This document shows positions 1 to 64,000 of a DNA stretch of 64,000 nucleotides, piece by piece; the first letter of the stretch is position 1, and each line of letters begins with the position of its first letter. A program made the translations under genes and the position numbers. Source of the DNA: Nanobdellota archaeon (GTDB lineage: Archaea > Nanobdellota > Nanobdellia > Pacearchaeales > GW2011-AR1). Location: NCBI GenBank assembly GCA_021799535.1, contig JAJZAH010000003.1, positions 62,001 through 126,000 of the forward strand. Direction: 5' to 3'. Below the pieces are notes generated by a model. It was given only the letters and a program-made list of their open reading frames with translations, was not told the DNA's origin and did not search any database.

Positions 1-2
1 AC

Positions 3-44
3 GAATTAGAAAAAAAAGGTTATGAATGGATAGAGGAAGATTGA
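3..44 (+). CDS. 3' end of an upstream CDS (partial), ...ELEKKGYEWIEED*
   Basis: Open frame from the window edge to TGA at 42-44. Confidence 0.55.
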   Translation, partial: ELEKKGYEWIEED

Positions 45-85
45 TTCTTGGAAAATTATTTAAAATACAAAGCATACATGTTCGC

Positions 86-736
86 ATGTGGGTTGCAAAA
101 CTTAAATGCCGACATGATTGCCTCATAGGAAACAGATGCAAAAAATATGGCATAGAGGCAAGTGCATATGAACTTGGAAAAACTAAACAGGGGAATGTTC
201 TTATCTCTAATTCCGTTCACCAACTTTTCGGAGAAGAAAAACAGATAAAGAAGTTCGTTGAAGACCTGAAAAAAGACAAAGATGTCATACATACAGAAAT
301 GAAAGGAGATATGTTATTCTTAGTTGAAAAGAAGAAAGGAACCCCTGTCAAGGAATATTCAAGAAACATATTTTTCGCATCTCCGGTCACAGTCGACAAA
401 AGAGGATATGAGTATTGGGAAATCGGGTCATTCGACAGGAATGAGTTAAATAAATTCATAAATAAGTTAAACAAGATTTGTTATGAACTTGATGTAATCT
501 TTATCAAAGAGACACAAGCCCAGAATATATTCTTCCCGAAGATACTTCCAAATCTAACTGGTCTCCAAAAGAAGGCAATTGATTTGGCAATAAAGGAAGG
601 ATATTATCATGTCCCAAAGAAGATTTCTTTAAGACAACTCGCAAAACACATGGGGATTGCTCTTTCGACTTATCAGAGGCATCTTCAAGTAGCCGAAGCA
701 AAACTCATCCCAAATCTTTCTTTTGACCTGAGATAG
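86..736 (+). CDS. HTH_10 (bacterio-opsin activator-like) transcriptional regulator
   Basis: C-terminal LTGLQKKAIDLAIKEGYYHVPKKISLRQLAKHMGIALSTYQRHLQVAEAKLI matches the HTH_10 pattern; start at MWVAKLK (86) preferred over 26, which overlaps the upstream frame. Confidence 0.85.
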   Translation: MWVAKLKCRHDCLIGNRCKKYGIEASAYELGKTKQGNVLISNSVHQLFGEEKQIKKFVEDLKKDKDVIHTEMKGDMLFLVEKKKGTPVKEYSRNIFFASPVTVDKRGYEYWEIGSFDRNELNKFINKLNKICYELDVIFIKETQAQNIFFPKILPNLTGLQKKAIDLAIKEGYYHVPKKISLRQLAKHMGIALSTYQRHLQVAEAKLIPNLSFDLR

Positions 737-775
737 TCCCCTTCTTTGGTGCGGGACATGTTCGCTAGAAGGAAT

Positions 776-801
776 AAGTAGTTATTAAGTAGTCACTACT
801 T
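776..801. promoter_or_regulatory. Candidate operator: AAGTAGT direct repeat plus AAGTAGT-C-ACTACTT inverted repeat
   Basis: Perfect 7-bp inverted repeat 787-793/795-801 and extra copy 776-782 directly before the ATG at 803. Confidence 0.45.
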
Positions 802-802
802 C

Positions 803-1720
803 ATGACAAATAGACTTCCGAAAATTATAAGGATTGGGAAAGACCCCACAACCGCAGAACTGAAAAATTCATTGAGAAAAAATGAGATTCCATTAAAATT
901 CTGCTATATGGGACAAGGGGCGAAATGCTGGAACAATCTGAGAGAAAGCAAAGAGTATAAATTAGGGGACAAATGGGTTTACATCCTAGAAAAGACGTTA
1001 CCTCAGGTTAGGAAGAGATTAAACGGAGAAGATTACAATTTGATTCATGTTGGTCCCGGGAACGGTATTGAGATCCCCTCATTTCTTGGAAGCATTGGAT
1101 TAAATGGTAAAGCGAGATACTGCGGAATTGATGTAAGCAGAGACATGCTTGAACTGGCAATAGAGTCCAACAGGGACACCTTAAATCAGAAGAATTCAGT
1201 TTGGTACCAGTCCGATGTTGAATCAAAAGGAAATCTTGAAAGGATAGCTAAGGGCATTAGAAGAAAGTACTCGGAGAGGAGTCTTATTCTATTAACAGAT
1301 GAAGGAACTCTCCTATCAAATAAGAGTATCTTCAAGGAACTCTACAGAGCCCTCGGTAAAGGGGATTATGCCTTAATCACGATTGAAGGGGACAACCCGG
1401 AAAAAAGAGGGGAAATTTTGCAAACTTATTCTCTTCCTCAAACATTAAAGATACTATCAGTAGGCCTTAGGAAGGCAGGATATGATTATAATCGTGGAAG
1501 CTTTTCCTTTTCTTTCAATGAAAGAAGATCACGAGTGGAAGTTTATTTCAATACCCATGTGGGGAATAAGCTTCTTTGCCTAGCCTCATATAAACCAAAA
1601 AAGGAGGAATTTTTCAATGAATTGAAATCCTTTGGATTTGATATCCCTTATTTCAAATTCCATGAGGAAGCCTGGGCTTTCTCAGTTCTCTTGGAGAAAA
1701 GAGACAAAAATGTTCAGTGA
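803..1720 (+). CDS. EgtD-like / Methyltransf_33-type SAM-dependent methyltransferase
   Basis: VGPGNGIEIPSFL SAM motif, YCGIDVSRDMLELA, N-terminal layout like histidine-specific methyltransferases. Confidence 0.65.
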   Translation: MTNRLPKIIRIGKDPTTAELKNSLRKNEIPLKFCYMGQGAKCWNNLRESKEYKLGDKWVYILEKTLPQVRKRLNGEDYNLIHVGPGNGIEIPSFLGSIGLNGKARYCGIDVSRDMLELAIESNRDTLNQKNSVWYQSDVESKGNLERIAKGIRRKYSERSLILLTDEGTLLSNKSIFKELYRALGKGDYALITIEGDNPEKRGEILQTYSLPQTLKILSVGLRKAGYDYNRGSFSFSFNERRSRVEVYFNTHVGNKLLCLASYKPKKEEFFNELKSFGFDIPYFKFHEEAWAFSVLLEKRDKNVQ

Positions 1721-2855
1721 ATTTTATCCATCTGCTGACAAGGAAGTTAGAAGTATCTTAAAAAATGTGAAATCTCCATCGGAAGAAAAAGTTAAAGACA
1801 TTCTTGAGAAAAGCAAAACTGAAAGTTTGGATTTACCTGAAATCGCTGAACTGTTGGAAACTAGGGGCGATCAAAGTTTTGAGATGATGAGGGATTTTAC
1901 ACTTGAAAATTTCAGAGGTCCAGAAGGCAATGAACTGAGGAATATCTCTCCAATTTACCTCTCAAGTCATTGCATCGATAAATGTGGTTACTGTCAATTC
2001 TCAGCGAGCAGAACCGACACACAAAGAACAAGACTTTCATTAAACCAACTTGAAAGAGAGGTTTTATCTGTGATTGACGAGGGGAACAATGTGATAGAAT
2101 TCACTCTCGCAACAGATCCTGACTTTACCCCGGGAAAACTTGCAGAATATGTAAATAAAACCAAAAAGATCTTGGGCGACAGAAAAGGAAGTGGCGTTCT
2201 CCTTTGTTCAGATTACCTCACAGAAGAAGATTACAAAAATCTCAAAGAGGCGGGACTCTGGGGTATTATCCAATGGGACGAAACTCTTGACAGGTCAAAG
2301 TACGAAAAGTGGCACGGGCAGAGCCCCAGAAAAAAGAACTTCGAAGAAAGAATGGACAACCATGACCGCGCCGCCAAATCTGGGCTTGAATCGGCAACGG
2401 GAGTCTTGTTCGGACTTTCTGACTTCAGATACGACGTCTTGATGCAAATTGCAAAAGCAAGGCATCTGCATAATGAATATGGGAAAAGGCCATTTGTTTT
2501 CGGAACCCCAAGATTAAAACCGATAGGGGGAAAGGAAATGCACCCAATAGATGAAGTTGATGACAGAAAGTACGAAACCGCCCTCATGGTTTACAAAATC
2601 GCGGAGCCTGATGTCGCGAGATGGCTCCAGACAAGAGAAATGCCTGAGTTGAATTTCAGGAATATGCTCGACGGAGATGTTTACACTTACAGATGCGGGG
2701 AAGTCAAACCTGGAGGTTACCAAGTCAATAAATCGACAGTCAACTCACTAAAAGGCGGGCAGTTTGGAGTGAATGAGATGGAAAGAATAGATTTCGAAGA
2801 GAAACTGAAAAAGACAAATTTCTCAGTTAATTATTCCTGGATTGGAGGGGATTAA
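1710..2855 (+). CDS. Radical SAM enzyme of the ThiH/HydG/NosL-like group
   Basis: CIDKCGYC (CX3CX2C), [32 protein letters not shown] at 1710 overlaps the upstream gene end. Confidence 0.8.
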
Positions 2856-4813
2856 ATCCTCTTCCCCCTCAATAAATTTGCATTCGTGACAACAGTTATC
2901 GATGATAAAGCCATCGCAATCTCTGCAAATATTGGGTTTAAAACTCCCGCAACCGCAAGAGGGATCGCGATCGTATTGTAGATGAAGGCCCAGAATAAAT
3001 TCTGCTTTATTTTTGAAAAAGTAGCCTTCGAGAGTTCAATCGCCTTAGGAACCCCCATTAAAGATCCATTTGTTAAGATTATGTCACCCGCTTCTATAGC
3101 AATATCCGTCCCCGTACCCATGGCAATCCCAACATTCGCTTGTTTTAACGCTGGAGCATCATTAATCCCGTCACCTACAAAAGCAACAAGTCCATCCTTG
3201 CTTTCGGATTGGAGCTCGGAGACTTTTCTGGCTTTTTCCTCGGGCAGAACATTCGCAATTACTTTTTTTATACCGACGACTTTGGCTATCGCTTTTGCCG
3301 TTCTTTCATTGTCTCCCGTAATCATCACAGTACAATAATTTTTTTTATGCAGTTCATTTAAAGCCTCAGCGGAATCTTCCTTTACCGAATCGGAAAGCGC
3401 AAATACTCCATAAGCTTTTTTGTCCGTTTCACATGACAGGATTACCACCGTCTTTCCTTCATCTTCAAAGTGACTTATCTCCTTAGAAAATTTTTTAAGG
3501 TCTATCCCCGATTCAGTAATCAAACTTTTGTTTCCGATGAGGTATCTTTTTCCAGAAATGATGCCCTCCACCCCCTTACCTCGAAGGATTCTGAAATTAT
3601 TTACTGTCTTATAATTCTTCAATTTTGAATAATTTACAACTGTTTTAGATAAAGGATGCTCTGAAAGTTTTTCTAGACTTCCCGCAATTTCTAAAAATTC
3701 CTTCTTGGTCGTGTCACCGGAAATCTTGACATCGGTCACTTCAGGTTTTCCTTTTGTTATCGTACCCGTCTTGTCAAAAATTACAGTTCTGACTTCTTTC
3801 ATTGTTTGTATAGCTTCTCCTTTTCTTATTAAAATCCCTTTTTTTGCCCCCATACCTGATCCAACAGTAAGAGCAATCGGCGTCGCTAAGCCTAAAGCAC
3901 AGGGGCATGAGATGACAAGAACCGAGATAGCTGCCCCAAAAGCATAACTAAAACTCCCGAAAAAACTCCATGCTATGAAAGTTAAAACGGATATTCCCAG
4001 AACTAATGGGACAAATATCGCTGTGATTTTGTCTGCAAGTTTTTGTATCGGGACCTTGCTACTCTGCGTCTCTTCAACAAGTTCAATTATATGAGAAAGA
4101 AAAGTATCTGAACCCACCTTCAAGGCCTTGACATACAAAAATCCATCCTGATTTACTGTAGCTCCGATAGCGTTATCCCCTTTTCTTTTGTCAACGGGAA
4201 AGCTCTCGCCTGTAATCATGGACTCATCGATACTGCTTTCACCTTTTATTACAACCCCATCTGTCGGAATTTTCTCCCCGGGTTTGATTAGCATGATGTC
4301 TCCAACTCTCACCTTGGAAATAAGAATTTCAATTTCTTCCTTGCCTCTAAGTACCCTAGCATTCTTGGCACCCATCTCCAAAAGCTTCCTTATTTCCTGT
4401 CCGGCCTTCCCCCGGGCTTTTGATTCAATATATTTCCCTGTGACAAATATTGCCATAACCATCGCGGAAACTCCGGAATAATTTTGGATGCTAAGAAAGA
4501 AACTGAGTATACCGGTCAGATATGCAACAACTGTCCCAAGAGAAATGAGAGAGTCCATATTGAAATATAAGCTTAAAAGACCATGAAATCCGGATTTTAA
4601 TGTCTGAAGCCCTATTATGAATATGACAGGGAAAGATAAGACCAAAATTATCACAGACATCACACTTTCATCAAAAAGCATAAAGCCGAAAAGTTTCGTA
4701 ATATACATAAAAAAGATCACGGGAACCAAAATTATCCAGCTCCAAATAAGCTTTTTTTTCCACATCTTCGATTCCTCATCCTCTAATTTTCCGGTTTTAT
4801 TTTCTTTATCCAT
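2852..4813 (-). CDS. copA: Heavy-metal P1B-type ATPase, Cu(I)-exporting type
   Basis: CPC motif ([11 protein letters not shown]), [22 protein letters not shown] and [15 protein letters not shown]; no N-terminal HMA domain. Confidence 0.92.
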
Positions 4814-4828
4814 GTTCTAATTTGGAAA

Positions 4829-5038
4829 TTATTCTATCGAAATAGCTTTATAACCTGCTTTGGACACAGCCTTTTTCAGATCTTCGTCACTTGTTTTGTC
4901 ATTGCATTCTACAATCGCCTTTTTAGTCATTATACTTACATTTGCGAAAGAAACACCAGAAACTTTTTTTAGGCTTCTTTCAATATTTGTAGCGCAGGAT
5001 GCACAATGCATGCCTTCAACCAATATCTTTTTTTTCAT
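4829..5038 (-). CDS. Stand-alone heavy-metal-associated (HMA/CopZ-like) domain protein
   Basis: VEGMHCASCATNIERSL; 69 aa. Confidence 0.9.
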   Translation of the reverse strand: MKKKILVEGMHCASCATNIERSLKKVSGVSFANVSIMTKKAIVECNDKTSDEDLKKAVSKAGYKAISIE

Positions 5039-5094
5039 TTTGCTTACCCCCTTACATTTTCTCTTTTACAGTTTCATGTTTATTTATTTTTATC

Positions 5095-5475
5095 TTACTC
5101 TACGATCAAAGTCCCAGTTCCCATTCCCATTATGCACGCAAAACGGAAGGTTCCTTTTTTGGTCGGCGTGAACTCAATGTAATCATTTGGTGTTGGAAGT
5201 GTTCTTACAATCCCAAAATCCTTTATCGTAAACGTCCTGTAACAACCTGAAACCGTACTGTCCAGATAAATCCTGACAGGCTGTCCGACTTTCACCGTGA
5301 TTGTGTTTGGATAATAATTCCCGTTCTTTATCCCTATCGTGACTTTCTGCACATTGGTTGAAGCTGAATTTCCATTTGTGGAATTACCGCCTGATGTGCT
5401 CGAGTTTCCAATGAAAAACCATCCTAACCCGACTACCAAGATTATCAGCAAAAAAGTCACAGTTTTGTCTTTCAT
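5095..5475 (-). CDS. Membrane-anchored cupredoxin-like protein
   Basis: N-terminal TM, NxYYPNTITVKVGQPVRI and ...FRFACIMGMGTGTLIV. Confidence 0.85.
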   Translation of the reverse strand: MKDKTVTFLLIILVVGLGWFFIGNSSTSGGNSTNGNSASTNVQKVTIGIKNGNYYPNTITVKVGQPVRIYLDSTVSGCYRTFTIKDFGIVRTLPTPNDYIEFTPTKKGTFRFACIMGMGTGTLIVE

Positions 5476-6155
5476 GAAAATAAAACGCTCCTTGGCCCAA
5501 ACACGATGAGCCAGGTTGTTATCGCAGTAAGTATTATGCTGAATAAAATCGTAAGCATGTGATCTTCAACCAATTCCCTTTCATTTTCCTTCATCTCTTT
5601 GTAAATCATATAATCTAAGGAAAAGATTATCCATGATGAAATCAAGAAAATGGCGACAGAAGCTATTTTCAGATTATCGTTCAAAAGCATCACAGAAGTC
5701 ATAGCTCCCATAAGCCCCCCCATGAACCCTGCCATCAGTCCTTCCATAATCCCCATGATTCCGCAGCAGTTTCCGTTCCAAACTCCTATGAATATTCCAA
5801 ATGCCATTCCAAAAAACATCCCGTAAGAAAGCCCATTCGTCGCACCGATAAAATATCCAGGGAGGAACCCTGCAATCATCCCTGACGTCATTCCAATCAT
5901 CATTCCGGGCATGCATGAAAATTGCCTGTAAGCCCGAACCTGCCGCAGCGATGGCAAAATCATGCTGTAACTTAATATTGCAAAGAAGATAAAAAAACCG
6001 TATTTGGGCAGAAAACTATCAACATACCTTAATTTCAAAAAGTATAAAATAAAAAGAAGACCAAATGAAAAAATAAGCGAGTAAAGAATAGTCTTTAGAA
6101 GTTCTCCCTCCACTCTTTCGCCATAAAGTTCTTTCTTAAATTCTTTCAATGTCAT
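5472..6155 (-). CDS. Met/Gly-rich polytopic membrane protein
   Basis: Multiple TM segments; CMPGMMIGMTSGMIAGF...GMFFGMAFG...GIMGIMEGLMAGFMGG; overlaps the cupredoxin gene. Confidence 0.8.
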   Translation of the reverse strand: MTLKEFKKELYGERVEGELLKTILYSLIFSFGLLFILYFLKLRYVDSFLPKYGFFIFFAILSYSMILPSLRQVRAYRQFSCMPGMMIGMTSGMIAGFLPGYFIGATNGLSYGMFFGMAFGIFIGVWNGNCCGIMGIMEGLMAGFMGGLMGAMTSVMLLNDNLKIASVAIFLISSWIIFSLDYMIYKEMKENERELVEDHMLTILFSIILTAITTWLIVFGPRSVLFS

Positions 6156-6264
6156 AGCAAGCTTAGAAAAACATTCTATTTAACCACTTCGGGGAAACTA
6201 GTTTCATATGCAAAAAAATTCAGATAACCTTAAGATATAAAAACTCATATTCCATTTTCTTATC

Positions 6265-6744
6265 ATGGAAAATAAAAAAGCCGGATGGCTGATAGTGGGA
6301 ATTGCCGTAGCTATGGGGGTGATAGTTTGGATTTTTAATTCCCTTACGCAAAAAGTAATCAATGAAAACTGCATCATGGAAACAAACTGCATAATGCATG
6401 AGACCTCTTCCATACAGCTTTGGCTCGGACTTTCAATAATTGCAATAATTTTAGCCATAGGGTTTTATATAATGTTCTCAAAACCCGACGAGAAAGTTGT
6501 GGTAAAAAAAGTGAAGGAAAAACAGAAGAAAAAGATGCTTGATCTTTCAGGTCTTGAGAGAGAGGAGAAAGAAGCAATAAAATTAATTGAATCTGAAGGA
6601 AAAGCTATGTTTCAGAAAGAATTAATGGAAAAACTAGGGGTTGGAAAAGTCAAAATGACCCGCCTTTTAGACAAACTCGAAGCAAAACAGTTCATAATAA
6701 GAAAAAGAAGAGGAATGAATAATATTGTGGTTTTGAAGGATTAG
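6265..6744 (+). CDS. Membrane-anchored winged-helix regulator
   Basis: Two N-terminal TM helices then wHTH FQKELMEKLGVGKVKMTRLLDKLEAKQFIIRKRRGMNNIV. Confidence 0.8.
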   Translation: MENKKAGWLIVGIAVAMGVIVWIFNSLTQKVINENCIMETNCIMHETSSIQLWLGLSIIAIILAIGFYIMFSKPDEKVVVKKVKEKQKKKMLDLSGLEREEKEAIKLIESEGKAMFQKELMEKLGVGKVKMTRLLDKLEAKQFIIRKRRGMNNIVVLKD

Positions 6745-6876
6745 AAACCAATTTCACCAAACAGTTTATAATCCGGCAAAGATAGATGAGTTTATGAAAT
6801 ATATTTTCAAATGTCCATTAACTTTAAATATGAAAAATATGTTAAAAATTAATAGAATTGAAAAGGAGGAAAAAAA

Positions 6877-7653
6877 ATGAGTGAGACAATTCAAATAAAA
6901 AAAGACACCTTCTATAAAGGTGCCATAGTTGTCCTTGCAGTTCTTCTAATCATTTCAATCTTCACAGGAGGTTTTGGTTTCGGGGGGACAGGAGCAGCGA
7001 CTCGGAATAATAACGCTGCTGCCGCAGGAGCAGGAACCACTGCAGCCGCAACAACTTCTGCAGGAGATGTCACAGCAATAACTGGGAACCCTACATTGTT
7101 CCCTCAGCTCGGACCATCAAACGCGAAAGCGACAGTGATCGAATTAGCTGATTTCCAGTGTCCATACTGTGCCTTAGCCTCAGGTTTGCCAAACTGGACA
7201 AGCCAATACACTAGTCAGTACGGAAGCCTTATAGGATCGGCAGGAAATGCCGAGAAAGCCGCACAAAACGGTCAGATAAGATTCATCTTCGCGCCATTGA
7301 GTTTCCTTGGACAAGAATCGGTGAATGCCGCACAAGCAGCATTCTGCGCTGAGAATCAGGACAAATTCTGGCAGATGCATGACGCTATTTATCAGGCAAG
7401 CACAGGACCAACTGAAGATGATGGAAAATACAGCATCTCTAATTTAGAGAAGATTGCTGTAGGAATCTCCGGACTTGACACAGCTAAGTTCAACAGTTGC
7501 CTTGAAAGCAATGCAACACTCTCAGAAGTACAGCAGGTTATGAGCACTGTCCAGAATGCGGGATTCCAGATTTCGACACCTCAGTTCTGGGTGAACGGAC
7601 AACAGGTCCAGCCTTCATGGTCTTCCATACAGGCTGCAATCAACGCCGCGTAA
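6877..7653 (+). CDS. DsbA/DsbG-like extracytoplasmic thioredoxin, CPYC active site
   Basis: TM anchor, Ala/Thr-rich linker, ELADFQCPYCALASG. Confidence 0.9.
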   Translation: MSETIQIKKDTFYKGAIVVLAVLLIISIFTGGFGFGGTGAATRNNNAAAAGAGTTAAATTSAGDVTAITGNPTLFPQLGPSNAKATVIELADFQCPYCALASGLPNWTSQYTSQYGSLIGSAGNAEKAAQNGQIRFIFAPLSFLGQESVNAAQAAFCAENQDKFWQMHDAIYQASTGPTEDDGKYSISNLEKIAVGISGLDTAKFNSCLESNATLSEVQQVMSTVQNAGFQISTPQFWVNGQQVQPSWSSIQAAINAA

Positions 7654-7682
7654 ATTTATTTTTTATTTTTATTTTTATTTTA
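7654..7682 (+). terminator. T-rich transcription terminator
   Basis: atttattttttatttttatttttatttta directly after the stop codon. Confidence 0.55.
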
Positions 7683-7772
7683 GTTTTGAAGGTAAAAAGA
7701 TGGAGTTATGAATTTAATTTCATATCAAGAAGCCCCGTTAATTTTATATATAAAAAATTCCAACTTAGCCTA

Positions 7773-8474
7773 ATGAAAGGGACTATAAAAATAAAAAAAA
7801 GGGTCTTTTATGTATCACTAATTGCCTTTGTCATTCTCGCCGCCATTATTGTTCTGATAGTTGTTTCTTCATTGCCCAAAACCCAAAAAAGCAATTTTTC
7901 AGTTTTTGATGACGGCAACATATATCCTTCACTAGGTCCGGCAAATGCAAACCATACTGTAATAGAGTTCGCAGATTTCCAATGCCCTTGGTGTGCAGTT
8001 GCCTCAGGGCTACCTGCATGGGCTCAAAGTGCAGCGAACTCCAATTCCAATGTGGCAAGTATGCTTGGATCTGCCGGGAAACTGGAAAGTATGGCAGAAG
8101 ATGGCCAGATAAAATTTATCTATGTTCCCATGGCTTTTTTGGGTGATGAGTCGGTCAACGCAGCAGAAGCCGCTCTATGCGCCAACAGGCAAGGTAAATT
8201 CTGGCAGATGCATGATGCACTGTTCACAGCAAATGATGGCAAAGAAAACGACGGTACTTTCACAAAAGACAATCTGGAGGCTCTTGCGCAAAGCGTACAG
8301 GGTTTAGATACTGCTAAATTCAACAGCTGTCTTGAAAGCTCAAGCACGATTTCTGACGTGATGGAAGCCACAAATGCAGCAGACCAATTCGTTCAAGGAA
8401 CCCCCACGTTCTTTGTTGACGGAAAACAGATTTCAGGGACCTGGGCAAGTTTACAGGCAGCGTTGGGACAATAG
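7773..8474 (+). CDS. DsbA/DsbG-like extracytoplasmic thioredoxin, CPWC active site (paralogue of previous gene)
   Basis: EFADFQCPWCAVASG; start at MKGTIKIKKRV. Confidence 0.9.
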   Translation: MKGTIKIKKRVFYVSLIAFVILAAIIVLIVVSSLPKTQKSNFSVFDDGNIYPSLGPANANHTVIEFADFQCPWCAVASGLPAWAQSAANSNSNVASMLGSAGKLESMAEDGQIKFIYVPMAFLGDESVNAAEAALCANRQGKFWQMHDALFTANDGKENDGTFTKDNLEALAQSVQGLDTAKFNSCLESSSTISDVMEATNAADQFVQGTPTFFVDGKQISGTWASLQAALGQ

Positions 8475-8480
8475 ACTAAA

Positions 8481-8993
8481 TTATTTCAACCGTTTATTTT
8501 CACAATGCATACTCCAAAGAGAACCATCTTCATCTGTAGTATAAGCATGAACATAAACACCTTCCCCTCCGCTAAGACCCCTTATCTTGTGCTTACAGGG
8601 ATTAAGAGCGGTATGGGGAATCAAACCAAGATTTATTTGAGAGTTATTAATTTTAGACAAATTATTGATGTCCAAAATTCCAAAAAGGTCTTTAGAATGA
8701 TAAAGTGTGAAAGTAGCGTCAAGTTCCCATCCCCCTAGACCCCCCAAATAGATGGAATCCGGATTTATCGGGCGTTGATTAAACTTTTTTAGCTCACTTT
8801 CGATACTTCTGTACTTTTCAGAAATTGCCAATCCATCATATTCATGATTGTATAATTGATGGGATATTTTATCTTTTAGTCTTCTCGAAGGGTAGTAAGA
8901 GAGTGTGTAAACCCTGAAAGTGCCAAACTCTCCAGACTTATCGGCACTCAATAAAAATTTTCTTATCTCTTCATCTTCAAGAGGTTTTTCCAC
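8481..8993 (-). CDS. Hypothetical protein
   Basis: 170-aa ORF with no recognised motif. Confidence 0.65.
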   Translation of the reverse strand: MEKPLEDEEIRKFLLSADKSGEFGTFRVYTLSYYPSRRLKDKISHQLYNHEYDGLAISEKYRSIESELKKFNQRPINPDSIYLGGLGGWELDATFTLYHSKDLFGILDINNLSKINNSQINLGLIPHTALNPCKHKIRGLSGGEGVYVHAYTTDEDGSLWSMHCENKRLK

Positions 8994-9046
8994 TCCAAAC
9001 TTTAAGGAATTTAATTTAAATAATTTTATATCTTAAGGGATATATT

Positions 9047-9856
9047 TCAGATATCAATTTCCCCGCAAATCTCTTTTATCTCATCAGTCAGTTTCAAAAT
9101 AGTCTCTTTATCCAGCCTTGTTCTTCTCGAAAGATCATCAGGGGATCCTCTAAGAAGATCGCGTGCTATAACAATTTTTGCAGAATAAAGTCTATTTAAT
9201 ATTTCATCGGAGACCGAACTTAGGATAGTTATAGGATAGAGTTTCTTCTCCATTATAAGGTTCTGGAGGCTTTCATCCTGCGGATAGTTCCAGCTTGTTA
9301 TTTTCAAATTTACCCCTCTTGCATACTCAACCGCATCATCGGAGCACTTCGTGTTTGTCACAAGCCAAGGGGCATCGAACCCATATTTTCCGAGGTCCAG
9401 GAATCTTGCATAGGTATACAACGCGGAGTGAAGATCTGTTATTGTTCCTGATTCATTATGGTACTTGCATTCAATCATCCACTTTTTCTTCCTGATCGCA
9501 ACGATATCAACTTCGTGTATTATCCTTTTTCCTTTTAGTTTGTTGTCTGTAGTAGTTTGATAACCATAATATTCAAGCACTCTAGCGAAAAATTGCTCGA
9601 ATGGGAATCCCGTCGGACCAAGAGACATTATAGCTTTCTTTATTCCGTACCTTTGCGATACACCAGGCTCATTTTTCAAGAACTCAAGGAGAAATTCAAA
9701 AATCTCCTTTGTTGGGATATCTTCCCTATACATTTTTCTGACTTCATTGACTGCAGCGCCCGCGAGTTTTTTCGAGCCCCCGGCATTTCTTACAGCGCGA
9801 TAGATCTTCTTATGATCGAATTTCTCAAAATCACCGGAAGACTTTATCACCTGCAT
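9047..9856 (-). CDS. ATP-cone domain / Mrr-like restriction endonuclease-fold fusion
   Basis: N-term VIKSSGDFEKFDHKKIYRAVRNAG (ATP-cone); HEVDIVAIRKKKWMIECKYH (D...ExK nuclease core); C-terminal helical region. Confidence 0.85.
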   Translation of the reverse strand: MQVIKSSGDFEKFDHKKIYRAVRNAGGSKKLAGAAVNEVRKMYREDIPTKEIFEFLLEFLKNEPGVSQRYGIKKAIMSLGPTGFPFEQFFARVLEYYGYQTTTDNKLKGKRIIHEVDIVAIRKKKWMIECKYHNESGTITDLHSALYTYARFLDLGKYGFDAPWLVTNTKCSDDAVEYARGVNLKITSWNYPQDESLQNLIMEKKLYPITILSSVSDEILNRLYSAKIVIARDLLRGSPDDLSRRTRLDKETILKLTDEIKEICGEIDI

Positions 9857-9903
9857 TTTAAAACAAAATCAAAAGAAGTTATAAATTTAATGAATTGCCG
9901 GTT

Positions 9904-10539
9904 TTACAGCCTGACAATATACTTAAGCAGATCAAGAGATTCTATAACAATTGTAGGGTATAAATCTGCAAATTTGTGCTCCCCTCTATCAACAAATATA
10001 TCTATGACCCCCGCATTTCTCGAAGCGTAAACATCCTCATCAGAGTTACCAACAAAAAATGCATCTTTTTTTCCAACACCAAGTTTTTCCAAACACTCAT
10101 AAATACCCTGTGGAGAAGGCTTTGGTTGGAATCCATTATCGATATGCGCGACAATAATGCAGTCAAAAAGATCCTTTCCTATCATTTTGGACTCAAGTTC
10201 GGACATTTCTAAAGGGGCACTCGTGACTATTCCCGTTTTGTATCCCCGATTCCGAAGCCAAACAATGGAATTTGTATCATCGTATGGCCTTGTGTATTTC
10301 TTCCTCAGAGAGACAGTGTCAAAGTTTCTATATATATCCCAAAATTCCGATGGATTGACACCAAAAACATCTTTTATTATCTTGTCCCTGCCCCCCTCAA
10401 ACCAGAATTTATCGATGTCTTCGTGTGAAGCTGATTTTCCGAACCCGGCAAGGGTATTTCCGACAACAATCTCGCGATGACGATAATCTGTATGGACAAG
10501 CGTACCGTCAAGATCAAAGAGCATAGCTTTACCGCCCAT
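9904..10539 (-). CDS. HAD-superfamily hydrolase (phosphoglycolate phosphatase-like)
   Basis: LFDLDGTLVHTD, VTSAPLEMSE, FVGNSDEDVYASRNAGV. Confidence 0.9.
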   Translation of the reverse strand: MGGKAMLFDLDGTLVHTDYRHREIVVGNTLAGFGKSASHEDIDKFWFEGGRDKIIKDVFGVNPSEFWDIYRNFDTVSLRKKYTRPYDDTNSIVWLRNRGYKTGIVTSAPLEMSELESKMIGKDLFDCIIVAHIDNGFQPKPSPQGIYECLEKLGVGKKDAFFVGNSDEDVYASRNAGVIDIFVDRGEHKFADLYPTIVIESLDLLKYIVRL

Positions 10540-10645
10540 AGTAAAATATCCTAAAAGGGGGTTATAAATATTATTGTGTACAATCTTATACTTATGAGAT
10601 TTACAAGTCCATAATCTTTATAAATGAAAATTTTTTCATACGACT

Positions 10646-11128
10646 ATGCCAGATAAAAGAAAGAAAATACCAATTGTCTGGGAGGTTCTTGTTGCCGCCG
10701 TTGTTATTGTGATTGTTCTCATCTTAGTGTTCTCTGGTGGAAACAGCAGCAGTAAACCAAATCTGCCATCCGTACAACCTCCACAAACAGGAAATGGAAC
10801 TCAGTCTTCAGCAGGAACGTTATTTTCAGATTCTCCTTACGCAAGTTATGCATACCTTATCTCTACATCACCGTTAAGCTCCCAGGCAAAAGAAGCTACA
10901 ACCGGATTTGCCATAACCTCCGTGCAAAACTCAAACGGATCAGCCACATACAGGCTAGCCACGGCAAGGAGCAATTATGTGAACCAGACTTATACCCTTG
11001 AGCCTGGACAGAAACTCTACTTCATTGAAAGGTCTTTAGGTGATGACGACGCTTCATCAGACACTGATTACATGTTAGGAGATGACACCGCGATTATCGT
11101 GGACACCAATGGATATATTGTGCAATGA
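10646..11128 (+). CDS. Hypothetical membrane-anchored extracellular protein
   Basis: N-terminal TM then Ser/Asn-rich linker. Confidence 0.7.
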   Translation: MPDKRKKIPIVWEVLVAAVVIVIVLILVFSGGNSSSKPNLPSVQPPQTGNGTQSSAGTLFSDSPYASYAYLISTSPLSSQAKEATTGFAITSVQNSNGSATYRLATARSNYVNQTYTLEPGQKLYFIERSLGDDDASSDTDYMLGDDTAIIVDTNGYIVQ

Positions 11129-11131
11129 TTT

Positions 11132-11500
11132 ATGAGCAGGATTAATTTAAGCAGATATTTAGTGCATTATGCGGTTTCTGTGATTTTTGTCATTTTTGGT
11201 CTTTGGGAGATAATAGATTTCACATATTGGTCTTCTTTTATACCTGGATTTATCTCAGGTGTTATCAATGCTCAGACTGCTTTGCTGTTCCATGGAATAA
11301 TACTGATGATCCTCGGGGTATGGATATTTTCGGGATATAAAATAAAAATTCCCGCATTTATAGGGGTGTTAATAATGTTTAGCATTGTCATCGACCTTCT
11401 TGCATCTTCAGGTTTTACTCCTGCTTTTGTGAGAGATTTTGTGATAATGCTTGTCACAGCGTCAATAATTTTTGAAGATACTAAAAAAGATATATTGTGA
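11132..11500 (+). CDS. Small four-TM protein (DoxX-like topology)
   Basis: 122 aa, four hydrophobic helices. Confidence 0.6.
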   Translation: MSRINLSRYLVHYAVSVIFVIFGLWEIIDFTYWSSFIPGFISGVINAQTALLFHGIILMILGVWIFSGYKIKIPAFIGVLIMFSIVIDLLASSGFTPAFVRDFVIMLVTASIIFEDTKKDIL

Positions 11501-12784
11501 TTATTCATATCTCAAGGCATCAACCGGTTTTAGTTTTGAAGCCCTATAAGCCGGAATCGCCCCGGCAATCATACCTATTATTACTGAGAATAACAGCGCC
11601 CCTATAAGGAGTGCCGGAGTGAGTGCCGTTGAACCAAAAACTCTCCCAAACCCCCTCCCTCCTGCTGCAGCGCCGGAAGCAAGAGATCCAATAACTCCTG
11701 AACCGATAGCTCCCAGGATTACCCCTCCAAGTCCTCCGACAAAACCTATCATGCCCGCGTTTATCAGGAAAATTACCATTATATCTTTATTCTTCGTACC
11801 TATCGCTTTCATTATTCCTATCTCCCTCGTTTTTTCAAGGACCGAAGTGAACATAGTGTTAGCAATCCCTATAGCTCCAACAATCAGTGAGATAGCCGCG
11901 ATTGCTCCAAGGAACAACGCAAGCATACCAGTTGTCTGCTCAATTGTCGACTGCAGCTGCGCCGGGTTCGAGACAGTGAAATCCTGCTGACTTGCCTGGA
12001 TCTCACCTCTTTCAAGCATAAGCATTTTGGTAATCTCATTTACAGTCGCATTAGCCTCACTCACATCAGATATTTTTACAGAGATAAACTGATAATCTTT
12101 CCCTCCGACGTCAAACATATTCCTTGCCTGATCTATTGGAATGTAAATCCCATTCCCATTGGAGAGTATTCCCACGACAGTAAAGGTTTTTCCGTCAATA
12201 GTTAGTTTAGAATTCAGAGGAATATCACTGAAAGTCAAGGTTGCAACATCCTGCCCTATTACAACGGCATTTGAATCTCCTACCGAAAGGAATCTTCCTG
12301 AAGAAATGGTGTCGGTAGTCACATATTTCCATGTTGAAGCATCAACGCCTGTTATGCCGAGAGTCGCAGATTTTGTGAGATAAGAAACTGTTTCTCTGTC
12401 AGAAATTTCACCCATCACATATTCAACATTCTGGATGCCTTTAATTGTATTTATGTCATTTATTGTAAGATTTTTCTGAGTTGCCGACGAAGAAGACTGC
12501 TCTAGAGAGTTACCCCGTCCCATCTGGACCACTTCTTTACCTCCGCTTCCGACAAAACCCGATGAAATAAAAAAAGCCCTTGAGAAACCAGGACTCACAG
12601 TCAGAATATCAGCTCCGATATTACCTAATTGATTTTGGACTTGTTGTTGGGCTCCCAAACTTATTGAGACGATTGACACCACAGAGGCAATACCTATTAC
12701 AATGCCAATTATAGTCAGCCAACTCCTAAGTTTTGAGTGTATGAGAATGTTCCATGCAAGGTGCGTCGATTTTTTGAGCTTCAT
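11501..12784 (-). CDS. MacB/FtsX-family ABC transporter permease
   Basis: LRSWLTIIGIVIGIASVVSI, C-terminal GAIPAYRASKLKPVDALRYE. Confidence 0.92.
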   Translation of the reverse strand: MKLKKSTHLAWNILIHSKLRSWLTIIGIVIGIASVVSIVSISLGAQQQVQNQLGNIGADILTVSPGFSRAFFISSGFVGSGGKEVVQMGRGNSLEQSSSSATQKNLTINDINTIKGIQNVEYVMGEISDRETVSYLTKSATLGITGVDASTWKYVTTDTISSGRFLSVGDSNAVVIGQDVATLTFSDIPLNSKLTIDGKTFTVVGILSNGNGIYIPIDQARNMFDVGGKDYQFISVKISDVSEANATVNEITKMLMLERGEIQASQQDFTVSNPAQLQSTIEQTTGMLALFLGAIAAISLIVGAIGIANTMFTSVLEKTREIGIMKAIGTKNKDIMVIFLINAGMIGFVGGLGGVILGAIGSGVIGSLASGAAAGGRGFGRVFGSTALTPALLIGALLFSVIIGMIAGAIPAYRASKLKPVDALRYE

Positions 12785-13848
12785 TTTCCATTGGAAACAC
12801 CCCTGGACTTCTCCTTTTTAATCCAATCCGGAATTTCTGAATTTTCTTTTTGAGATTTTTTCCCTTTATTTCCCGTGAAAAACCTCCTGAACCCTTCTGG
12901 GCTTTTCTTGTAAACAAAAAATACCAATCCTATTATAACAACAGCAATTATAAGAGCTAACCAGTTCACACCAGAAGAACTTGAGCTTCTTAATCCGTTC
13001 CTGAAAGTTGCATAGTTTCCTGATCCTGAAGCCGTGAGGCTTGTCAGATTCATTGATGAAACTGGATTGAAAGTCACGTTCTCAAATACACTTCTTCTTA
13101 CTCCGATGTTATCAGTATAATCTATTTCAACAGTCAGGTTATTATCTCTCTGGACTTCATAAGCTCCCTGATCTGCATAGCCCGACATCAAAGGGATGAC
13201 ATTGAAATTAACAAGAGAATAATCTCCTGCATTAAGATTCCCGACCATCTGAGCATTTGTCCCCGAAACTCTAAAATTCTTCTGATTGGGTATTGTCACA
13301 ATCATGGAATTGGCAGTGTTTTCACCGATATTTGCAACTGCAAGAGAAATAGAAGTTCCTGATTCATCCTGCATAACAGTTGCGAAATTTGTCTGCGCAT
13401 CCATAACATAAATTCCAAGATTCTGCGTTGTATAAGCGCCAGAATCAGGATTTGTTATGACATCCAATTCAAGATTGTTCATTCCATGAACAGCATTCGG
13501 ACTTACCCTCACCTTGAAGTACATAACAATATCTCTAGACTGCATATTTGTGTAGACTTGATAAGCACTTGTGTTGCTATCAACACTAAATGGAAAATTT
13601 TGTGCAATCACAAACTTTGCATAATTAACAGAACTTCCTAAAGAAGCTTCAACCCAAAGATTCATATATTCTCCAGGATTTGCGGGATAAGGAGTATATT
13701 TTAGCGTCGTAATTTGGACGCCGTTGTAACTTGAGCTTACCGAATAGTTTGTGACATTCAGCGGTTGGGAAGATACCCCCGTTAAGGAAGAAACTGCTAA
13801 AAAGAGAATAGCTGCAAAAAGAAAAATGAAATTGCTCCTTTTTTTCAT
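12781..13848 (-). CDS. COG1361-like secreted/S-layer-type protein with C-terminal TM
   Basis: Signal peptide, beta-rich ectodomain, C-terminal TM and basic tail; start at MKKRSNF. Confidence 0.75.
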   Translation of the reverse strand: MKKRSNFIFLFAAILFLAVSSLTGVSSQPLNVTNYSVSSSYNGVQITTLKYTPYPANPGEYMNLWVEASLGSSVNYAKFVIAQNFPFSVDSNTSAYQVYTNMQSRDIVMYFKVRVSPNAVHGMNNLELDVITNPDSGAYTTQNLGIYVMDAQTNFATVMQDESGTSISLAVANIGENTANSMIVTIPNQKNFRVSGTNAQMVGNLNAGDYSLVNFNVIPLMSGYADQGAYEVQRDNNLTVEIDYTDNIGVRRSVFENVTFNPVSSMNLTSLTASGSGNYATFRNGLRSSSSSGVNWLALIIAVVIIGLVFFVYKKSPEGFRRFFTGNKGKKSQKENSEIPDWIKKEKSRGVSNGK

Positions 13849-13849
13849 T

Positions 13850-14539
13850 TTATTTTTTAACCCCCTTTTCAATTCTTCCATCTTTAATGTGGACGACTCT
13901 GCTAGCATATTTGACAAGGTCAAGATCATGCGTAATCAGTATGACTGTTTTACCTGATTTATTAAGTTTCCCAAGAAAATCCATGACAAATTTTCCTGTG
14001 TGAGAGTCTAAGTTTCCCGTGGGTTCATCAGCAAGTATTATCTCTGGATCATTCGCAAGAGCCCTTGCGATCGCGACTCTCTGCTGCTGACCTCCTGAAA
14101 GTTCTGTTGGTTTATGATGAAGCCTATCACCGAGTCCAAGCATAGTCAAAAGGTCAGCTGCCTTTTCCTTTGCCAATTTTTCCGAAACATCTAATATTTC
14201 CATTGGGAGCATCACATTCTGGAGAGCTGTTAATGTCGGGATTAAGTTAAACTGTTGGAAGATGAAACCAATTGTTTTTGCTCGAAAAAAAGCCAAAGCA
14301 GATTCTCTTAAGTCTGATATATTTCTGTTTTTAAGATAAACTCCGCCCCAAGAAGGCTTGTCAAGAGCACCGACAATGTTCACCATCGTTGACTTTCCGG
14401 ATCCGGATGGTCCTGTTATTGCGATGAAATCCCCTGTGTAAACTTTCAGGTTTATGTCCTTCAAAACAACAAGAGGATCAGCACTTCCCATGTCATATTT
14501 TTTCCAAACGTTGCCAATCTTTATCACTTCCTCTTTCAT
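13850..14539 (-). CDS. LolD/MacB-type ABC transporter ATPase
   Basis: GPSGSGKST Walker A, LSGGQQQRVAIARAL signature, ILADEPTGNLD. Confidence 0.95.
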   Translation of the reverse strand: MKEEVIKIGNVWKKYDMGSADPLVVLKDINLKVYTGDFIAITGPSGSGKSTMVNIVGALDKPSWGGVYLKNRNISDLRESALAFFRAKTIGFIFQQFNLIPTLTALQNVMLPMEILDVSEKLAKEKAADLLTMLGLGDRLHHKPTELSGGQQQRVAIARALANDPEIILADEPTGNLDSHTGKFVMDFLGKLNKSGKTVILITHDLDLVKYASRVVHIKDGRIEKGVKK

Positions 14540-14540
14540 C

Positions 14541-14873
14541 TTACCCTCTTCTGAAATATCCTCCTGATGAATCATTTATTAATGAAGAACAATATTGATT
14601 TTGAGGACTGACATTCCTGCAGTAATAAAAGCAATTGATCATATTCTGGGAGCAATATGAATTAACTTCGCTCTGGTTTTGCGCGTCAGTGAACGCGGAA
14701 ATCACTTCACTTTGCGCACTTGAATTTATCTGAAAACCCTGCCCTCTGTTAAAAGATTTGTAATTGGAATGTGACGGGAAAAGATAAGTCCCACCGAAGT
14801 AACCGGCGATAAGTCCGACTATCAAAAACACAACGGAGAAGAAGACTATTTTATTGGAATTTTTAATTTCCAT
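14541..14873 (-). CDS. Small membrane-anchored Cys-containing protein
   Basis: N-terminal TM, Cys/Asn/Gln-rich ectodomain; same operon as the ABC genes. Confidence 0.6.
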   Translation of the reverse strand: MEIKNSNKIVFFSVVFLIVGLIAGYFGGTYLFPSHSNYKSFNRGQGFQINSSAQSEVISAFTDAQNQSEVNSYCSQNMINCFYYCRNVSPQNQYCSSLINDSSGGYFRRG

Positions 14874-14962
14874 AAGGATTTTGTGGAAAAATATCCTTTT
14901 AAATAAGTTGGACTTTCTGTCCATTCCGATTAGTATTTAAATTTGTTTTCTCAAATTAATCT

Positions 14963-15706
14963 ATGACAATCATAGTAACGCAAGGGACAGTTGACCCAAA
15001 CATAACGGCAAAGGTGGTTGTTTATCACGGAACTTTTCGCGCGACCAACTTTGGGCTTCCAATCATAGCTCCCACGGTAGGAGCAGAGGTAATTTACTCA
15101 TTTGCGATAATATTCTGCAGCCTCATGATATATTTCGGAACAAGAGAACTTTACGAACTTTCAACTTACAAGGGACTTAAATATTTCAGATGTGCATTCC
15201 TTTTTCTTGCAATTGCATATATTTTCAGATTACCAACAATAAGCCTAGCTCCCGGCCCTGAAATAACCTCGCTCATATGGGTTTATATTTCACTTTTTGC
15301 ATTCATGTATTTCAGTTCTATGGCAATTTTTTACTTAATAGAGGGCGTTCTTTGGAAAAATTTAAAAGAAAGCTCCAAAATAAGTTACCTGTTCCACGGC
15401 ATTGCAATAATCATTTCACTTGCTACAATCATTTTTAACAATCCCTTTTTTTATCTGGGACTTAACGTTATCCTTTTCATCTCTGCAGGCATTGCTATAT
15501 ATCTGGCATCGCACAATCATAAGCTCAAATCTAAGAAGAACTATTTTCACAGACTTTACATACTTCTTTTAGTTTTCCTTGTGCTTAATATATTCAGCGC
15601 TCTCGTTCCGATATTTATGGATACACTCAAATTATTCTTATACTTAGTATCGCTCAGTGTATTTTTTGTAATTTTATACAGAGTTCTTAAAAAATCAGGT
15701 GATTAA
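14963..15706 (+). CDS. Polytopic (about 7 TM) membrane protein, putative sensor
   Basis: Seven hydrophobic segments; paired with downstream wHTH. Confidence 0.75.
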   Translation: MTIIVTQGTVDPNITAKVVVYHGTFRATNFGLPIIAPTVGAEVIYSFAIIFCSLMIYFGTRELYELSTYKGLKYFRCAFLFLAIAYIFRLPTISLAPGPEITSLIWVYISLFAFMYFSSMAIFYLIEGVLWKNLKESSKISYLFHGIAIIISLATIIFNNPFFYLGLNVILFISAGIAIYLASHNHKLKSKKNYFHRLYILLLVFLVLNIFSALVPIFMDTLKLFLYLVSLSVFFVILYRVLKKSGD

Positions 15707-15979
15707 ATGGCAAAGAGAGGAAGGCTTGAGATTATGGAGAACACACTTAAGATAATAAAAGAGAATAGAAATTTCATACGACCCACAGTCTTACTAAGAA
15801 AATCAAAGATGTCCTCAATAAACTTCAAAGATTATTATAATGATTTAATAAAAAATGGTTTCATAAAAGAGGTATTTGACGACAATGACAAAAAACACGT
15901 GTCGCTCACTGAAAAAGGTACGAAGTTTCTTGAGAGGTATAAAGTAATCATAGAGTTTATAGATGAATTTGAACTTTAA
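15707..15979 (+). CDS. Winged-helix DNA-binding protein
   Basis: RGRLEIMENTLKIIKE...SSINFKDYYNDLIKNGFIKEV...VSLTEKGTKFLERYK. Confidence 0.85.
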   Translation: MAKRGRLEIMENTLKIIKENRNFIRPTVLLRKSKMSSINFKDYYNDLIKNGFIKEVFDDNDKKHVSLTEKGTKFLERYKVIIEFIDEFEL

Positions 15980-16533
15980 TTTTTCTTCTTTAAATTGCAG
16001 AAATACATATTTTTCGAAATTTTGATTATCGCAAATACAAGTATGAATATTGAAATGAGTGTGAATTCAAAGCCATGATAAGGAAATATTGAAAGAAATC
16101 CTGCGCTTATCCCTAAGATAGAAACAAGTCCAACACCACAAGCTGCACATCCCGTAGCAAAAATCCCCGCAAAAGCTCCAAAAACCCCAGAGCCCATAAT
16201 CCCAAAAAGACCGGATTTCTTCTCCGACGAGTCTTTGAAAAAATTCACCTTATAAAAAACCAGACTAAATAAAAATCCGAAAAGAAGGCTTATAACAATT
16301 ACCCCGATGAAAGAATAGAGTTTCAAGATTATGGGCTTACTGAAAAGCATAAACAAAAAATCCAAAGCCCCTCCAAAAAATGTGGCACCCTGACCCTGGA
16401 GAGGGATAAAGTCCCAGTTAAGGATGAATATATTAAATGCGTAGAAGATAAATGATATAAAAAAAGCGATCAGAATATACTTCGGGCTCTTGTAAATATT
16501 GGCCCAGACTTTATACACTTCTTTTAAACCCAT
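15976..16533 (-). CDS. Membrane protein with TGCAACGVG motif
   Basis: Five TM segments, ATGCAACGVGLVSILGISAG. Confidence 0.7.
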   Translation of the reverse strand: MGLKEVYKVWANIYKSPKYILIAFFISFIFYAFNIFILNWDFIPLQGQGATFFGGALDFLFMLFSKPIILKLYSFIGVIVISLLFGFLFSLVFYKVNFFKDSSEKKSGLFGIMGSGVFGAFAGIFATGCAACGVGLVSILGISAGFLSIFPYHGFEFTLISIFILVFAIIKISKNMYFCNLKKKN

Positions 16534-16609
16534 GCAAAAACAATGCGCGCCGGACTTAAAAAGAATGTGGAGAAGAGAAATTAAAAAAATAAAAATAAAA
16601 ATTCTCTAT

Positions 16610-17359
16610 TTAGTTAAGCTTGTATATAGCAGTCACTGAGGCTGTTACGTCCTGCTCTGTTGGCTGAATGCTTTTTACAGCACTCATCACTTCTGAAGAA
16701 GCAACTGTGCCTGCAGAGTACGCAACCCAAGGCATATAGTTATAGCTGTCAACTGAGACAGAGACAAGGTCCCCGACATTTTTCCCGAATCCTTTGGCAA
16801 GAGCCTCCGCTTTTGTTTCTGCATCCTGAGATGCCAATTCTATTGCCTGCGCTTTATATTGGTTTTGCAAACCTTGGCTTAGCTCAAAATCAACCGAACT
16901 CACTCCTGCTCCGGCATTTATCCCGTTATCAACAACAGAAGAAAGCCTGTTTGTCTCATTAGCAGGGAATTCAACCTTGACCATGTGAGTCGCAGTGAAC
17001 CCTTCTGTTTTACTTCTTCCGCTCGAAGAGTCGTAAATTGTGTTTGGATAAACATTGAAGCTCTGTGTGCCTATCTGAGACTCATTGAAACCGTCTGAGA
17101 TTAGGGCTGCGTAGAGCCTGTTGTATATCACAGTGTTTGCATCGTTAGCCTCAGCCGTCGTTGTTCCGTTAGTCTGAACATTAAAATAGACTGAGACCCT
17201 ATCAGGAAGAACCCTCACAGTCGAAGTTCCCTGCACATTCATTGTGTTTTCATTTGATGGACCTTGATTCCCCAAAATGAGCAAAGCAGCCAAAGCTATC
17301 ACAAGTATGACCCCTGCAATGATAGAAGTCACAACAATAGGCGTATTTTCTTTTTTCAT
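16610..17359 (-). CDS. SIMPL-domain (DUF541) secreted protein
   Basis: VQGTSTVRVLPDRVSVYFNVQTNGTTTAEANDANTVIYNRL. Confidence 0.9.
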   Translation of the reverse strand: MKKENTPIVVTSIIAGVILVIALAALLILGNQGPSNENTMNVQGTSTVRVLPDRVSVYFNVQTNGTTTAEANDANTVIYNRLYAALISDGFNESQIGTQSFNVYPNTIYDSSSGRSKTEGFTATHMVKVEFPANETNRLSSVVDNGINAGAGVSSVDFELSQGLQNQYKAQAIELASQDAETKAEALAKGFGKNVGDLVSVSVDSYNYMPWVAYSAGTVASSEVMSAVKSIQPTEQDVTASVTAIYKLN

Positions 17360-17382
17360 TTTGGCCCCTCCTTTTTATTTTT

Positions 17383-17964
17383 CTATAATCTTCTCCAGTT
17401 TAATATCGAAGAAATCCCCAAGACTAAAAGCCCACCCACAAGGAACCAAAGCCACAAAGGACTTGATTGCACAATTCCGACCGATCCACCGGCTGCTTTC
17501 GGCGCTGCGGTAAGGGCAAAATTCGTTGCCACTCCAGGTGTTCCTTGAATATAATTTTGGGTCTCATTGGCACTCAGTCTCTGATAGACCCAAAGCGCAA
17601 AAGTCCCGGCTGCCAGAGTAATAACTGCCGGGAAGAGGGATTTCACCTTATCTTTTGCCATGTTCTGAGGGGATATTATTATGGACTTATTTGTCAGCTC
17701 ATACATAACTATTTTTTTGCCTTTTTTGCTCCAAAAGAAATTTTTCCTCTTTTGCACAAACCCACTATAAAGAAGTTTCTTCATATTATATTCTATAGTG
17801 TTCATGGCTATTCCGAGTGAATCCGATAGATCTTTCTCACTTGCCTCCTTATTCTCTGCAAGGTGCTCGATAATTTTTTTGCAAGTTCTATTCCCAAGAA
17901 CATCAGAAAGGCTCTTTAGTCTTTCATCATCCATCGAGACAAGTACAAATTTCTCGTCTGCCAT
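17383..17964 (-). CDS. Winged-helix regulator with C-terminal TM segments
   Basis: N-term wHTH NRTCKKIIEHLAENKEASEKDLSDSLGIAMNTIEYNMKKLLYSGFV; two C-terminal TMs. Confidence 0.8.
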   Translation of the reverse strand: MADEKFVLVSMDDERLKSLSDVLGNRTCKKIIEHLAENKEASEKDLSDSLGIAMNTIEYNMKKLLYSGFVQKRKNFFWSKKGKKIVMYELTNKSIIISPQNMAKDKVKSLFPAVITLAAGTFALWVYQRLSANETQNYIQGTPGVATNFALTAAPKAAGGSVGIVQSSPLWLWFLVGGLLVLGISSILNWRRL

Positions 17965-18137
17965 AACAGAGATAAGTTTTTGAAATTTATAAATAATTTG
18001 AAGAATTCAAACGGAATTGAAGTGATAAATCCTGATTTCGATTATTAAAGGAGAGGGAGTCGCCGCGCCCCGAAGAGAAGCATCTAACTACTAAGAAATA
18101 TTCATCATCCTCTTTTTATACAGAATCATATTCTCCC

Positions 18138-18320
18138 TTAAAATACCCCCAGCGGTTTACCAGATTCATCAACCCATTCTTTCAGTTTTAACTCAGCATG
18201 CAGTAATTCTGAAACAGCCACATTTTGAGGGTTGCCCCAATCCATTTTGGACTCACCTCTTACAAGGCGATCTTTGTCAAGTGGAAACGACGCCTCAATA
18301 AATCTATCTTCAATTCTTAT
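18138..18320 (-). other. Open frame in phase with hisS, directly after its TAA stop
   Basis: IRIEDRFIEASFPLDKDRLVRGESKMDWGNPQNVAVSELLHAELKLKEWVDESGKPLGVF*. Confidence 0.4.
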
Positions 18321-19472
18321 TTATAATTTATCTTTCTCCGGCTTTTCAATTGTTAAGGTTATTTCTTTTCCAGTAAGCATATTCTTCAGTTTTATCTTAT
18401 TTGTTTCCACTTCTTCCTTTCCGACAAAAATCACTTTCTTTATCCCATAAGAGTTCGCGTACTCGAGAGCTTTTGAGGGCTTCCCAAAATAAACACTTGC
18501 ATTCTTTCCAAGTTTTCTCAGATCCATAGAAAGCTTTATCGCTTTTTTGTCTTCATTCAGCGAGACCACTAAAATCTTGTCTATATCTATTATTGTATTT
18601 GACACTGCCATCATCCTCTCTATCGAAAATGAAATTCCAGCAGATTCAACTTCTCCAACAAGATAAGATCCTCCGCCGCAAATGGTCTCCTTTATGTCGG
18701 ATTTAATCTCATAAACATTCCCTGTATAATAAGATAGTCCCCTTGCAAGAGTGGGCGAGAAAACAACCCTCACCCCATAAAGTGAGGCGTATTTTTTTAG
18801 CTCATCTATTTCGGAGTATGAAGGATACTTCTTGAAAAATTCCTCAGGGTTCTTTACTATACAAATAAGCTTTTCAGCCTTTATTTTTTTCAGATTTTCA
18901 AAAACTTCTTTTTCAGGAAGTTTGTCAAGCTTATCCAATTCCCTCATTGCTTCCTCTTTATTTTTTATCCCGTTCTCTTCCATTATTTCATTTAAGAGTT
19001 TTCTATTATTCACAAAAATCGTATAGTTTATCTTGAGCGCGTTCATTATTTCGGCGAACGCAGCAAGCAATTCTGCCTGATCCTTCACTGTCGCACCAAT
19101 AGTGTCTATATCACACTGGGTGAACTGTCTGAGCCTGTTTCCTGTCACCGGTTCATCCCTGAATACGGGACCTATCTGGAACCTCTTAAAAGGGAGCTTT
19201 TGATTTTTCGCGACCCTCTTTAGCTGGAAGGTGAATTCATATCTTAATGCAAGATCCCTTTTCCCTTTATCCTTAAGTTTAAAGATATCTGAAACGGCTT
19301 CATCCTTCTTGTTGTCCCCTTTTACAAATTCCTCATATTCTATTATAGGGGTCTCTGCCTCCTGGAAGTTATATTTTTCAAAAGTCTGCCTTGCTACTTC
19401 ACGTATAAACGCCGCCTTCTCTGCATCCTTTCCGATTTTATCTTTGAATCCTTTTACAGGTTCTGTCGTCAT
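18321..19472 (-). CDS. hisS: Histidyl-tRNA synthetase
   Basis: Class II motifs: GPVFRDEPVTGNRLRQFTQCDIDTIG, GLSYYTGNVYEI, GGGSYLVGEVESAGISFSIERM. Confidence 0.93.
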   Translation of the reverse strand: MTTEPVKGFKDKIGKDAEKAAFIREVARQTFEKYNFQEAETPIIEYEEFVKGDNKKDEAVSDIFKLKDKGKRDLALRYEFTFQLKRVAKNQKLPFKRFQIGPVFRDEPVTGNRLRQFTQCDIDTIGATVKDQAELLAAFAEIMNALKINYTIFVNNRKLLNEIMEENGIKNKEEAMRELDKLDKLPEKEVFENLKKIKAEKLICIVKNPEEFFKKYPSYSEIDELKKYASLYGVRVVFSPTLARGLSYYTGNVYEIKSDIKETICGGGSYLVGEVESAGISFSIERMMAVSNTIIDIDKILVVSLNEDKKAIKLSMDLRKLGKNASVYFGKPSKALEYANSYGIKKVIFVGKEEVETNKIKLKNMLTGKEITLTIEKPEKDKL

Positions 19473-19900
19473 TTCTTGCCCCCCAGCTGTTTGCTTAACC
19501 ATTCAACCCTCTCCATTATCCTCCTTAAGATATTTTCTATATCCCTCTCATTGCCTCCGTAATCATCTTTTATTTTCCATACGATTACATCATTCCTAAA
19601 CTTTCCGTAATTAAATATCTTTTTCGGGCTTGGAAGATCGTTTGTAATCAAAACTAGAAGGTCATTCCAATTGAGAAGATCCGTTGTAACTGGCTTCGGT
19701 CTGCCTTTAATCTCAACACCGAGCTTCCTCGCAACCTTGACCTCAGTCTTATCGAGAGGATATTCGCCTGGAAAGATTCCCGCGCTTTTCACAAGAATAT
19801 TTTTATTCCTGTTAATCTTTTTAAAGTAAGCTTCCGCAAACTTGCTCCTGAACCGGTTGTGCCTGCATACGAAAAGAATGTTGAATTTTTTGGTTTTCAT
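19469..19900 (-). CDS. Low-molecular-weight protein tyrosine phosphatase-like protein
   Basis: ILFVCRHNRFRSKFAEAYF (CX5R loop). Confidence 0.8.
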   Translation of the reverse strand: MKTKKFNILFVCRHNRFRSKFAEAYFKKINRNKNILVKSAGIFPGEYPLDKTEVKVARKLGVEIKGRPKPVTTDLLNWNDLLVLITNDLPSPKKIFNYGKFRNDVIVWKIKDDYGGNERDIENILRRIMERVEWLSKQLGGKK

Positions 19901-19989
19901 TTTACCACTCCTATTTTGTTCTTGGTATAAGCGGGAAGAGCTTGCCCTTTTTTGGAACTGTCGGACCTTCCGCCAGCGTTTCTTTCATA

Positions 19990-20115
19990 AGCGGGAGGAG
20001 GGAATCGAACCCTCGTTTTACGGATTTCGCGAGCCCGCTCGGAATTGCAAAGAGATTGCCCTTCGTAAACGTCGCTCACCACAACCGCACGTTCTGCCAC
20101 TGAACTACAGCCGCC
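19990..20115 (-). tRNA. tRNA-His(GTG), intron about 20025-20078
   Basis: D-arm GTTCAGTGGCAGAAC, anticodon stem TGCGG/CCGTA with GTG, T-arm GAGGGTTCGATTCCCTC; two acceptor mismatches. Confidence 0.75.
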
Positions 20116-20169
20116 ATCACAATTTAATCCACGAAAAAATGCTTTATAATATTTTTTAAAAGAGATAAA

Positions 20170-20208
20170 GTTGGCACTAGAGTAATCCGTTCTAGTGATG
20201 GGGACAAC
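20170..20208. other. Nested inverted-repeat hairpin in intergenic region
   Basis: GTTG-g-CACTAGA-gtaatccgt-TCTAGTG-atgggga-CAAC. Confidence 0.5.
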
Positions 20209-20280
20209 TCCGCGTATTTACCATACTTTTCACCAGATTGAGAACTTTTTAAGGCTTTTGCTAACAAAAGATCCACAAGG

Positions 20281-20324
20281 TTTAAATACTATATCGGATA
20301 TCAGATATCGGATAAACGATAAAG
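20281..20324 (+). promoter_or_regulatory. TATA promoter with repeated TATCGGATA/GATATC operator-like sequence before padR-like gene
   Basis: tttaaatactatatcggatatcagatatcggataaacgata. Confidence 0.55.
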
Positions 20325-20759
20325 ATGGAAAAAGACAGCATAAAAGACTGGAGCAGCTCGGCAAGATCTCATTGGAGGACGTCTTTTGGCAAAAAAGGGT
20401 GGCTAAGACCAATGGTTTTAGGAATCATCGAAAGAGAACCGATGAATGGTGTAGAACTCATAAATCGGATAAGTGAGATGAGCCATGGGTGGTGGAAACC
20501 TTCACCAGGATCGCTTTATCCTTTGCTCCAAGCGCTTTGCGAAGAGAAAATCCTTAAGAAAAGGGGTAATGGAAAATACGAGCTGACTGATAAATACAAA
20601 AAAGAGTTTGGGTCTAACGATGAGACTGAGAATATTCTCATAAATATTGAAAGTGAAATAACTTACCTTGAAGAGCTTTCACAGAGCGATAAAAAAGGAT
20701 TCGAAAGATACAAGAAAAAGATATCTGAACTTAAAGAGAAACTTTCTGGACTGAAATAA
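20325..20759 (+). CDS. PadR-family transcriptional regulator
   Basis: MVLGIIEREPMNGVELINRISEMSHGWWKPSPGSLYPLLQALCEEKILKKR. Confidence 0.9.
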   Translation: MEKDSIKDWSSSARSHWRTSFGKKGWLRPMVLGIIEREPMNGVELINRISEMSHGWWKPSPGSLYPLLQALCEEKILKKRGNGKYELTDKYKKEFGSNDETENILINIESEITYLEELSQSDKKGFERYKKKISELKEKLSGLK

Positions 20760-20760
20760 A

Positions 20761-21573
20761 ATGACACTTGAAAAAGAGAGAAATATAATAAAAGTAAAGA
20801 AACTCGTGAAAAAGTTCGGAGATTTCACGGCAGTCGACGGGGTATCTTTTGAAGTCAAAAAAGGGGAGATGTTCGCATTTCTTGGCCCAAACGGCGCAGG
20901 CAAGTCTACGACGATAAAGATGCTCACAACACTTCTTAACCCAACTTCCGGAGAGATAAGCATCGATGGGGTCAATCCCAGAAAGAACAAAAATAAAGCA
21001 AGGAAGACTTTTGGGATAGTCTTCCAGGATCCAAGCCTTGACGATGATCTGACTGCTTATGAAAATCTTGAATTTCACGCGGTTTTTTATGGGGTTCCTG
21101 AAAAAGAGAGAAAAGATAGGATTGAAAAGATGCTTAAATTTGTTGAATTGTGGGAAAGAAAAGATTCCCTCGTCAAAACTTTTTCTGGTGGGATGAAAAG
21201 AAGATTAGAAATCGCAAGAGGCCTCATACACCACCCAAAGATATTATTTCTTGATGAACCTACTGTCGGACTTGATCCTCAGACAAGGAATCACTTGTGG
21301 AAGTTCATAAAAGAGATGAATCGGGAAGAGAAGATGACGGTATTCCTGACAACGCATTATATGGAAGAGGCAGAGGATGTCGCTGATAGAATCGCCATAA
21401 TGGACCACGGAAAAATAATAGAAAGAGGAACAGCTGGGGAAATCAAAAAGAAAACAAAGTCAAAAAATCTGGAAGACGCCTTTTTGAAACTGACGGGACA
21501 TGCTATAAGAGATGAGAGTGCCTCAAGTCTTGATCATTTAAGGAGCCGTGCGAGAGCGTGGGGGAGAAGATGA
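20761..21573 (+). CDS. DrrA-type ABC transporter ATPase
   Basis: LGPNGAGKSTTIKML, FSGGMKRRLEIARGLIHHPKILFLDEPTVGLD. Confidence 0.94.
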   Translation: MTLEKERNIIKVKKLVKKFGDFTAVDGVSFEVKKGEMFAFLGPNGAGKSTTIKMLTTLLNPTSGEISIDGVNPRKNKNKARKTFGIVFQDPSLDDDLTAYENLEFHAVFYGVPEKERKDRIEKMLKFVELWERKDSLVKTFSGGMKRRLEIARGLIHHPKILFLDEPTVGLDPQTRNHLWKFIKEMNREEKMTVFLTTHYMEEAEDVADRIAIMDHGKIIERGTAGEIKKKTKSKNLEDAFLKLTGHAIRDESASSLDHLRSRARAWGRR

Positions 21574-22316
21574 ACAGTCCTGTTTATACAATGTGGCTCA
21601 GGCAGGTTAAGAAATACCTGCGTTCAAAGTCAAGAATCATAGGATCCCTCGGTCAACCAATACTTTTTTTGGTGGCATTGGGATTCGGACTTGGTACACT
21701 TTATAAGTTAGCAAACGGCGGAAACTTCATGGACTTTCTTGCTCCTGGAATAATAGCAATGAGCATACTTTTCACTTCCATGTTCACCGGAATTGAGGTC
21801 ATATGGGACAGGCAATTCGGATTTTTAAAAGAGACATTAGTCGCGCCAGTAACCAGATTCAAAATAATGTTCGGAAGGACTTTGGGAGGCGCGACAACAG
21901 GAATTTTCCAGGGGATACTTGTTTTAATAATCGCGACAATAATCGGATTCAGACCTGAACTTGCATTGATACCCGTCGCTCTTGTATTTATGGTATTAAT
22001 CGGACTTTTTTTTACATCACTAGGGACCGCAATAGCATCAAAACTCGAAGATATGCAAGGATTTAATTTAATAATGAATTTCCTTGTGATGCCTTTGTTT
22101 TTCCTTTCAGGAGCGCTTTTCCCGCTCCAGGATGCGCCGGGGTTCCTTAAGGTAATTTCATACTTTGACCCCCTAACTTATGGTGTAGATGGTCTCAGGG
22201 CGACGCTTGCAGGAGCCAGCCAATTCGGGATAGGGATTGATCTAGCAGTCTGTACAGTACTCACGTTGATAGTGCTGTTCATAGGTGCTAAGATGTTTTC
22301 GGATGTACAGATTTAA
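21570..22316 (+). CDS. ABC-2 type transporter permease (DrrB-like)
   Basis: MWLRQVKKYLRSKSRIIGSLGQPILFLVALG...; ATGA overlap with ATPase gene. Confidence 0.92.
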   Translation: MNSPVYTMWLRQVKKYLRSKSRIIGSLGQPILFLVALGFGLGTLYKLANGGNFMDFLAPGIIAMSILFTSMFTGIEVIWDRQFGFLKETLVAPVTRFKIMFGRTLGGATTGIFQGILVLIIATIIGFRPELALIPVALVFMVLIGLFFTSLGTAIASKLEDMQGFNLIMNFLVMPLFFLSGALFPLQDAPGFLKVISYFDPLTYGVDGLRATLAGASQFGIGIDLAVCTVLTLIVLFIGAKMFSDVQI

Positions 22317-23488
22317 GAGAACTTTTTCCTGGCTTTGGCCCCTTTTCGTACAAGTTCTTCCGCTTCCTCTTTGGAAAGATAGATTAAGTGGGACGTATCC
22401 CCATGAACAAAAGCATTTTCCTTATCTGCTATCATATCTAAAAGAGATGGTCCAACAGGAGGTATGTGACCATGTGATAAAAGTCCGGGATAATACGTGT
22501 TGAAAAACTCCTTTTCCAGTTCAGAATCAATATGACTTTTACCCGGATGCATGGTTAGAAGAAAAGAAAGGCCCGCAGTTACTATCCCGATTGCAGCTGC
22601 GCTAGATATCTTCTTAATTGGAGAGATAGGAACAGAGACGACATTATACTCCTTGGAGCCTTTTCCCGTATTAACGATGACAATATTAGAATCATCTTTT
22701 ATTCCACGCTCTTTTATTAATCTCTTGTTCACAATATAAAAAGCAGTCGAGCTTGATGGTTCTGTCTTGACATCATAGTGTTTGGACTCTCTCACTGCTT
22801 TGCGTTCCTCAGCAGGGGTCAGTTCATGGACTATATGACCTGAATTGATAGCTTCAAAAATTTCCTTTTTGAAATCTCCATATACATAAGGGGTGACAAG
22901 CTTGTCTGCAATGCTTTTTGAGGGCATCTTCCTAAAGAACAAATTTCCATCTTCTTCGTAAAGGCTATTTGTAAATACTCCGTTCGCGCCTTTTGGAACA
23001 AATCCTACAAGCTTTGTCGCCAAGCCTTTTTCTTTAATCTTTCTGTATATAGAAATGAAATTTTTACCGGATCCTATAGGTACAGAAACATAATCGGGAT
23101 TAGACTTAAGTATCTTCTCTGACTCCTCTCCGTAAGCTTTTGGAATAAAGTCAGTAACGTCAACAACTTTTCCATAATTCATCCCTGATTGCTTACCAAA
23201 CTTGGCAATATACTCTTCCCTTTCTCCTGCATCCCTTAGAATCCTACCATTTTCCATGGTAATTGCTCCTTGGGAACGCCTGCAAGATTCATTAATCAGA
23301 TTAATTAAATTGAGTTTCCTGCCGGATCTTTTTATGGCGTCTTTTAATTCCATAAGAAGATTTCCGGAACTTATCACTGCGATAGTATCTGCATTTTTGC
23401 TTAAAGCATAGCTAATATATTCATCGATCCCTGCTCTTTTATGGGTTGTGCCAAAGCGTTTGTTAAAATCATAAATTTTGACATCCAT
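22313..23488 (-). CDS. PLP-dependent fold-type II (threonine synthase-like) protein with C-terminal TM
   Basis: THKRAGIDEYISYALSKNADTIAVISSGNLL and VSVPIGSGKNFISIYRKIKEKG; TM AAAIGIVTAGLSFLLTM. Confidence 0.65.
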   Translation of the reverse strand: MDVKIYDFNKRFGTTHKRAGIDEYISYALSKNADTIAVISSGNLLMELKDAIKRSGRKLNLINLINESCRRSQGAITMENGRILRDAGEREEYIAKFGKQSGMNYGKVVDVTDFIPKAYGEESEKILKSNPDYVSVPIGSGKNFISIYRKIKEKGLATKLVGFVPKGANGVFTNSLYEEDGNLFFRKMPSKSIADKLVTPYVYGDFKKEIFEAINSGHIVHELTPAEERKAVRESKHYDVKTEPSSSTAFYIVNKRLIKERGIKDDSNIVIVNTGKGSKEYNVVSVPISPIKKISSAAAIGIVTAGLSFLLTMHPGKSHIDSELEKEFFNTYYPGLLSHGHIPPVGPSLLDMIADKENAFVHGDTSHLIYLSKEEAEELVRKGAKARKKFS

Positions 23489-23545
23489 AAAATCAGACAG
23501 ACAAAGCAGTTTATAAATCTTATTATTGTTGTCCTTGTTTAGTAA

Positions 23546-24115
23546 CTAATTAATTTTCACAAAATTCTCAATTACTTCATGATTATAAACCTCAGGATGG
23601 AATAAGACCCCATAAATCCCTTTCGACCTGTGCTTTATCGCTTGTATACCTTTGTTGGATTTGGCATAAACTTCAAAATTTTTTCCGACCTTTCTAACTC
23701 CAAGTTGATGAAGAGAATAAACTTTGTGTTTCCCCTTACTTATACCCAAAAAATCTTTTTCGAAATTCACGGAATTAGCGCCTATCTCTACTTTATCTTT
23801 TACTTTTTTACCGTCCCCTTCAATCTTCCCTCCGAATTCATGCACAATAATCTCCATACCAGCGCATATCCCAAGAACGGGTTTTTCACAATCTTTCAGC
23901 CATGAAAATTTATCCATGTGATTGAAGTAATCGAAATCCATAAGAGATGTGCCGGATAATAGCACCTTGTCTGCCTTTTCTAGATCAGTTTTGGCTACTT
24001 CTATATAATTTTTCACAGAACATTTTTCCCCTAATGAAGAAACAACCTTCTCAATCGGTTTAACGAACTCAAGGTCGTGGAGTTTCTCTTTGCAAAGTGA
24101 AATTATAAGAATCAT
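23546..24115 (-). CDS. Class I glutamine amidotransferase-like protein
   Basis: PVLGICAGMEIIVHEFGG, HQLGV, GVLFHPEVYNHE. Confidence 0.88.
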   Translation of the reverse strand: MILIISLCKEKLHDLEFVKPIEKVVSSLGEKCSVKNYIEVAKTDLEKADKVLLSGTSLMDFDYFNHMDKFSWLKDCEKPVLGICAGMEIIVHEFGGKIEGDGKKVKDKVEIGANSVNFEKDFLGISKGKHKVYSLHQLGVRKVGKNFEVYAKSNKGIQAIKHRSKGIYGVLFHPEVYNHEVIENFVKIN

Positions 24116-24861
24116 TTTATCTCCAATCCAACAGGACAATGATCTGAACCCATCACCTTGTTCAGAATGAAGGAACTCTTCACCTTTTTTATGAAATTTC
24201 TCGATACAAGGAAATAATCTATCCTCCAGCCAATGTTCTTTAAACGCATATTTCTCCAAGGCTGCCAGTAAGTGTACCGGCCAGGGGATCTGTCAAACTC
24301 GCGAAATGCGTCGACAAAGCCGTTGTCAAAGTATTTTTGGATCCCATCTATTTCATACTGCATATAACCAGCTGTTTTATTGTAATTCAGCTTGGGGTTT
24401 GCCAGGTCTATATCTTTGTGTGCAACATTAAAATCACCACAAAGCACCACAGGTTTTTTCCTTTCAAGGGATTTGATGAACATTAAAAAGTTTTTGTCCC
24501 ATTTTTTCCTTATGCTAAGCCTGGGCAAGCCTCTGCCTGAATTCGGGACGTAAACATTTACTAGATAGAATAGCTCAAACTCTATTACAAGAACCCTCCC
24601 TTCATCATCTAAAAAGCCTGTTTTCCGGGCCATAGATAAAGGCTCCAACTTCGAGAAAATTGCCGTTCCAGAATAACCTTTTTTCCTCGCTGGATTCCAG
24701 TATTTGTAAGGGTAATCATCCATCCCTATATCAATCTGATCTGGACTTGCTCTCGCTTCCTGGATGCATATTATGTCTGGATTTTCAGATCTTATAAAAT
24801 CAAGAAATCCTTTTTTCACAATTGCTCTTATACCATTGACATTCCATGAAATAATTCTCAT
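24112..24861 (-). CDS. xthA: Exonuclease III-type AP endonuclease
   Basis: ISWNVNGIRA, ICIQEARA, GDFNVAHKDIDLANP, GSDHCPVGLEI. Confidence 0.95.
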   Translation of the reverse strand: MRIISWNVNGIRAIVKKGFLDFIRSENPDIICIQEARASPDQIDIGMDDYPYKYWNPARKKGYSGTAIFSKLEPLSMARKTGFLDDEGRVLVIEFELFYLVNVYVPNSGRGLPRLSIRKKWDKNFLMFIKSLERKKPVVLCGDFNVAHKDIDLANPKLNYNKTAGYMQYEIDGIQKYFDNGFVDAFREFDRSPGRYTYWQPWRNMRLKNIGWRIDYFLVSRNFIKKVKSSFILNKVMGSDHCPVGLEIK

Positions 24862-25529
24862 TTTAGTTTGATCTCACCGCGAAAAGCATTCTCACCTTCC
24901 TTGATTATCTTTCCCCCACAAAATTTCAGGCTTCTTGAATACAGCGGGCAATTGATGACAAAAGTCTCAAATTCCCCGCCTTCCCCTGCAGGATGAATTT
25001 TATATTTTTTATTCAAAACATCCATTTCAGCAATGAATTTTTTGTCTATTTTCCTGAAAATCCACTTATTATCCAAAGGATAGGCAAAAACTCCCGTCAG
25101 GATCACTTCAAATTTGTTATCAAGAAGCTCAGCTAAGTACGCATTCCCATCTTTTTGCCAAAGGGGGTTGAAACATTCCAGCCCGGCTTCGTCACAAATT
25201 TTCTGAACTCTTGAAGCCTGGTAGACTGAACCTATCGCCCCTGTCACAATACCTCCTATTTTATACTTCTCCTTCGCAGATTTTATCGCAGTCTCAAGGT
25301 CTTTTAATTCATCTTCTTTCCTTCCTTCGGTCTCCCGGATAACTAAAGGTAAACCCATAACTTTGGCCTGGAATTTTGTTTTTCTTATTGAAGGTGTATG
25401 AAACATGAAACTTTCTTTATTTTTTGAATAAACTGAAATGAGGCATGAAAGCTCATAACCCATGGTTTTGGCAACGTAAGCTGAATAAACAGAATCTTTT
25501 CCGCCAGAAAAAAGGACTCCCAGTCTCAT
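24858..25529 (-). CDS. dph6: Diphthine--ammonia ligase-like PP-loop ATPase
   Basis: LFSGGKDSVYSAYVAK, GGIVTGAIGSVYQASRVQKICDEAGLECFNPLW, HPAGEGGEFETFV. Confidence 0.92.
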   Translation of the reverse strand: MRLGVLFSGGKDSVYSAYVAKTMGYELSCLISVYSKNKESFMFHTPSIRKTKFQAKVMGLPLVIRETEGRKEDELKDLETAIKSAKEKYKIGGIVTGAIGSVYQASRVQKICDEAGLECFNPLWQKDGNAYLAELLDNKFEVILTGVFAYPLDNKWIFRKIDKKFIAEMDVLNKKYKIHPAGEGGEFETFVINCPLYSRSLKFCGGKIIKEGENAFRGEIKLK

Positions 25530-25553
25530 GAATAATCAAAAACATGAAGGTTT

Positions 25554-25802
25554 TTATTTTTTTGGAAAATACTTTCCGTAAACATAAGTGGTTCCGTCAA
25601 GGTAAGAGGAATCGATGCTCATTGGGCTATCCTGAAAAGTATATTTCTCAAGCTTCCCCAATTTGGGCTCATGAGAAACATTCCGGTTTTTGTAATCATA
25701 AGTTCTCGCATCATAATTCGCACAGGTTCCCAAGGTCATAGCTGTAAGAGCAACGGCAAAAACAAGGTATTTGACAGCCCGATCTATTTTATCTTTTTTC
25801 AT
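25554..25802 (-). CDS. Hypothetical small exported protein
   Basis: 82 aa with N-terminal hydrophobic segment. Confidence 0.5.
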   Translation of the reverse strand: MKKDKIDRAVKYLVFAVALTAMTLGTCANYDARTYDYKNRNVSHEPKLGKLEKYTFQDSPMSIDSSYLDGTTYVYGKYFPKK

Positions 25803-25845
25803 CCAATTACAAAAACCCCCATTTTTATAAAGATTCCTGAGCTCA

Positions 25846-26724
25846 CTAATTCTGGCTTTCCTCTGCGGCCACGTCTTCGGAGGGCTCGAACTCGTCAGTT
25901 AATAACTCTCCTTCTTCAAGGGTTTCCTCGCTCCAGTCACCGCTTTTCAGGTCTGCATAAGGGTCTGGGTTTTCTTTAAGAAATACTTTTTTAAGCCAAA
26001 TGTAGATTTCATCAAAATGTTTCTCCTGCTCAAGCCACACTTCTCCGTTGTTTTCAAGTTGGATCACCGGAAAAAATGAGAGTGCCCTCTCCTCCTTCTC
26101 TTTCCCCACTATCTCCGTATAAGGTACCTTTTTTTCCTCTTTGTTTGAGTCAAAATATCCCCTGATTTTCTCATGAATCCCTTTCATTTTGTTGATTATA
26201 CTGTATTTCCTCTTTGGAAGGCTTATTCCACTCTCCCGCAGCGCATTGTTATCCACAATCGCTTTTTTTATCCTCCTGTTTTCAGTTATTATCGCTTTGT
26301 TCAGAGATTCTATGAGTTCATTCAGAGTTACTTTTCTGAACCTTGGGACCGGGCTTCTAAGAACCAGTTCAGGAATCTCTTCTTCAAGTTCTATCCTCTC
26401 CATCTCTTTTGGTTTTTTCTCCTCTTTTTCACCAAAAAGGATGCTGTCTATGCTCTTCATGTAACGGCTAAGAAGGAGTTCGGATTTTATCCTAAGGAGA
26501 AGTGCAGCAGCCAAAAGCACTTTGCTTGAGATGAAAAAATCGGTCTCTTCATACTGCTGAATCCTCAGCAAAAAGCCTTCCGCAAGCCGCCCAATATCTA
26601 TATCCCACGGGTCAAGCTGCTCTGTATTGATCAGATCGTATATGATTTCTTTCCACCCTATCTCACGATTAAACAAAAGATCCTCAACCTCTTTCTGACT
26701 AACCGTCGACTTCACCCCGTCCAT
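25846..26724 (-). CDS. scpA: Segregation and condensation protein A
   Basis: LINTEQLDPWDIDIGRLAEGFL... and kleisin-type layout. Confidence 0.9.
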   Translation of the reverse strand: MDGVKSTVSQKEVEDLLFNREIGWKEIIYDLINTEQLDPWDIDIGRLAEGFLLRIQQYEETDFFISSKVLLAAALLLRIKSELLLSRYMKSIDSILFGEKEEKKPKEMERIELEEEIPELVLRSPVPRFRKVTLNELIESLNKAIITENRRIKKAIVDNNALRESGISLPKRKYSIINKMKGIHEKIRGYFDSNKEEKKVPYTEIVGKEKEERALSFFPVIQLENNGEVWLEQEKHFDEIYIWLKKVFLKENPDPYADLKSGDWSEETLEEGELLTDEFEPSEDVAAEESQN

Positions 26725-26840
26725 TTTTTGAAAAAGCTTCCAAGTTTTATAAATTTATTATATGAAAAGAGGAACGCCATGTCATTTTTAAAGAGTAACA
26801 TAATCGAAAGGTTTATATAGGGGAGTGACTACCAATTACT

Positions 26841-26915
26841 ATCACCTCTTTTTACCCAGGAGAGGACGCAAGTCATACTATTTGATTTGGCTTGAAGAAT
26901 CTCCTAGGTTTTTAT
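26841..26915 (+). ncRNA. Candidate structured small RNA
   Basis: CGAAAGGTTTATATAG promoter at about 26804-26820; stem CCAGGAGA...CAAGTC...GGCTTG...TCTCCTAGG then TTTTT; no ORF; between two minus-strand genes. Confidence 0.5.
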
Positions 26916-26934
26916 ACCAAGCCGGGGAGAACTC

Positions 26935-27408
26935 TCAGATTTTTCCTTTTACCAGTTTTTTGTAATCCCAGATTATGAAAGATATCACTATAAAATCGAT
27001 AATTGTAAGCAAGATGTAGAAAACTGAGTAAATTAACACCACAAGATAAATTTGATATATCAAAAAGGCTATCAGTATCCAAACTGCCAAAGGGTAAACC
27101 CAAACTTTTCTCTCGAGAAGCCCTGCAACTAAACCAAGCTTGATTATGCCATGCAATATGAGGAAGGCGGCCCAAAAATAATCTACCCCCTGAGGCATTG
27201 AAGAAAAAGTGTGTATAAGCGCATTCGCAAGCAGATCTTTGGGATCTTCAACAAGTTCATGCGAAAAAACTGCATTAAGGAGGCCAAGGATAGAACTAAG
27301 GGGAAAAAAGAGAAGGAACATTCCTGAAAACAGTTCAAAAAGACCATCAGCCCCTTTCAGAAAAAGGCTGTACTCATATGCAAGTCTGAATAGTTTCTTG
27401 AAATCCAT
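26935..27408 (-). CDS. DUF2127-like membrane protein
   Basis: LKGADGLFELFSGMFLLF...ALIHTFSSMPQGVDYFWAAFLILHGIIKLGLV. Confidence 0.8.
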   Translation of the reverse strand: MDFKKLFRLAYEYSLFLKGADGLFELFSGMFLLFFPLSSILGLLNAVFSHELVEDPKDLLANALIHTFSSMPQGVDYFWAAFLILHGIIKLGLVAGLLERKVWVYPLAVWILIAFLIYQIYLVVLIYSVFYILLTIIDFIVISFIIWDYKKLVKGKI

Positions 27409-27468
27409 GCAACTAAAAGGAACCCACGATTTTAAAAGTTATGAAAAGTATTTATACTTAAAGGGCTT

Positions 27469-27762
27469 TTGAAATGTGTGAAAAACGTCGAATTGCTGGT
27501 AATTGATATCAACGGACATTTCACTTTCCTTGAAAGATTCGATTTAATCGGACTTGATGTGAACCCTGTGATAAAATACTGCTTCTCAGGAGATCACGCA
27601 AAAAGTGAGGGCGAAATAAAAGATGAAATAGAAAAGATATTATTTGAAAAATACCTTAAGTGTGACAAAAGTTTCGACACGAACTTCATGTATAATCAGA
27701 TGACTGGAAATGTAGAAAAGGCAAAAGTGGAGTTTATTTATGATTCTCGGCGCTTCCGATGA
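27469..27762 (+). CDS. Hypothetical protein
   Basis: 97-aa ORF overlapping the 3' end of eS31. Confidence 0.5.
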
Positions 27763-27955
27763 ACTCAGCGTAATGGCACTTTCCGCAGTAAAGTCGGTCC
27801 TTTGATTTCATAAGGAAAACACCAGGCCCGCATCTCGGACAAAACCTTTCCTTTTTCAGGGAGCTTCCCTCAACTTTGTATTTTGAATATTTCTTTGAAG
27901 TTGGCTTATTTTTGTGAGGTTTCTTTCCTTTCTTTACAATTTTCTTCTTTCCCAT
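27734..27955 (-). CDS. rps27ae: Ribosomal protein eS31 (S27ae)
   Basis: [28 protein letters not shown]. Confidence 0.93.
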
Positions 27956-28275
27956 TATTGAGCACCCCCCTCAGAAATCTTCTTTGTTTCAGCTTCTTTC
28001 TTCTCTTTTTCCTTTTCTTTTTTTGTCTTTCTCACAACCCTGTCAAACTCCGCTTTGGAAGAATAAACATCAGCCAAGACCTCGAAAACCCGGTTTCCGA
28101 ATTTTCCCACAATTCTATTCGTCCTGACAAGCTCAGGTTTGATTGAAAAATTCTCAAAGAGCAGTTTTTTCACTTCATCATGACTTGGAACGATTTCTGA
28201 CTTTATCTCGAACTTCATCTCTTTCCTTGAAAAAAGAGGATTCTCATTTTCTGATATCAACTTTATCTCTGTCAT
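27955..28275 (-). CDS. rps24e: Ribosomal protein eS24
   Basis: [14 protein letters not shown]...[15 protein letters not shown]; position after spt4. Confidence 0.9.
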
Positions 28276-28466
28276 CTTGTCTTTATCGCAAACTCGCCGT
28301 TTGAATTTAACCCTATATTCTTTGCAATCTCCGACTTTTCACTGTTGAGGACGAAAATTTTTCCCTTGTAAGAATCTGTAAACTCCTTGGACCCGCAGTT
28401 TGGGCATTTGTCGCCTTCATAAATTGTCTTGCAGATTTTACATGCCTTATCTTTCACTTTTGCCAT
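28272..28466 (-). CDS. spt4: Transcription elongation factor Spt4 (RpoE'')
   Basis: KACKICKTIYEGDKCPNCGSKEFTDSYKGKIFVLNSEKSEIAKNIGL. Confidence 0.93.
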   Translation of the reverse strand: MAKVKDKACKICKTIYEGDKCPNCGSKEFTDSYKGKIFVLNSEKSEIAKNIGLNSNGEFAIKTR

Positions 28467-29077
28467 TATTTCTTCTTAGCTCCTTTTCCTTTTGACTCTT
28501 TCCCCGATTCTTTCCTGGCTACTTTTTTTTCTTCAGCTTCTTTTTTTGCTTTGTCTTCTTTCACCCATTCAATCTTTCCAAGACCCGGTTGCCTCATTGT
28601 AAGGCCGACTTTTGGCTCATCGCCTTTATGGGAGATAGCAACAATTCTCGCAATGCACAGATCTCCTTCTTTCAGAGCTCTTCCGCTTGATTTGCCAGAG
28701 AGACTTCCTGAATCACTGAAACTGACATAATCGTCCATAGTCTGGCTTATGTGAATCATTCCTTTCATGACCCCAAGGTCGATAAAGGCACCGAAATTTG
28801 TTATTTCCGCTATTCTCCCGTAAACCAATTCCTGCAGTTCAGGTTTCCAGACAAGAAGCTCAAAAGTGCATTTGTAATATGCAGCACCATCACCAGGGAT
28901 TATAACCCCCTTGCCCACATTTATCACTTTCACAACTGCAACGACTTTTCCAAGCTCTTTTTCATAGTAATCCTTGTAAGTCTCTTCAAGCTGCTGCTCG
29001 ATGGACTCCGAAGTAGGCAAGCCAAACAGCTTCGGGTCAACTCTTACATAATCTTCAACTTCAGACAAATAAAACAT
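28466..29077 (-). CDS. rpo7: RNA polymerase subunit Rpo7 (RpoE')
   Basis: DYVRVDPKLFG, GKGVIIPGDGAAYYKCTFELLVWKPELQELVYGRIAEITNFGAFIDLG (S1 domain). Confidence 0.95.
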   Translation of the reverse strand: MFYLSEVEDYVRVDPKLFGLPTSESIEQQLEETYKDYYEKELGKVVAVVKVINVGKGVIIPGDGAAYYKCTFELLVWKPELQELVYGRIAEITNFGAFIDLGVMKGMIHISQTMDDYVSFSDSGSLSGKSSGRALKEGDLCIARIVAISHKGDEPKVGLTMRQPGLGKIEWVKEDKAKKEAEEKKVARKESGKESKGKGAKKK

Positions 29078-29125
29078 CTTTAATCGGAATTTAAAGCAAA
29101 AATTGGTTTTTAAAGATTGTGATTT

Positions 29126-29452
29126 CTATTTTAATTTCTTATTCATAATTAAGGAGGTTACATGAAAACCTAATTTCTCATAGAAGTTTCTTAACCTTTC
29201 TGGACAGTTAAATTTAATTTGACGAATTTTGCGTTTTTTGGCTTCTAGAATAGCCAATTCAATCAATTGCGTAGCTATCCTTTATTTCTAAATTCTTTTA
29301 AAATATAAACATCTTCCAAAATCAAGATTTTATCACAAATTCATAAACTCTCTCTTACTGAGGGAAATCCACCATTTAATCTCCTTGCGAGCTAGTTTGT
29401 CTAATTTAACCAAATCATCCAGATCTTTTTCAGTTGCTTTTTTTATTATCAT
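29126..29452 (-). pseudogene. Degraded GNAT-family acetyltransferase
   Basis: MIIKKATEKDLDDLVKLDKLARKEIKWWISLSKREFMNL* then, in shifted frames, CDKILILEDVYILKEFRNKG and IATQLIELAILEAKKRKIRQIKFNCPERLRNFYEKLGFHVTSLIMNKKLK*. Confidence 0.8.
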
Positions 29453-29456
29453 ATTC

Positions 29457-29828
29457 TTATTGCAGTTCCAGTTTTTTCCTATTCCTTATGACTATTTTCC
29501 TGTTATTCACTGACTTTTTCAGCTCGTAATCCATTGTCGCAAGCACAAAATCTGGGTGCGAATCAAGGTAGTTTTTTATGCCAGCATCCGGATATTTGCC
29601 GGGACAGCTTACACTTTTGTAGTTACCTGATTTTATCATTTTAAGGGCAAGTTCAGATTCACTCTTTACTTTCAGCGATTTTGTGGAACTGCCAATCCGA
29701 TTAATCTCTGCCAAAACCTCCTCGGGAATGAAAACAGAATGCCCCATGTTCAAGAGCTCCTCAAAGAAGTCAAGTTTATTTCTTATAGAACTCAGGATAA
29801 AACTTGTATCCAATAGGACATTAGCCAT
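29457..29828 (-). CDS. PIN-domain protein (Fcf1-like)
   Basis: MANVLLDTSFILSSI...FIPEEVLAEI...DAGIKNYLDSHPDFVLATMDYELKK. Confidence 0.88.
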   Translation of the reverse strand: MANVLLDTSFILSSIRNKLDFFEELLNMGHSVFIPEEVLAEINRIGSSTKSLKVKSESELALKMIKSGNYKSVSCPGKYPDAGIKNYLDSHPDFVLATMDYELKKSVNNRKIVIRNRKKLELQ

Positions 29829-29895
29829 TTTATTACAAAGCGGACAAGATATAAAAAACTTACATTTATAATCCAGTTTCACTATATGTCTATAC

Positions 29896-30426
29896 ATGAT
29901 AACAAAACTTGCAGAAGATTTTGCTAAAAGGAAACACCTTGGACAAAGTCGAAAACTCCAGAATGAGCCATATTTCAACCATGTTGAAAGGGTATCAAAA
30001 ATACTTAAGGAACATAAAAAGAGCCACGCAATAAATGAACTTGTCGCTGCGGCCCTGTTGCATGACACTCTCGAAAATACAGATACTAATGAAAAAGAAT
30101 TGAGAGAAAATTTTGGGGAACTTATAACGTCGCTCGTAAAAGAGCTCACGACAAATAAGTCTGAAAGCAGATCAATCGGGAAAAAAGAATACCTCGCTGA
30201 AAAGATGAGCAACCCCGCTAAAATGAGCAGTTGGAGCCTTGCGATAAAACTTGCAGACAGGCTGGATAATGTTTCCGATCTCCAAAACGCAACAAAAGAT
30301 TTCAGAAATAGATACATTGATGAGACAAACCACATACTGAAAAATCTCGAGGAAAAAAGGAAGCTGACAGAGACCCAAAAGAACCTTGTCCAGAAGATAA
30401 AAGAGAAAATAATGAAATTCGAATGA
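29896..30426 (+). CDS. HD-domain phosphohydrolase (SpoT/MESH1-like)
   Basis: YFNHVERVSKIL, AAALLHDTLENTDT, IKLADRLDNVSDL. Confidence 0.9.
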   Translation: MITKLAEDFAKRKHLGQSRKLQNEPYFNHVERVSKILKEHKKSHAINELVAAALLHDTLENTDTNEKELRENFGELITSLVKELTTNKSESRSIGKKEYLAEKMSNPAKMSSWSLAIKLADRLDNVSDLQNATKDFRNRYIDETNHILKNLEEKRKLTETQKNLVQKIKEKIMKFE

Positions 30427-30918
30427 CTATTTCTTTTTTATTTCGGGCAATGACTTCTGTTGTCTCATAAATTCATACAGTATTATTCCGTAAGCCACAG
30501 GGAGGCTGAATGGTTCATCGACGTTCACGATTGGTATGACTATTCTCTCTATCCCTTTCATATGGCTTATCTTTCTCGGTATACCCTCACGCTCGTTTCC
30601 AAAGATAATGAGCGGATCAGTTAAGAATTCGACATCAGGTTTATCATACCCCAACTTCCTGCTATTTTTGCTTATGACCGTCGCATATTTATTCTTATAC
30701 AGATTTATGAAATCAACAGGTTCGTCAACTTCGGTGATAATTATTCTGTTTTCTCTGCCATTCCTGCAAACGCCTCTTACCCTGTCTATGTTTTTTTTAT
30801 CCCGCAGGATGCCGAAAGAATCATAAATGTAAATTCTGTTCATGCTGAGAGCGAGGCTCGTCCTTATTATGCTGCCGAAGTTTGACGGATCTTCAGGATT
30901 GTAAAGCAAGACATCCAT
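30427..30918 (-). CDS. SpoU/TrmH-type RNA 2'-O-methyltransferase
   Basis: PEDPSNFGSIIRTSLAL, IIFGNEREGIPRKI, VIPIVNVDEPFSLPVAYGIILYE. Confidence 0.88.
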   Translation of the reverse strand: MDVLLYNPEDPSNFGSIIRTSLALSMNRIYIYDSFGILRDKKNIDRVRGVCRNGRENRIIITEVDEPVDFINLYKNKYATVISKNSRKLGYDKPDVEFLTDPLIIFGNEREGIPRKISHMKGIERIVIPIVNVDEPFSLPVAYGIILYEFMRQQKSLPEIKKK

Positions 30919-30936
30919 AAAAAGGTTTAATAAAAT

Positions 30937-31698
30937 TTGTTTATATTAATTTCTATGATTCAGGATAAGGAAAAACAGCAGCACTTTCTGAAAAACGCTG
31001 AAATACTTGGAAGGGAAATCAATGCTGCAAACATTACGGCAAAAGACAGTGTTATAGAGATAGGAGCAGGCGACGGAAGGCTGACAAGATTAATCTCAAA
31101 AAAAGCAGGCTCTGTAACTTCATATGAGACTGATGAAAGTTTCAAAAATAAACTTGAAGGATTGAAACTCAGCAATGTAAAATTTACATTTCACAATGCA
31201 CTTGAAGACTCATGGAAAGGGCATAATAAAATTGTCTCCAATATTCCATATTCACTTTCAGAACCGGTCGTGATGAAAGCCATAAGAGAGGGGATAGACG
31301 AGCTTATGTTAATTGTCGGGGAAAAATTCGCGAATTTGCTCAAGAAAAAGGAAACCAAGATCGGGATAATCACAGAGTTGTACTTTGATACTAAATTTAT
31401 CTGCAAGGTGAAAAAAGAAGAATTTGAGCCGTCGCCGAGAGTTAATTCTTATATGATCTGCATGAAAAGAAAAAAACCGGCTGCAACAGAGAGATTCCTT
31501 CAGTCTGTTCTTGAGAGAGACGGGAAAACGAAAAATGCCATTATGAAAGAACTTCAAAATCACGGGAAAACGAAAAATCAGGCGCGCTCCATCGTAAAAG
31601 AAATGGGATTGAACAAGGAGAGTCTGGAGAAACCGGCTTCGACATTGTCAGGGAAGTTTATCGAGAGGCTTAAAGAGAGTGTCGGAGGATTTCTGTAA
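30937..31698 (+). CDS. rsmA: 16S rRNA dimethyladenosine transferase KsgA/Dim1
   Basis: VIEIGAGDGRLTRLI, KIVSNIPYSLSEPVVMKA. Confidence 0.93.
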   Translation: MFILISMIQDKEKQQHFLKNAEILGREINAANITAKDSVIEIGAGDGRLTRLISKKAGSVTSYETDESFKNKLEGLKLSNVKFTFHNALEDSWKGHNKIVSNIPYSLSEPVVMKAIREGIDELMLIVGEKFANLLKKKETKIGIITELYFDTKFICKVKKEEFEPSPRVNSYMICMKRKKPAATERFLQSVLERDGKTKNAIMKELQNHGKTKNQARSIVKEMGLNKESLEKPASTLSGKFIERLKESVGGFL

Positions 31699-32579
31699 TG
31701 GATTACAAAAAGTACAGAAAAGAAATGAAAGAGGTTCTGTCTATCACCAAAGATGAAAAGGTATATGATTATATTCTTGAAAATCTGAAATCAAGTTTAT
31801 CTTCCATAGGTTTCTCAAAAGATTTTGTGAGCTATCTTTCTAACAATTTTTTCAATCTTGATTTTGAAGAGTTCTACGATAAATTTAATCATGAACTTAC
31901 CGAAGTCTATAATGTCAAGTTTTTCCAGAAAATTGTTCCGGAATATTTCAAAAAGGAAGTTATACCCTCAATTCCTGTTTCAGACAAGATACTGGACATT
32001 GGATGCGGAACCGGGATCTTGATACATACAATCGCTTCAGATCCTAGGTTTAACAAATTAACTGGAATAGACCTCCATGAATATCCAGAATGGAAAGAGT
32101 TCAAAAATCCGAAAGTGCAATTCCTCATTGTCGAAAAGAAGGATTTTGAAAATTTCCTGAAGAAGCTACAACCAGATAACATTGTAGTAACGTGGACCCT
32201 CCACCACATGGATTATAAAGAGCAAGAAAGATATCTCAAAAAGATATTCAAGAGCATGAAAAATGGTTCGAGATTAATACTTCTCGAGGATTCATATTCG
32301 GAGAAATTACCTCCAAAGAAGGGGAAGAAAATTTACGATTCGTTCATAAAATTCGATGAAAATGGTAAGAGGAAGGTAATGTCAGTTTATGATTGGGTCG
32401 CAAATAAGATTCTTGCAAAAAGAGAAAATATTCCCATGCCTTTTGGTTACAGAACTTTGGAAGAGTGGGAAAGACTATGTACAGAGATAGGATATAAAAT
32501 CATAAATAAATCTTTCATAGGATTTCCTGAAAAAAGAGATATAAACACGCCACAAAGCTTCTTGGTTGCTGAAAAATAA
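31698..32579 (+). CDS. Class I SAM-dependent methyltransferase
   Basis: ILDIGCGTGILIHTIA. Confidence 0.85.
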   Translation: MDYKKYRKEMKEVLSITKDEKVYDYILENLKSSLSSIGFSKDFVSYLSNNFFNLDFEEFYDKFNHELTEVYNVKFFQKIVPEYFKKEVIPSIPVSDKILDIGCGTGILIHTIASDPRFNKLTGIDLHEYPEWKEFKNPKVQFLIVEKKDFENFLKKLQPDNIVVTWTLHHMDYKEQERYLKKIFKSMKNGSRLILLEDSYSEKLPPKKGKKIYDSFIKFDENGKRKVMSVYDWVANKILAKRENIPMPFGYRTLEEWERLCTEIGYKIINKSFIGFPEKRDINTPQSFLVAEK

Positions 32580-32583
32580 AAAA

Positions 32584-32709
32584 TGGGCGCGGAGGGAATC
32601 GAACCCCCAATCTTTCGGTTACTCTCGAACTCGCTCACGATTACGGATTAATTTCCGCCCACGAACCCATTCACTGGAGCCGAACATTTTACCACTAAAC
32701 TACGCACCC
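32584..32709 (-). tRNA. tRNA-Trp(CCA), intron about 32620-32673
   Basis: Perfect acceptor GGGTGCG/CGCGCCC, anticodon stem TTCGG/CCGAA with CCA, T-arm GGGGGTTCGATTCCCTC. Confidence 0.92.
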
Positions 32710-32753
32710 ATCAAAGATTAGGGTTATCAGAGGTTTTTAATAATTTTGATTTG

Positions 32754-33998
32754 TCAAACCCCGAAAAAATCTTTTCCTATCGCATAAACAAAATCCTGCG
32801 CTTTTACAGAATCATCCCTTGGATAAGTTACAAGAGCGGGAATAAGTTCTCTAAGACTCTTTGGTAGCTTGTCAGAAAAATAAGATGAATAAGCCCTTTC
32901 ATTTTTCAGTGCAAAATTTTTCAGCCTTTTCCTTGTTGAGAAACCGACTTTCAAAAAAGGGGTTCCAAAGATTAGATGGTGGATCATGAATGAGAAAGAT
33001 TCCAAATCCGAGGAAATGCTAGGGATTTCTTTAGTGAAACATTCTCTATAAGGCGATTCAAGATGACAGGGATAATTGAATTGTGGATCAAGTTTTTCAA
33101 CTGAAGTCAGAAAATCGATGTCGACTATCTTGGAATCCCCTTTTTCATCAATCAGTATAGAACTCAGCGAATTATCAATGTAAATATAGTTTTTAGCATG
33201 TATCTCTTTTAACATATTCGCATAGTTAAGAAGGACTTTTCCTACAATATCCCTGCTTAAAGTGTCTTTTTTATTTCCGGCTAAATCTCTGAGATTTCTC
33301 CCAGGAAGATAGTCCATCAAATAAGCCCATTCTGTTTCAAGTGAATCCCGCATTCTCCCTAGGCATTTCACGTCTGGAAAAAAATTTTTGAAGCTATCAT
33401 CACCCTTGGAAAACCTGAAAACATTCTCCTTTATTTTATCCATCGCAAACCTTCTGGGATTAAGTTCATAATCAGGATTGAAGAAGAAACTAGGGAAGAA
33501 TAATTTCAAAGCATATTTCACTTCCCCATTTTCACTTACAGGATAAATCTCCCCGAATCCGCCTCTCGAAACAGGTTTTGGATCAAATAAGAGATTTTCA
33601 AGATTTATTTCACGCCTGTTTACAATTAAAAAATTCCTCATGGAACCACTGAAATCTCCCCAGTGGGGGAAGAACTCGCTCAAGGAGATTTTCCTTAGCT
33701 CTCCTGAATCTAATCTTGAAAGTGCAAGAGAGTGCTCGGAATTTATCAAAAATTTTCCGTAATCTTCTGTCGCCTCTTCCGGAACCTCATCCCCAAACAA
33801 TCCCTTAATCTCCAAGAAATCTTCTTTTTCACCCTTGAGCCACTTCTCTATTTCATCCCTTGAATGCTGGTAAGGCCAGAATGGAGGATTATGTTCACCC
33901 TTAGGAATCCAGCCTGTCGTTCTGAAATTAGAATATATCTTTTTCTTTTCCTCAATTGAATTTGCCTCCGAGATATACTTTGCAACTACACTGCTCAT
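32754..33998 (-). CDS. Divergent eukaryotic-like protein kinase/pseudokinase
   Basis: SRGGFGEIYPV glycine loop, YALKLF, KNYIYIDNSLSSILID, KIVDIDFLTS. Confidence 0.72.
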   Translation of the reverse strand: MSSVVAKYISEANSIEEKKKIYSNFRTTGWIPKGEHNPPFWPYQHSRDEIEKWLKGEKEDFLEIKGLFGDEVPEEATEDYGKFLINSEHSLALSRLDSGELRKISLSEFFPHWGDFSGSMRNFLIVNRREINLENLLFDPKPVSRGGFGEIYPVSENGEVKYALKLFFPSFFFNPDYELNPRRFAMDKIKENVFRFSKGDDSFKNFFPDVKCLGRMRDSLETEWAYLMDYLPGRNLRDLAGNKKDTLSRDIVGKVLLNYANMLKEIHAKNYIYIDNSLSSILIDEKGDSKIVDIDFLTSVEKLDPQFNYPCHLESPYRECFTKEIPSISSDLESFSFMIHHLIFGTPFLKVGFSTRKRLKNFALKNERAYSSYFSDKLPKSLRELIPALVTYPRDDSVKAQDFVYAIGKDFFGV

Positions 33999-34042
33999 AC
34001 AAAATCTCCGGAAGCCCGGTATAAAAGAATTATTACACTGAT

Positions 34043-36595
34043 TTATTCCCCTTTCTCAACATCTTTTCCATTCCCCACCTCATCGTCATGAACTTTGACG
34101 ACGTCGGTCACGCTGTCACCTGACTGGAGCTTTACGACACGCACGCCCTGCGCTGCGCGACCCATCACTCTTATCTGCTTAAGACTCACCCTTATGACCT
34201 GGCCCATAGCTGTCGTGATTATTATAGAATCATCATCGTTGACGGATATTGTATTGACTACGGGTCCGGTCTTGTCGTTAACCTTAAGGTTTATCACTCC
34301 CTTGCCGGCTCTTGCAGTCTTTCTGTAATCGACAACTGCTGTTCTCTTTCCGTAACCGTTCTTTGTTATTGTGAAAACAGCCTCAGTCTCAAGGACTTCC
34401 ATAGATACAACCATATCTCCTTCTGAAAGCTTTATCCCGGTGACACCGTAGCTTGAACGCCCCATCTGCCTTACCTCATTGGAACTGAATCTTATGGCTT
34501 TTCCATCTTTAGTCGCAAGGCTTATCTCCTGGCCATCTTTCACAACTTCCACTCCGATAAGAGTATCTGAGTTGTCCGGAGGCAGATTGATAGCCTTGAG
34601 CCCTGAAGCCCGAGGATTCGCGAAATAAGACAACGATGTCTTTTTGACAATGCCTTTTTTCGTCGCCATCATCAGATAATTCTCAAATTTCTCAACAGAT
34701 ATAACTTTCGTGACCGTCTCTTCTTTCAGCCCAAGCATATTGATCAGAGCCTTGCCCTTGCCGTACCTTTCAGCCTCGGGAATATCATAAGCCTTGAGCC
34801 ATAAGACTCTCCCGCGGGATGTGAAAAACATGAGATAATCATGAGTGGAACAGGTAAGAATCTGTTTTGTGAAATCCCCGGTCGTGAGGTTGCTTCCTAT
34901 GACACCCCTTCCTCCGCGCCTCTGCTCTTTGTAAGTTTCAACATCCATCCTTTTGACATATCCTTTGTCTGTGATGGAGATCACAACTTCTTTCTCCTTT
35001 ATCAGATCTTTCTCCGAAATCTCATTAAACCCTCTTTTGAATATCTGCGTCTTTCTTGAGTCGCCGTATTTTTCCTTGAGCTCGCCCACTTCCCTCTTTA
35101 TTATTTTCAAAATCTCTTTTATGTCACCCAAAATCTTTTCATATTCTTTTATCTTCTTTTCAAGCTCCTTGTGTTCATCCTTAAGCTTATCATTCTCAAG
35201 GGCCGTGAGCTGCCTCAGCCTGGTTTCAAGGACCGCTCTGACCTGGTTCTCAGTAAATTTGAACTTCGACATTAACTCCTCCTGCGGATTTTTCCCGAAG
35301 CGTATCACTTTTATGACCTGATCCACATTATCAAGAGCCTTCAAAAGACCTTCGACAATCTCCTGCCTCAGCTTTGACTTATTAAGTTCAAATTTGGTCC
35401 TGTTCGTTATTATCTTCTTCCTGTGCGAAACATAATTCTCAAGAACCTCTTTGAGCCCAAGAACCTTAGGCTTTCCTGCCACCAAGGCAAGAAAGTTCAC
35501 ATTGAAAGAATCCTGAAGCCGCGTATATTTGTAAAGCCCGTTTATCACATATTTTGGACTCGCGCCTTTCCTAAGCTCAAGTACAATTCTTATCTTCCCT
35601 TTGTTTGATTCATCCCTGAGGTCAGAAACGTCTTTTATTTTCTTATCCCTTACCAATTCAGCGATCTGGGTGATAAGATCCGACTTATTTATCATGTAAG
35701 GTATCTCGGTTATCACAAGGACTTCTTTATTCTTCTTCTCTTCAGTCTCAACCTTCCCCCTTACAATTATCTTGCCTTTTCCGGTTTCATAAACCTCCTT
35801 CATGTCTCCCTGGATGATTCCCCCGGTCGGGAAATCGGGGCCTGTCACAATCTTTAGGAGATCCTCCAGCTTGATTTCAGGATTGTCCACATAAGCGATA
35901 ATAGCATCAGAGACTTCTCTTAAATTATGGGGGGGGATATTAGTAGCCATTCCGACGGCAATACCTGTCGCGCCATTAAGTATGAGCGCCGGGAGTTTCC
36001 CCGGAAGAAGCGCCGGCTCTTTTGTAGAATTGTCAAAATTAGGGATCATCTCAACGGTTTCTTTATCTATATCTTCAAGTATCTCCATAGCAATTGGCGC
36101 AAGGCGCGCCTCGGTGTACCTGTATGCAGCAGCGGGATCTCCATCAATAGACCCGAAGTTTCCTTGGCCAAAAACAAGCGGATAACGCAAAGAGAAATCC
36201 TGAGCCATCCTTACAAGAGCGTCATAAACAGAAGCATCACCATGGGGGTGGAATGACTTTAAAACTTCACCAACAACAGCAACTGATTTTTTCGTCTGTT
36301 TGTTCGCCTGAAGTCCAAGTGAATTGTCCATTGCGTACAAGATCCTCCTTTGAACAGGCTTCATACCGTCTTCTACAGAAGGAATGGCACGCGAGACAAT
36401 GACACTCATAGCATAATCAAGATAAGCTTTTTTCATTTCACCTGAAACTTCAGAATTGAGGATGCCTTTTTCATCTTTCGGGGGGCTCATTTTCCTTTCA
36501 GGAGATTTATCTTCCTCGGACATTTCAGATTCGTCTTCTGAGGGAACCTCATCAGCCTCTTCAGTTTCTTCGTCGATATCTTCTTCTTTTGACAT
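34043..36595 (-). CDS. gyrA: DNA gyrase subunit A
   Basis: [42 protein letters not shown] GyrA box, C-terminal repeats. Confidence 0.96.
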
Positions 36596-36613
36596 TTTTT
36601 ATTTTATATTTTT

Positions 36614-37024
36614 TTAATTTATTTTTTTATTTATCCAATCTAGACGCTCCATATTTTTAGTTCTAATATACTTAAAAACCCAGTCTATAACATGTTGCGA
36701 ATCACTTCTCTTATCTGAGAGGCCTTTCATATAAGAAAAATAATTTCCATGAATAAGTTTAACTTTTTTTGGCATCTTTGATTGACTCCCAATTCTATAC
36801 TTTCCAAACCAAATTGAAATTAAACAAATTTTTTTGTTTACAAAGACAATTTCATAATAAGGTTTTAATTTTTTGTTTGTGTAAATTTCTAAATCAAAGT
36901 CACAAAAATCTTTAACGGGTTCATTAATCATAGAGCCCCTTAATAAAATTGTTCCTTCATTCAATATAAATTTCTTAATTAGATAAATAAAAACTTCCTT
37001 TTTATTTTTGAAACTTTTTATCAT
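36614..37024 (-). CDS. Nucleotidyltransferase-like protein
   Basis: ILLRGSMINEPVKDFCDFDLEIYT (GS...DFDLE pattern). Confidence 0.55.
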   Translation of the reverse strand: MIKSFKNKKEVFIYLIKKFILNEGTILLRGSMINEPVKDFCDFDLEIYTNKKLKPYYEIVFVNKKICLISIWFGKYRIGSQSKMPKKVKLIHGNYFSYMKGLSDKRSDSQHVIDWVFKYIRTKNMERLDWINKKIN

Positions 37025-37371
37025 TCTCCAGCCTCCGCTTCGTCCCCATCTTCACTTTCATCCTCATTATCTTCATCTTCTTCATCATCAACCTCTTCAT
37101 ACTCAATAACAGCTCTTGATCTGGCTCCGCCATCCTCACCTGAATCTGAACCGCCATCATAGTTTATCAAAAGCTCATTTTCATCGTCCAAAGGCAAAGT
37201 GGCCTGCCCGGATTTGTTCTTCTTGAGCTCCCCAAGCTCCGAAATCCAATAGTCTATCTCATCTTCAGTCAAAGAAGCTTCAGTTATCTCAATCTCAACT
37301 TCTTCATCTTCATCGGAACTTTCAATATTTATCTCTTCATAGTCTTCGTTATCTTCATCTTTCCCAGTCAT
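37021..37371 (-). CDS. Highly acidic (Asp/Glu-rich) protein
   Basis: Acidic tracts at both ends; overlaps neighbouring genes by 4 nt on each side. Confidence 0.75.
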   Translation of the reverse strand: MTGKDEDNEDYEEINIESSDEDEEVEIEITEASLTEDEIDYWISELGELKKNKSGQATLPLDDENELLINYDGGSDSGEDGGARSRAVIEYEEVDDEEDEDNEDESEDGDEAEAGE

Positions 37372-37628
37372 TTGGCCTCCTCCTCTTTTTTATCTAAGTA
37401 CTCCATAAATTCGTCCTCACTAAGCTCCTGCTCCTTAGGATTCGCGCCTTTCCATTTGCAGCTCTTGCACTCCCAAAGCCCAATCTCGCCTATGACAACA
37501 GAGACTTTGTCTGAATTACATTTTGGGCAAAACCTTACTTTGAAAGTTTTACCTTTAGGTTTGCTTTTTGGAGATTCTTCACCTTTCAAAATCCAGTCAG
37601 GGGTTTTTATTTTTGATCGTTTCGCCAT
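37368..37628 (-). CDS. Zinc-ribbon protein (TFS/Rpb9-like ribbon)
   Basis: RFCPKCNSDKVSVVIGEIGLWECKSCKWKG. Confidence 0.8.
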   Translation of the reverse strand: MAKRSKIKTPDWILKGEESPKSKPKGKTFKVRFCPKCNSDKVSVVIGEIGLWECKSCKWKGANPKEQELSEDEFMEYLDKKEEEAK

Positions 37629-38026
37629 TCCGGGACAACCTCCACTTGCATGAATCTTCTCACAATATCACCTTTTCTATAATGATTAATACCTATGTTC
37701 ATATCTGATTCGAGTCTTATCTTCTTATTAAATTTCCCAATGGACTTGTAAAAGAGACTTCCCGCCGGAATGCCGTTATGCTCCAATATATTCTTCATTA
37801 TCATAATCTGACGGGTCGGGTTATCAATATTAAAGACAGGACCAAAAACGTCATAGTTTCTCTTCTCTTTCATGTCAAAATAAGCCTTTGATTCTCCTAA
37901 GGAGTTATAGCCCAAAAAATGAAAAATCGGAGATAAAAAGGCTGGGGATCCCAATCCCGTAAAATCCAGGCCATCAAAATGGTCAAAAAGGCCCATTTTA
38001 GATATCCAAACTGGCTTCATGAGCAT
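37607..38026 (-). CDS. Hypothetical protein
   Basis: Overlaps gyrB end and zinc-ribbon start. Confidence 0.65.
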   Translation of the reverse strand: MLMKPVWISKMGLFDHFDGLDFTGLGSPAFLSPIFHFLGYNSLGESKAYFDMKEKRNYDVFGPVFNIDNPTRQIMIMKNILEHNGIPAGSLFYKSIGKFNKKIRLESDMNIGINHYRKGDIVRRFMQVEVVPEWRNDQK

Positions 38027-39881
38027 TCTCTGCTATAAAGTCCTTCCTCCCTTGCACATCATCTCCCATAAGCATAGAGAAGACCTGATCGGCCTCGACT
38101 GCATCTTCGATGAATATCCTCTTTATCTTCCTCGTCTTCGGATTCATAGTTGTATCCCAAAGCTGTTCAGAGCTCATCTCCCCAAGACCTTTAAAACGGG
38201 TGACATTTGCTGTGTCATTCCCCTTCGTCTCTCTTTTCAACTCTTCATCAGAATAAACGTAATAATCTTTTTTCTTCCTTATCCTGTAAAGAGGCGGCAT
38301 TGCGACGAAGACATGCCCGTCCTCGATAAGTTTAGGCATGAACCTGAAAAAGAAAGTCAAAAGAAGCGTCTTTATGTGCTCCCCGTCAACATCCGCATCA
38401 GTCATTATGACGATCTTATTGTACCTCAACTTTGATCCGTCAAAGTTCTCGCCGATTCCTGTGCCTATAGCGGTGATCATATTAGTAATTTCCTCTGAAG
38501 ACAGAGCCCTTGAAGGGTTTGCTTTTTCAACGTTCAGTATCTTACCTTTAAGCCCAAGAATAGCCTGTGTTTCCTTGTTTCTTGCACTCTTTGCCGAACC
38601 CCCTGCCGACTCCCCCTCAACCAGATAAAGTTCAGAGTCGTCCGATTTTTTCGATGAACAGTCGGCGAGTTTCCCGGGAAGGCCCCCGAGCGAAAAAGCA
38701 TTTTTTCTCCTGACAAGATCCTTTGCCTTCTTTGCGGCGAGTCTTGCTTTCGCAGAGTCAAGGGATTTTTGTATAATTACCTTTGCGACATTCGGATTTT
38801 CTTCGAAAAACTCTGAAAGGAGCAAGGTCACAGCAGAGTCTACATATCCCTTGACTTCTGAATTCCCGAGCTTCCCTTTTGTCTGCCCTTCGAATTGCGG
38901 ATCAGGGATTTTCACACTAACAACAGCCGTAAGGCCTTCTCTGACGTCTTCTCCCATAAGTGTATCACCGTTTTTAAGAAGATTCTTCTTTTTTACGTAA
39001 TCATTTATGACCCTCGTGAGAGCAGTCTTCAATCCGGACACATGGGTTCCGCCCTCAACTGTATTTATCGTATTCACAAAACCAAATATGTTCTCCTGAT
39101 ACCCAGAATTATATTGTATTCCTATCTCAATTGACACATTTTCAACCTCTTTTTTGAAATATATCGGTTTAGTGTGAAGAACCTCTTTTGATTTATTGAG
39201 CCATTTAACAAAATCCATAACTCCCCCTTCAGCGTGAAATTCTTCATCCTTATCCCTCACCTCATCATGCAAAGTTATCTTGAGGCCCGCATTAAGGAAA
39301 GAAACTTCCCTGAACCTATTCTGCAAAATTTTATAATCGAACTCAAGCGTAGAAAAAATCTGAGGATCGGGATAAAACCTGACCAAAGTTCCGGTTTCCT
39401 TTTCAGGGCACTTTCCGGTAACTTTCAGTTTTGTTGTCGGATAACCCCTGGAATATTCCTGTTCATAAACCTGCCCGTCTCTTTTTATAACCACAATAAG
39501 CTTCTCAGAAAGCGCATTAACGCAGCTCAAACCGACGCCGTGAAGGCCTCCGGAAACTTTATAGGAATTTTTATCAAACTTCCCCCCTGCATGAAGCTTT
39601 GTTAAAGCAACTTCAACCGCAGGGACTTTATAAACGGGATGAATATCAACCGGAATCCCTCTTCCGTTATCATCGACGGAGCACGACCCATCTTTATGGA
39701 TGGTTACCTTAATCTGCGTACAATATCCTGCAAGAGCTTCATCAACCGAATTATCAAGAAGTTCATAGACCAAATGATGAAGACCCTGCTTGTCAGTCCC
39801 GCCAATATACATTGCAGGCCTTTTCCTTACACCTTCAAGCCCTTCAAGGACCTTAATGTTTGATGCTCCGTATTCTGCCAT
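37998..39881 (-). CDS. gyrB: DNA gyrase subunit B
   Basis: RPAMYIGGTDKQGLHHLVYELLDNSVDEA, LYLVEGESAGGSAK, MTDADVDGEHIKTLLLTFFFR. Confidence 0.97.
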   Translation of the reverse strand: MAEYGASNIKVLEGLEGVRKRPAMYIGGTDKQGLHHLVYELLDNSVDEALAGYCTQIKVTIHKDGSCSVDDNGRGIPVDIHPVYKVPAVEVALTKLHAGGKFDKNSYKVSGGLHGVGLSCVNALSEKLIVVIKRDGQVYEQEYSRGYPTTKLKVTGKCPEKETGTLVRFYPDPQIFSTLEFDYKILQNRFREVSFLNAGLKITLHDEVRDKDEEFHAEGGVMDFVKWLNKSKEVLHTKPIYFKKEVENVSIEIGIQYNSGYQENIFGFVNTINTVEGGTHVSGLKTALTRVINDYVKKKNLLKNGDTLMGEDVREGLTAVVSVKIPDPQFEGQTKGKLGNSEVKGYVDSAVTLLLSEFFEENPNVAKVIIQKSLDSAKARLAAKKAKDLVRRKNAFSLGGLPGKLADCSSKKSDDSELYLVEGESAGGSAKSARNKETQAILGLKGKILNVEKANPSRALSSEEITNMITAIGTGIGENFDGSKLRYNKIVIMTDADVDGEHIKTLLLTFFFRFMPKLIEDGHVFVAMPPLYRIRKKKDYYVYSDEELKRETKGNDTANVTRFKGLGEMSSEQLWDTTMNPKTRKIKRIFIEDAVEADQVFSMLMGDDVQGRKDFIAENAHEASLDI

Positions 39882-40150
39882 TTTTCAATATCCAATTTTG
39901 CATTTAGAAAGGGGAGTCTTCCCTTTTTCCAAACAATAATTTACGACCTTTTTACATGTAAAAAAAGCCAATTCGGTTTATAAATCTTTATATCAAAAAA
40001 TGCCCTTTATCGACGGGACAAATAGTATAAATATTATTTAGATCGTAAATTGTTAAAAATATGAACAGCCATTGAATTTCATGGAAAAAAACGAAAAATT
40101 ACGTGGAATGCGATGGGCAAGGATTAGTCAGCATAAACGAATCAAGAAAA

Positions 40151-40345
40151 TCAGTTTTTTGCTTTTATTTTATTCTTAGGGTTGAATTTGAGATGAGCCG
40201 GAAGCCACCTCACCTTTCTTCTCCCCATAAGCATGTTCTTCCTGCATTTTGAAGAGCAAAGATAGTTGACGGTACCATCTTTCATCACAAGCGTCAGACC
40301 TTTTGGAAAGCTGTAATTTTTTTCGCAATAAGCACACTTGGGCAT
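40151..40345 (-). CDS. rpl24e: Ribosomal protein eL24
   Basis: CAYCEKNYSFPKGLTLVMKDGTVNYLCSSKCRKNMLMGRRKVRWLPAH. Confidence 0.93.
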   Translation of the reverse strand: MPKCAYCEKNYSFPKGLTLVMKDGTVNYLCSSKCRKNMLMGRRKVRWLPAHLKFNPKNKIKAKN

Positions 40346-40347
40346 TT

Positions 40348-40644
40348 TTAACTATAAGACCCCTTTGTAATATTTGATCTTATCCTTCTGGCTTCAATCT
40401 CGGTTTCCCTCAGAACAAGGACATCTCCCACCCTTACAGCCCCTCGGACATTTCTTCTCATGGTCCTTCCTTTATCTTTTCCGGCCTCAACCAAAACCTT
40501 AACTTGAGTAATCTCCCCTCTAAAACCAGTCCTTCCAAGCAGTTCCTTAACTGTTGCGGGAACAGCCTCTCCCAAAATCTTTTCGCTTCCTTTTGAAGCC
40601 TGCGACTTCTCCTGTTTTGCCTTTTGAGTTTTTGCCATATTCAC
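40348..40644 (-). CDS. rps28e: Ribosomal protein eS28
   Basis: [17 protein letters not shown]...[30 protein letters not shown]. Confidence 0.94.
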
Positions 40645-40664
40645 GAAAATTTGATTTAGTTGAA

Positions 40665-41018
40665 CTATTTCTTAAGCGAAGCTATGTCTTTTTCAGCATC
40701 ACCGGCAATTATAATTGTGACAGAAGAAGCTGCTACTGGGAGTCCTATTGCAACACCGAGTTTTTGCTTGCTGTCTACTTCAAGGCAAGGTATGCTCTTC
40801 TCTTTGCACAGAAAAGGCAAGTGAGCGACGATCTCTTTTGGTTCCACATCCTTTGCATAAACAACAAGTTTTGCGGTTCCCCTTTCGATCGCTTTCGTCA
40901 CTTCATTCGTGCCCTTTTCAACTTTTCCGGTTCGTCTCGCTTTCTCAACAATCTGATATGCGTCCATTTTTAATTTGTCGTCGTGTTTAATTCCCGGAAG
41001 AACAATCTGACTCTTCAT
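40665..41018 (-). CDS. rpl7ae: Ribosomal protein eL8 / L7Ae
   Basis: [43 protein letters not shown]. Confidence 0.96.
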
Positions 41019-41415
41019 CTGAACACTTGTCCATCCGATAGGAATACTAGGCAGTTTTTGGTTTATAAAGTTTTCTTAAGCTGAGAGGGTTAGGAATTGG
41101 GAAGTTATCGTCTCATTTTCTTCTCATGTTAAGCTCGTGGCTTTTCATTAGTATCGATACTGATGTCAACAGCGTCAACATGTTGATGACAATTTAAAAA
41201 GAAGTTTCAGTTCTCTTTTTTAACATGTATGGGAAATAGTTTCACACATGGCTGTTTCTCGCACATCAACTAAATTGGAAAAAGAGACTATAGTGTTGCT
41301 GTGTTGCTTGCTTTAACTAGCCTGAACAACGCAAACATCTTCACCAAGAACTCCCTGTCTTACAACCAGTCCCGCGATTCATTAAGATTATAAATAAAAG
41401 ACTTTAATAAATAGC

Positions 41416-41985
41416 ATGAAAAAGAGGACAAAAAATATTCTTGGGTTTTCCATCCTTATCCTGCTTATCATCTTTTGGGTAGTCCTCTTCAGGTACATTA
41501 ACCCTCAACTGCTCGTCGCAAAGATAGGAGCTACAAATGGTTATCTGATTCTGTTCCTTCTCGGGGCCCTTGGAGGGGTGTCAATTTTCACCGGTCCGTC
41601 ATATTTCATCGCACTGACAACGCTGGCAATAGGTGGCCTTAATCCGTTGCTTCTCGGGCTCGCCGGTGGATGCGGGGTCACCATAGGAGATTCGGTCATA
41701 TTCCTCCTGGGTGTAAGCGCGGGAAAAAAAGCTCCAGAGAAATTCCAAAAAAAACTTGAAGGGCTCGAAAAGAGGACAAAAAATAAACCCGACTGGCTTG
41801 TAAACCTTATATTATATTTATACATTGGATTTACACCTCTTCCAAATGAAATCGCAACAATAGCCCTTGGTCTTATAGGTTATAAGAAAAAGGTGATTAT
41901 ATTCTTTCTCCTCCTAGGCAACATAACAAGTGGAATCCTTACTGCAATGCTTATAAAATTCGGAATAAGCCTGTTCGGAGGGTAA
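41416..41985 (+). CDS. VTT/DedA-family membrane protein
   Basis: GGCGVTIGDSVIFLLGVSAG, YIGFTPLPNEIATIALGLIGY. Confidence 0.8.
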   Translation: MKKRTKNILGFSILILLIIFWVVLFRYINPQLLVAKIGATNGYLILFLLGALGGVSIFTGPSYFIALTTLAIGGLNPLLLGLAGGCGVTIGDSVIFLLGVSAGKKAPEKFQKKLEGLEKRTKNKPDWLVNLILYLYIGFTPLPNEIATIALGLIGYKKKVIIFFLLLGNITSGILTAMLIKFGISLFGG

Positions 41986-41986
41986 A

Positions 41987-42796
41987 ATGGAAACCGCTCT
42001 AATATTAATGGCTGCGGGAGCCTCGTCAAGATTCGGCGGAAAAGCGAAACAATTTGCCCCCGTCGGCCCAAATGATGAGACTTTAATTGAATACTCTGTG
42101 AATCAGGCAATAAAATCCGGGTTTGATAAGATGATACTCGTGACAAGCGATAAAACCCGGAAAGGGCTAAAAGATATATTTGGTTCATCATACAAGAGCA
42201 TACCTATATTTTATACCACCCAGCATTTCGATGAAAAGGAAAGAGACAGACCATGGGGGACAACAGACGCTTTATGCTCCGCAAAAAACCTCATTGACTG
42301 TCCTTTTGTCGTCTGCAACACCGATGATGTATACGGCGAGGAGGCGTTCAGAATATTAAAAAAGCATCTCGACAATTCAAAAGACGGGGCTACAATATCT
42401 TACAACTTATTAAAGACCCTCCCCCCGTCAGGGGAGGTGAACAGAGGAATTTTCAAATTAGATTCTGACGGAAATGTAGCATCAATAACTGAAAACTTTG
42501 GCGTTTCAAGTGAAAATTTCGAATCCAGAGGATTAAAGCCAGACTCTCGGACAAATGTCAACCTGTTTGCGCTTCACCCTGAGACAATAAAGCTCCTGTC
42601 CTGCATACTCGACAAATTTAAGGAAGAACATCAGGGAGACAGAAAAGTCGAGTGCCTCCTTCCGACGGATTTGTCTTCTCTGATAAACAGGGGTAGAATC
42701 AGAATAAAATGCTACAGAACAACCGAAATGTGGTCCGGGATCACTTATCCGGAAGATGAAAAAATTGTAAAAGGCCAATTAAAATCCCAAACATAA
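41987..42796 (+). CDS. Sugar-phosphate nucleotidyltransferase-like protein
   Basis: LILMAAGASSRFGGKAKQFAPVG, FVVCNTDDVYG. Confidence 0.88.
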   Translation: METALILMAAGASSRFGGKAKQFAPVGPNDETLIEYSVNQAIKSGFDKMILVTSDKTRKGLKDIFGSSYKSIPIFYTTQHFDEKERDRPWGTTDALCSAKNLIDCPFVVCNTDDVYGEEAFRILKKHLDNSKDGATISYNLLKTLPPSGEVNRGIFKLDSDGNVASITENFGVSSENFESRGLKPDSRTNVNLFALHPETIKLLSCILDKFKEEHQGDRKVECLLPTDLSSLINRGRIRIKCYRTTEMWSGITYPEDEKIVKGQLKSQT

Positions 42797-42827
42797 CCTA
42801 AAGACTGTTGTGAAAAATTGCTTAGAG

Positions 42828-43325
42828 TTATTTCCAGATATTTCTTAAGGGCAATAAGTTCTTATTAAATGATTTTAGCGTTTTATGCTCACTGATTCTC
42901 CCGCCATGGTACAACAAGAGATATACGACTCTTTTGTTATGATAGATTTTCTCTTTTCCCTCAATAAGACCATGGTTTTCATTATAACTATTTCTGTATA
43001 ACCATTTTCCCTCTTTGTATCCATTCTGTCCTCTATATTTTGACGAACCGGAAATGAGTACTCTTTTCAAAAATGCATATACTTTTTTTGTCTTAAGTTT
43101 ATTGTCTGTGACCATGCCATAATAATTCAATCCATAAACAGGTTTTTTGTTCAGATAATACACAGTTTCCCCTATAAAATTTTCATCGCCACTGTATCTG
43201 TCAATGATTTTATAATTACCTTTTTTATAATAAATGACTTTAAAAAATGGCAAAAGTGGAGAGAGATATTTCTTTGTGGCACCCCCATACCCCAATTTAT
43301 CTTCCTTCATAATTCCTCTTTTCAT
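42828..43325 (-). CDS. DUF5680-like protein
   Basis: YKIIDRYSGDENFIGETVYYLNKKPVYGLNYYGMV. Confidence 0.65.
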   Translation of the reverse strand: MKRGIMKEDKLGYGGATKKYLSPLLPFFKVIYYKKGNYKIIDRYSGDENFIGETVYYLNKKPVYGLNYYGMVTDNKLKTKKVYAFLKRVLISGSSKYRGQNGYKEGKWLYRNSYNENHGLIEGKEKIYHNKRVVYLLLYHGGRISEHKTLKSFNKNLLPLRNIWK

Positions 43326-43387
43326 TCGTCAGAAAAGCCGAAAAACTATAAAAAATTAACCTTTTGCAAAAACAAATTTAAAGGAAA

Positions 43388-44377
43388 TTACTTCCATTTG
43401 ACTTCAACTTCATCTGTTCTTTCGCGCGGTTTTATATCAAGTTTTTGCGCGTCATCACCTGAGAATTTTATGCCTGAAGTGAACATAATCTCCCCAAGAT
43501 AAGCAATCATCGCCCCATTATCAACCAGCAAACTCCTCTCTGGACAGAAGGATTTCGCTCCCCTTTCCTCGCACATCTTTTCTGCCATCTCCTGAAGGCG
43601 CAAATTACATGCAACCCCTCCCCCCAATACCAGTTCATCCTTCCCAATATGGGCAAGGGCTCTTTCGGCCGTCTCGACTAGCATCGCAAAGACAGTCTCC
43701 TGTAAAGAAAAACTTAAATCTTCAATGGAATAATCCCCCTTTTCAAGTTTCTGCCTCAGATTTGTCAATATCCCTGAAAAAGAGACATCCATTCCTTTCA
43801 CAGCATAGGGCAATTCCACATAGCTCTTGCCTTTAAGTGCAAACTTCTCTATTTTAGGCCCACCCGGAAATCCGATACCAGCGTATCTAGCGAAAGTGTC
43901 TATGAAATTTCCTACACCTGTATCGAGAGTTTCTCCAAAGACTCGATATTTTCCTGAAGCATAGCTTATGACTTGCGTATTTGCACCCGAGCAGTAAAGC
44001 AAAACCGCATCCTTTGCCCCAGTGACGCCGCCTATTTCAAGATGTGCGACGCAATGGTTCACAGGTACAAGAGGTTTTCCAAGTCTTTTTGACAAAGACT
44101 TCGCAAATTTCAGACCTTCAAGAAGGCATGGGGGAAGTCCAGGCCCCTGACTAAAAGCAATTGCATCTATTTCGTCCTCATTGATACCTGCTTCAGATAC
44201 AGCTTCAGAATAAATTTTAGCGGAAAGCTCACGATGATGCTTTGCCGAATCCACAGGGATTATCCCTCCAGATTCTGTGGTATACATATCACGCTTATTG
44301 GCCATAATCTTCCCATCCTTTACAATACCCACACCAAAAGTATGAGCCGTAGATTCAACACCAATTATTAACGCCAT
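43388..44377 (-). CDS. kae1: Kae1/TsaD, tRNA threonylcarbamoyladenosine synthesis (KEOPS)
   Basis: GVESTAHTFGVGIVK, HHRELSAKIY, VNHCVAHLEIGG, VLGGGVACNLRLQEM. Confidence 0.96.
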   Translation of the reverse strand: MALIIGVESTAHTFGVGIVKDGKIMANKRDMYTTESGGIIPVDSAKHHRELSAKIYSEAVSEAGINEDEIDAIAFSQGPGLPPCLLEGLKFAKSLSKRLGKPLVPVNHCVAHLEIGGVTGAKDAVLLYCSGANTQVISYASGKYRVFGETLDTGVGNFIDTFARYAGIGFPGGPKIEKFALKGKSYVELPYAVKGMDVSFSGILTNLRQKLEKGDYSIEDLSFSLQETVFAMLVETAERALAHIGKDELVLGGGVACNLRLQEMAEKMCEERGAKSFCPERSLLVDNGAMIAYLGEIMFTSGIKFSGDDAQKLDIKPRERTDEVEVKWK

Positions 44378-44549
44378 GCAGAAGAAAAAAAGTTTTTATT
44401 ATTTAAAACTAACTGCACACACGACCTCCCGTCGCGCGCATGGGACAAATCAAAGAAAATAAATAACAGTAAGATAAAAATAAACCAGTCCGGGAAATTC
44501 CCTATATTCACCTCAATTTACCCGGAAATTAAAGAATATAAAGGGAAAC

Positions 44550-44693
44550 TTACTTTCTCCTCTTTGATCTCTTGGCAGCCTTCTTCTTGCCGCCTCTTGC
44601 CATCTTGGCCTCACAAACATTCCCCTTACCATCTACATAGTAAAGGTATCCTGGTTTTCTCTTAACAGCGTTCTTTACAATTACTGTTCCCAT
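44550..44693 (-). CDS. 47-aa basic small protein absent from the supplied ORF track
   Basis: MGTVIVKNAVKRKPGYLYYVDGKGNVCEAKMARGGKKKAAKRSKRRK*, preceded by cacctcc/gaggtg (SD-like gGAGGTGaagat). Confidence 0.75.
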   Translation of the reverse strand: MGTVIVKNAVKRKPGYLYYVDGKGNVCEAKMARGGKKKAAKRSKRRK

Positions 44694-44771
44694 ATCTTCA
44701 CCTCCTTTTTATCAAGTATAAATTCCCACAAAGAAGGGAATTGTTTTTTCTAGTTAAATAAAACAAAACTC

Positions 44772-45128
44772 CTATTTAAATCTTTCTTTCGCCGTCGGGA
44801 ATTCAAAAAAATCATATCTCTCGTTTGATGGAATTTCCAGAAGCCTTGTAAATTTCTCCGACGGCGAAACGCCAAACTCAAAGGGTTTTACAACTTTCAC
44901 ATCGATAATCCTCCATTTCTCATCCATCCATATTGCAGTAAATGGGAAAAAAACAAAAAACGAGTGTATCGGCATCCTCACAGGATTCCTGAATCCAAAA
45001 AGTAATGCTTTCGCATTTTTCCGACGATGGAACATAAGCCCTATACCTTCATACCACTTCGGAACCATATAGGCTTCAATATCTATTCGTTTGCCGTTGT
45101 ACTTCAAACCAATCAATTTTCTTTTCAT
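44772..45128 (-). CDS. DUF192-like protein
   Basis: GIGLMFHRRKNAKALLFGFRNPVRMPIHSFFVFFPFTAIWMDEKWRIIDVKVVKPFE. Confidence 0.82.
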   Translation of the reverse strand: MKRKLIGLKYNGKRIDIEAYMVPKWYEGIGLMFHRRKNAKALLFGFRNPVRMPIHSFFVFFPFTAIWMDEKWRIIDVKVVKPFEFGVSPSEKFTRLLEIPSNERYDFFEFPTAKERFK

Positions 45129-45495
45129 TCTGAACGCAGTTTTTGTATGCATTATAACATTTTTCAACATTCTTCTCACAAACCACGTCGTGGTTCTTGA
45201 ATCCGCCACCAAAAGTTTCCGGGATATGCATAAGTTCGTGTATGACAACCTTTGTTTTTTCATCACTGTCAAGCTTGTCAAACTTCTCCCCTAAAAATTC
45301 CAGAGCGTAGAAAGCCTCAACTCCCATGGCTTTCTGGAGTAGTTTCCCTAAAGCATGGCACCTCGCAATTGTCCCCCTCGTCGATGACCCGTAACTTCTG
45401 AAACATTTTATTCTATCAATCTTTACATGAGGAAAGATCCTTTTAGATATGTCCTCGGCAAGAATCTGGAGACTCGGTGAAAATTCATATTTCAT
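45076..45495 (-). CDS. Putative metallopeptidase (HELMH)
   Basis: KTKVVIHELMHIPETFGGGFKNHD. Confidence 0.82.
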   Translation of the reverse strand: MKYEFSPSLQILAEDISKRIFPHVKIDRIKCFRSYGSSTRGTIARCHALGKLLQKAMGVEAFYALEFLGEKFDKLDSDEKTKVVIHELMHIPETFGGGFKNHDVVCEKNVEKCYNAYKNCVQNEKKIDWFEVQRQTNRY

Positions 45496-45986
45496 TTTAA
45501 TTTAAACTCCTTAATCCACTTCTCCATCCCTTCCAAAAAATTAGATGGGTTATTTTTAGTTAACACCAATAAGTCTTCCTCTTTGAACCACCTAATTTCC
45601 TCCACTTCTTCTTTTTGATATTGAAATTCTTTAACGTCGTTGAGAATTATATAAAACCATTGGGTAAAATGTTGATATTTATTTTTTACAAATTCTTTTC
45701 TTAATTTTAAAGGATTAACATTAATCAAACCCAGCTCTTCCCGAGATTCCTTTATGATGTTTAATTTATAGGTTTCCCCGTCGGCATTTGTCCCTGCAAC
45801 GGCAGGTCCCCATTTGCCAGAATTGTGTTTTTTGGTCAAAGACCTTCTTGCGAGAAGGATCTCTCCTTTTTTATTTTCTATCCACAATGCAGAGACGCGA
45901 TAAATATCTGTTCTGCAATTTGATTTATACCTGTCCTTGCACCCGATTACTTTGTCTTTATCATTAACAATTACTATTTTTTCCAT
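45492..45986 (-). CDS. NUDIX hydrolase
   Basis: GTNADGETYKLNIIKESREELGL. Confidence 0.92.
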   Translation of the reverse strand: MEKIVIVNDKDKVIGCKDRYKSNCRTDIYRVSALWIENKKGEILLARRSLTKKHNSGKWGPAVAGTNADGETYKLNIIKESREELGLINVNPLKLRKEFVKNKYQHFTQWFYIILNDVKEFQYQKEEVEEIRWFKEEDLLVLTKNNPSNFLEGMEKWIKEFKLK

Positions 45987-45987
45987 T

Positions 45988-46356
45988 TTAATTCTTCTCC
46001 GAAAATTCCCAAAAATTTAATTTGCCTAGAACCTGCGGACCGTCAATCCTACGGGCATTTTTAAGGATGAATCCATATCTCCCCCATGATGAATCAGCCA
46101 GATGCTTCAATCTATCCGCAGCATGCTCTTTTTCATCTCTGTATGTTTTTATATCAACAAGCTCGGCCTCACCCACTATTTTTCCTACGGGCAAGGCAGA
46201 AAAACCAAATTTTTTCATTGATTTCAGATCTTGGATCTTCGATGCATGGACCAAAAAATTCCCCCTGAATTTTGTAGTCCAATTTCTCAGCTCTATCGTT
46301 TTCCTACCAGAAACGACAAGTTCCGCAAAAGGTTGCTTTAATGAAAGGGTTTTCAT
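45988..46356 (-). CDS. ASCH-domain protein
   Basis: SLKQPFAELVVSGRKTIELRNWTTKFRGNFLVHASK. Confidence 0.92.
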   Translation of the reverse strand: MKTLSLKQPFAELVVSGRKTIELRNWTTKFRGNFLVHASKIQDLKSMKKFGFSALPVGKIVGEAELVDIKTYRDEKEHAADRLKHLADSSWGRYGFILKNARRIDGPQVLGKLNFWEFSEKN

Positions 46357-46386
46357 GGTTTATGAAAATAAGTTTGATTAATAAAA

Positions 46387-46599
46387 TTAATCCTGAACTT
46401 GTACAAACTTTATTTTTGAACTGAAACCTGAAATGATTTTACATTTAGACCCAAAACATCTGCTCAGAGTCTTCTCAAGATGTTTATTTGCTTTTCCACC
46501 CACAGGCTTTTCTTTTATCCAAACCTCAAATTCGCCGTCGGAAATTTTTGCAACTCTCTCAATGGAAGAATTTACATGAACCTTGAGTTTTATCTTCAT
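46387..46599 (-). CDS. DUF167 (YggU-like) protein
   Basis: FEVWIKEKPVGGKANKHLEKTLSRCFG...IISGFSSKIK. Confidence 0.9.
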   Translation of the reverse strand: MKIKLKVHVNSSIERVAKISDGEFEVWIKEKPVGGKANKHLEKTLSRCFGSKCKIISGFSSKIKFVQVQD

Positions 46600-47057
46600 T
46601 ATCTATTCTGGGGTCTCTTGTACCTCCTGCCAAGGGCTTTGTAAATTTCATGCTCAGTTCTCCCTGCAATTTCTTTCCCGTTTTTGAAAAGCCCATGCTG
46701 GGTCAACTTCATACCTTTCCTTTTAGCGACGAGACGCAGACCAATATTGGATCCCTTCTTACCGGAGTAAGCGATAAGTTCAGCCCCCCATTCGTCTTTT
46801 GTAGTATAATATAATTCCACTTTCACTCCATCAATCTTCCAGGTGGATTCATGTTCCCCGCCCCCTATGAACTCCCCTTTAGTTGCCATGAATCCTTCAA
46901 GGCTTAGTTTATCTTTAGGGATCAGGACCATGTCAATATCCCCTGGATCCTCAGAATGACGACGTATGCTTCCCGCAACCTCGACTCTCTTACAAAAAGG
47001 CTTCAGTTCCCCTTCAAGCTTCCTCGCGAGACTTAAAACTTTTTCACCCCTTTCCAC
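46599..47057 (-). CDS. Minimal family X DNA polymerase-like nucleotidyltransferase
   Basis: VEVAGSIRRHSEDPGDIDMVLI, GVKVELYYTTKDEWGAELIAYSGKKGSNIGLR. Confidence 0.88.
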   Translation of the reverse strand: MERGEKVLSLARKLEGELKPFCKRVEVAGSIRRHSEDPGDIDMVLIPKDKLSLEGFMATKGEFIGGGEHESTWKIDGVKVELYYTTKDEWGAELIAYSGKKGSNIGLRLVAKRKGMKLTQHGLFKNGKEIAGRTEHEIYKALGRRYKRPQNR

Positions 47058-47091
47058 ACCAAAGCAACGGAAAGTGAAAATATAAAATTAT

Positions 47092-47568
47092 CTAAATTAT
47101 AACAATTTTGTTCTTCAGACTGCTTATATACTTCCGGAAATCTTCACCGCTTAATTCAAGAGTCTCTGTATTGTCGTTCGGATGGAAGCCAACTTTATCA
47201 CCGTCCCAGATAGCCTTTTCTATGAGTACAATTACCTTTGAAGCGTTCTCATTCATAAGGGAAAAAGGTCCAACGGCTCCTGGATAAATATTCAAGATTC
47301 TTGCCAAATCCTCTTTGCTTGCAAAAGTAAGCTTCTCATGCAAGCCAGATTCAAGATATTTCAGGTCTAATCTCTTGTCTGCAAGCATTATTACCATGTA
47401 GAAGTTCCTAGATTTTTTCCCTTTTATGAAAAGGCTCTTACAATGCATAAAATCAAGATCCCCCTCGTACCTGCTGGCTTCCTCGACTGTATAAACTGCG
47501 GGATGCTTGTGTTCTATAAAGTCTATCCCGGATTTTTTGAGATAAAACTTAAGTTCGTCCTTGTCCAT
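47092..47568 (-). CDS. YbaK/ProX-family aminoacyl-tRNA deacylase-like protein
   Basis: HPAVYTVEEASRYEG, GAVGPFSLMNENASKVIVLIEKAIW, GFHPNDNTETLELSGEDFRKYI. Confidence 0.9.
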   Translation of the reverse strand: MDKDELKFYLKKSGIDFIEHKHPAVYTVEEASRYEGDLDFMHCKSLFIKGKKSRNFYMVIMLADKRLDLKYLESGLHEKLTFASKEDLARILNIYPGAVGPFSLMNENASKVIVLIEKAIWDGDKVGFHPNDNTETLELSGEDFRKYISSLKNKIVII

Positions 47569-47569
47569 C

Positions 47570-48754
47570 TTATCTAGTCACAATCTCCAGAGCATCACGG
47601 GGTTTAAGTTTGTAATCTTTTCCAAGCGCCATCTTAGTCTTGGCATTAATAGCTTTTATGAAGTTCTTCCCGAAATCGGTGTGAAGGAAATAGGCAAAAT
47701 CAAGCGCTGTTGATCCCGGAGGGAGCAAAAAGCAATCAGGGAGTATATTCCCTTTGCTGTCACCCAATTTCGTTGCACCTGCAGGGAATATGGGAAGATA
47801 TCCGAGAAGGTCAAAAACGGCGGTGTTCAAAATCTTTTGAACTCCCGTCCCATCTGGAAATTTCTCCAGCACATTCGTTTTTATCCTGCTTAGAGCCTCA
47901 CTCTGTCTTTGGTTCAGTTCTTTCAGGATTTTGAAATACTTTTCTCCCGGGATGTAATCGATAAATCCGGCTTTTGCGGCTTGGCGGAGTGCGAGTTCTG
48001 AATCCGCTGAGCACGGAATGACTAGGAGGTGAGGAAACATAACTTTTATCCTTTCAAGATTTTCTTCGCCTTTTTCGAGGTCCATTTTATTAGCTGCAAG
48101 TATCATTGGTTTGGAAATTCTCCTGAGCTCCGATGCAAACCTCTTCAGATCATTGTCACTCCATTCACTTCCTTTTTCATTGAATTTATTTTTTAGCAAG
48201 ACTTCCTTGATCTGCTCTTCATCAACTTTCAGCCCCGAAAATTGCTTCGCAACGGCCTCTGCAAAATTTATATGTTCCATTTCGGTTTTCCTTGAAAAAG
48301 TCTTCCAGACTTTCATGAGGATATTGAAATACCAGAGATTAAGCTCTTCTTCAAGGAAGTTTATATCTTCAATAGGATCATGATTTTTTGAAGGCTTTCC
48401 TTCAATGTCGGTCTCGCCAGAAACGTCAACTATGTGTATAAAAGCATCTGCTTGTCGCAGATCGTCCAAGAATTTATTTCCGAGACCTTTGCCTTCAGAT
48501 GCCCCGGGAACAAGCCCTGCAACATCCATCAAATCTATTGGTACAAACCTATTTCCATTTATGCAAAATCCGTGATTCGGATTGCACTTCACCCCAAACT
48601 CCTTTTCTATACAATCCACCTTTACATAACCTACACCGTGGTTTGCTTTTATCGTCGTAAAGGGGTAAGAAGCTATCTCTACTTCCGCTAGTGTCGCCGC
48701 TTTGAAAAAAGTTGACTTCCCGACAGAAGGCTTTCCTACAAGTCCTATTAGCAT
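47570..48754 (-). CDS. YchF/OLA1-related GTPase
   Basis: GLVGKPSVGKSTFFKAAT, DVAGLVPGASEGKGLGNKFL, AANKMD; start at MLIGLVGK. Confidence 0.92.
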   Translation of the reverse strand: MLIGLVGKPSVGKSTFFKAATLAEVEIASYPFTTIKANHGVGYVKVDCIEKEFGVKCNPNHGFCINGNRFVPIDLMDVAGLVPGASEGKGLGNKFLDDLRQADAFIHIVDVSGETDIEGKPSKNHDPIEDINFLEEELNLWYFNILMKVWKTFSRKTEMEHINFAEAVAKQFSGLKVDEEQIKEVLLKNKFNEKGSEWSDNDLKRFASELRRISKPMILAANKMDLEKGEENLERIKVMFPHLLVIPCSADSELALRQAAKAGFIDYIPGEKYFKILKELNQRQSEALSRIKTNVLEKFPDGTGVQKILNTAVFDLLGYLPIFPAGATKLGDSKGNILPDCFLLPPGSTALDFAYFLHTDFGKNFIKAINAKTKMALGKDYKLKPRDALEIVTR

Positions 48755-48858
48755 GGTAAAAAAATAACCGGCTAGTTTATATTTGTTTTTATAAAACCAT
48801 TGCTTCTTAAAGAAAATGTGAGATTTTAGAGTTTTAGCAAGTATAGATGAAAAACAAA

Positions 48859-48879
48859 ACGGGGCCTTAACGGCCCCGT
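48859..48879 (-). terminator. Intrinsic-terminator-like hairpin after tRNA-Tyr
   Basis: Minus strand ACGGGGCCGTTAAGGCCCCGT then TTTGTTTTT. Confidence 0.65.
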
Positions 48880-48885
48880 AAATCA

Positions 48886-49028
48886 TCCGCCCACCCAGAC
48901 TCGAACTGGGGATCTCTCGGGCACTGCTTAAGATCATGGCTTTTAGGGCTTCATCCAGTTTCCTTAACGGAATGTCCACCTTAGTTCTAAACTACAGCCA
49001 AGCGCTCTAACCACTGAGCTATGGGCGG
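48886..49028 (-). tRNA. tRNA-Tyr(GTA), intron about 48922-48991
   Basis: Acceptor CCGCCCA/TGGGCGG, anticodon stem CTTGG/CCGAG with GTA, T-arm CCCAGTTCGAGTCTGGG. Confidence 0.93.
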
Positions 49029-49078
49029 TTATGAAAATTTTAGTCAAAATTTGTTTTTAAAAGTTTGGTTACAGAAAA

Positions 49079-50452
49079 TTATTCACTTTCATGTTCGCTA
49101 GCGAGGAAGAATGCCTCGTTTGAATAAACTTCCTTTGGTTTTCCTTCCTTCGTGAAAGTGGCATAAGTCGCAGGAAGCGCAAACCTTCCCAAGACCCCCA
49201 CCCTTGAATAAATTATATAAGAGAACGTTCTTCTTTCGCCTGCTTCAAGATTTCCGAGCTCCCACTCAAAAACCTTCTTTGTTTTATTGAACCTCTTTGG
49301 TATAACCCCGCCAAATTTCTCATAAATTTTTACAAGAGGGGGCAACCTATCAAAAACTTTCACATTTTCGACGAATTTTCTTGCCTCAACGTTTACCATT
49401 ATTTTCAGTGCGAATTCTCCGCCTTTTGCATTTATGAAAACCACCCTTTTCCTTAATATAAGGTCAGTCCTAGAATATTTACCTGCAAAGACAACCACAA
49501 GGACAGCTAGTATGATCACAGCAAGAGGGATGATCCAATTAGTTGTCACATCAACTTCATAGGACTCTCCGGGATTCAATTGTCTGTTCCATGTGTAAAA
49601 AATATTAAAGCCAGTCCTATTGACTAAATCGGGGGTCTGCGAAAAACTTGTAAAAAGTCTTGAGATTATATTTTTCTCAACAGTTATCTGGGCATTGCCC
49701 GCGACATTTCCATTGTTAGATTCTTTTATTAAAGTAGTCTGAATTATGAGACCATACTGATTCCTGCTTTCGTTTATTATGTTCTTTTCCGTAAAGTCAA
49801 TAGACTCACTTATATTAGCCAAAACCCCACCTACTCCGAGATTTGCGCTAATAGTATAAAATCCTGAGGTAAGCTTCGCAAAATCACTTTTCTGGAGAGT
49901 TATCGTGAAAGTTTTCTTCTCATAAGGCGCAAGATTGACTACCCTACTTGAAGTAAAGAAGGGGGAGGTAAAGTTTATGCTTAAATTCTGGAAGTTGAAA
50001 TTCACATTATTATCTAAGTATATCTGGACTGAATTTGAGTCAGGGTTTATTGAGTCAGAGCCCAATGAAAAAGCATCCCCCAAATCAATTATTTTCGTAG
50101 TCAGACTCTCTTCAACTTTTGACCTGTCCATGCCTTCTATATAATAATTAAATGTCACGTAACCCTTTATGCCGAGATCTGTCCTTGGTGAGATATACAA
50201 ATCAACTTCTTTGGATTCTCCGGAGTTTATTGCTATGGGCGTGGCGGGGGTTATTCCTGTCCCGAAAAAAGTGTAAAAGGAAAGGTTGTCCGAAGGACCT
50301 TTGTTTGTGACATTAAGTCTGAAGACAGCCGGCTCATTCAGCCCTGCAACCATTATTTCATTAGAACTTAATTTTTGCACGTTAAGACTCAGCGCAAGAA
50401 TGGGCTGAACCAGAAACAATCCAAGAATTATGAGCAAATACCACTTTTTCAT
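49079..50452 (-). CDS. Exported beta-rich protein with TM anchor (COG1361/CARDB-like)
   Basis: Signal peptide MKKWYLLIILGLFLVQPILA, repeated beta-rich regions, internal TM. Confidence 0.7.
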   Translation of the reverse strand: MKKWYLLIILGLFLVQPILALSLNVQKLSSNEIMVAGLNEPAVFRLNVTNKGPSDNLSFYTFFGTGITPATPIAINSGESKEVDLYISPRTDLGIKGYVTFNYYIEGMDRSKVEESLTTKIIDLGDAFSLGSDSINPDSNSVQIYLDNNVNFNFQNLSINFTSPFFTSSRVVNLAPYEKKTFTITLQKSDFAKLTSGFYTISANLGVGGVLANISESIDFTEKNIINESRNQYGLIIQTTLIKESNNGNVAGNAQITVEKNIISRLFTSFSQTPDLVNRTGFNIFYTWNRQLNPGESYEVDVTTNWIIPLAVIILAVLVVVFAGKYSRTDLILRKRVVFINAKGGEFALKIMVNVEARKFVENVKVFDRLPPLVKIYEKFGGVIPKRFNKTKKVFEWELGNLEAGERRTFSYIIYSRVGVLGRFALPATYATFTKEGKPKEVYSNEAFFLASEHESE

Positions 50453-50517
50453 ACAAGGAATCATCAGAATTTGTATATAAACATTTCTATACCAGTCTAA
50501 GAATCGGAATTTTCACC

Positions 50518-51024
50518 TTATTTATCAGCACTTTCCAAATCTAAAAAAGCTTTAGCCTGGCTAAGAAAGCCATCTGCGAGTCCGGAAAGCTTGTCTTCAA
50601 ACTCAGTGACCCTCTGAGAGATTATCCATTTTTCGTATATCCCTCTCCAAACTTTCATCTTGCTTGAAGTTTCAAACTTTCCTTCATAATCTCTGATTAA
50701 GTTGGCTGATGCTTTTATTGTCACGCTTCCCTGGTTCGTCTTGACCTTTGCCCCTCCCTGATTAATTTCAACTTCCGAAAGCTTCTTGACATCAAAGCTA
50801 GCCTTAACTTCAAACTCGAAATAATCAGTCACCTTCCTTGTTCCTTTCCAGCTAAACTTTATGTCTTTTGTCGGACCTGATATTTTTTCTGAGTATTCCC
50901 CCTCTTCCACGGACAATCCAGCTTCTTCCGAAAGCCAGTTATAGCAGAATTTATAAAGATCCTTAAAGCTGAACACTCCGTCGTAAGAAATCTTACTCGA
51001 ATACACCTCATCTGACTCTGACAT
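50518..51024 (-). CDS. Hypothetical protein
   Basis: Coding-like ORF; start at MSESDEVYSSK. Confidence 0.65.
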   Translation of the reverse strand: MSESDEVYSSKISYDGVFSFKDLYKFCYNWLSEEAGLSVEEGEYSEKISGPTKDIKFSWKGTRKVTDYFEFEVKASFDVKKLSEVEINQGGAKVKTNQGSVTIKASANLIRDYEGKFETSSKMKVWRGIYEKWIISQRVTEFEDKLSGLADGFLSQAKAFLDLESADK

Positions 51025-51100
51025 GTTTTTATAATGAATTTTTATTTTAAATACTTTCTGGCGCAATAATCTTTAAATAATTCATGGAAGTCAATTTTTT

Positions 51101-52717
51101 ATGGATAAAAAGGTCGATTTTATGCCTGAAAATACAGAAAGGTTCATGGGAAAAGACGCCCAAAGGAACAACATACTTGCTGCAAAGCTCGTTTCAGAAG
51201 TTGTAAAGACTACACTCGGACCACGCGGCATGGACAAAATGCTTGTTTCACCTACAAACGATATAATAGTTACAAATGACGGCGTGACAATACTTTCTGA
51301 GATGCAGATAGAACATCCGGCGGCAAAAATGATGGTTGAAATCGCCAAAACCCAGGAAAAAGAAGTCGGTGACGGGACGACTACCGCAGTTATGATTGCG
51401 GGAAAACTCCTTGAGAATGCAGAAAAACTCCTCGATAAGAAAATCCATCCCACAGTCATTGTGAAAGGTTATAGGATGGCACAGGAAAAAGCACAGGAAA
51501 TATTAAAAGAGATTTCACTTAAAATAGTCCCCTCAAACACAGAAGTCCTTAAAGAGATTGCTATGACTGCCATGACGGGGAAAGGCGCTGAAGATGAAAA
51601 AGAATTCTTTTCCGGCATGCTCGTGGATGCTGTAAAAGCCGCTGGAGTCACAAGAAATTCCGATATAAATGACATAAAGATAGAAAAAGTCGTCGGCGAA
51701 GGGATAAGAAACACCGAGCTCATCAAAGGGATAATGATTGACAAAGACAGAATATCAATTGACATGCCAAAAAAGGTCACCAATGCTAAGATACTCCTCA
51801 TTGATTTCCCGCTTGAGGTAAAAAGCCCTGAAATAGACACTAAAATTTCTATATCCAGCCATGATGAGCTGCAGAATTTTCTCGATGAAGAAGAGAAGTC
51901 AATAAAGGGAATGGTGCAAAAGATCCTTGCTACGGGAGCAAATGTTTTATTCTGCCAAAAAGGTGTTGACGACTTTGCAAGATACTTACTCTCGAAATCC
52001 GGAGTTTACACATGTAGAAGAGTGGCTAAATCCGACATGGATAGGATATCGAAAGCTACACTGACAAAAATAGTCTCAAATATAAATGAGATAATTTCTG
52101 TGACATTAGGGGCTTCAGAAGTGGTCGAAGAGATAAAGGAAAGCGGCGAAAACATGACTTATATAAGCGGATGCAAGAATTCCAAAGCAGCCACGATTCT
52201 TGTCCACGGAGGAACAATACATGTGGTTGACGAGGTCGAAAGAGCACTGCTTGACGGACTGGGGGATATAGCAAGTGCGCTTGAGACAGAACTTGTCGTC
52301 CCAGGGGGCGGAGCTATAGAGATGGAAGTCTCAAAAAGGTTAAAAGAGTACAGTCAGAAATTATCCGGCCGCGAAAGGCTCGCAGTTGAAGAATATGCTG
52401 ACGCGCTGGAGTTCATTCCAACAACCCTTGCTGAAAACGCTGGGATGGACCCGATTGATGTGCTGACGGAACTAAGGTCAAAGCACGACTCTGGGAATAT
52501 GAGCGCGGGACTCAATCTGTTCACTAATAAAGTCGAAAATATGATAAGCTCAAAGATCATAGAACCGGCGAAGATAAAAGTTCAGGCGATAAATTCCGCG
52601 ACAGATGTCGCAGCAATGATCCTGAGAATAGACGATATAATCCTCTCAAAATCTTCAAAAAAAGGAAAGATGAATGACCTTGGAAGCCTTCCCGGATATA
52701 TGGAGAGCCTAAGTTGA
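51101..52717 (+). CDS. thsA: Thermosome subunit (group II chaperonin)
   Basis: [59 protein letters not shown]. Confidence 0.97.
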
Positions 52718-53163
52718 AAGCTGACTATGAGGTGAAAGAACTGACACCGGAGGATTTTATTCTTTACAATGAATCATTTTATCGGACACTTGAAAATCTA
52801 AGAGAAAGCCCTGTTCTCGGTATGAAAGAATCAAAATATTTACTCGAAAAAATAAATGCACAAGATAGTCATATATTTGTTGCAATAAAAGATAAAGAGG
52901 GCATAATAGGAACAGCAAAAATCATAATAGAACAGAAATTTTTCGACGGAGGAAAAAAAGCAAGTCACATTGAGGATGTCGTGACAAGAAAAGGGTTTGA
53001 TGGAATAGGTATTGCAGGGATTCTTGTCAATGAAGCAATCGAATTTTCAAAAAGAGAAAAATGTTATAAAGTAATACTTGACTGCGACGAAAAACTTCTT
53101 AATTTCTATGAAAAATTCGGCTTCGAGAAATCTGGTGAGTTCATGAGAATGTACCTGAAATAA
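52714..53163 (+). CDS. GNAT acetyltransferase, glucosamine-phosphate acetyltransferase (GNA1)-like
   Basis: SHIEDVVTRKGFDGIGIAGILVNEAIEFSKREKCYKVILDC...NFYEKFGFEKSG; TTG start overlapping thermosome stop. Confidence 0.82.
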   Translation: MKADYEVKELTPEDFILYNESFYRTLENLRESPVLGMKESKYLLEKINAQDSHIFVAIKDKEGIIGTAKIIIEQKFFDGGKKASHIEDVVTRKGFDGIGIAGILVNEAIEFSKREKCYKVILDCDEKLLNFYEKFGFEKSGEFMRMYLK

Positions 53164-53167
53164 GCAT

Positions 53168-53452
53168 TCAACCTTTTGGGAGCCTTGTCTGCGCGGCAAA
53201 TGCCTCAAATCTCTCAAGGTCACGATTGCCCACGGATTCATTTTTAATTTTATCAAAAAGGATTTGCACTTCAAGGGAATATCCCCAGCCCGAATGGATA
53301 TTATCCACCAACTCGTATTTTAATGTATCAACATAGCACTTCATAGTATGAATGCCTGCAAGTGCAGATCCGTAGTCCCGGTTTAAAACCCCCGGTTTAA
53401 CCTCAGAGAAATATATTTCATTAAGACTCAAAACGAGTTTATGCAGGTCCAT
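53168..53452 (-). CDS. Hypothetical protein
   Basis: 94 aa, overlaps next ORF. Confidence 0.6.
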   Translation of the reverse strand: MDLHKLVLSLNEIYFSEVKPGVLNRDYGSALAGIHTMKCYVDTLKYELVDNIHSGWGYSLEVQILFDKIKNESVGNRDLERFEAFAAQTRLPKG

Positions 53453-53681
53453 TTTTATTTATTTTTATTTCCTCAACGAAACCCTCAGGATAATTAATCG
53501 TCCTTCTTTCAACAACAACTTTTCCATTGCCTTGCTCTTTATAAAGAACAATTTCTCCAGGGGAATAGCTTTTTGTAATCCCAATTTCAAGATCTCTTCT
53601 TATCATACCAAGCTTAAGCCCTTTAACTCCTTTTCCCTCCAATTCTTTAAGCTCATTCAATTTTACGCTTATATCTATCAT
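53439..53681 (-). CDS. Hypothetical small protein, divergent from radical SAM gene
   Basis: MIDISVKLNELKELEGKGVKGLKLGMIRRDLEIGITKSYSPGEIV... Confidence 0.65.
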   Translation of the reverse strand: MIDISVKLNELKELEGKGVKGLKLGMIRRDLEIGITKSYSPGEIVLYKEQGNGKVVVERRTINYPEGFVEEIKINKNGPA

Positions 53682-53741
53682 AAACCCTCGATTTGCCGGA
53701 AGCTTATAAGGATTTATATAGTGACATCGATTCCCAAAAAA

Positions 53742-54848
53742 ATGCATTATCACATCATACTCACCGAAACATGCAACTTAAAATGCAAGTACTGCTATGA
53801 AAAATCCATGCAGGAATTTGATAACGGCCTTGGAGAAAAGTGGGATTATGACGAAAGCACACCCTTTGATTCGACAATCCCTTTGGGAAAACTAAAATCT
53901 TTTTTGAAGCCGGACGACACGCTTATTTTCTACGGCGGGGAGCCTTTTGTTAAGTCTGACAGGATAAAAGAAATAATCGATAATGTAAACTGCAAATTCG
54001 CGATACAAACAAACGGCGTTCTTCTTAAAAGGCTTCCAATAAATTATATTAAGAAAATTGACAAAATGCTTATTTCAATAGATGGTGACAAGGCAAGGAC
54101 AGACTCAAACAGGGGAAATGGTGTTTATGATTTGGTCATCAAAAATTTAAGAGAACTCCGTTCATCAGGGTATACGGGAGAAATTGTTGCAAGGATGACT
54201 GTTTCAGCCCCAGACCTCTTTGAACAGGTAAGGTACCTGGCAGACCTTATAGACCAAGGAATTTTCAGTTCAATTCATTGGCAAATTGACGCTGGTTTTT
54301 ACAAGTTCGATTTCGACGAAGAAAAATTCAAGAAATTTGTGAGCATGTACAATAGTAGCATAGACAAACTTCTTAGGTGGTGGGTTGAAAAAATCCGCGA
54401 CGGAAAAGTATACAGGCTTTACCCGTTTATAGGCATCCTAAACAGACTGGCCGGAAGAGACTTTGAAACTGGGCTTCCATGCGGTTCAGGTTATAGAAAT
54501 TTCACTTTCAACACCTTAGGGAAGCTTTCAGCATGCCCTATAATGAATTCCGTCAAAAATTTTTATTGCGGCTCAATTGATGAAGGAATAAAAAAAGATA
54601 TCCATGTGACTGACGAGAAATGCACAAAATGTAATTACTTCAAAATATGCGGGGGGCGATGCCTTTACTGGCGCGACGCAAAACTCTGGCCTCCCGAAGG
54701 AGACGAAGCGATATGCACAACAATAAAATTTCTGATTGGTTCAATTTCACAGCATTCAAAAGAGATTGCCAAGCTTGAAGGAGAAGGAGTTGTAAGATGG
54801 GAAGATTTCGATTATGAAAAATATTTTGGCCCGGAAATCATTCCTTAA
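53742..54848 (+). CDS. Radical SAM/SPASM-type enzyme, AF1577-like
   Basis: ETCNLKCKYCYEKSM (CX3CX2C), FYGGEPF, C-terminal CTKCNYFKICGGRCLYWRD. Confidence 0.88.
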   Translation: MHYHIILTETCNLKCKYCYEKSMQEFDNGLGEKWDYDESTPFDSTIPLGKLKSFLKPDDTLIFYGGEPFVKSDRIKEIIDNVNCKFAIQTNGVLLKRLPINYIKKIDKMLISIDGDKARTDSNRGNGVYDLVIKNLRELRSSGYTGEIVARMTVSAPDLFEQVRYLADLIDQGIFSSIHWQIDAGFYKFDFDEEKFKKFVSMYNSSIDKLLRWWVEKIRDGKVYRLYPFIGILNRLAGRDFETGLPCGSGYRNFTFNTLGKLSACPIMNSVKNFYCGSIDEGIKKDIHVTDEKCTKCNYFKICGGRCLYWRDAKLWPPEGDEAICTTIKFLIGSISQHSKEIAKLEGEGVVRWEDFDYEKYFGPEIIP

Positions 54849-55572
54849 GCAGACAATTAAAGTTTCTTTCTATCTGTTTTTCAACTTCATCTCCGCTAAC
54901 CTTCCAGATCTCGGAAATTTTTTTTATGGATTCGCTTATTAAGGCAGGTTCGTTCTCATGCCCGATGAAAGGGGAAAGGTAAGGAGAGTCCGTTTCAGTC
55001 AGAATTTTTTCATGAGGAATATCTTTCACCATCTTCTGAAAATGCTCGCTCCTTGTAATGTTAGCAGGGATTGAGAAGTAACAACCAATTTCTATTCCTC
55101 TTTTCACAAGTTTGAAATTTCCAGAAAAGCAGTGCAGAATAACTTTCAGATCCTTGAATCCATCAAGTATATCTAAAACTTCTTTCTCAGCTTTTCTTGT
55201 ATGAATTATCGCGAGGATTTTCATCTTCCGCGCAAGTTCGAGCTGTTTCCTGAAAATCACTTTCTGGATTTCGAAATTATCTTTTGTTTCATGCAAATCA
55301 AGACCTATCTCCCCGAGAGCTATAATTTCCTTTTTGTGCTCTTCAACGAATCTTCCAAAATCATCAAAATCAGATAATTTAAGATCTTTTTCAGGATACA
55401 AGCCTGCCGCTAATTTTATCTTAGAATATTTTTCGGCAATCTCAAGATTCTTTTCGCACGACCTTAAGTTCACAGAATTTGTCACAACGAACTTTACTTC
55501 CTTGTTTCTTTGAAGATTCTCTAGTTTGTTCTCTGAGAGGAAATCCGCATGCATATGAACATCAATAATCAT
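54838..55572 (-). CDS. TatD-family metal-dependent hydrolase
   Basis: IDVHMHADF, ALGEIGLDLHE, IIHTRKAEKE, LHCFSG, LTETDSPYLSP. Confidence 0.94.
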   Translation of the reverse strand: MIIDVHMHADFLSENKLENLQRNKEVKFVVTNSVNLRSCEKNLEIAEKYSKIKLAAGLYPEKDLKLSDFDDFGRFVEEHKKEIIALGEIGLDLHETKDNFEIQKVIFRKQLELARKMKILAIIHTRKAEKEVLDILDGFKDLKVILHCFSGNFKLVKRGIEIGCYFSIPANITRSEHFQKMVKDIPHEKILTETDSPYLSPFIGHENEPALISESIKKISEIWKVSGDEVEKQIERNFNCLLKE

Positions 55573-55668
55573 AAGAACAAAACGACCTCTGGTTTATTAA
55601 ACTTAACCGATTGTGATTCGAAAATGAAATCAAAAATTTAAAAACAACAGAAAATCTTTACACCCAAA

Positions 55669-56220
55669 ATGGTTCCGCAAAAAATATTCTTGACAAAAGG
55701 GGTCGGAGTGAACAAGGACAAACTCGCAAGTTTTGAGCTTGCTTTAAGGGATGCAGGAATCGAAAAATGCAATCTTGTATGTGTCTCTTCGATTTTCCCC
55801 CCGAACTGCAAAATAATTCCAAAAGAGGATGGAGCAAAAATGCTGAATCCAGGGGAGATAACTTACTGCGTAATGGCGAGAAACGAGAGTAACGAACCCA
55901 ACCGGCTGATCTCCGCATCCATAGGGCTCGCCATACCAAAAGACAACAGCCACTATGGATATCTCTCGGAACATCATGCTTTCGGAGAGAAGGGAGAAAG
56001 ATCAGGGGACTATGCGGAAGATCTGGCAGCGACCATGCTTGCAACGACTTTAGGCATAGAGTTCAACCCAGACACTGCATGGGAAGAAAGAGAGCAGCTT
56101 TACAAATCCTCAGGCCACATCTTCAAAACAACGAATATAACCCAGTCGGCAGAAGGGAATAAGGAAGGCTTATGGACAACTGTGGTTGCAGTCGCTGTAT
56201 TCATCAATCCAGCTTCTTAA
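55669..56220 (+). CDS. pdaD: Pyruvoyl-dependent arginine decarboxylase
   Basis: [15 protein letters not shown] self-cleavage region, [11 protein letters not shown]. Confidence 0.95.
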
Positions 56221-56259
56221 AAAATAAGTTTTTAAACAGGCAAAACAAGATAATCTCAA

Positions 56260-56330
56260 GCGGAAGTAGTTTAATGGTAGAATGCAACCTTGCCAAGGTT
56301 GTGACCCGAGTCCGATTCTCGGTTTCCGCA
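56260..56330 (+). tRNA. tRNA-Gly(GCC)
   Basis: GCGGAAG...TTGCCAA...CCGAGTCCGATTCTCGG TTTCCGCA cloverleaf. Confidence 0.95.
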
Positions 56331-56334
56331 CTTC

Positions 56335-57048
56335 TTATTTGATATTCACATTTTTTTCTCCATGGATATATTCATATATAGGAGCCCATGAGAGCCCAAA
56401 GCTCAATGCAAAAACTATCTCTTCAAGAGGAATTCCCAAGACAAAAAACCCACTCAGGTCTCTGATACTATAAAATTGGACCACAAAATGGGGAAAGATG
56501 ATGCCAAATATAGAGAAAAAAATAAAATAGAAAGAGGCATAAAGAATGCCTCCAATAATTGAATGTTTAATCAAATCTTTTCTTTCAAACCAGATCACGA
56601 TTGCGCTGCCCGCCCCAAAAGCGATTAATGCCCATATGAGATTCACACTTAGGAAAGAGATAACCAATGCAATAAGGCCTCCAATAATAATCGCTAAAAA
56701 ATGAAAATGATATTTCCTTTTGATAACTATTCTCTTTCTGAAGACATAATTGTACAAAAAAGTTACAATTCCCCCACTAAAAAACATATAAAGAAAATCC
56801 TCAATCGAATACCCTCCCGTTATCCTACCAAGATTAAAGAGAGTATCAGGATTCCAGTAGCCTGGAATTATTGAGATGTACTCGGGTCTTGAGATTGTGA
56901 TTAATCTTATAGTAATGAATCCGATTGAGAGTACGAGAACATAATAAAAGCCACTCCGGACCATTGGCTTTTGTAAATCTTTTCTCAGAAAAAACATAAT
57001 CAACCACAGGACCGCAATTATTCCGCATCCTATCAGATAATTGTACAT
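56335..57048 (-). CDS. Polytopic membrane protein, lycopene-cyclase-domain-like
   Basis: GGYSIEDFLYMFFSGG and GIPLEEIVFALSFGLSWAPIYEY in a 7-TM protein. Confidence 0.6.
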   Translation of the reverse strand: MYNYLIGCGIIAVLWLIMFFLRKDLQKPMVRSGFYYVLVLSIGFITIRLITISRPEYISIIPGYWNPDTLFNLGRITGGYSIEDFLYMFFSGGIVTFLYNYVFRKRIVIKRKYHFHFLAIIIGGLIALVISFLSVNLIWALIAFGAGSAIVIWFERKDLIKHSIIGGILYASFYFIFFSIFGIIFPHFVVQFYSIRDLSGFFVLGIPLEEIVFALSFGLSWAPIYEYIHGEKNVNIK

Positions 57049-57128
57049 ATTGTGGATATATTTCCCAATTCTTTTAAAATTATCTAACAGGAAACATTTT
57101 TAAAACTGCCAAACGGATTATCTTTGTC

Positions 57129-57199
57129 GGTCCATTAGTCTAATGGCAGAACATCTCGTTTACACCGAGAAAGCGGAGGTCCGATTCCTCCATGGACCA
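57129..57199 (+). tRNA. tRNA-Val(TAC)
   Basis: GGTCCAT...TCTCG TTTACAC CGAGA...GGAGGTCCGATTCCTCC ATGGACCA. Confidence 0.95.
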
Positions 57200-57213
57200 C
57201 TTTGGGTGAGAAA

Positions 57214-57789
57214 ATGACAATTGAAGATGGTGAGGCACAACTTGGGAAGGTTTCTGACATTGAGCTCTGGATAGGAGATTACGACTATATCTTCTCCGAC
57301 TTTGACTCAAGACCATACTCCGAAAGGCTACTGTCTGAGGACCTCCTGTCAGAAATGAACCGCGTAAGCAAAGACAAGAAATCCGAGGAAGTGGAAGTCC
57401 AGTTCCTCATACCAAACGACAAAAGAGATCCGAAAAGAGAAGTTGTGATAAAAAAGAGATTAAAGGATCAGTTCAGGATAAATTTAAAGAACCTAAAGGA
57501 AACAAAAAAGAAAATGCTGCGCCAGGGGCTTTTATTTGTCCTGTTCGGAGTTGTTTTTATGTTCATCGCAACATTTTTTCTCACAAGAGGTGACGGAAAT
57601 TATCTTATCACATTCCTCTCTGTGATCTCAGAACCGGCAGGATGGTTTCTCTTCTGGGAAGGTCTCAATCTTTTGATATTTGATATCAAGAAAAAAGTGC
57701 CGGACTTGGATTTTTACGAGAAGATGTCAAAGGCAAAGATAAATTTTGCCGATACCAATCCGGTTAAACAGACGCAAAACGCCTTGTAA
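57214..57789 (+). CDS. Hypothetical membrane protein
   Basis: Acidic N-terminus, two TM helices. Confidence 0.7.
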   Translation: MTIEDGEAQLGKVSDIELWIGDYDYIFSDFDSRPYSERLLSEDLLSEMNRVSKDKKSEEVEVQFLIPNDKRDPKREVVIKKRLKDQFRINLKNLKETKKKMLRQGLLFVLFGVVFMFIATFFLTRGDGNYLITFLSVISEPAGWFLFWEGLNLLIFDIKKKVPDLDFYEKMSKAKINFADTNPVKQTQNAL

Positions 57790-57840
57790 CCCCCGGCCGA
57801 CTCCCCAAACTTTTATAAATAACCCACTTGTTTTTAGGAT

Positions 57841-59613
57841 ATGACTGGGGAAAACACTGATTCTATACCTGGTATGAACCTTAATTATTCAAAGCCGCAG
57901 ATGCCCGCGACAAACCCGGAAGAAGAAAGAAAGAAATTTGAGAAGACCAAAAAAGAAATTGACAGACTCAAGACTTTTATCCTTAAAAAATTCAAATATA
58001 TCCTTGCATTTGGCATCCTGCCTCCGCAGTCCATCCCTAAATTCATAGAAGAGGAAGAGGCTCCTGAAAGCTCCAAAGACCACGTTCACATTGAGATAAT
58101 TGTTCCGGATGAAAAAGTAAAAGAAATCCCGAAGATAAAACAGGAACTGATAAAGGAAATTGAAAGTGCCAAAGAAAAGGTCTGGGCTCATATAATGACT
58201 CCTTCAGAGGTATGGGAGATATGCATGGACCAGAAGTTTGACCTTTCGGGAGCTATATCTATGAGCTACCCGGTTTATGACAAAGGCATACTAGGAGCGC
58301 TGAGAGTTGCTGAAATACACAAATCTTTAGTTCTTCAAAAATTCGAGAAATATGTTGTGAGTTATGTAATTGGCGGAAGCCTTATCAGAGGCGATGCCGC
58401 AAAAACAAGCGACGTCGATGTCTTTGTCGTCATCAATGACACTGACGTTAAGAGGATGCCCAGACGCGAGCTCCTTGAAAGATTAAGGGGAATCATATAC
58501 CAATATGTCGCTGAAGCAACACAAATTGCCGGCGTAAAGAACAGGCTTGAACCACAGATTTACCTTTTAACAGACTTCTGGGATGCAGTCAAAGATGCTC
58601 ACCCTGTGATGTTCACTTTTATCCGCGACGGAGTCCCCCTCTATGACAGAGGAACTTTCATGCCATGGAAAGCGCTCCTGAAGATGGGGAAGCTAAAACC
58701 CTCGCCCGAATCAATTGATATGTTCATGAGCATGGGTGACGGAGTAATCCAAAGAAGCAAAAGGACACTTCTCTCAGATATATTCACAAACATCTTCTGG
58801 GGTGTGACCTCTCCTGCTCAGGCAATGGTGATGCTAAATGGCGGCGCTCCTCCAAACGCTAAAAAAGAGCTCGTAAACGAATTCAAGAAAGAATTCTTGG
58901 ATAAAGGTATGCTTGAGAAAAAGTATGTTGACTTCCTGGAAAAAATTGTGCAGACATGGAGAGACTACGAGCACGAAAAGATAAAAGAAATCTCCGGGTC
59001 AGAGATTGATAAGCTGCTAAAGCAGACAGAGGAGTTCATTGACAGGCTCAAGAAGCTCAGGAAAGAGATTGAAGCAAAAGCGCAGGAGAAGACGGTGGAA
59101 CAGATTTACGGGGACGTTATCGACCTCCTCAAAGATATAATCGGGAAGAAAACCCCGGAAAAGCTGGCAGAGGAATTTGACAAAGAATATGTGAAGAAAG
59201 CCAAATTCACAAACCAGCATTTGAGGATCCTGAAAGACGTGATAAAAGCCAAAAAAGAGTTCAAAAAGGACAAGGCAGAGTTCCATAAGATCGACAGAGT
59301 GAGAAAAGACGCAGATATACTGATAAAAGACCTGACAGAGTATATCCAAAGGAAAGATTTAATCCCAATAAACAAAGGAAAAATGACTCTCAAGACAAAG
59401 GATAAAAGCATTGAGATAGTGAACGCGAACGGAAAAACTTTCCTTTTTGAAGGCAATTCCGTAAGGATTGTTTCAGATAAGATAGAGGAATCAAGCATTG
59501 AAGAATTCGAAAAGTCGATAGCAAAACAAAAAGAATCCCCAAGTGTTGAGATAGACTCTAAGGTCTTTGAAACCCTCAGGAAAAATTACGGAGAATTTGA
59601 AGTTGTTTTTTGA
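57841..59613 (+). CDS. Large nucleotidyltransferase-domain protein with C-terminal helical extension
   Basis: VSYVIGGSLIRGDAAKTSDVDVFVVIND; long charged helical C-terminus. Confidence 0.8.
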   Translation: MTGENTDSIPGMNLNYSKPQMPATNPEEERKKFEKTKKEIDRLKTFILKKFKYILAFGILPPQSIPKFIEEEEAPESSKDHVHIEIIVPDEKVKEIPKIKQELIKEIESAKEKVWAHIMTPSEVWEICMDQKFDLSGAISMSYPVYDKGILGALRVAEIHKSLVLQKFEKYVVSYVIGGSLIRGDAAKTSDVDVFVVINDTDVKRMPRRELLERLRGIIYQYVAEATQIAGVKNRLEPQIYLLTDFWDAVKDAHPVMFTFIRDGVPLYDRGTFMPWKALLKMGKLKPSPESIDMFMSMGDGVIQRSKRTLLSDIFTNIFWGVTSPAQAMVMLNGGAPPNAKKELVNEFKKEFLDKGMLEKKYVDFLEKIVQTWRDYEHEKIKEISGSEIDKLLKQTEEFIDRLKKLRKEIEAKAQEKTVEQIYGDVIDLLKDIIGKKTPEKLAEEFDKEYVKKAKFTNQHLRILKDVIKAKKEFKKDKAEFHKIDRVRKDADILIKDLTEYIQRKDLIPINKGKMTLKTKDKSIEIVNANGKTFLFEGNSVRIVSDKIEESSIEEFEKSIAKQKESPSVEIDSKVFETLRKNYGEFEVVF

Positions 59614-59658
59614 ATAATACAGGTCTTAATGTAATATTTTAAATAAAAAAATATTTGT

Positions 59659-60138
59659 TTATTTTCTCCTGCTGTGCGCAAACCTCTTCCTGAAAATCAA
59701 AAACGCAAGCCATGACAAAAACGCCCCGATAAGAGCGTATATTATCGGGTCAATCAGCAGATTAACATAAATCCCTATCTGAATAACTGTTTGGATAGTT
59801 CCGGCATCGACTCCTTTTTTAACTGCTGCCTGTATCACTTGGGCTATTTTCTCAGGATAAATATAATATGATACCACCCCTACAACAGCAGATGCAAGCC
59901 CCATCACCGCTCCGGAATAAGCCCCGGCCTTGGAGGGTTTAATTTCAACATTGTTTTTAGCGACACCATACCCCACAAGCCCAAAAACATAAAATGCCAC
60001 AAGGATTGAGATAACAGATGAGAAAGTCGCCCCGATCCAGCTTTCAACAGGCAATACCAAGACAAGCAAAGAATAAACCACAAAAAAAATAACTGGAGTC
60101 TCAATAATGCTCCATATAACACTTTTATTGTTTTTCAT
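59659..60138 (-). CDS. Hypothetical polytopic membrane protein
   Basis: Four TM segments; start at MKNNKSV about 22 nt after a TATA box. Confidence 0.7.
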   Translation of the reverse strand: MKNNKSVIWSIIETPVIFFVVYSLLVLVLPVESWIGATFSSVISILVAFYVFGLVGYGVAKNNVEIKPSKAGAYSGAVMGLASAVVGVVSYYIYPEKIAQVIQAAVKKGVDAGTIQTVIQIGIYVNLLIDPIIYALIGAFLSWLAFLIFRKRFAHSRRK

Positions 60139-60209
60139 TTCGTAAAAAAGCATTCCGCTTATATAAATATAATGAAAACACCTAAAAACCCGCACGGGCT
60201 TCCATTCTT

Positions 60210-61319
60210 ATGAAGTATCTATTTATACTCGGCAGGAACATTGAACTTTCAAAAACTGAAGTTCTATCATATTTTGAGGGGTCCGGAAACAGGATTTCAA
60301 GATTTGAGATCATAGAAAATGGGTTATTAATCGAAACTGAACATCCGCTCAATAGAGGCATTGTGGATATTTTCGGGGGAGTAGTCTCAATAGGCAAAGT
60401 TACCGCTTCGGGTAAACCTGATGAAGTCTTGAAAAAACTCGACTCGGAGGAAATCTACACGGGAAAAAGCAACAAGATCAATTATTCCGTATGGAACTTC
60501 TCCGAAGAACGGGAAATTTTCCAGAATTACCTTAAGGGCAGATTTAGGGAAGAGAAATTAAAAGCGACGCTGAAACACATAGAGAACCGAATGGAAATGC
60601 AAGACGGTGAGAGATTCCAGATGGTTTCATCAAAGAGGCTTGACAAAGAGTTTTTTGTCTTCGGGAAGGATACCATCTATTTTGGGGAAATTTATGAAAC
60701 TTTCGACTCAAAAAGCCTCGAAGAGAGAGACATGAAAAAACCTGCTAGGCGCGAATCACTTGCAATATCCCCGCGACTCGCCAAGATTTTGATAAACCTT
60801 TCGGGTATAAAACCAGGAGAAACCTTGCTTGACCCTTTTTGTGGCATCGGGACTGTCCTTTCAGAAGCGCTCCTTCGCGGGGTTAAAGTCATAGGCATTG
60901 ACAAGGACAAGGACGCAATAGCCAGTGCGAAACAGAACATGAAATGGTTCGGATTCAATGAAAAAAATTACAAGCTGATTAATGGCGATTCTACAAAGGA
61001 GGGAAATATTTGTGCAGACGCAGTCGCAACAGAGCCTGACCTTGGAAAGATCTTAAAGGAGATTCCGGCAGCGGATGAAGCGAAAAAAACCCTTGAAGAT
61101 TTTGAAAACCTCATGATAAAATCCATAAACAACCTCAAATCCTGCCTGAAAGGTAGGATAGTTTTCACTTCCCCTTACATAAAAATAGGCAAAAAAAGGA
61201 TAGGGCCGAAAATCGAAGAGATAACCAGCGCAACAGGATATAACTTAACTTACAGCATCCCCGAATTCCGAGAAAGTCAGATTGTGGGAAGGATGATTTA
61301 TGTCCTGAATAAAAATTGA
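60210..61319 (+). CDS. Trm11/TrmG10-like tRNA (guanine-N2) methyltransferase
   Basis: THUMP-like N-terminus; DPFCGIGTVLSEALLRGVKVIGIDKD; ATEPDLG. Confidence 0.88.
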   Translation: MKYLFILGRNIELSKTEVLSYFEGSGNRISRFEIIENGLLIETEHPLNRGIVDIFGGVVSIGKVTASGKPDEVLKKLDSEEIYTGKSNKINYSVWNFSEEREIFQNYLKGRFREEKLKATLKHIENRMEMQDGERFQMVSSKRLDKEFFVFGKDTIYFGEIYETFDSKSLEERDMKKPARRESLAISPRLAKILINLSGIKPGETLLDPFCGIGTVLSEALLRGVKVIGIDKDKDAIASAKQNMKWFGFNEKNYKLINGDSTKEGNICADAVATEPDLGKILKEIPAADEAKKTLEDFENLMIKSINNLKSCLKGRIVFTSPYIKIGKKRIGPKIEEITSATGYNLTYSIPEFRESQIVGRMIYVLNKN

Positions 61320-61378
61320 TTTAATTTTTTAGTGGTTACAATAAAAAAATTTATAAATATCAAGTTACATAAATTTAA

Positions 61379-61723
61379 ATGAGAATCAAAAGTTTGTTAA
61401 ATAAACTCAAAGAAAAAGATGAGATTATCCCAATCGAAAAAGCCAAAGAAATTCTGTCCACTATTGGAATAAAGATTGATGCATTGGATTTGCCCAATTT
61501 GTTAAGTGTAGGATATACGAGATACTTCAGGAATTTAGAGTTAAAACCTTACATGGATTTTGATGAATTGAAAATAAGAGTCACTGGAGAATATGAAAGC
61601 TTCCCTGCTGATTTCCACCTTTACGTCGCCAAAAAGAGCTCCATATTTACCCCGGAAAAGAAGATTTTGGATCCACCAATAACAAGAATCAAAATAAATA
61701 CTTTTGGAAGGATTAAAAATTAA
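61379..61723 (+). CDS. Hypothetical protein
   Basis: 114 aa ORF with TATA box upstream. Confidence 0.6.
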   Translation: MRIKSLLNKLKEKDEIIPIEKAKEILSTIGIKIDALDLPNLLSVGYTRYFRNLELKPYMDFDELKIRVTGEYESFPADFHLYVAKKSSIFTPEKKILDPPITRIKINTFGRIKN

Positions 61724-61836
61724 TTTCTGTTTTTTCTTGCGGGAAAAATTTATTATAAGCAATAATTAAAGCATAATCAAAGTTTACAAGAAACCTTCGC
61801 CGAAGGTTTTTTAAACTAATTTTATTGATAATCATT

Positions 61837-62097
61837 ATGACAAAGGGCAAAGTAATACAGTTCAGAAGAGGAAGACACATAATCCATGAAAGGCACTTTT
61901 TAATCGAGGCTGAGGGTATAGACTCAAAGGAAAAAGCCGGAAAAATGATCGGGAAATCTGTGGAGTGGAAATCACCCGCAGGTAAGGCCATAAAAGGAAA
62001 AATTGCGGCAGCTCACGGTAACAAGGGAGTTCTAAGGGCAATTTTCGAGAAAGGTCTTCCAGGACAAGCCTTGACAACAGAGGTTAAAATAGAATAA
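61837..62097 (+). CDS. rpl35ae: Ribosomal protein eL33 (L35Ae)
   Basis: GKVIQFRRGRHIIHERHFLIEAEGIDSKEKAGKMIGKSVEWKSPAGKAIKGKIAAAHGNKGVLRAIFEKGLPGQAL. Confidence 0.9.
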   Translation: MTKGKVIQFRRGRHIIHERHFLIEAEGIDSKEKAGKMIGKSVEWKSPAGKAIKGKIAAAHGNKGVLRAIFEKGLPGQALTTEVKIE

Positions 62098-62098
62098 G

Positions 62099-62650
62099 AT
62101 GGGAACATTAAGAAAAGCAAATGCATATTCAAAAAGAACGGTGGTTCCTTTCACAAGAGTTTCAAAAAAGAGGCAGAAATCGTACATTAAAGTTGTGCCG
62201 CCGCAGAAAATAGTCAAGTTCGAGATGGGAAAGCCGTCAATGTTCAATGACGGAAAATTGCCGCATATATTAAAAGTTGTCTCTACAGAAAAAGTCCAGG
62301 TAAGACATAATGCACTCGAGGCATGCAGGCAGTATATAAACAAGAGACTCGACGAAGATTTGGGAGGTCAGTATTTCTTCAAGGTCGTGCCGTTCCCGCA
62401 CCATATACAAAGGGAAAACAAAATGCTTACAGGCGCAGGAGCTGACCGTATGCAGACAGGTATGCAGCTCTCTTTTGGAAAATCCATCGGGAAAGCGGCC
62501 ATACTCAAGCCGGGAAAAGAACTGTTCATTTTCGCGCTACCAAATGAAAAGGCAGTACAAACAACGAGAGAGCTTATAAGGCAGATTGATTCCAAGCTTC
62601 CCGGCGGAATCAGGACAGATTACACAAACCTATCTGTGAAGAAGCAATAA
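62099..62650 (+). CDS. rpl10e: Ribosomal protein uL16 (L10e)
   Basis: HNALEACRQYINKRLDEDLGGQYFFKVVPFPHHIQRENKMLTGAGADRMQTGMQLSFGK. Confidence 0.96.
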   Translation: MGTLRKANAYSKRTVVPFTRVSKKRQKSYIKVVPPQKIVKFEMGKPSMFNDGKLPHILKVVSTEKVQVRHNALEACRQYINKRLDEDLGGQYFFKVVPFPHHIQRENKMLTGAGADRMQTGMQLSFGKSIGKAAILKPGKELFIFALPNEKAVQTTRELIRQIDSKLPGGIRTDYTNLSVKKQ

Positions 62651-62715
62651 TTTGTTACTATTTATAAGATACGACATACCGAAAGATTTATATAGTCCGG
62701 GGGTATTAATTTAAT

Positions 62716-63036
62716 ATGAAAATGACTGAAAGTTACAAAGTAGATATAAAAGACCATAGCGGATTGTTTTCTAGGTGGAGGCCAAATGCATTTTTTGATT
62801 CAATAGAAAAACTTAATGAGTATATTACTCGAAGCACTGACACTAATAGGCTTGTATTACAAGGTAAAAAAGTGAAAGATAACGCAACAATACTAAAATT
62901 TTTGTACACCCCTTCGGTGGCTGAAGCTGAAGAACGAGGTATTAATTATCCCGGAATATTCATTTCATATAGAATTGTCCCAGTGTTGAAACTTGAAAAT
63001 ATAAAGAACGAAGGAGGAGCCGGAACTGGATATTAA
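62716..63036 (+). CDS. Hypothetical protein
   Basis: 106 aa; strong TATA gaaagatttatatag about 25 nt upstream. Confidence 0.65.
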   Translation: MKMTESYKVDIKDHSGLFSRWRPNAFFDSIEKLNEYITRSTDTNRLVLQGKKVKDNATILKFLYTPSVAEAEERGINYPGIFISYRIVPVLKLENIKNEGGAGTGY

Positions 63037-63037
63037 T

Positions 63038-63700
63038 ATGGCAGAAGAAAAAAAAGAAATAAGCGCTGAGGAAAAAGCAAAAGCTGAAGCTATCGAGAAA
63101 CTAAGAAAAGACAGAATAGGAAATCTTGAAAGCCTTCTTGTATACAGCGGCGCAAGATATCTGAAGAGTTCTGAAAACCCTTTCGGGACAAAAGGCATGC
63201 AGGCGGGAAACTTCGCATTCAATGAATTCTTAACCGGAAAAAAAGCTAATGAAATAAGAGATGGCATCTATAAACAAAAAATTGCAGAGGCGCAGGAATA
63301 CGAGACAGTCTCACAGCCTGAATACACAACTAATTACGAACTTGAGAGAAATGCACTGGGCATGATCCAGGACGCACAGGCAGGTTTGAGCCTGAAAGAC
63401 TTAAGCGACGTAGTCAAGAAAGTCGCTCCCGAGATAAAAATAGAAGTTCCTCAGGGAATACAAAAAATGAATTATATGGAATTGGCCGAGAAAGCTTCCA
63501 AAGCAGGTAAAGATTATAAACCAACAAAAGATGAGGAAGCTCTCCAAACCTACTTCGGGGCCATGACTAAGGCATATGAAGAATTTGCGGGATACTCTCT
63601 TATCGGAAAGGCGATGTCTGAGGGTTATAATGCAGTGTTCAAAGGCATCTCAGAAAAGTTCGCGCCAAAAAAAGAAGAGCCTTCTGAGCCCAAGAAGTAA
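63038..63700 (+). CDS. Hypothetical charged protein
   Basis: 220 aa, helical, coding-like; follows previous ORF. Confidence 0.7.
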   Translation: MAEEKKEISAEEKAKAEAIEKLRKDRIGNLESLLVYSGARYLKSSENPFGTKGMQAGNFAFNEFLTGKKANEIRDGIYKQKIAEAQEYETVSQPEYTTNYELERNALGMIQDAQAGLSLKDLSDVVKKVAPEIKIEVPQGIQKMNYMELAEKASKAGKDYKPTKDEEALQTYFGAMTKAYEEFAGYSLIGKAMSEGYNAVFKGISEKFAPKKEEPSEPKK

Positions 63701-63704
63701 TTTT

Positions 63705-64000
63705 TTATTTCTTCTTTTCAACACCTACAATTTTCTCAACTAAGGAAATCATCTCTTTCATAAATTCCTCAGCCCTTTGCTGCCATATATCTATCTCGGA
63801 CCCTTTTATGTCCTTTATTTCAAGGTGATCTATTTTCTTATGAAGATAATACATGTCCTTATACCACTCAACATATTTCATTTTCAAAAACCCTTTATCT
63901 ACAAAAGCTTCCTTAAGATCAACCATAACATGCTCCGGAGAAGGAGGAAAATATCCTGCCGAAATCAAAGCCCCATGAGCCGCATCAACCATAGACCAAT
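63705..64000 (-). CDS. C-terminal part of a second NTase-associated/HEPN-like protein, truncated by window edge
   Basis: Frame stays open to 64000; resembles 57841-59613 internal region (DKGxLxxKYVxxxxx...KxIxGSEID). Confidence 0.65.
   Translation of the reverse strand, partial: WSMVDAAHGALISAGYFPPSPEHVMVDLKEAFVDKGFLKMKYVEWYKDMYYLHKKIDHLEIKDIKGSEIDIWQQRAEEFMKEMISLVEKIVGVEKKK

Follow-up and report, generated by a model that had tools for sequence, protein, structure and literature searches.

What lies between the two minus-strand genes scpA and DUF2127 in the 64,000-nt stretch of DNA analysed here (the window), and is it a gene in its own right? The scpA gene (25846-26724, minus strand; SMC_ScpA, Pfam PF02616, E 2.2e-11) is divergent from the element in question, and the gene for a DUF2127 membrane protein (26935-27408, minus strand; Pfam PF09900) is convergent with it. 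We consider it nearly certain, in the absence of expression data, that positions 26841-26914 of the plus strand are a real small non-coding RNA gene. The gene, its strand, promoter, structure, distribution and viral homologues are demonstrated by sequence analysis, and by that alone. The predicted RNA has about 74 nt, its start and 3' end being inferred, and is matched by our covariance models R1 (86.8 bits) and R2 (74.6 bits) at 26840-26915. It consists of a single-stranded and nearly invariant 5' tail, AUCACCUCUUUUU (26841-26853; alignments A1 and A3), a hairpin defined by fold and covariation (26854-26909), and a U-run (26909-26913), which is probably the termination site and is kept as GGGUUUU in the alignments. 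From the base upwards, the hairpin has a terminal helix ACC/GGU, bulges, the helix AGGAGA/UCUCCU, an internal loop, the helix CAAGUCA/UGGCUUG and a 12-nt loop. The host genome has a single copy of the element. A preliminary description of this DNA had proposed an independent structured small RNA at this place, with a plus-strand promoter between the minus-strand genes, a hairpin some 36 nt downstream, a TTTTT after it and no ORF to explain the region. All these elements were recovered: the fold agrees with the helices it named, and no ORF of at least 60 aa was found over 26736-26911 on either strand. The most conserved part, the unpaired tail, was missing from it.

The hairpin has an MFE of -20.9 kcal/mol on the plus strand (z -2.84, with 4 of 200 shuffles folding equally well), and the minus-strand fold is no improvement over shuffles (z 0.11). 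Over 99 sequences, 96.3% of the pair cells hold standard pairs, with a covariation score of 0.520 that falls to 0.168 when shuffled and to at most 0.150 when slid; the shuffled control leaves relatedness in place and the slid control retains it. When Pacearchaeal, Woesearchaeal and other copies are mixed, the score is 0.475 against 0.174. These alignments were fitted to model R1 and lean towards the structure; a MAFFT alignment predating any model has two-sided changes in 7 of 11 pairs. Compensatory changes in relatives, which the preliminary description had named beforehand as a test, were thus found far above both controls, which is one of the features required of a structured RNA gene. The stem cells contain 101 G-U and 12 A-C combinations, hence the plus strand is the RNA. 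Alignment of 40 loci revealed invariant CACCTC, TTT, CC and GG blocks, and four features stay constant across the phylum: the nearly invariant 5' tail, the terminal helix CC(C)/GG(G), a small loop inside the hairpin, and GGG-UUU. The remaining hairpin sequence varies freely. Many Woesearchaeal forms are about 54 nt long, some with UUCG-like loops, and some Woesearchaeota have two or three units in tandem behind a promoter 70-110 nt upstream, which indicates that the unit is modular.

The RNA gene is predicted, again from sequence evidence, to have a promoter of its own, with an activator-like site upstream. The BRE/TATA promoter CGAAAGGTTTATATAG (26805-26820, plus strand) is separated from the 5' tail by 20 nt, and the RNA start was placed at A26841, 29 nt from the first T of the TATA, because this is the usual archaeal distance. 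With up to 3 mismatches, CGAAAGGTTTATATAG has 5 matches in the 64-kb window where 0.65 are expected; CGAAAGATTTATATAG at 62680-62695 is the promoter of the gene at 62716, whose near identity had been pointed out in advance. The spacing to the RNA start is fixed in relatives: measured from AAANNTTTAWA, 85 of 98 copies have 32-34 nt; measured from the promoter AAA, most of the 40 aligned loci have 33 nt; and of 99 copies, 90 have a TATA-like hexamer at the fixed distance, against an expectation of 7.6. Further upstream, TGTCATTTTnnAAGAGTAACA is kept throughout the order, and profiling conservation over 98 upstream regions delimits, at positions -60 to -41, an imperfect dyad, TGTCATTTTTAAAGAGTAACA (26780-26800, plus strand), a probable transcription-factor site. 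A transcription factor is likely since similar dyad-like sites precede a few other promoters. Besides 26780-26800 in the window, the dyad-like GTCATT/GTAATT-N8-GTAACA was seen in relatives at L314, L321-L324, L316 (reverse side), L319, L331 and L335, several of these promoters belonging to protein genes. Some of the genes preceded by it encode small proteins that resemble, by eye, ribbon-helix-helix regulators. Promoters that share such sites may possibly form a regulon.

The element is widespread in the phylum. With 136 bases as query, blastn found it in 38 of 55 related genomes; within the class, model R1 has matches in 186 of 280 genomes, while R2, which takes in the shorter Woesearchaeal form, has them in 226 of 279 genomes of a phylum sample, including 183 of the 220 of good quality. 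The RNA is conserved across Pacearchaeales, and the shorter form across Woesearchaeota. Each positive genome holds 1-3 occurrences of a conserved 15-mer pattern, which in reversed form, as a control, has one match in 140 genomes. A pattern scan of 84,980 species genomes gave at least 80 loci. Among the matches listed (80 loci), nearly all are titled Candidatus Pacearchaeota, Woesearchaeota, Nanoarchaeota or "archaeon". A locus labelled Yanofskybacteria (L059) has no covariance-model match, and a 62-bit copy of the archaeal RNA on a contig labelled Bacteroidetes (L087, 3461-3539) probably lies on a mis-binned archaeal contig. More than 30 relatives have an orthologue at this location, and with the compensatory changes, the G-U excess and the well-placed TATA box these orthologues bear out the earlier proposal of an independent structured small RNA. 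The Rfam scan that it had recommended found no family at the gathering threshold of Rfam 15, tRNAs being the only matches in the window, and nothing on the strand of the RNA at E 10. We found no description of the RNA in the open-access literature (subscription journals and preprints were outside the scope). The RNA is best explained as a family, so far undescribed, of the phylum to which Pacearchaeales and Woesearchaeota belong. Few microbes are as diverse and as difficult to study as the DPANN archaea, and this RNA of theirs is outside every Rfam family.

Nearly all Pacearchaeal loci have the RNA in divergent orientation to scpA, and beyond it lie the genes for rpS27ae, rpS24e, Spt4 and Rpb7. 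The DUF2127 neighbour (cluster c25) is not kept, and was seen in only 2 loci. Neighbours differ in most Woesearchaeal loci, many of which have the RNA away from scpA. The constant location and the independent promoter fit the vertical inheritance of a separate gene.

The tail may point to the ribosome. It contains AUCACCUC, identical over 8 nt to the 3' end of archaeal 16S rRNA (GGAUCACCUCCU), and is complementary to GAGGUGAU; in 8 of the 10 relatives checked the 16S rRNA ends in GGATCACCTCCT. The two are nevertheless distinct, as the RNA is a separate gene that lacks the second C of CCUCC, and they differ in one genome, G021, where the 16S end has changed to AUUACCUCC and the RNA tail is still AUCACCUC. 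We rejected the idea that absence of the RNA tracks loss of the 16S anti-Shine-Dalgarno, since one genome, G056, lacks both, but other RNA-less families of the class retain an anti-Shine-Dalgarno in an intact 16S end. The 16S rRNA gene of G056 ends in GGATCTAGTTAATTCC (L182, near 2955-3010), and the anti-Shine-Dalgarno thus appears to have been lost in this member of the class.

Copies of the RNA are also found in viruses. Two scans of IMG/VR gave convincing model matches on about 15 viral contigs, and none of the contigs of the first scan carries the host neighbour genes. In six of them the RNA lies between the genes for the terminase large subunit and the portal, on their strand (L271 4983-5038, L272 6715-6766, L274 5472-5532, L267 6335-6388, L338 2325-2375 and L342 3533-3589). 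L281 and L279 each have one side of this arrangement; the RNA follows a head-tail adaptor in L273 and L285, is upstream of terL in L280 and L337, and is among tail genes in L282 and L276. A TATA-like box stands at the right distance in 8 of 15 viral copies, where 1.1 are expected. Other pattern matches overlap antisense ORFs and were rejected as chance (L268/L269, L283/L284, L336, L340, L343 and L344), L339 was set aside as chance for its low score, and L270 and L278 were left undecided. From the RNA alone, we infer that the contigs carrying it infect Pacearchaeota or Woesearchaeota; its recurrent place in packaging operons makes it a marker by which viruses of these hosts can be recognised, and the viral copies suggest that it matters during infection. 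GOLLD, a large structured phage-associated RNA, likewise lies among viral structural genes and occurs in host genomes. The archaeal RNA differs from it in having 50-80 nt, one hairpin and no Rfam match.

What might this RNA do? We rank highest, but only tentatively, the inference of a trans-acting regulator that works by means of the exposed and nearly invariant tail AUCACCUCUUUUU at its 5' end, by pairing with mRNAs or by imitating the 16S end. The freely varying hairpin and the U-rich end would be stabiliser and terminator. Action at translation would be likely because the tail is anti-Shine-Dalgarno-like, with its 8 nt identical to the 16S 3' end. It could pair with GAGGUGA-type sites in mRNAs, or a ribosome-associated factor could take it for the 16S 3' end. 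The viral copies near late packaging genes would presumably supply or redirect the same activity in infection. A more specific version, which we think somewhat unlikely, would have a nearly phylum-wide RNA that imitates the 16S 3' end, acts on ribosomes or a ribosome-linked factor where Shine-Dalgarno pairing is hardly used, and was acquired by viruses, which would carry it between terminase and portal genes and use it late in infection to control the host. More than 80% of the phylum's sampled good-quality genomes retain the RNA, with its 13-nt tail nearly invariant, and it probably has a basic role in these very small genomes.

The searches for targets were largely negative. Long perfect complements of the tail (AAAGAGGTGAT, 11-mers) are rare in most genomes and mostly inside ORFs, and we saw none recurring at a shared gene. 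With rough start calls, Shine-Dalgarno hexamers are enriched only slightly or not at all ahead of the starts in Pacearchaeal loci, which leaves few targets there for a global Shine-Dalgarno blocker; AGGTGA is slightly enriched before starts in Woesearchaeal loci, on equally rough calls. For 16S, 23S, RNase P and SRP RNA, conserved pairing did not rise above that of shuffled seeds. Also speaking against the trans-acting reading are the tail of G021, which has not followed its changed 16S end, and the families of the class that have an intact 16S end without the RNA.

The want of a conserved RNA target, in spite of a tail that is near-invariant across the phylum, leaves room for a protein-binding decoy or scaffold, which is possible although we have clear doubts about it. 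Single-stranded CACCUCUUUUU, with the hairpin and the U tail, would bind an RNA-binding protein, such as an Sm-like protein, a ribosomal protein or a 16S 3'-end processing factor, and extra copies, viral ones included, would titrate it. A U-rich single strand beside a stem is the kind of site bound by Sm-like proteins; the modular tandem copies in some genomes agree with such a role, and the viral copies are easily understood as titration. However, no protein partner has been identified, and most genomes have only one copy. This last feature, together with the wide distribution and the extreme conservation of the unpaired stretch, would also suit a housekeeping RNA with another fixed RNA partner, for example a tRNA, the target of a modification guide or a pre-rRNA spacer. 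We judge this improbable, as complementarity to the mature 16S, 23S, RNase P and SRP RNAs is not above controls and the hallmarks of guide RNAs are absent: an H/ACA or C/D guide RNA was rejected for lack of ACA or C/D boxes by inspection and of any Rfam snoRNA match on this strand at E 10. A substitute for RNase P or SRP RNA was rejected too, because both RNAs occur elsewhere in the genome of the window (G000), the SRP RNA match being below the family cut-off but with E 1.3e-19.

The viral contigs lend some support to a cis element, that is, the leader or terminator of a neighbour gene and not a separate RNA. In most of them the RNA lies between same-strand genes, and the portal ATG follows it by 4 nt in L338 and 3 nt in L342, hence a leader role in viruses is not excluded. 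As a general account it is nonetheless highly improbable: the downstream host gene is often on the opposite strand, 1-3 copies per genome are too few for a general terminator, and the promoter stands at fixed spacing. Finally, a minus-strand element serving as scpA promoter or leader has a negligible chance: the preliminary description had cautioned that TATAAAAA (26916-26909, minus strand) could be the scpA promoter, and scpA is indeed the constant neighbour of the RNA in Pacearchaeales, but scpA has a leaderless-type promoter of its own 29 nt upstream of the ATG at 26724, namely TTTATAAA (26753-26746, minus strand); many Woesearchaeota have the RNA at a distance from scpA; and the G-U excess, the TATA boxes and the failed minus-strand fold assign the conservation to the plus-strand RNA.

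As for the trans-acting reading, the anatomy of the RNA resembles that of known small regulatory RNAs, while it is a member of none of the families tested. The alpha-r14 / cuckoo sRNAs of proteobacteria (NfeR1) similarly combine an ultraconserved unpaired anti-Shine-Dalgarno-like motif with freely differing stems and repeated units (PMC10746234). Their motif, however, is CCUCCUCCC, in the unpaired regions of three hairpins, whereas the archaeal RNA has AUCACCUCUUUUU 5' of its hairpin; membership was rejected, as the CCUCCUCCC motif is not in the unpaired regions of this hairpin. These sRNAs are bacterial, homology is neither claimed nor found, and Shine-Dalgarno use is weak in the archaeal hosts. 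In Archaea, the single-stranded region of sRNA162 of Methanosarcina mazei masks a ribosome binding site (PMC3510493). No relation in sequence or structure is expected, and the target of the present RNA is not known.

Two observations concern the assemblies and the window. L173 (4024-4300) has the RNA and its promoter twice, in identical form, on either side of a stretch of N; the second copy may be an assembly duplicate. Among the Rfam matches in the window are three tRNA genes missed by ARAGORN (19990-20114, 32584-32709 and 48886-49028 (minus)). Their matches extend over 125-143 bases, compared with the 71 positions of the model, which suggests that these three genes carry introns.
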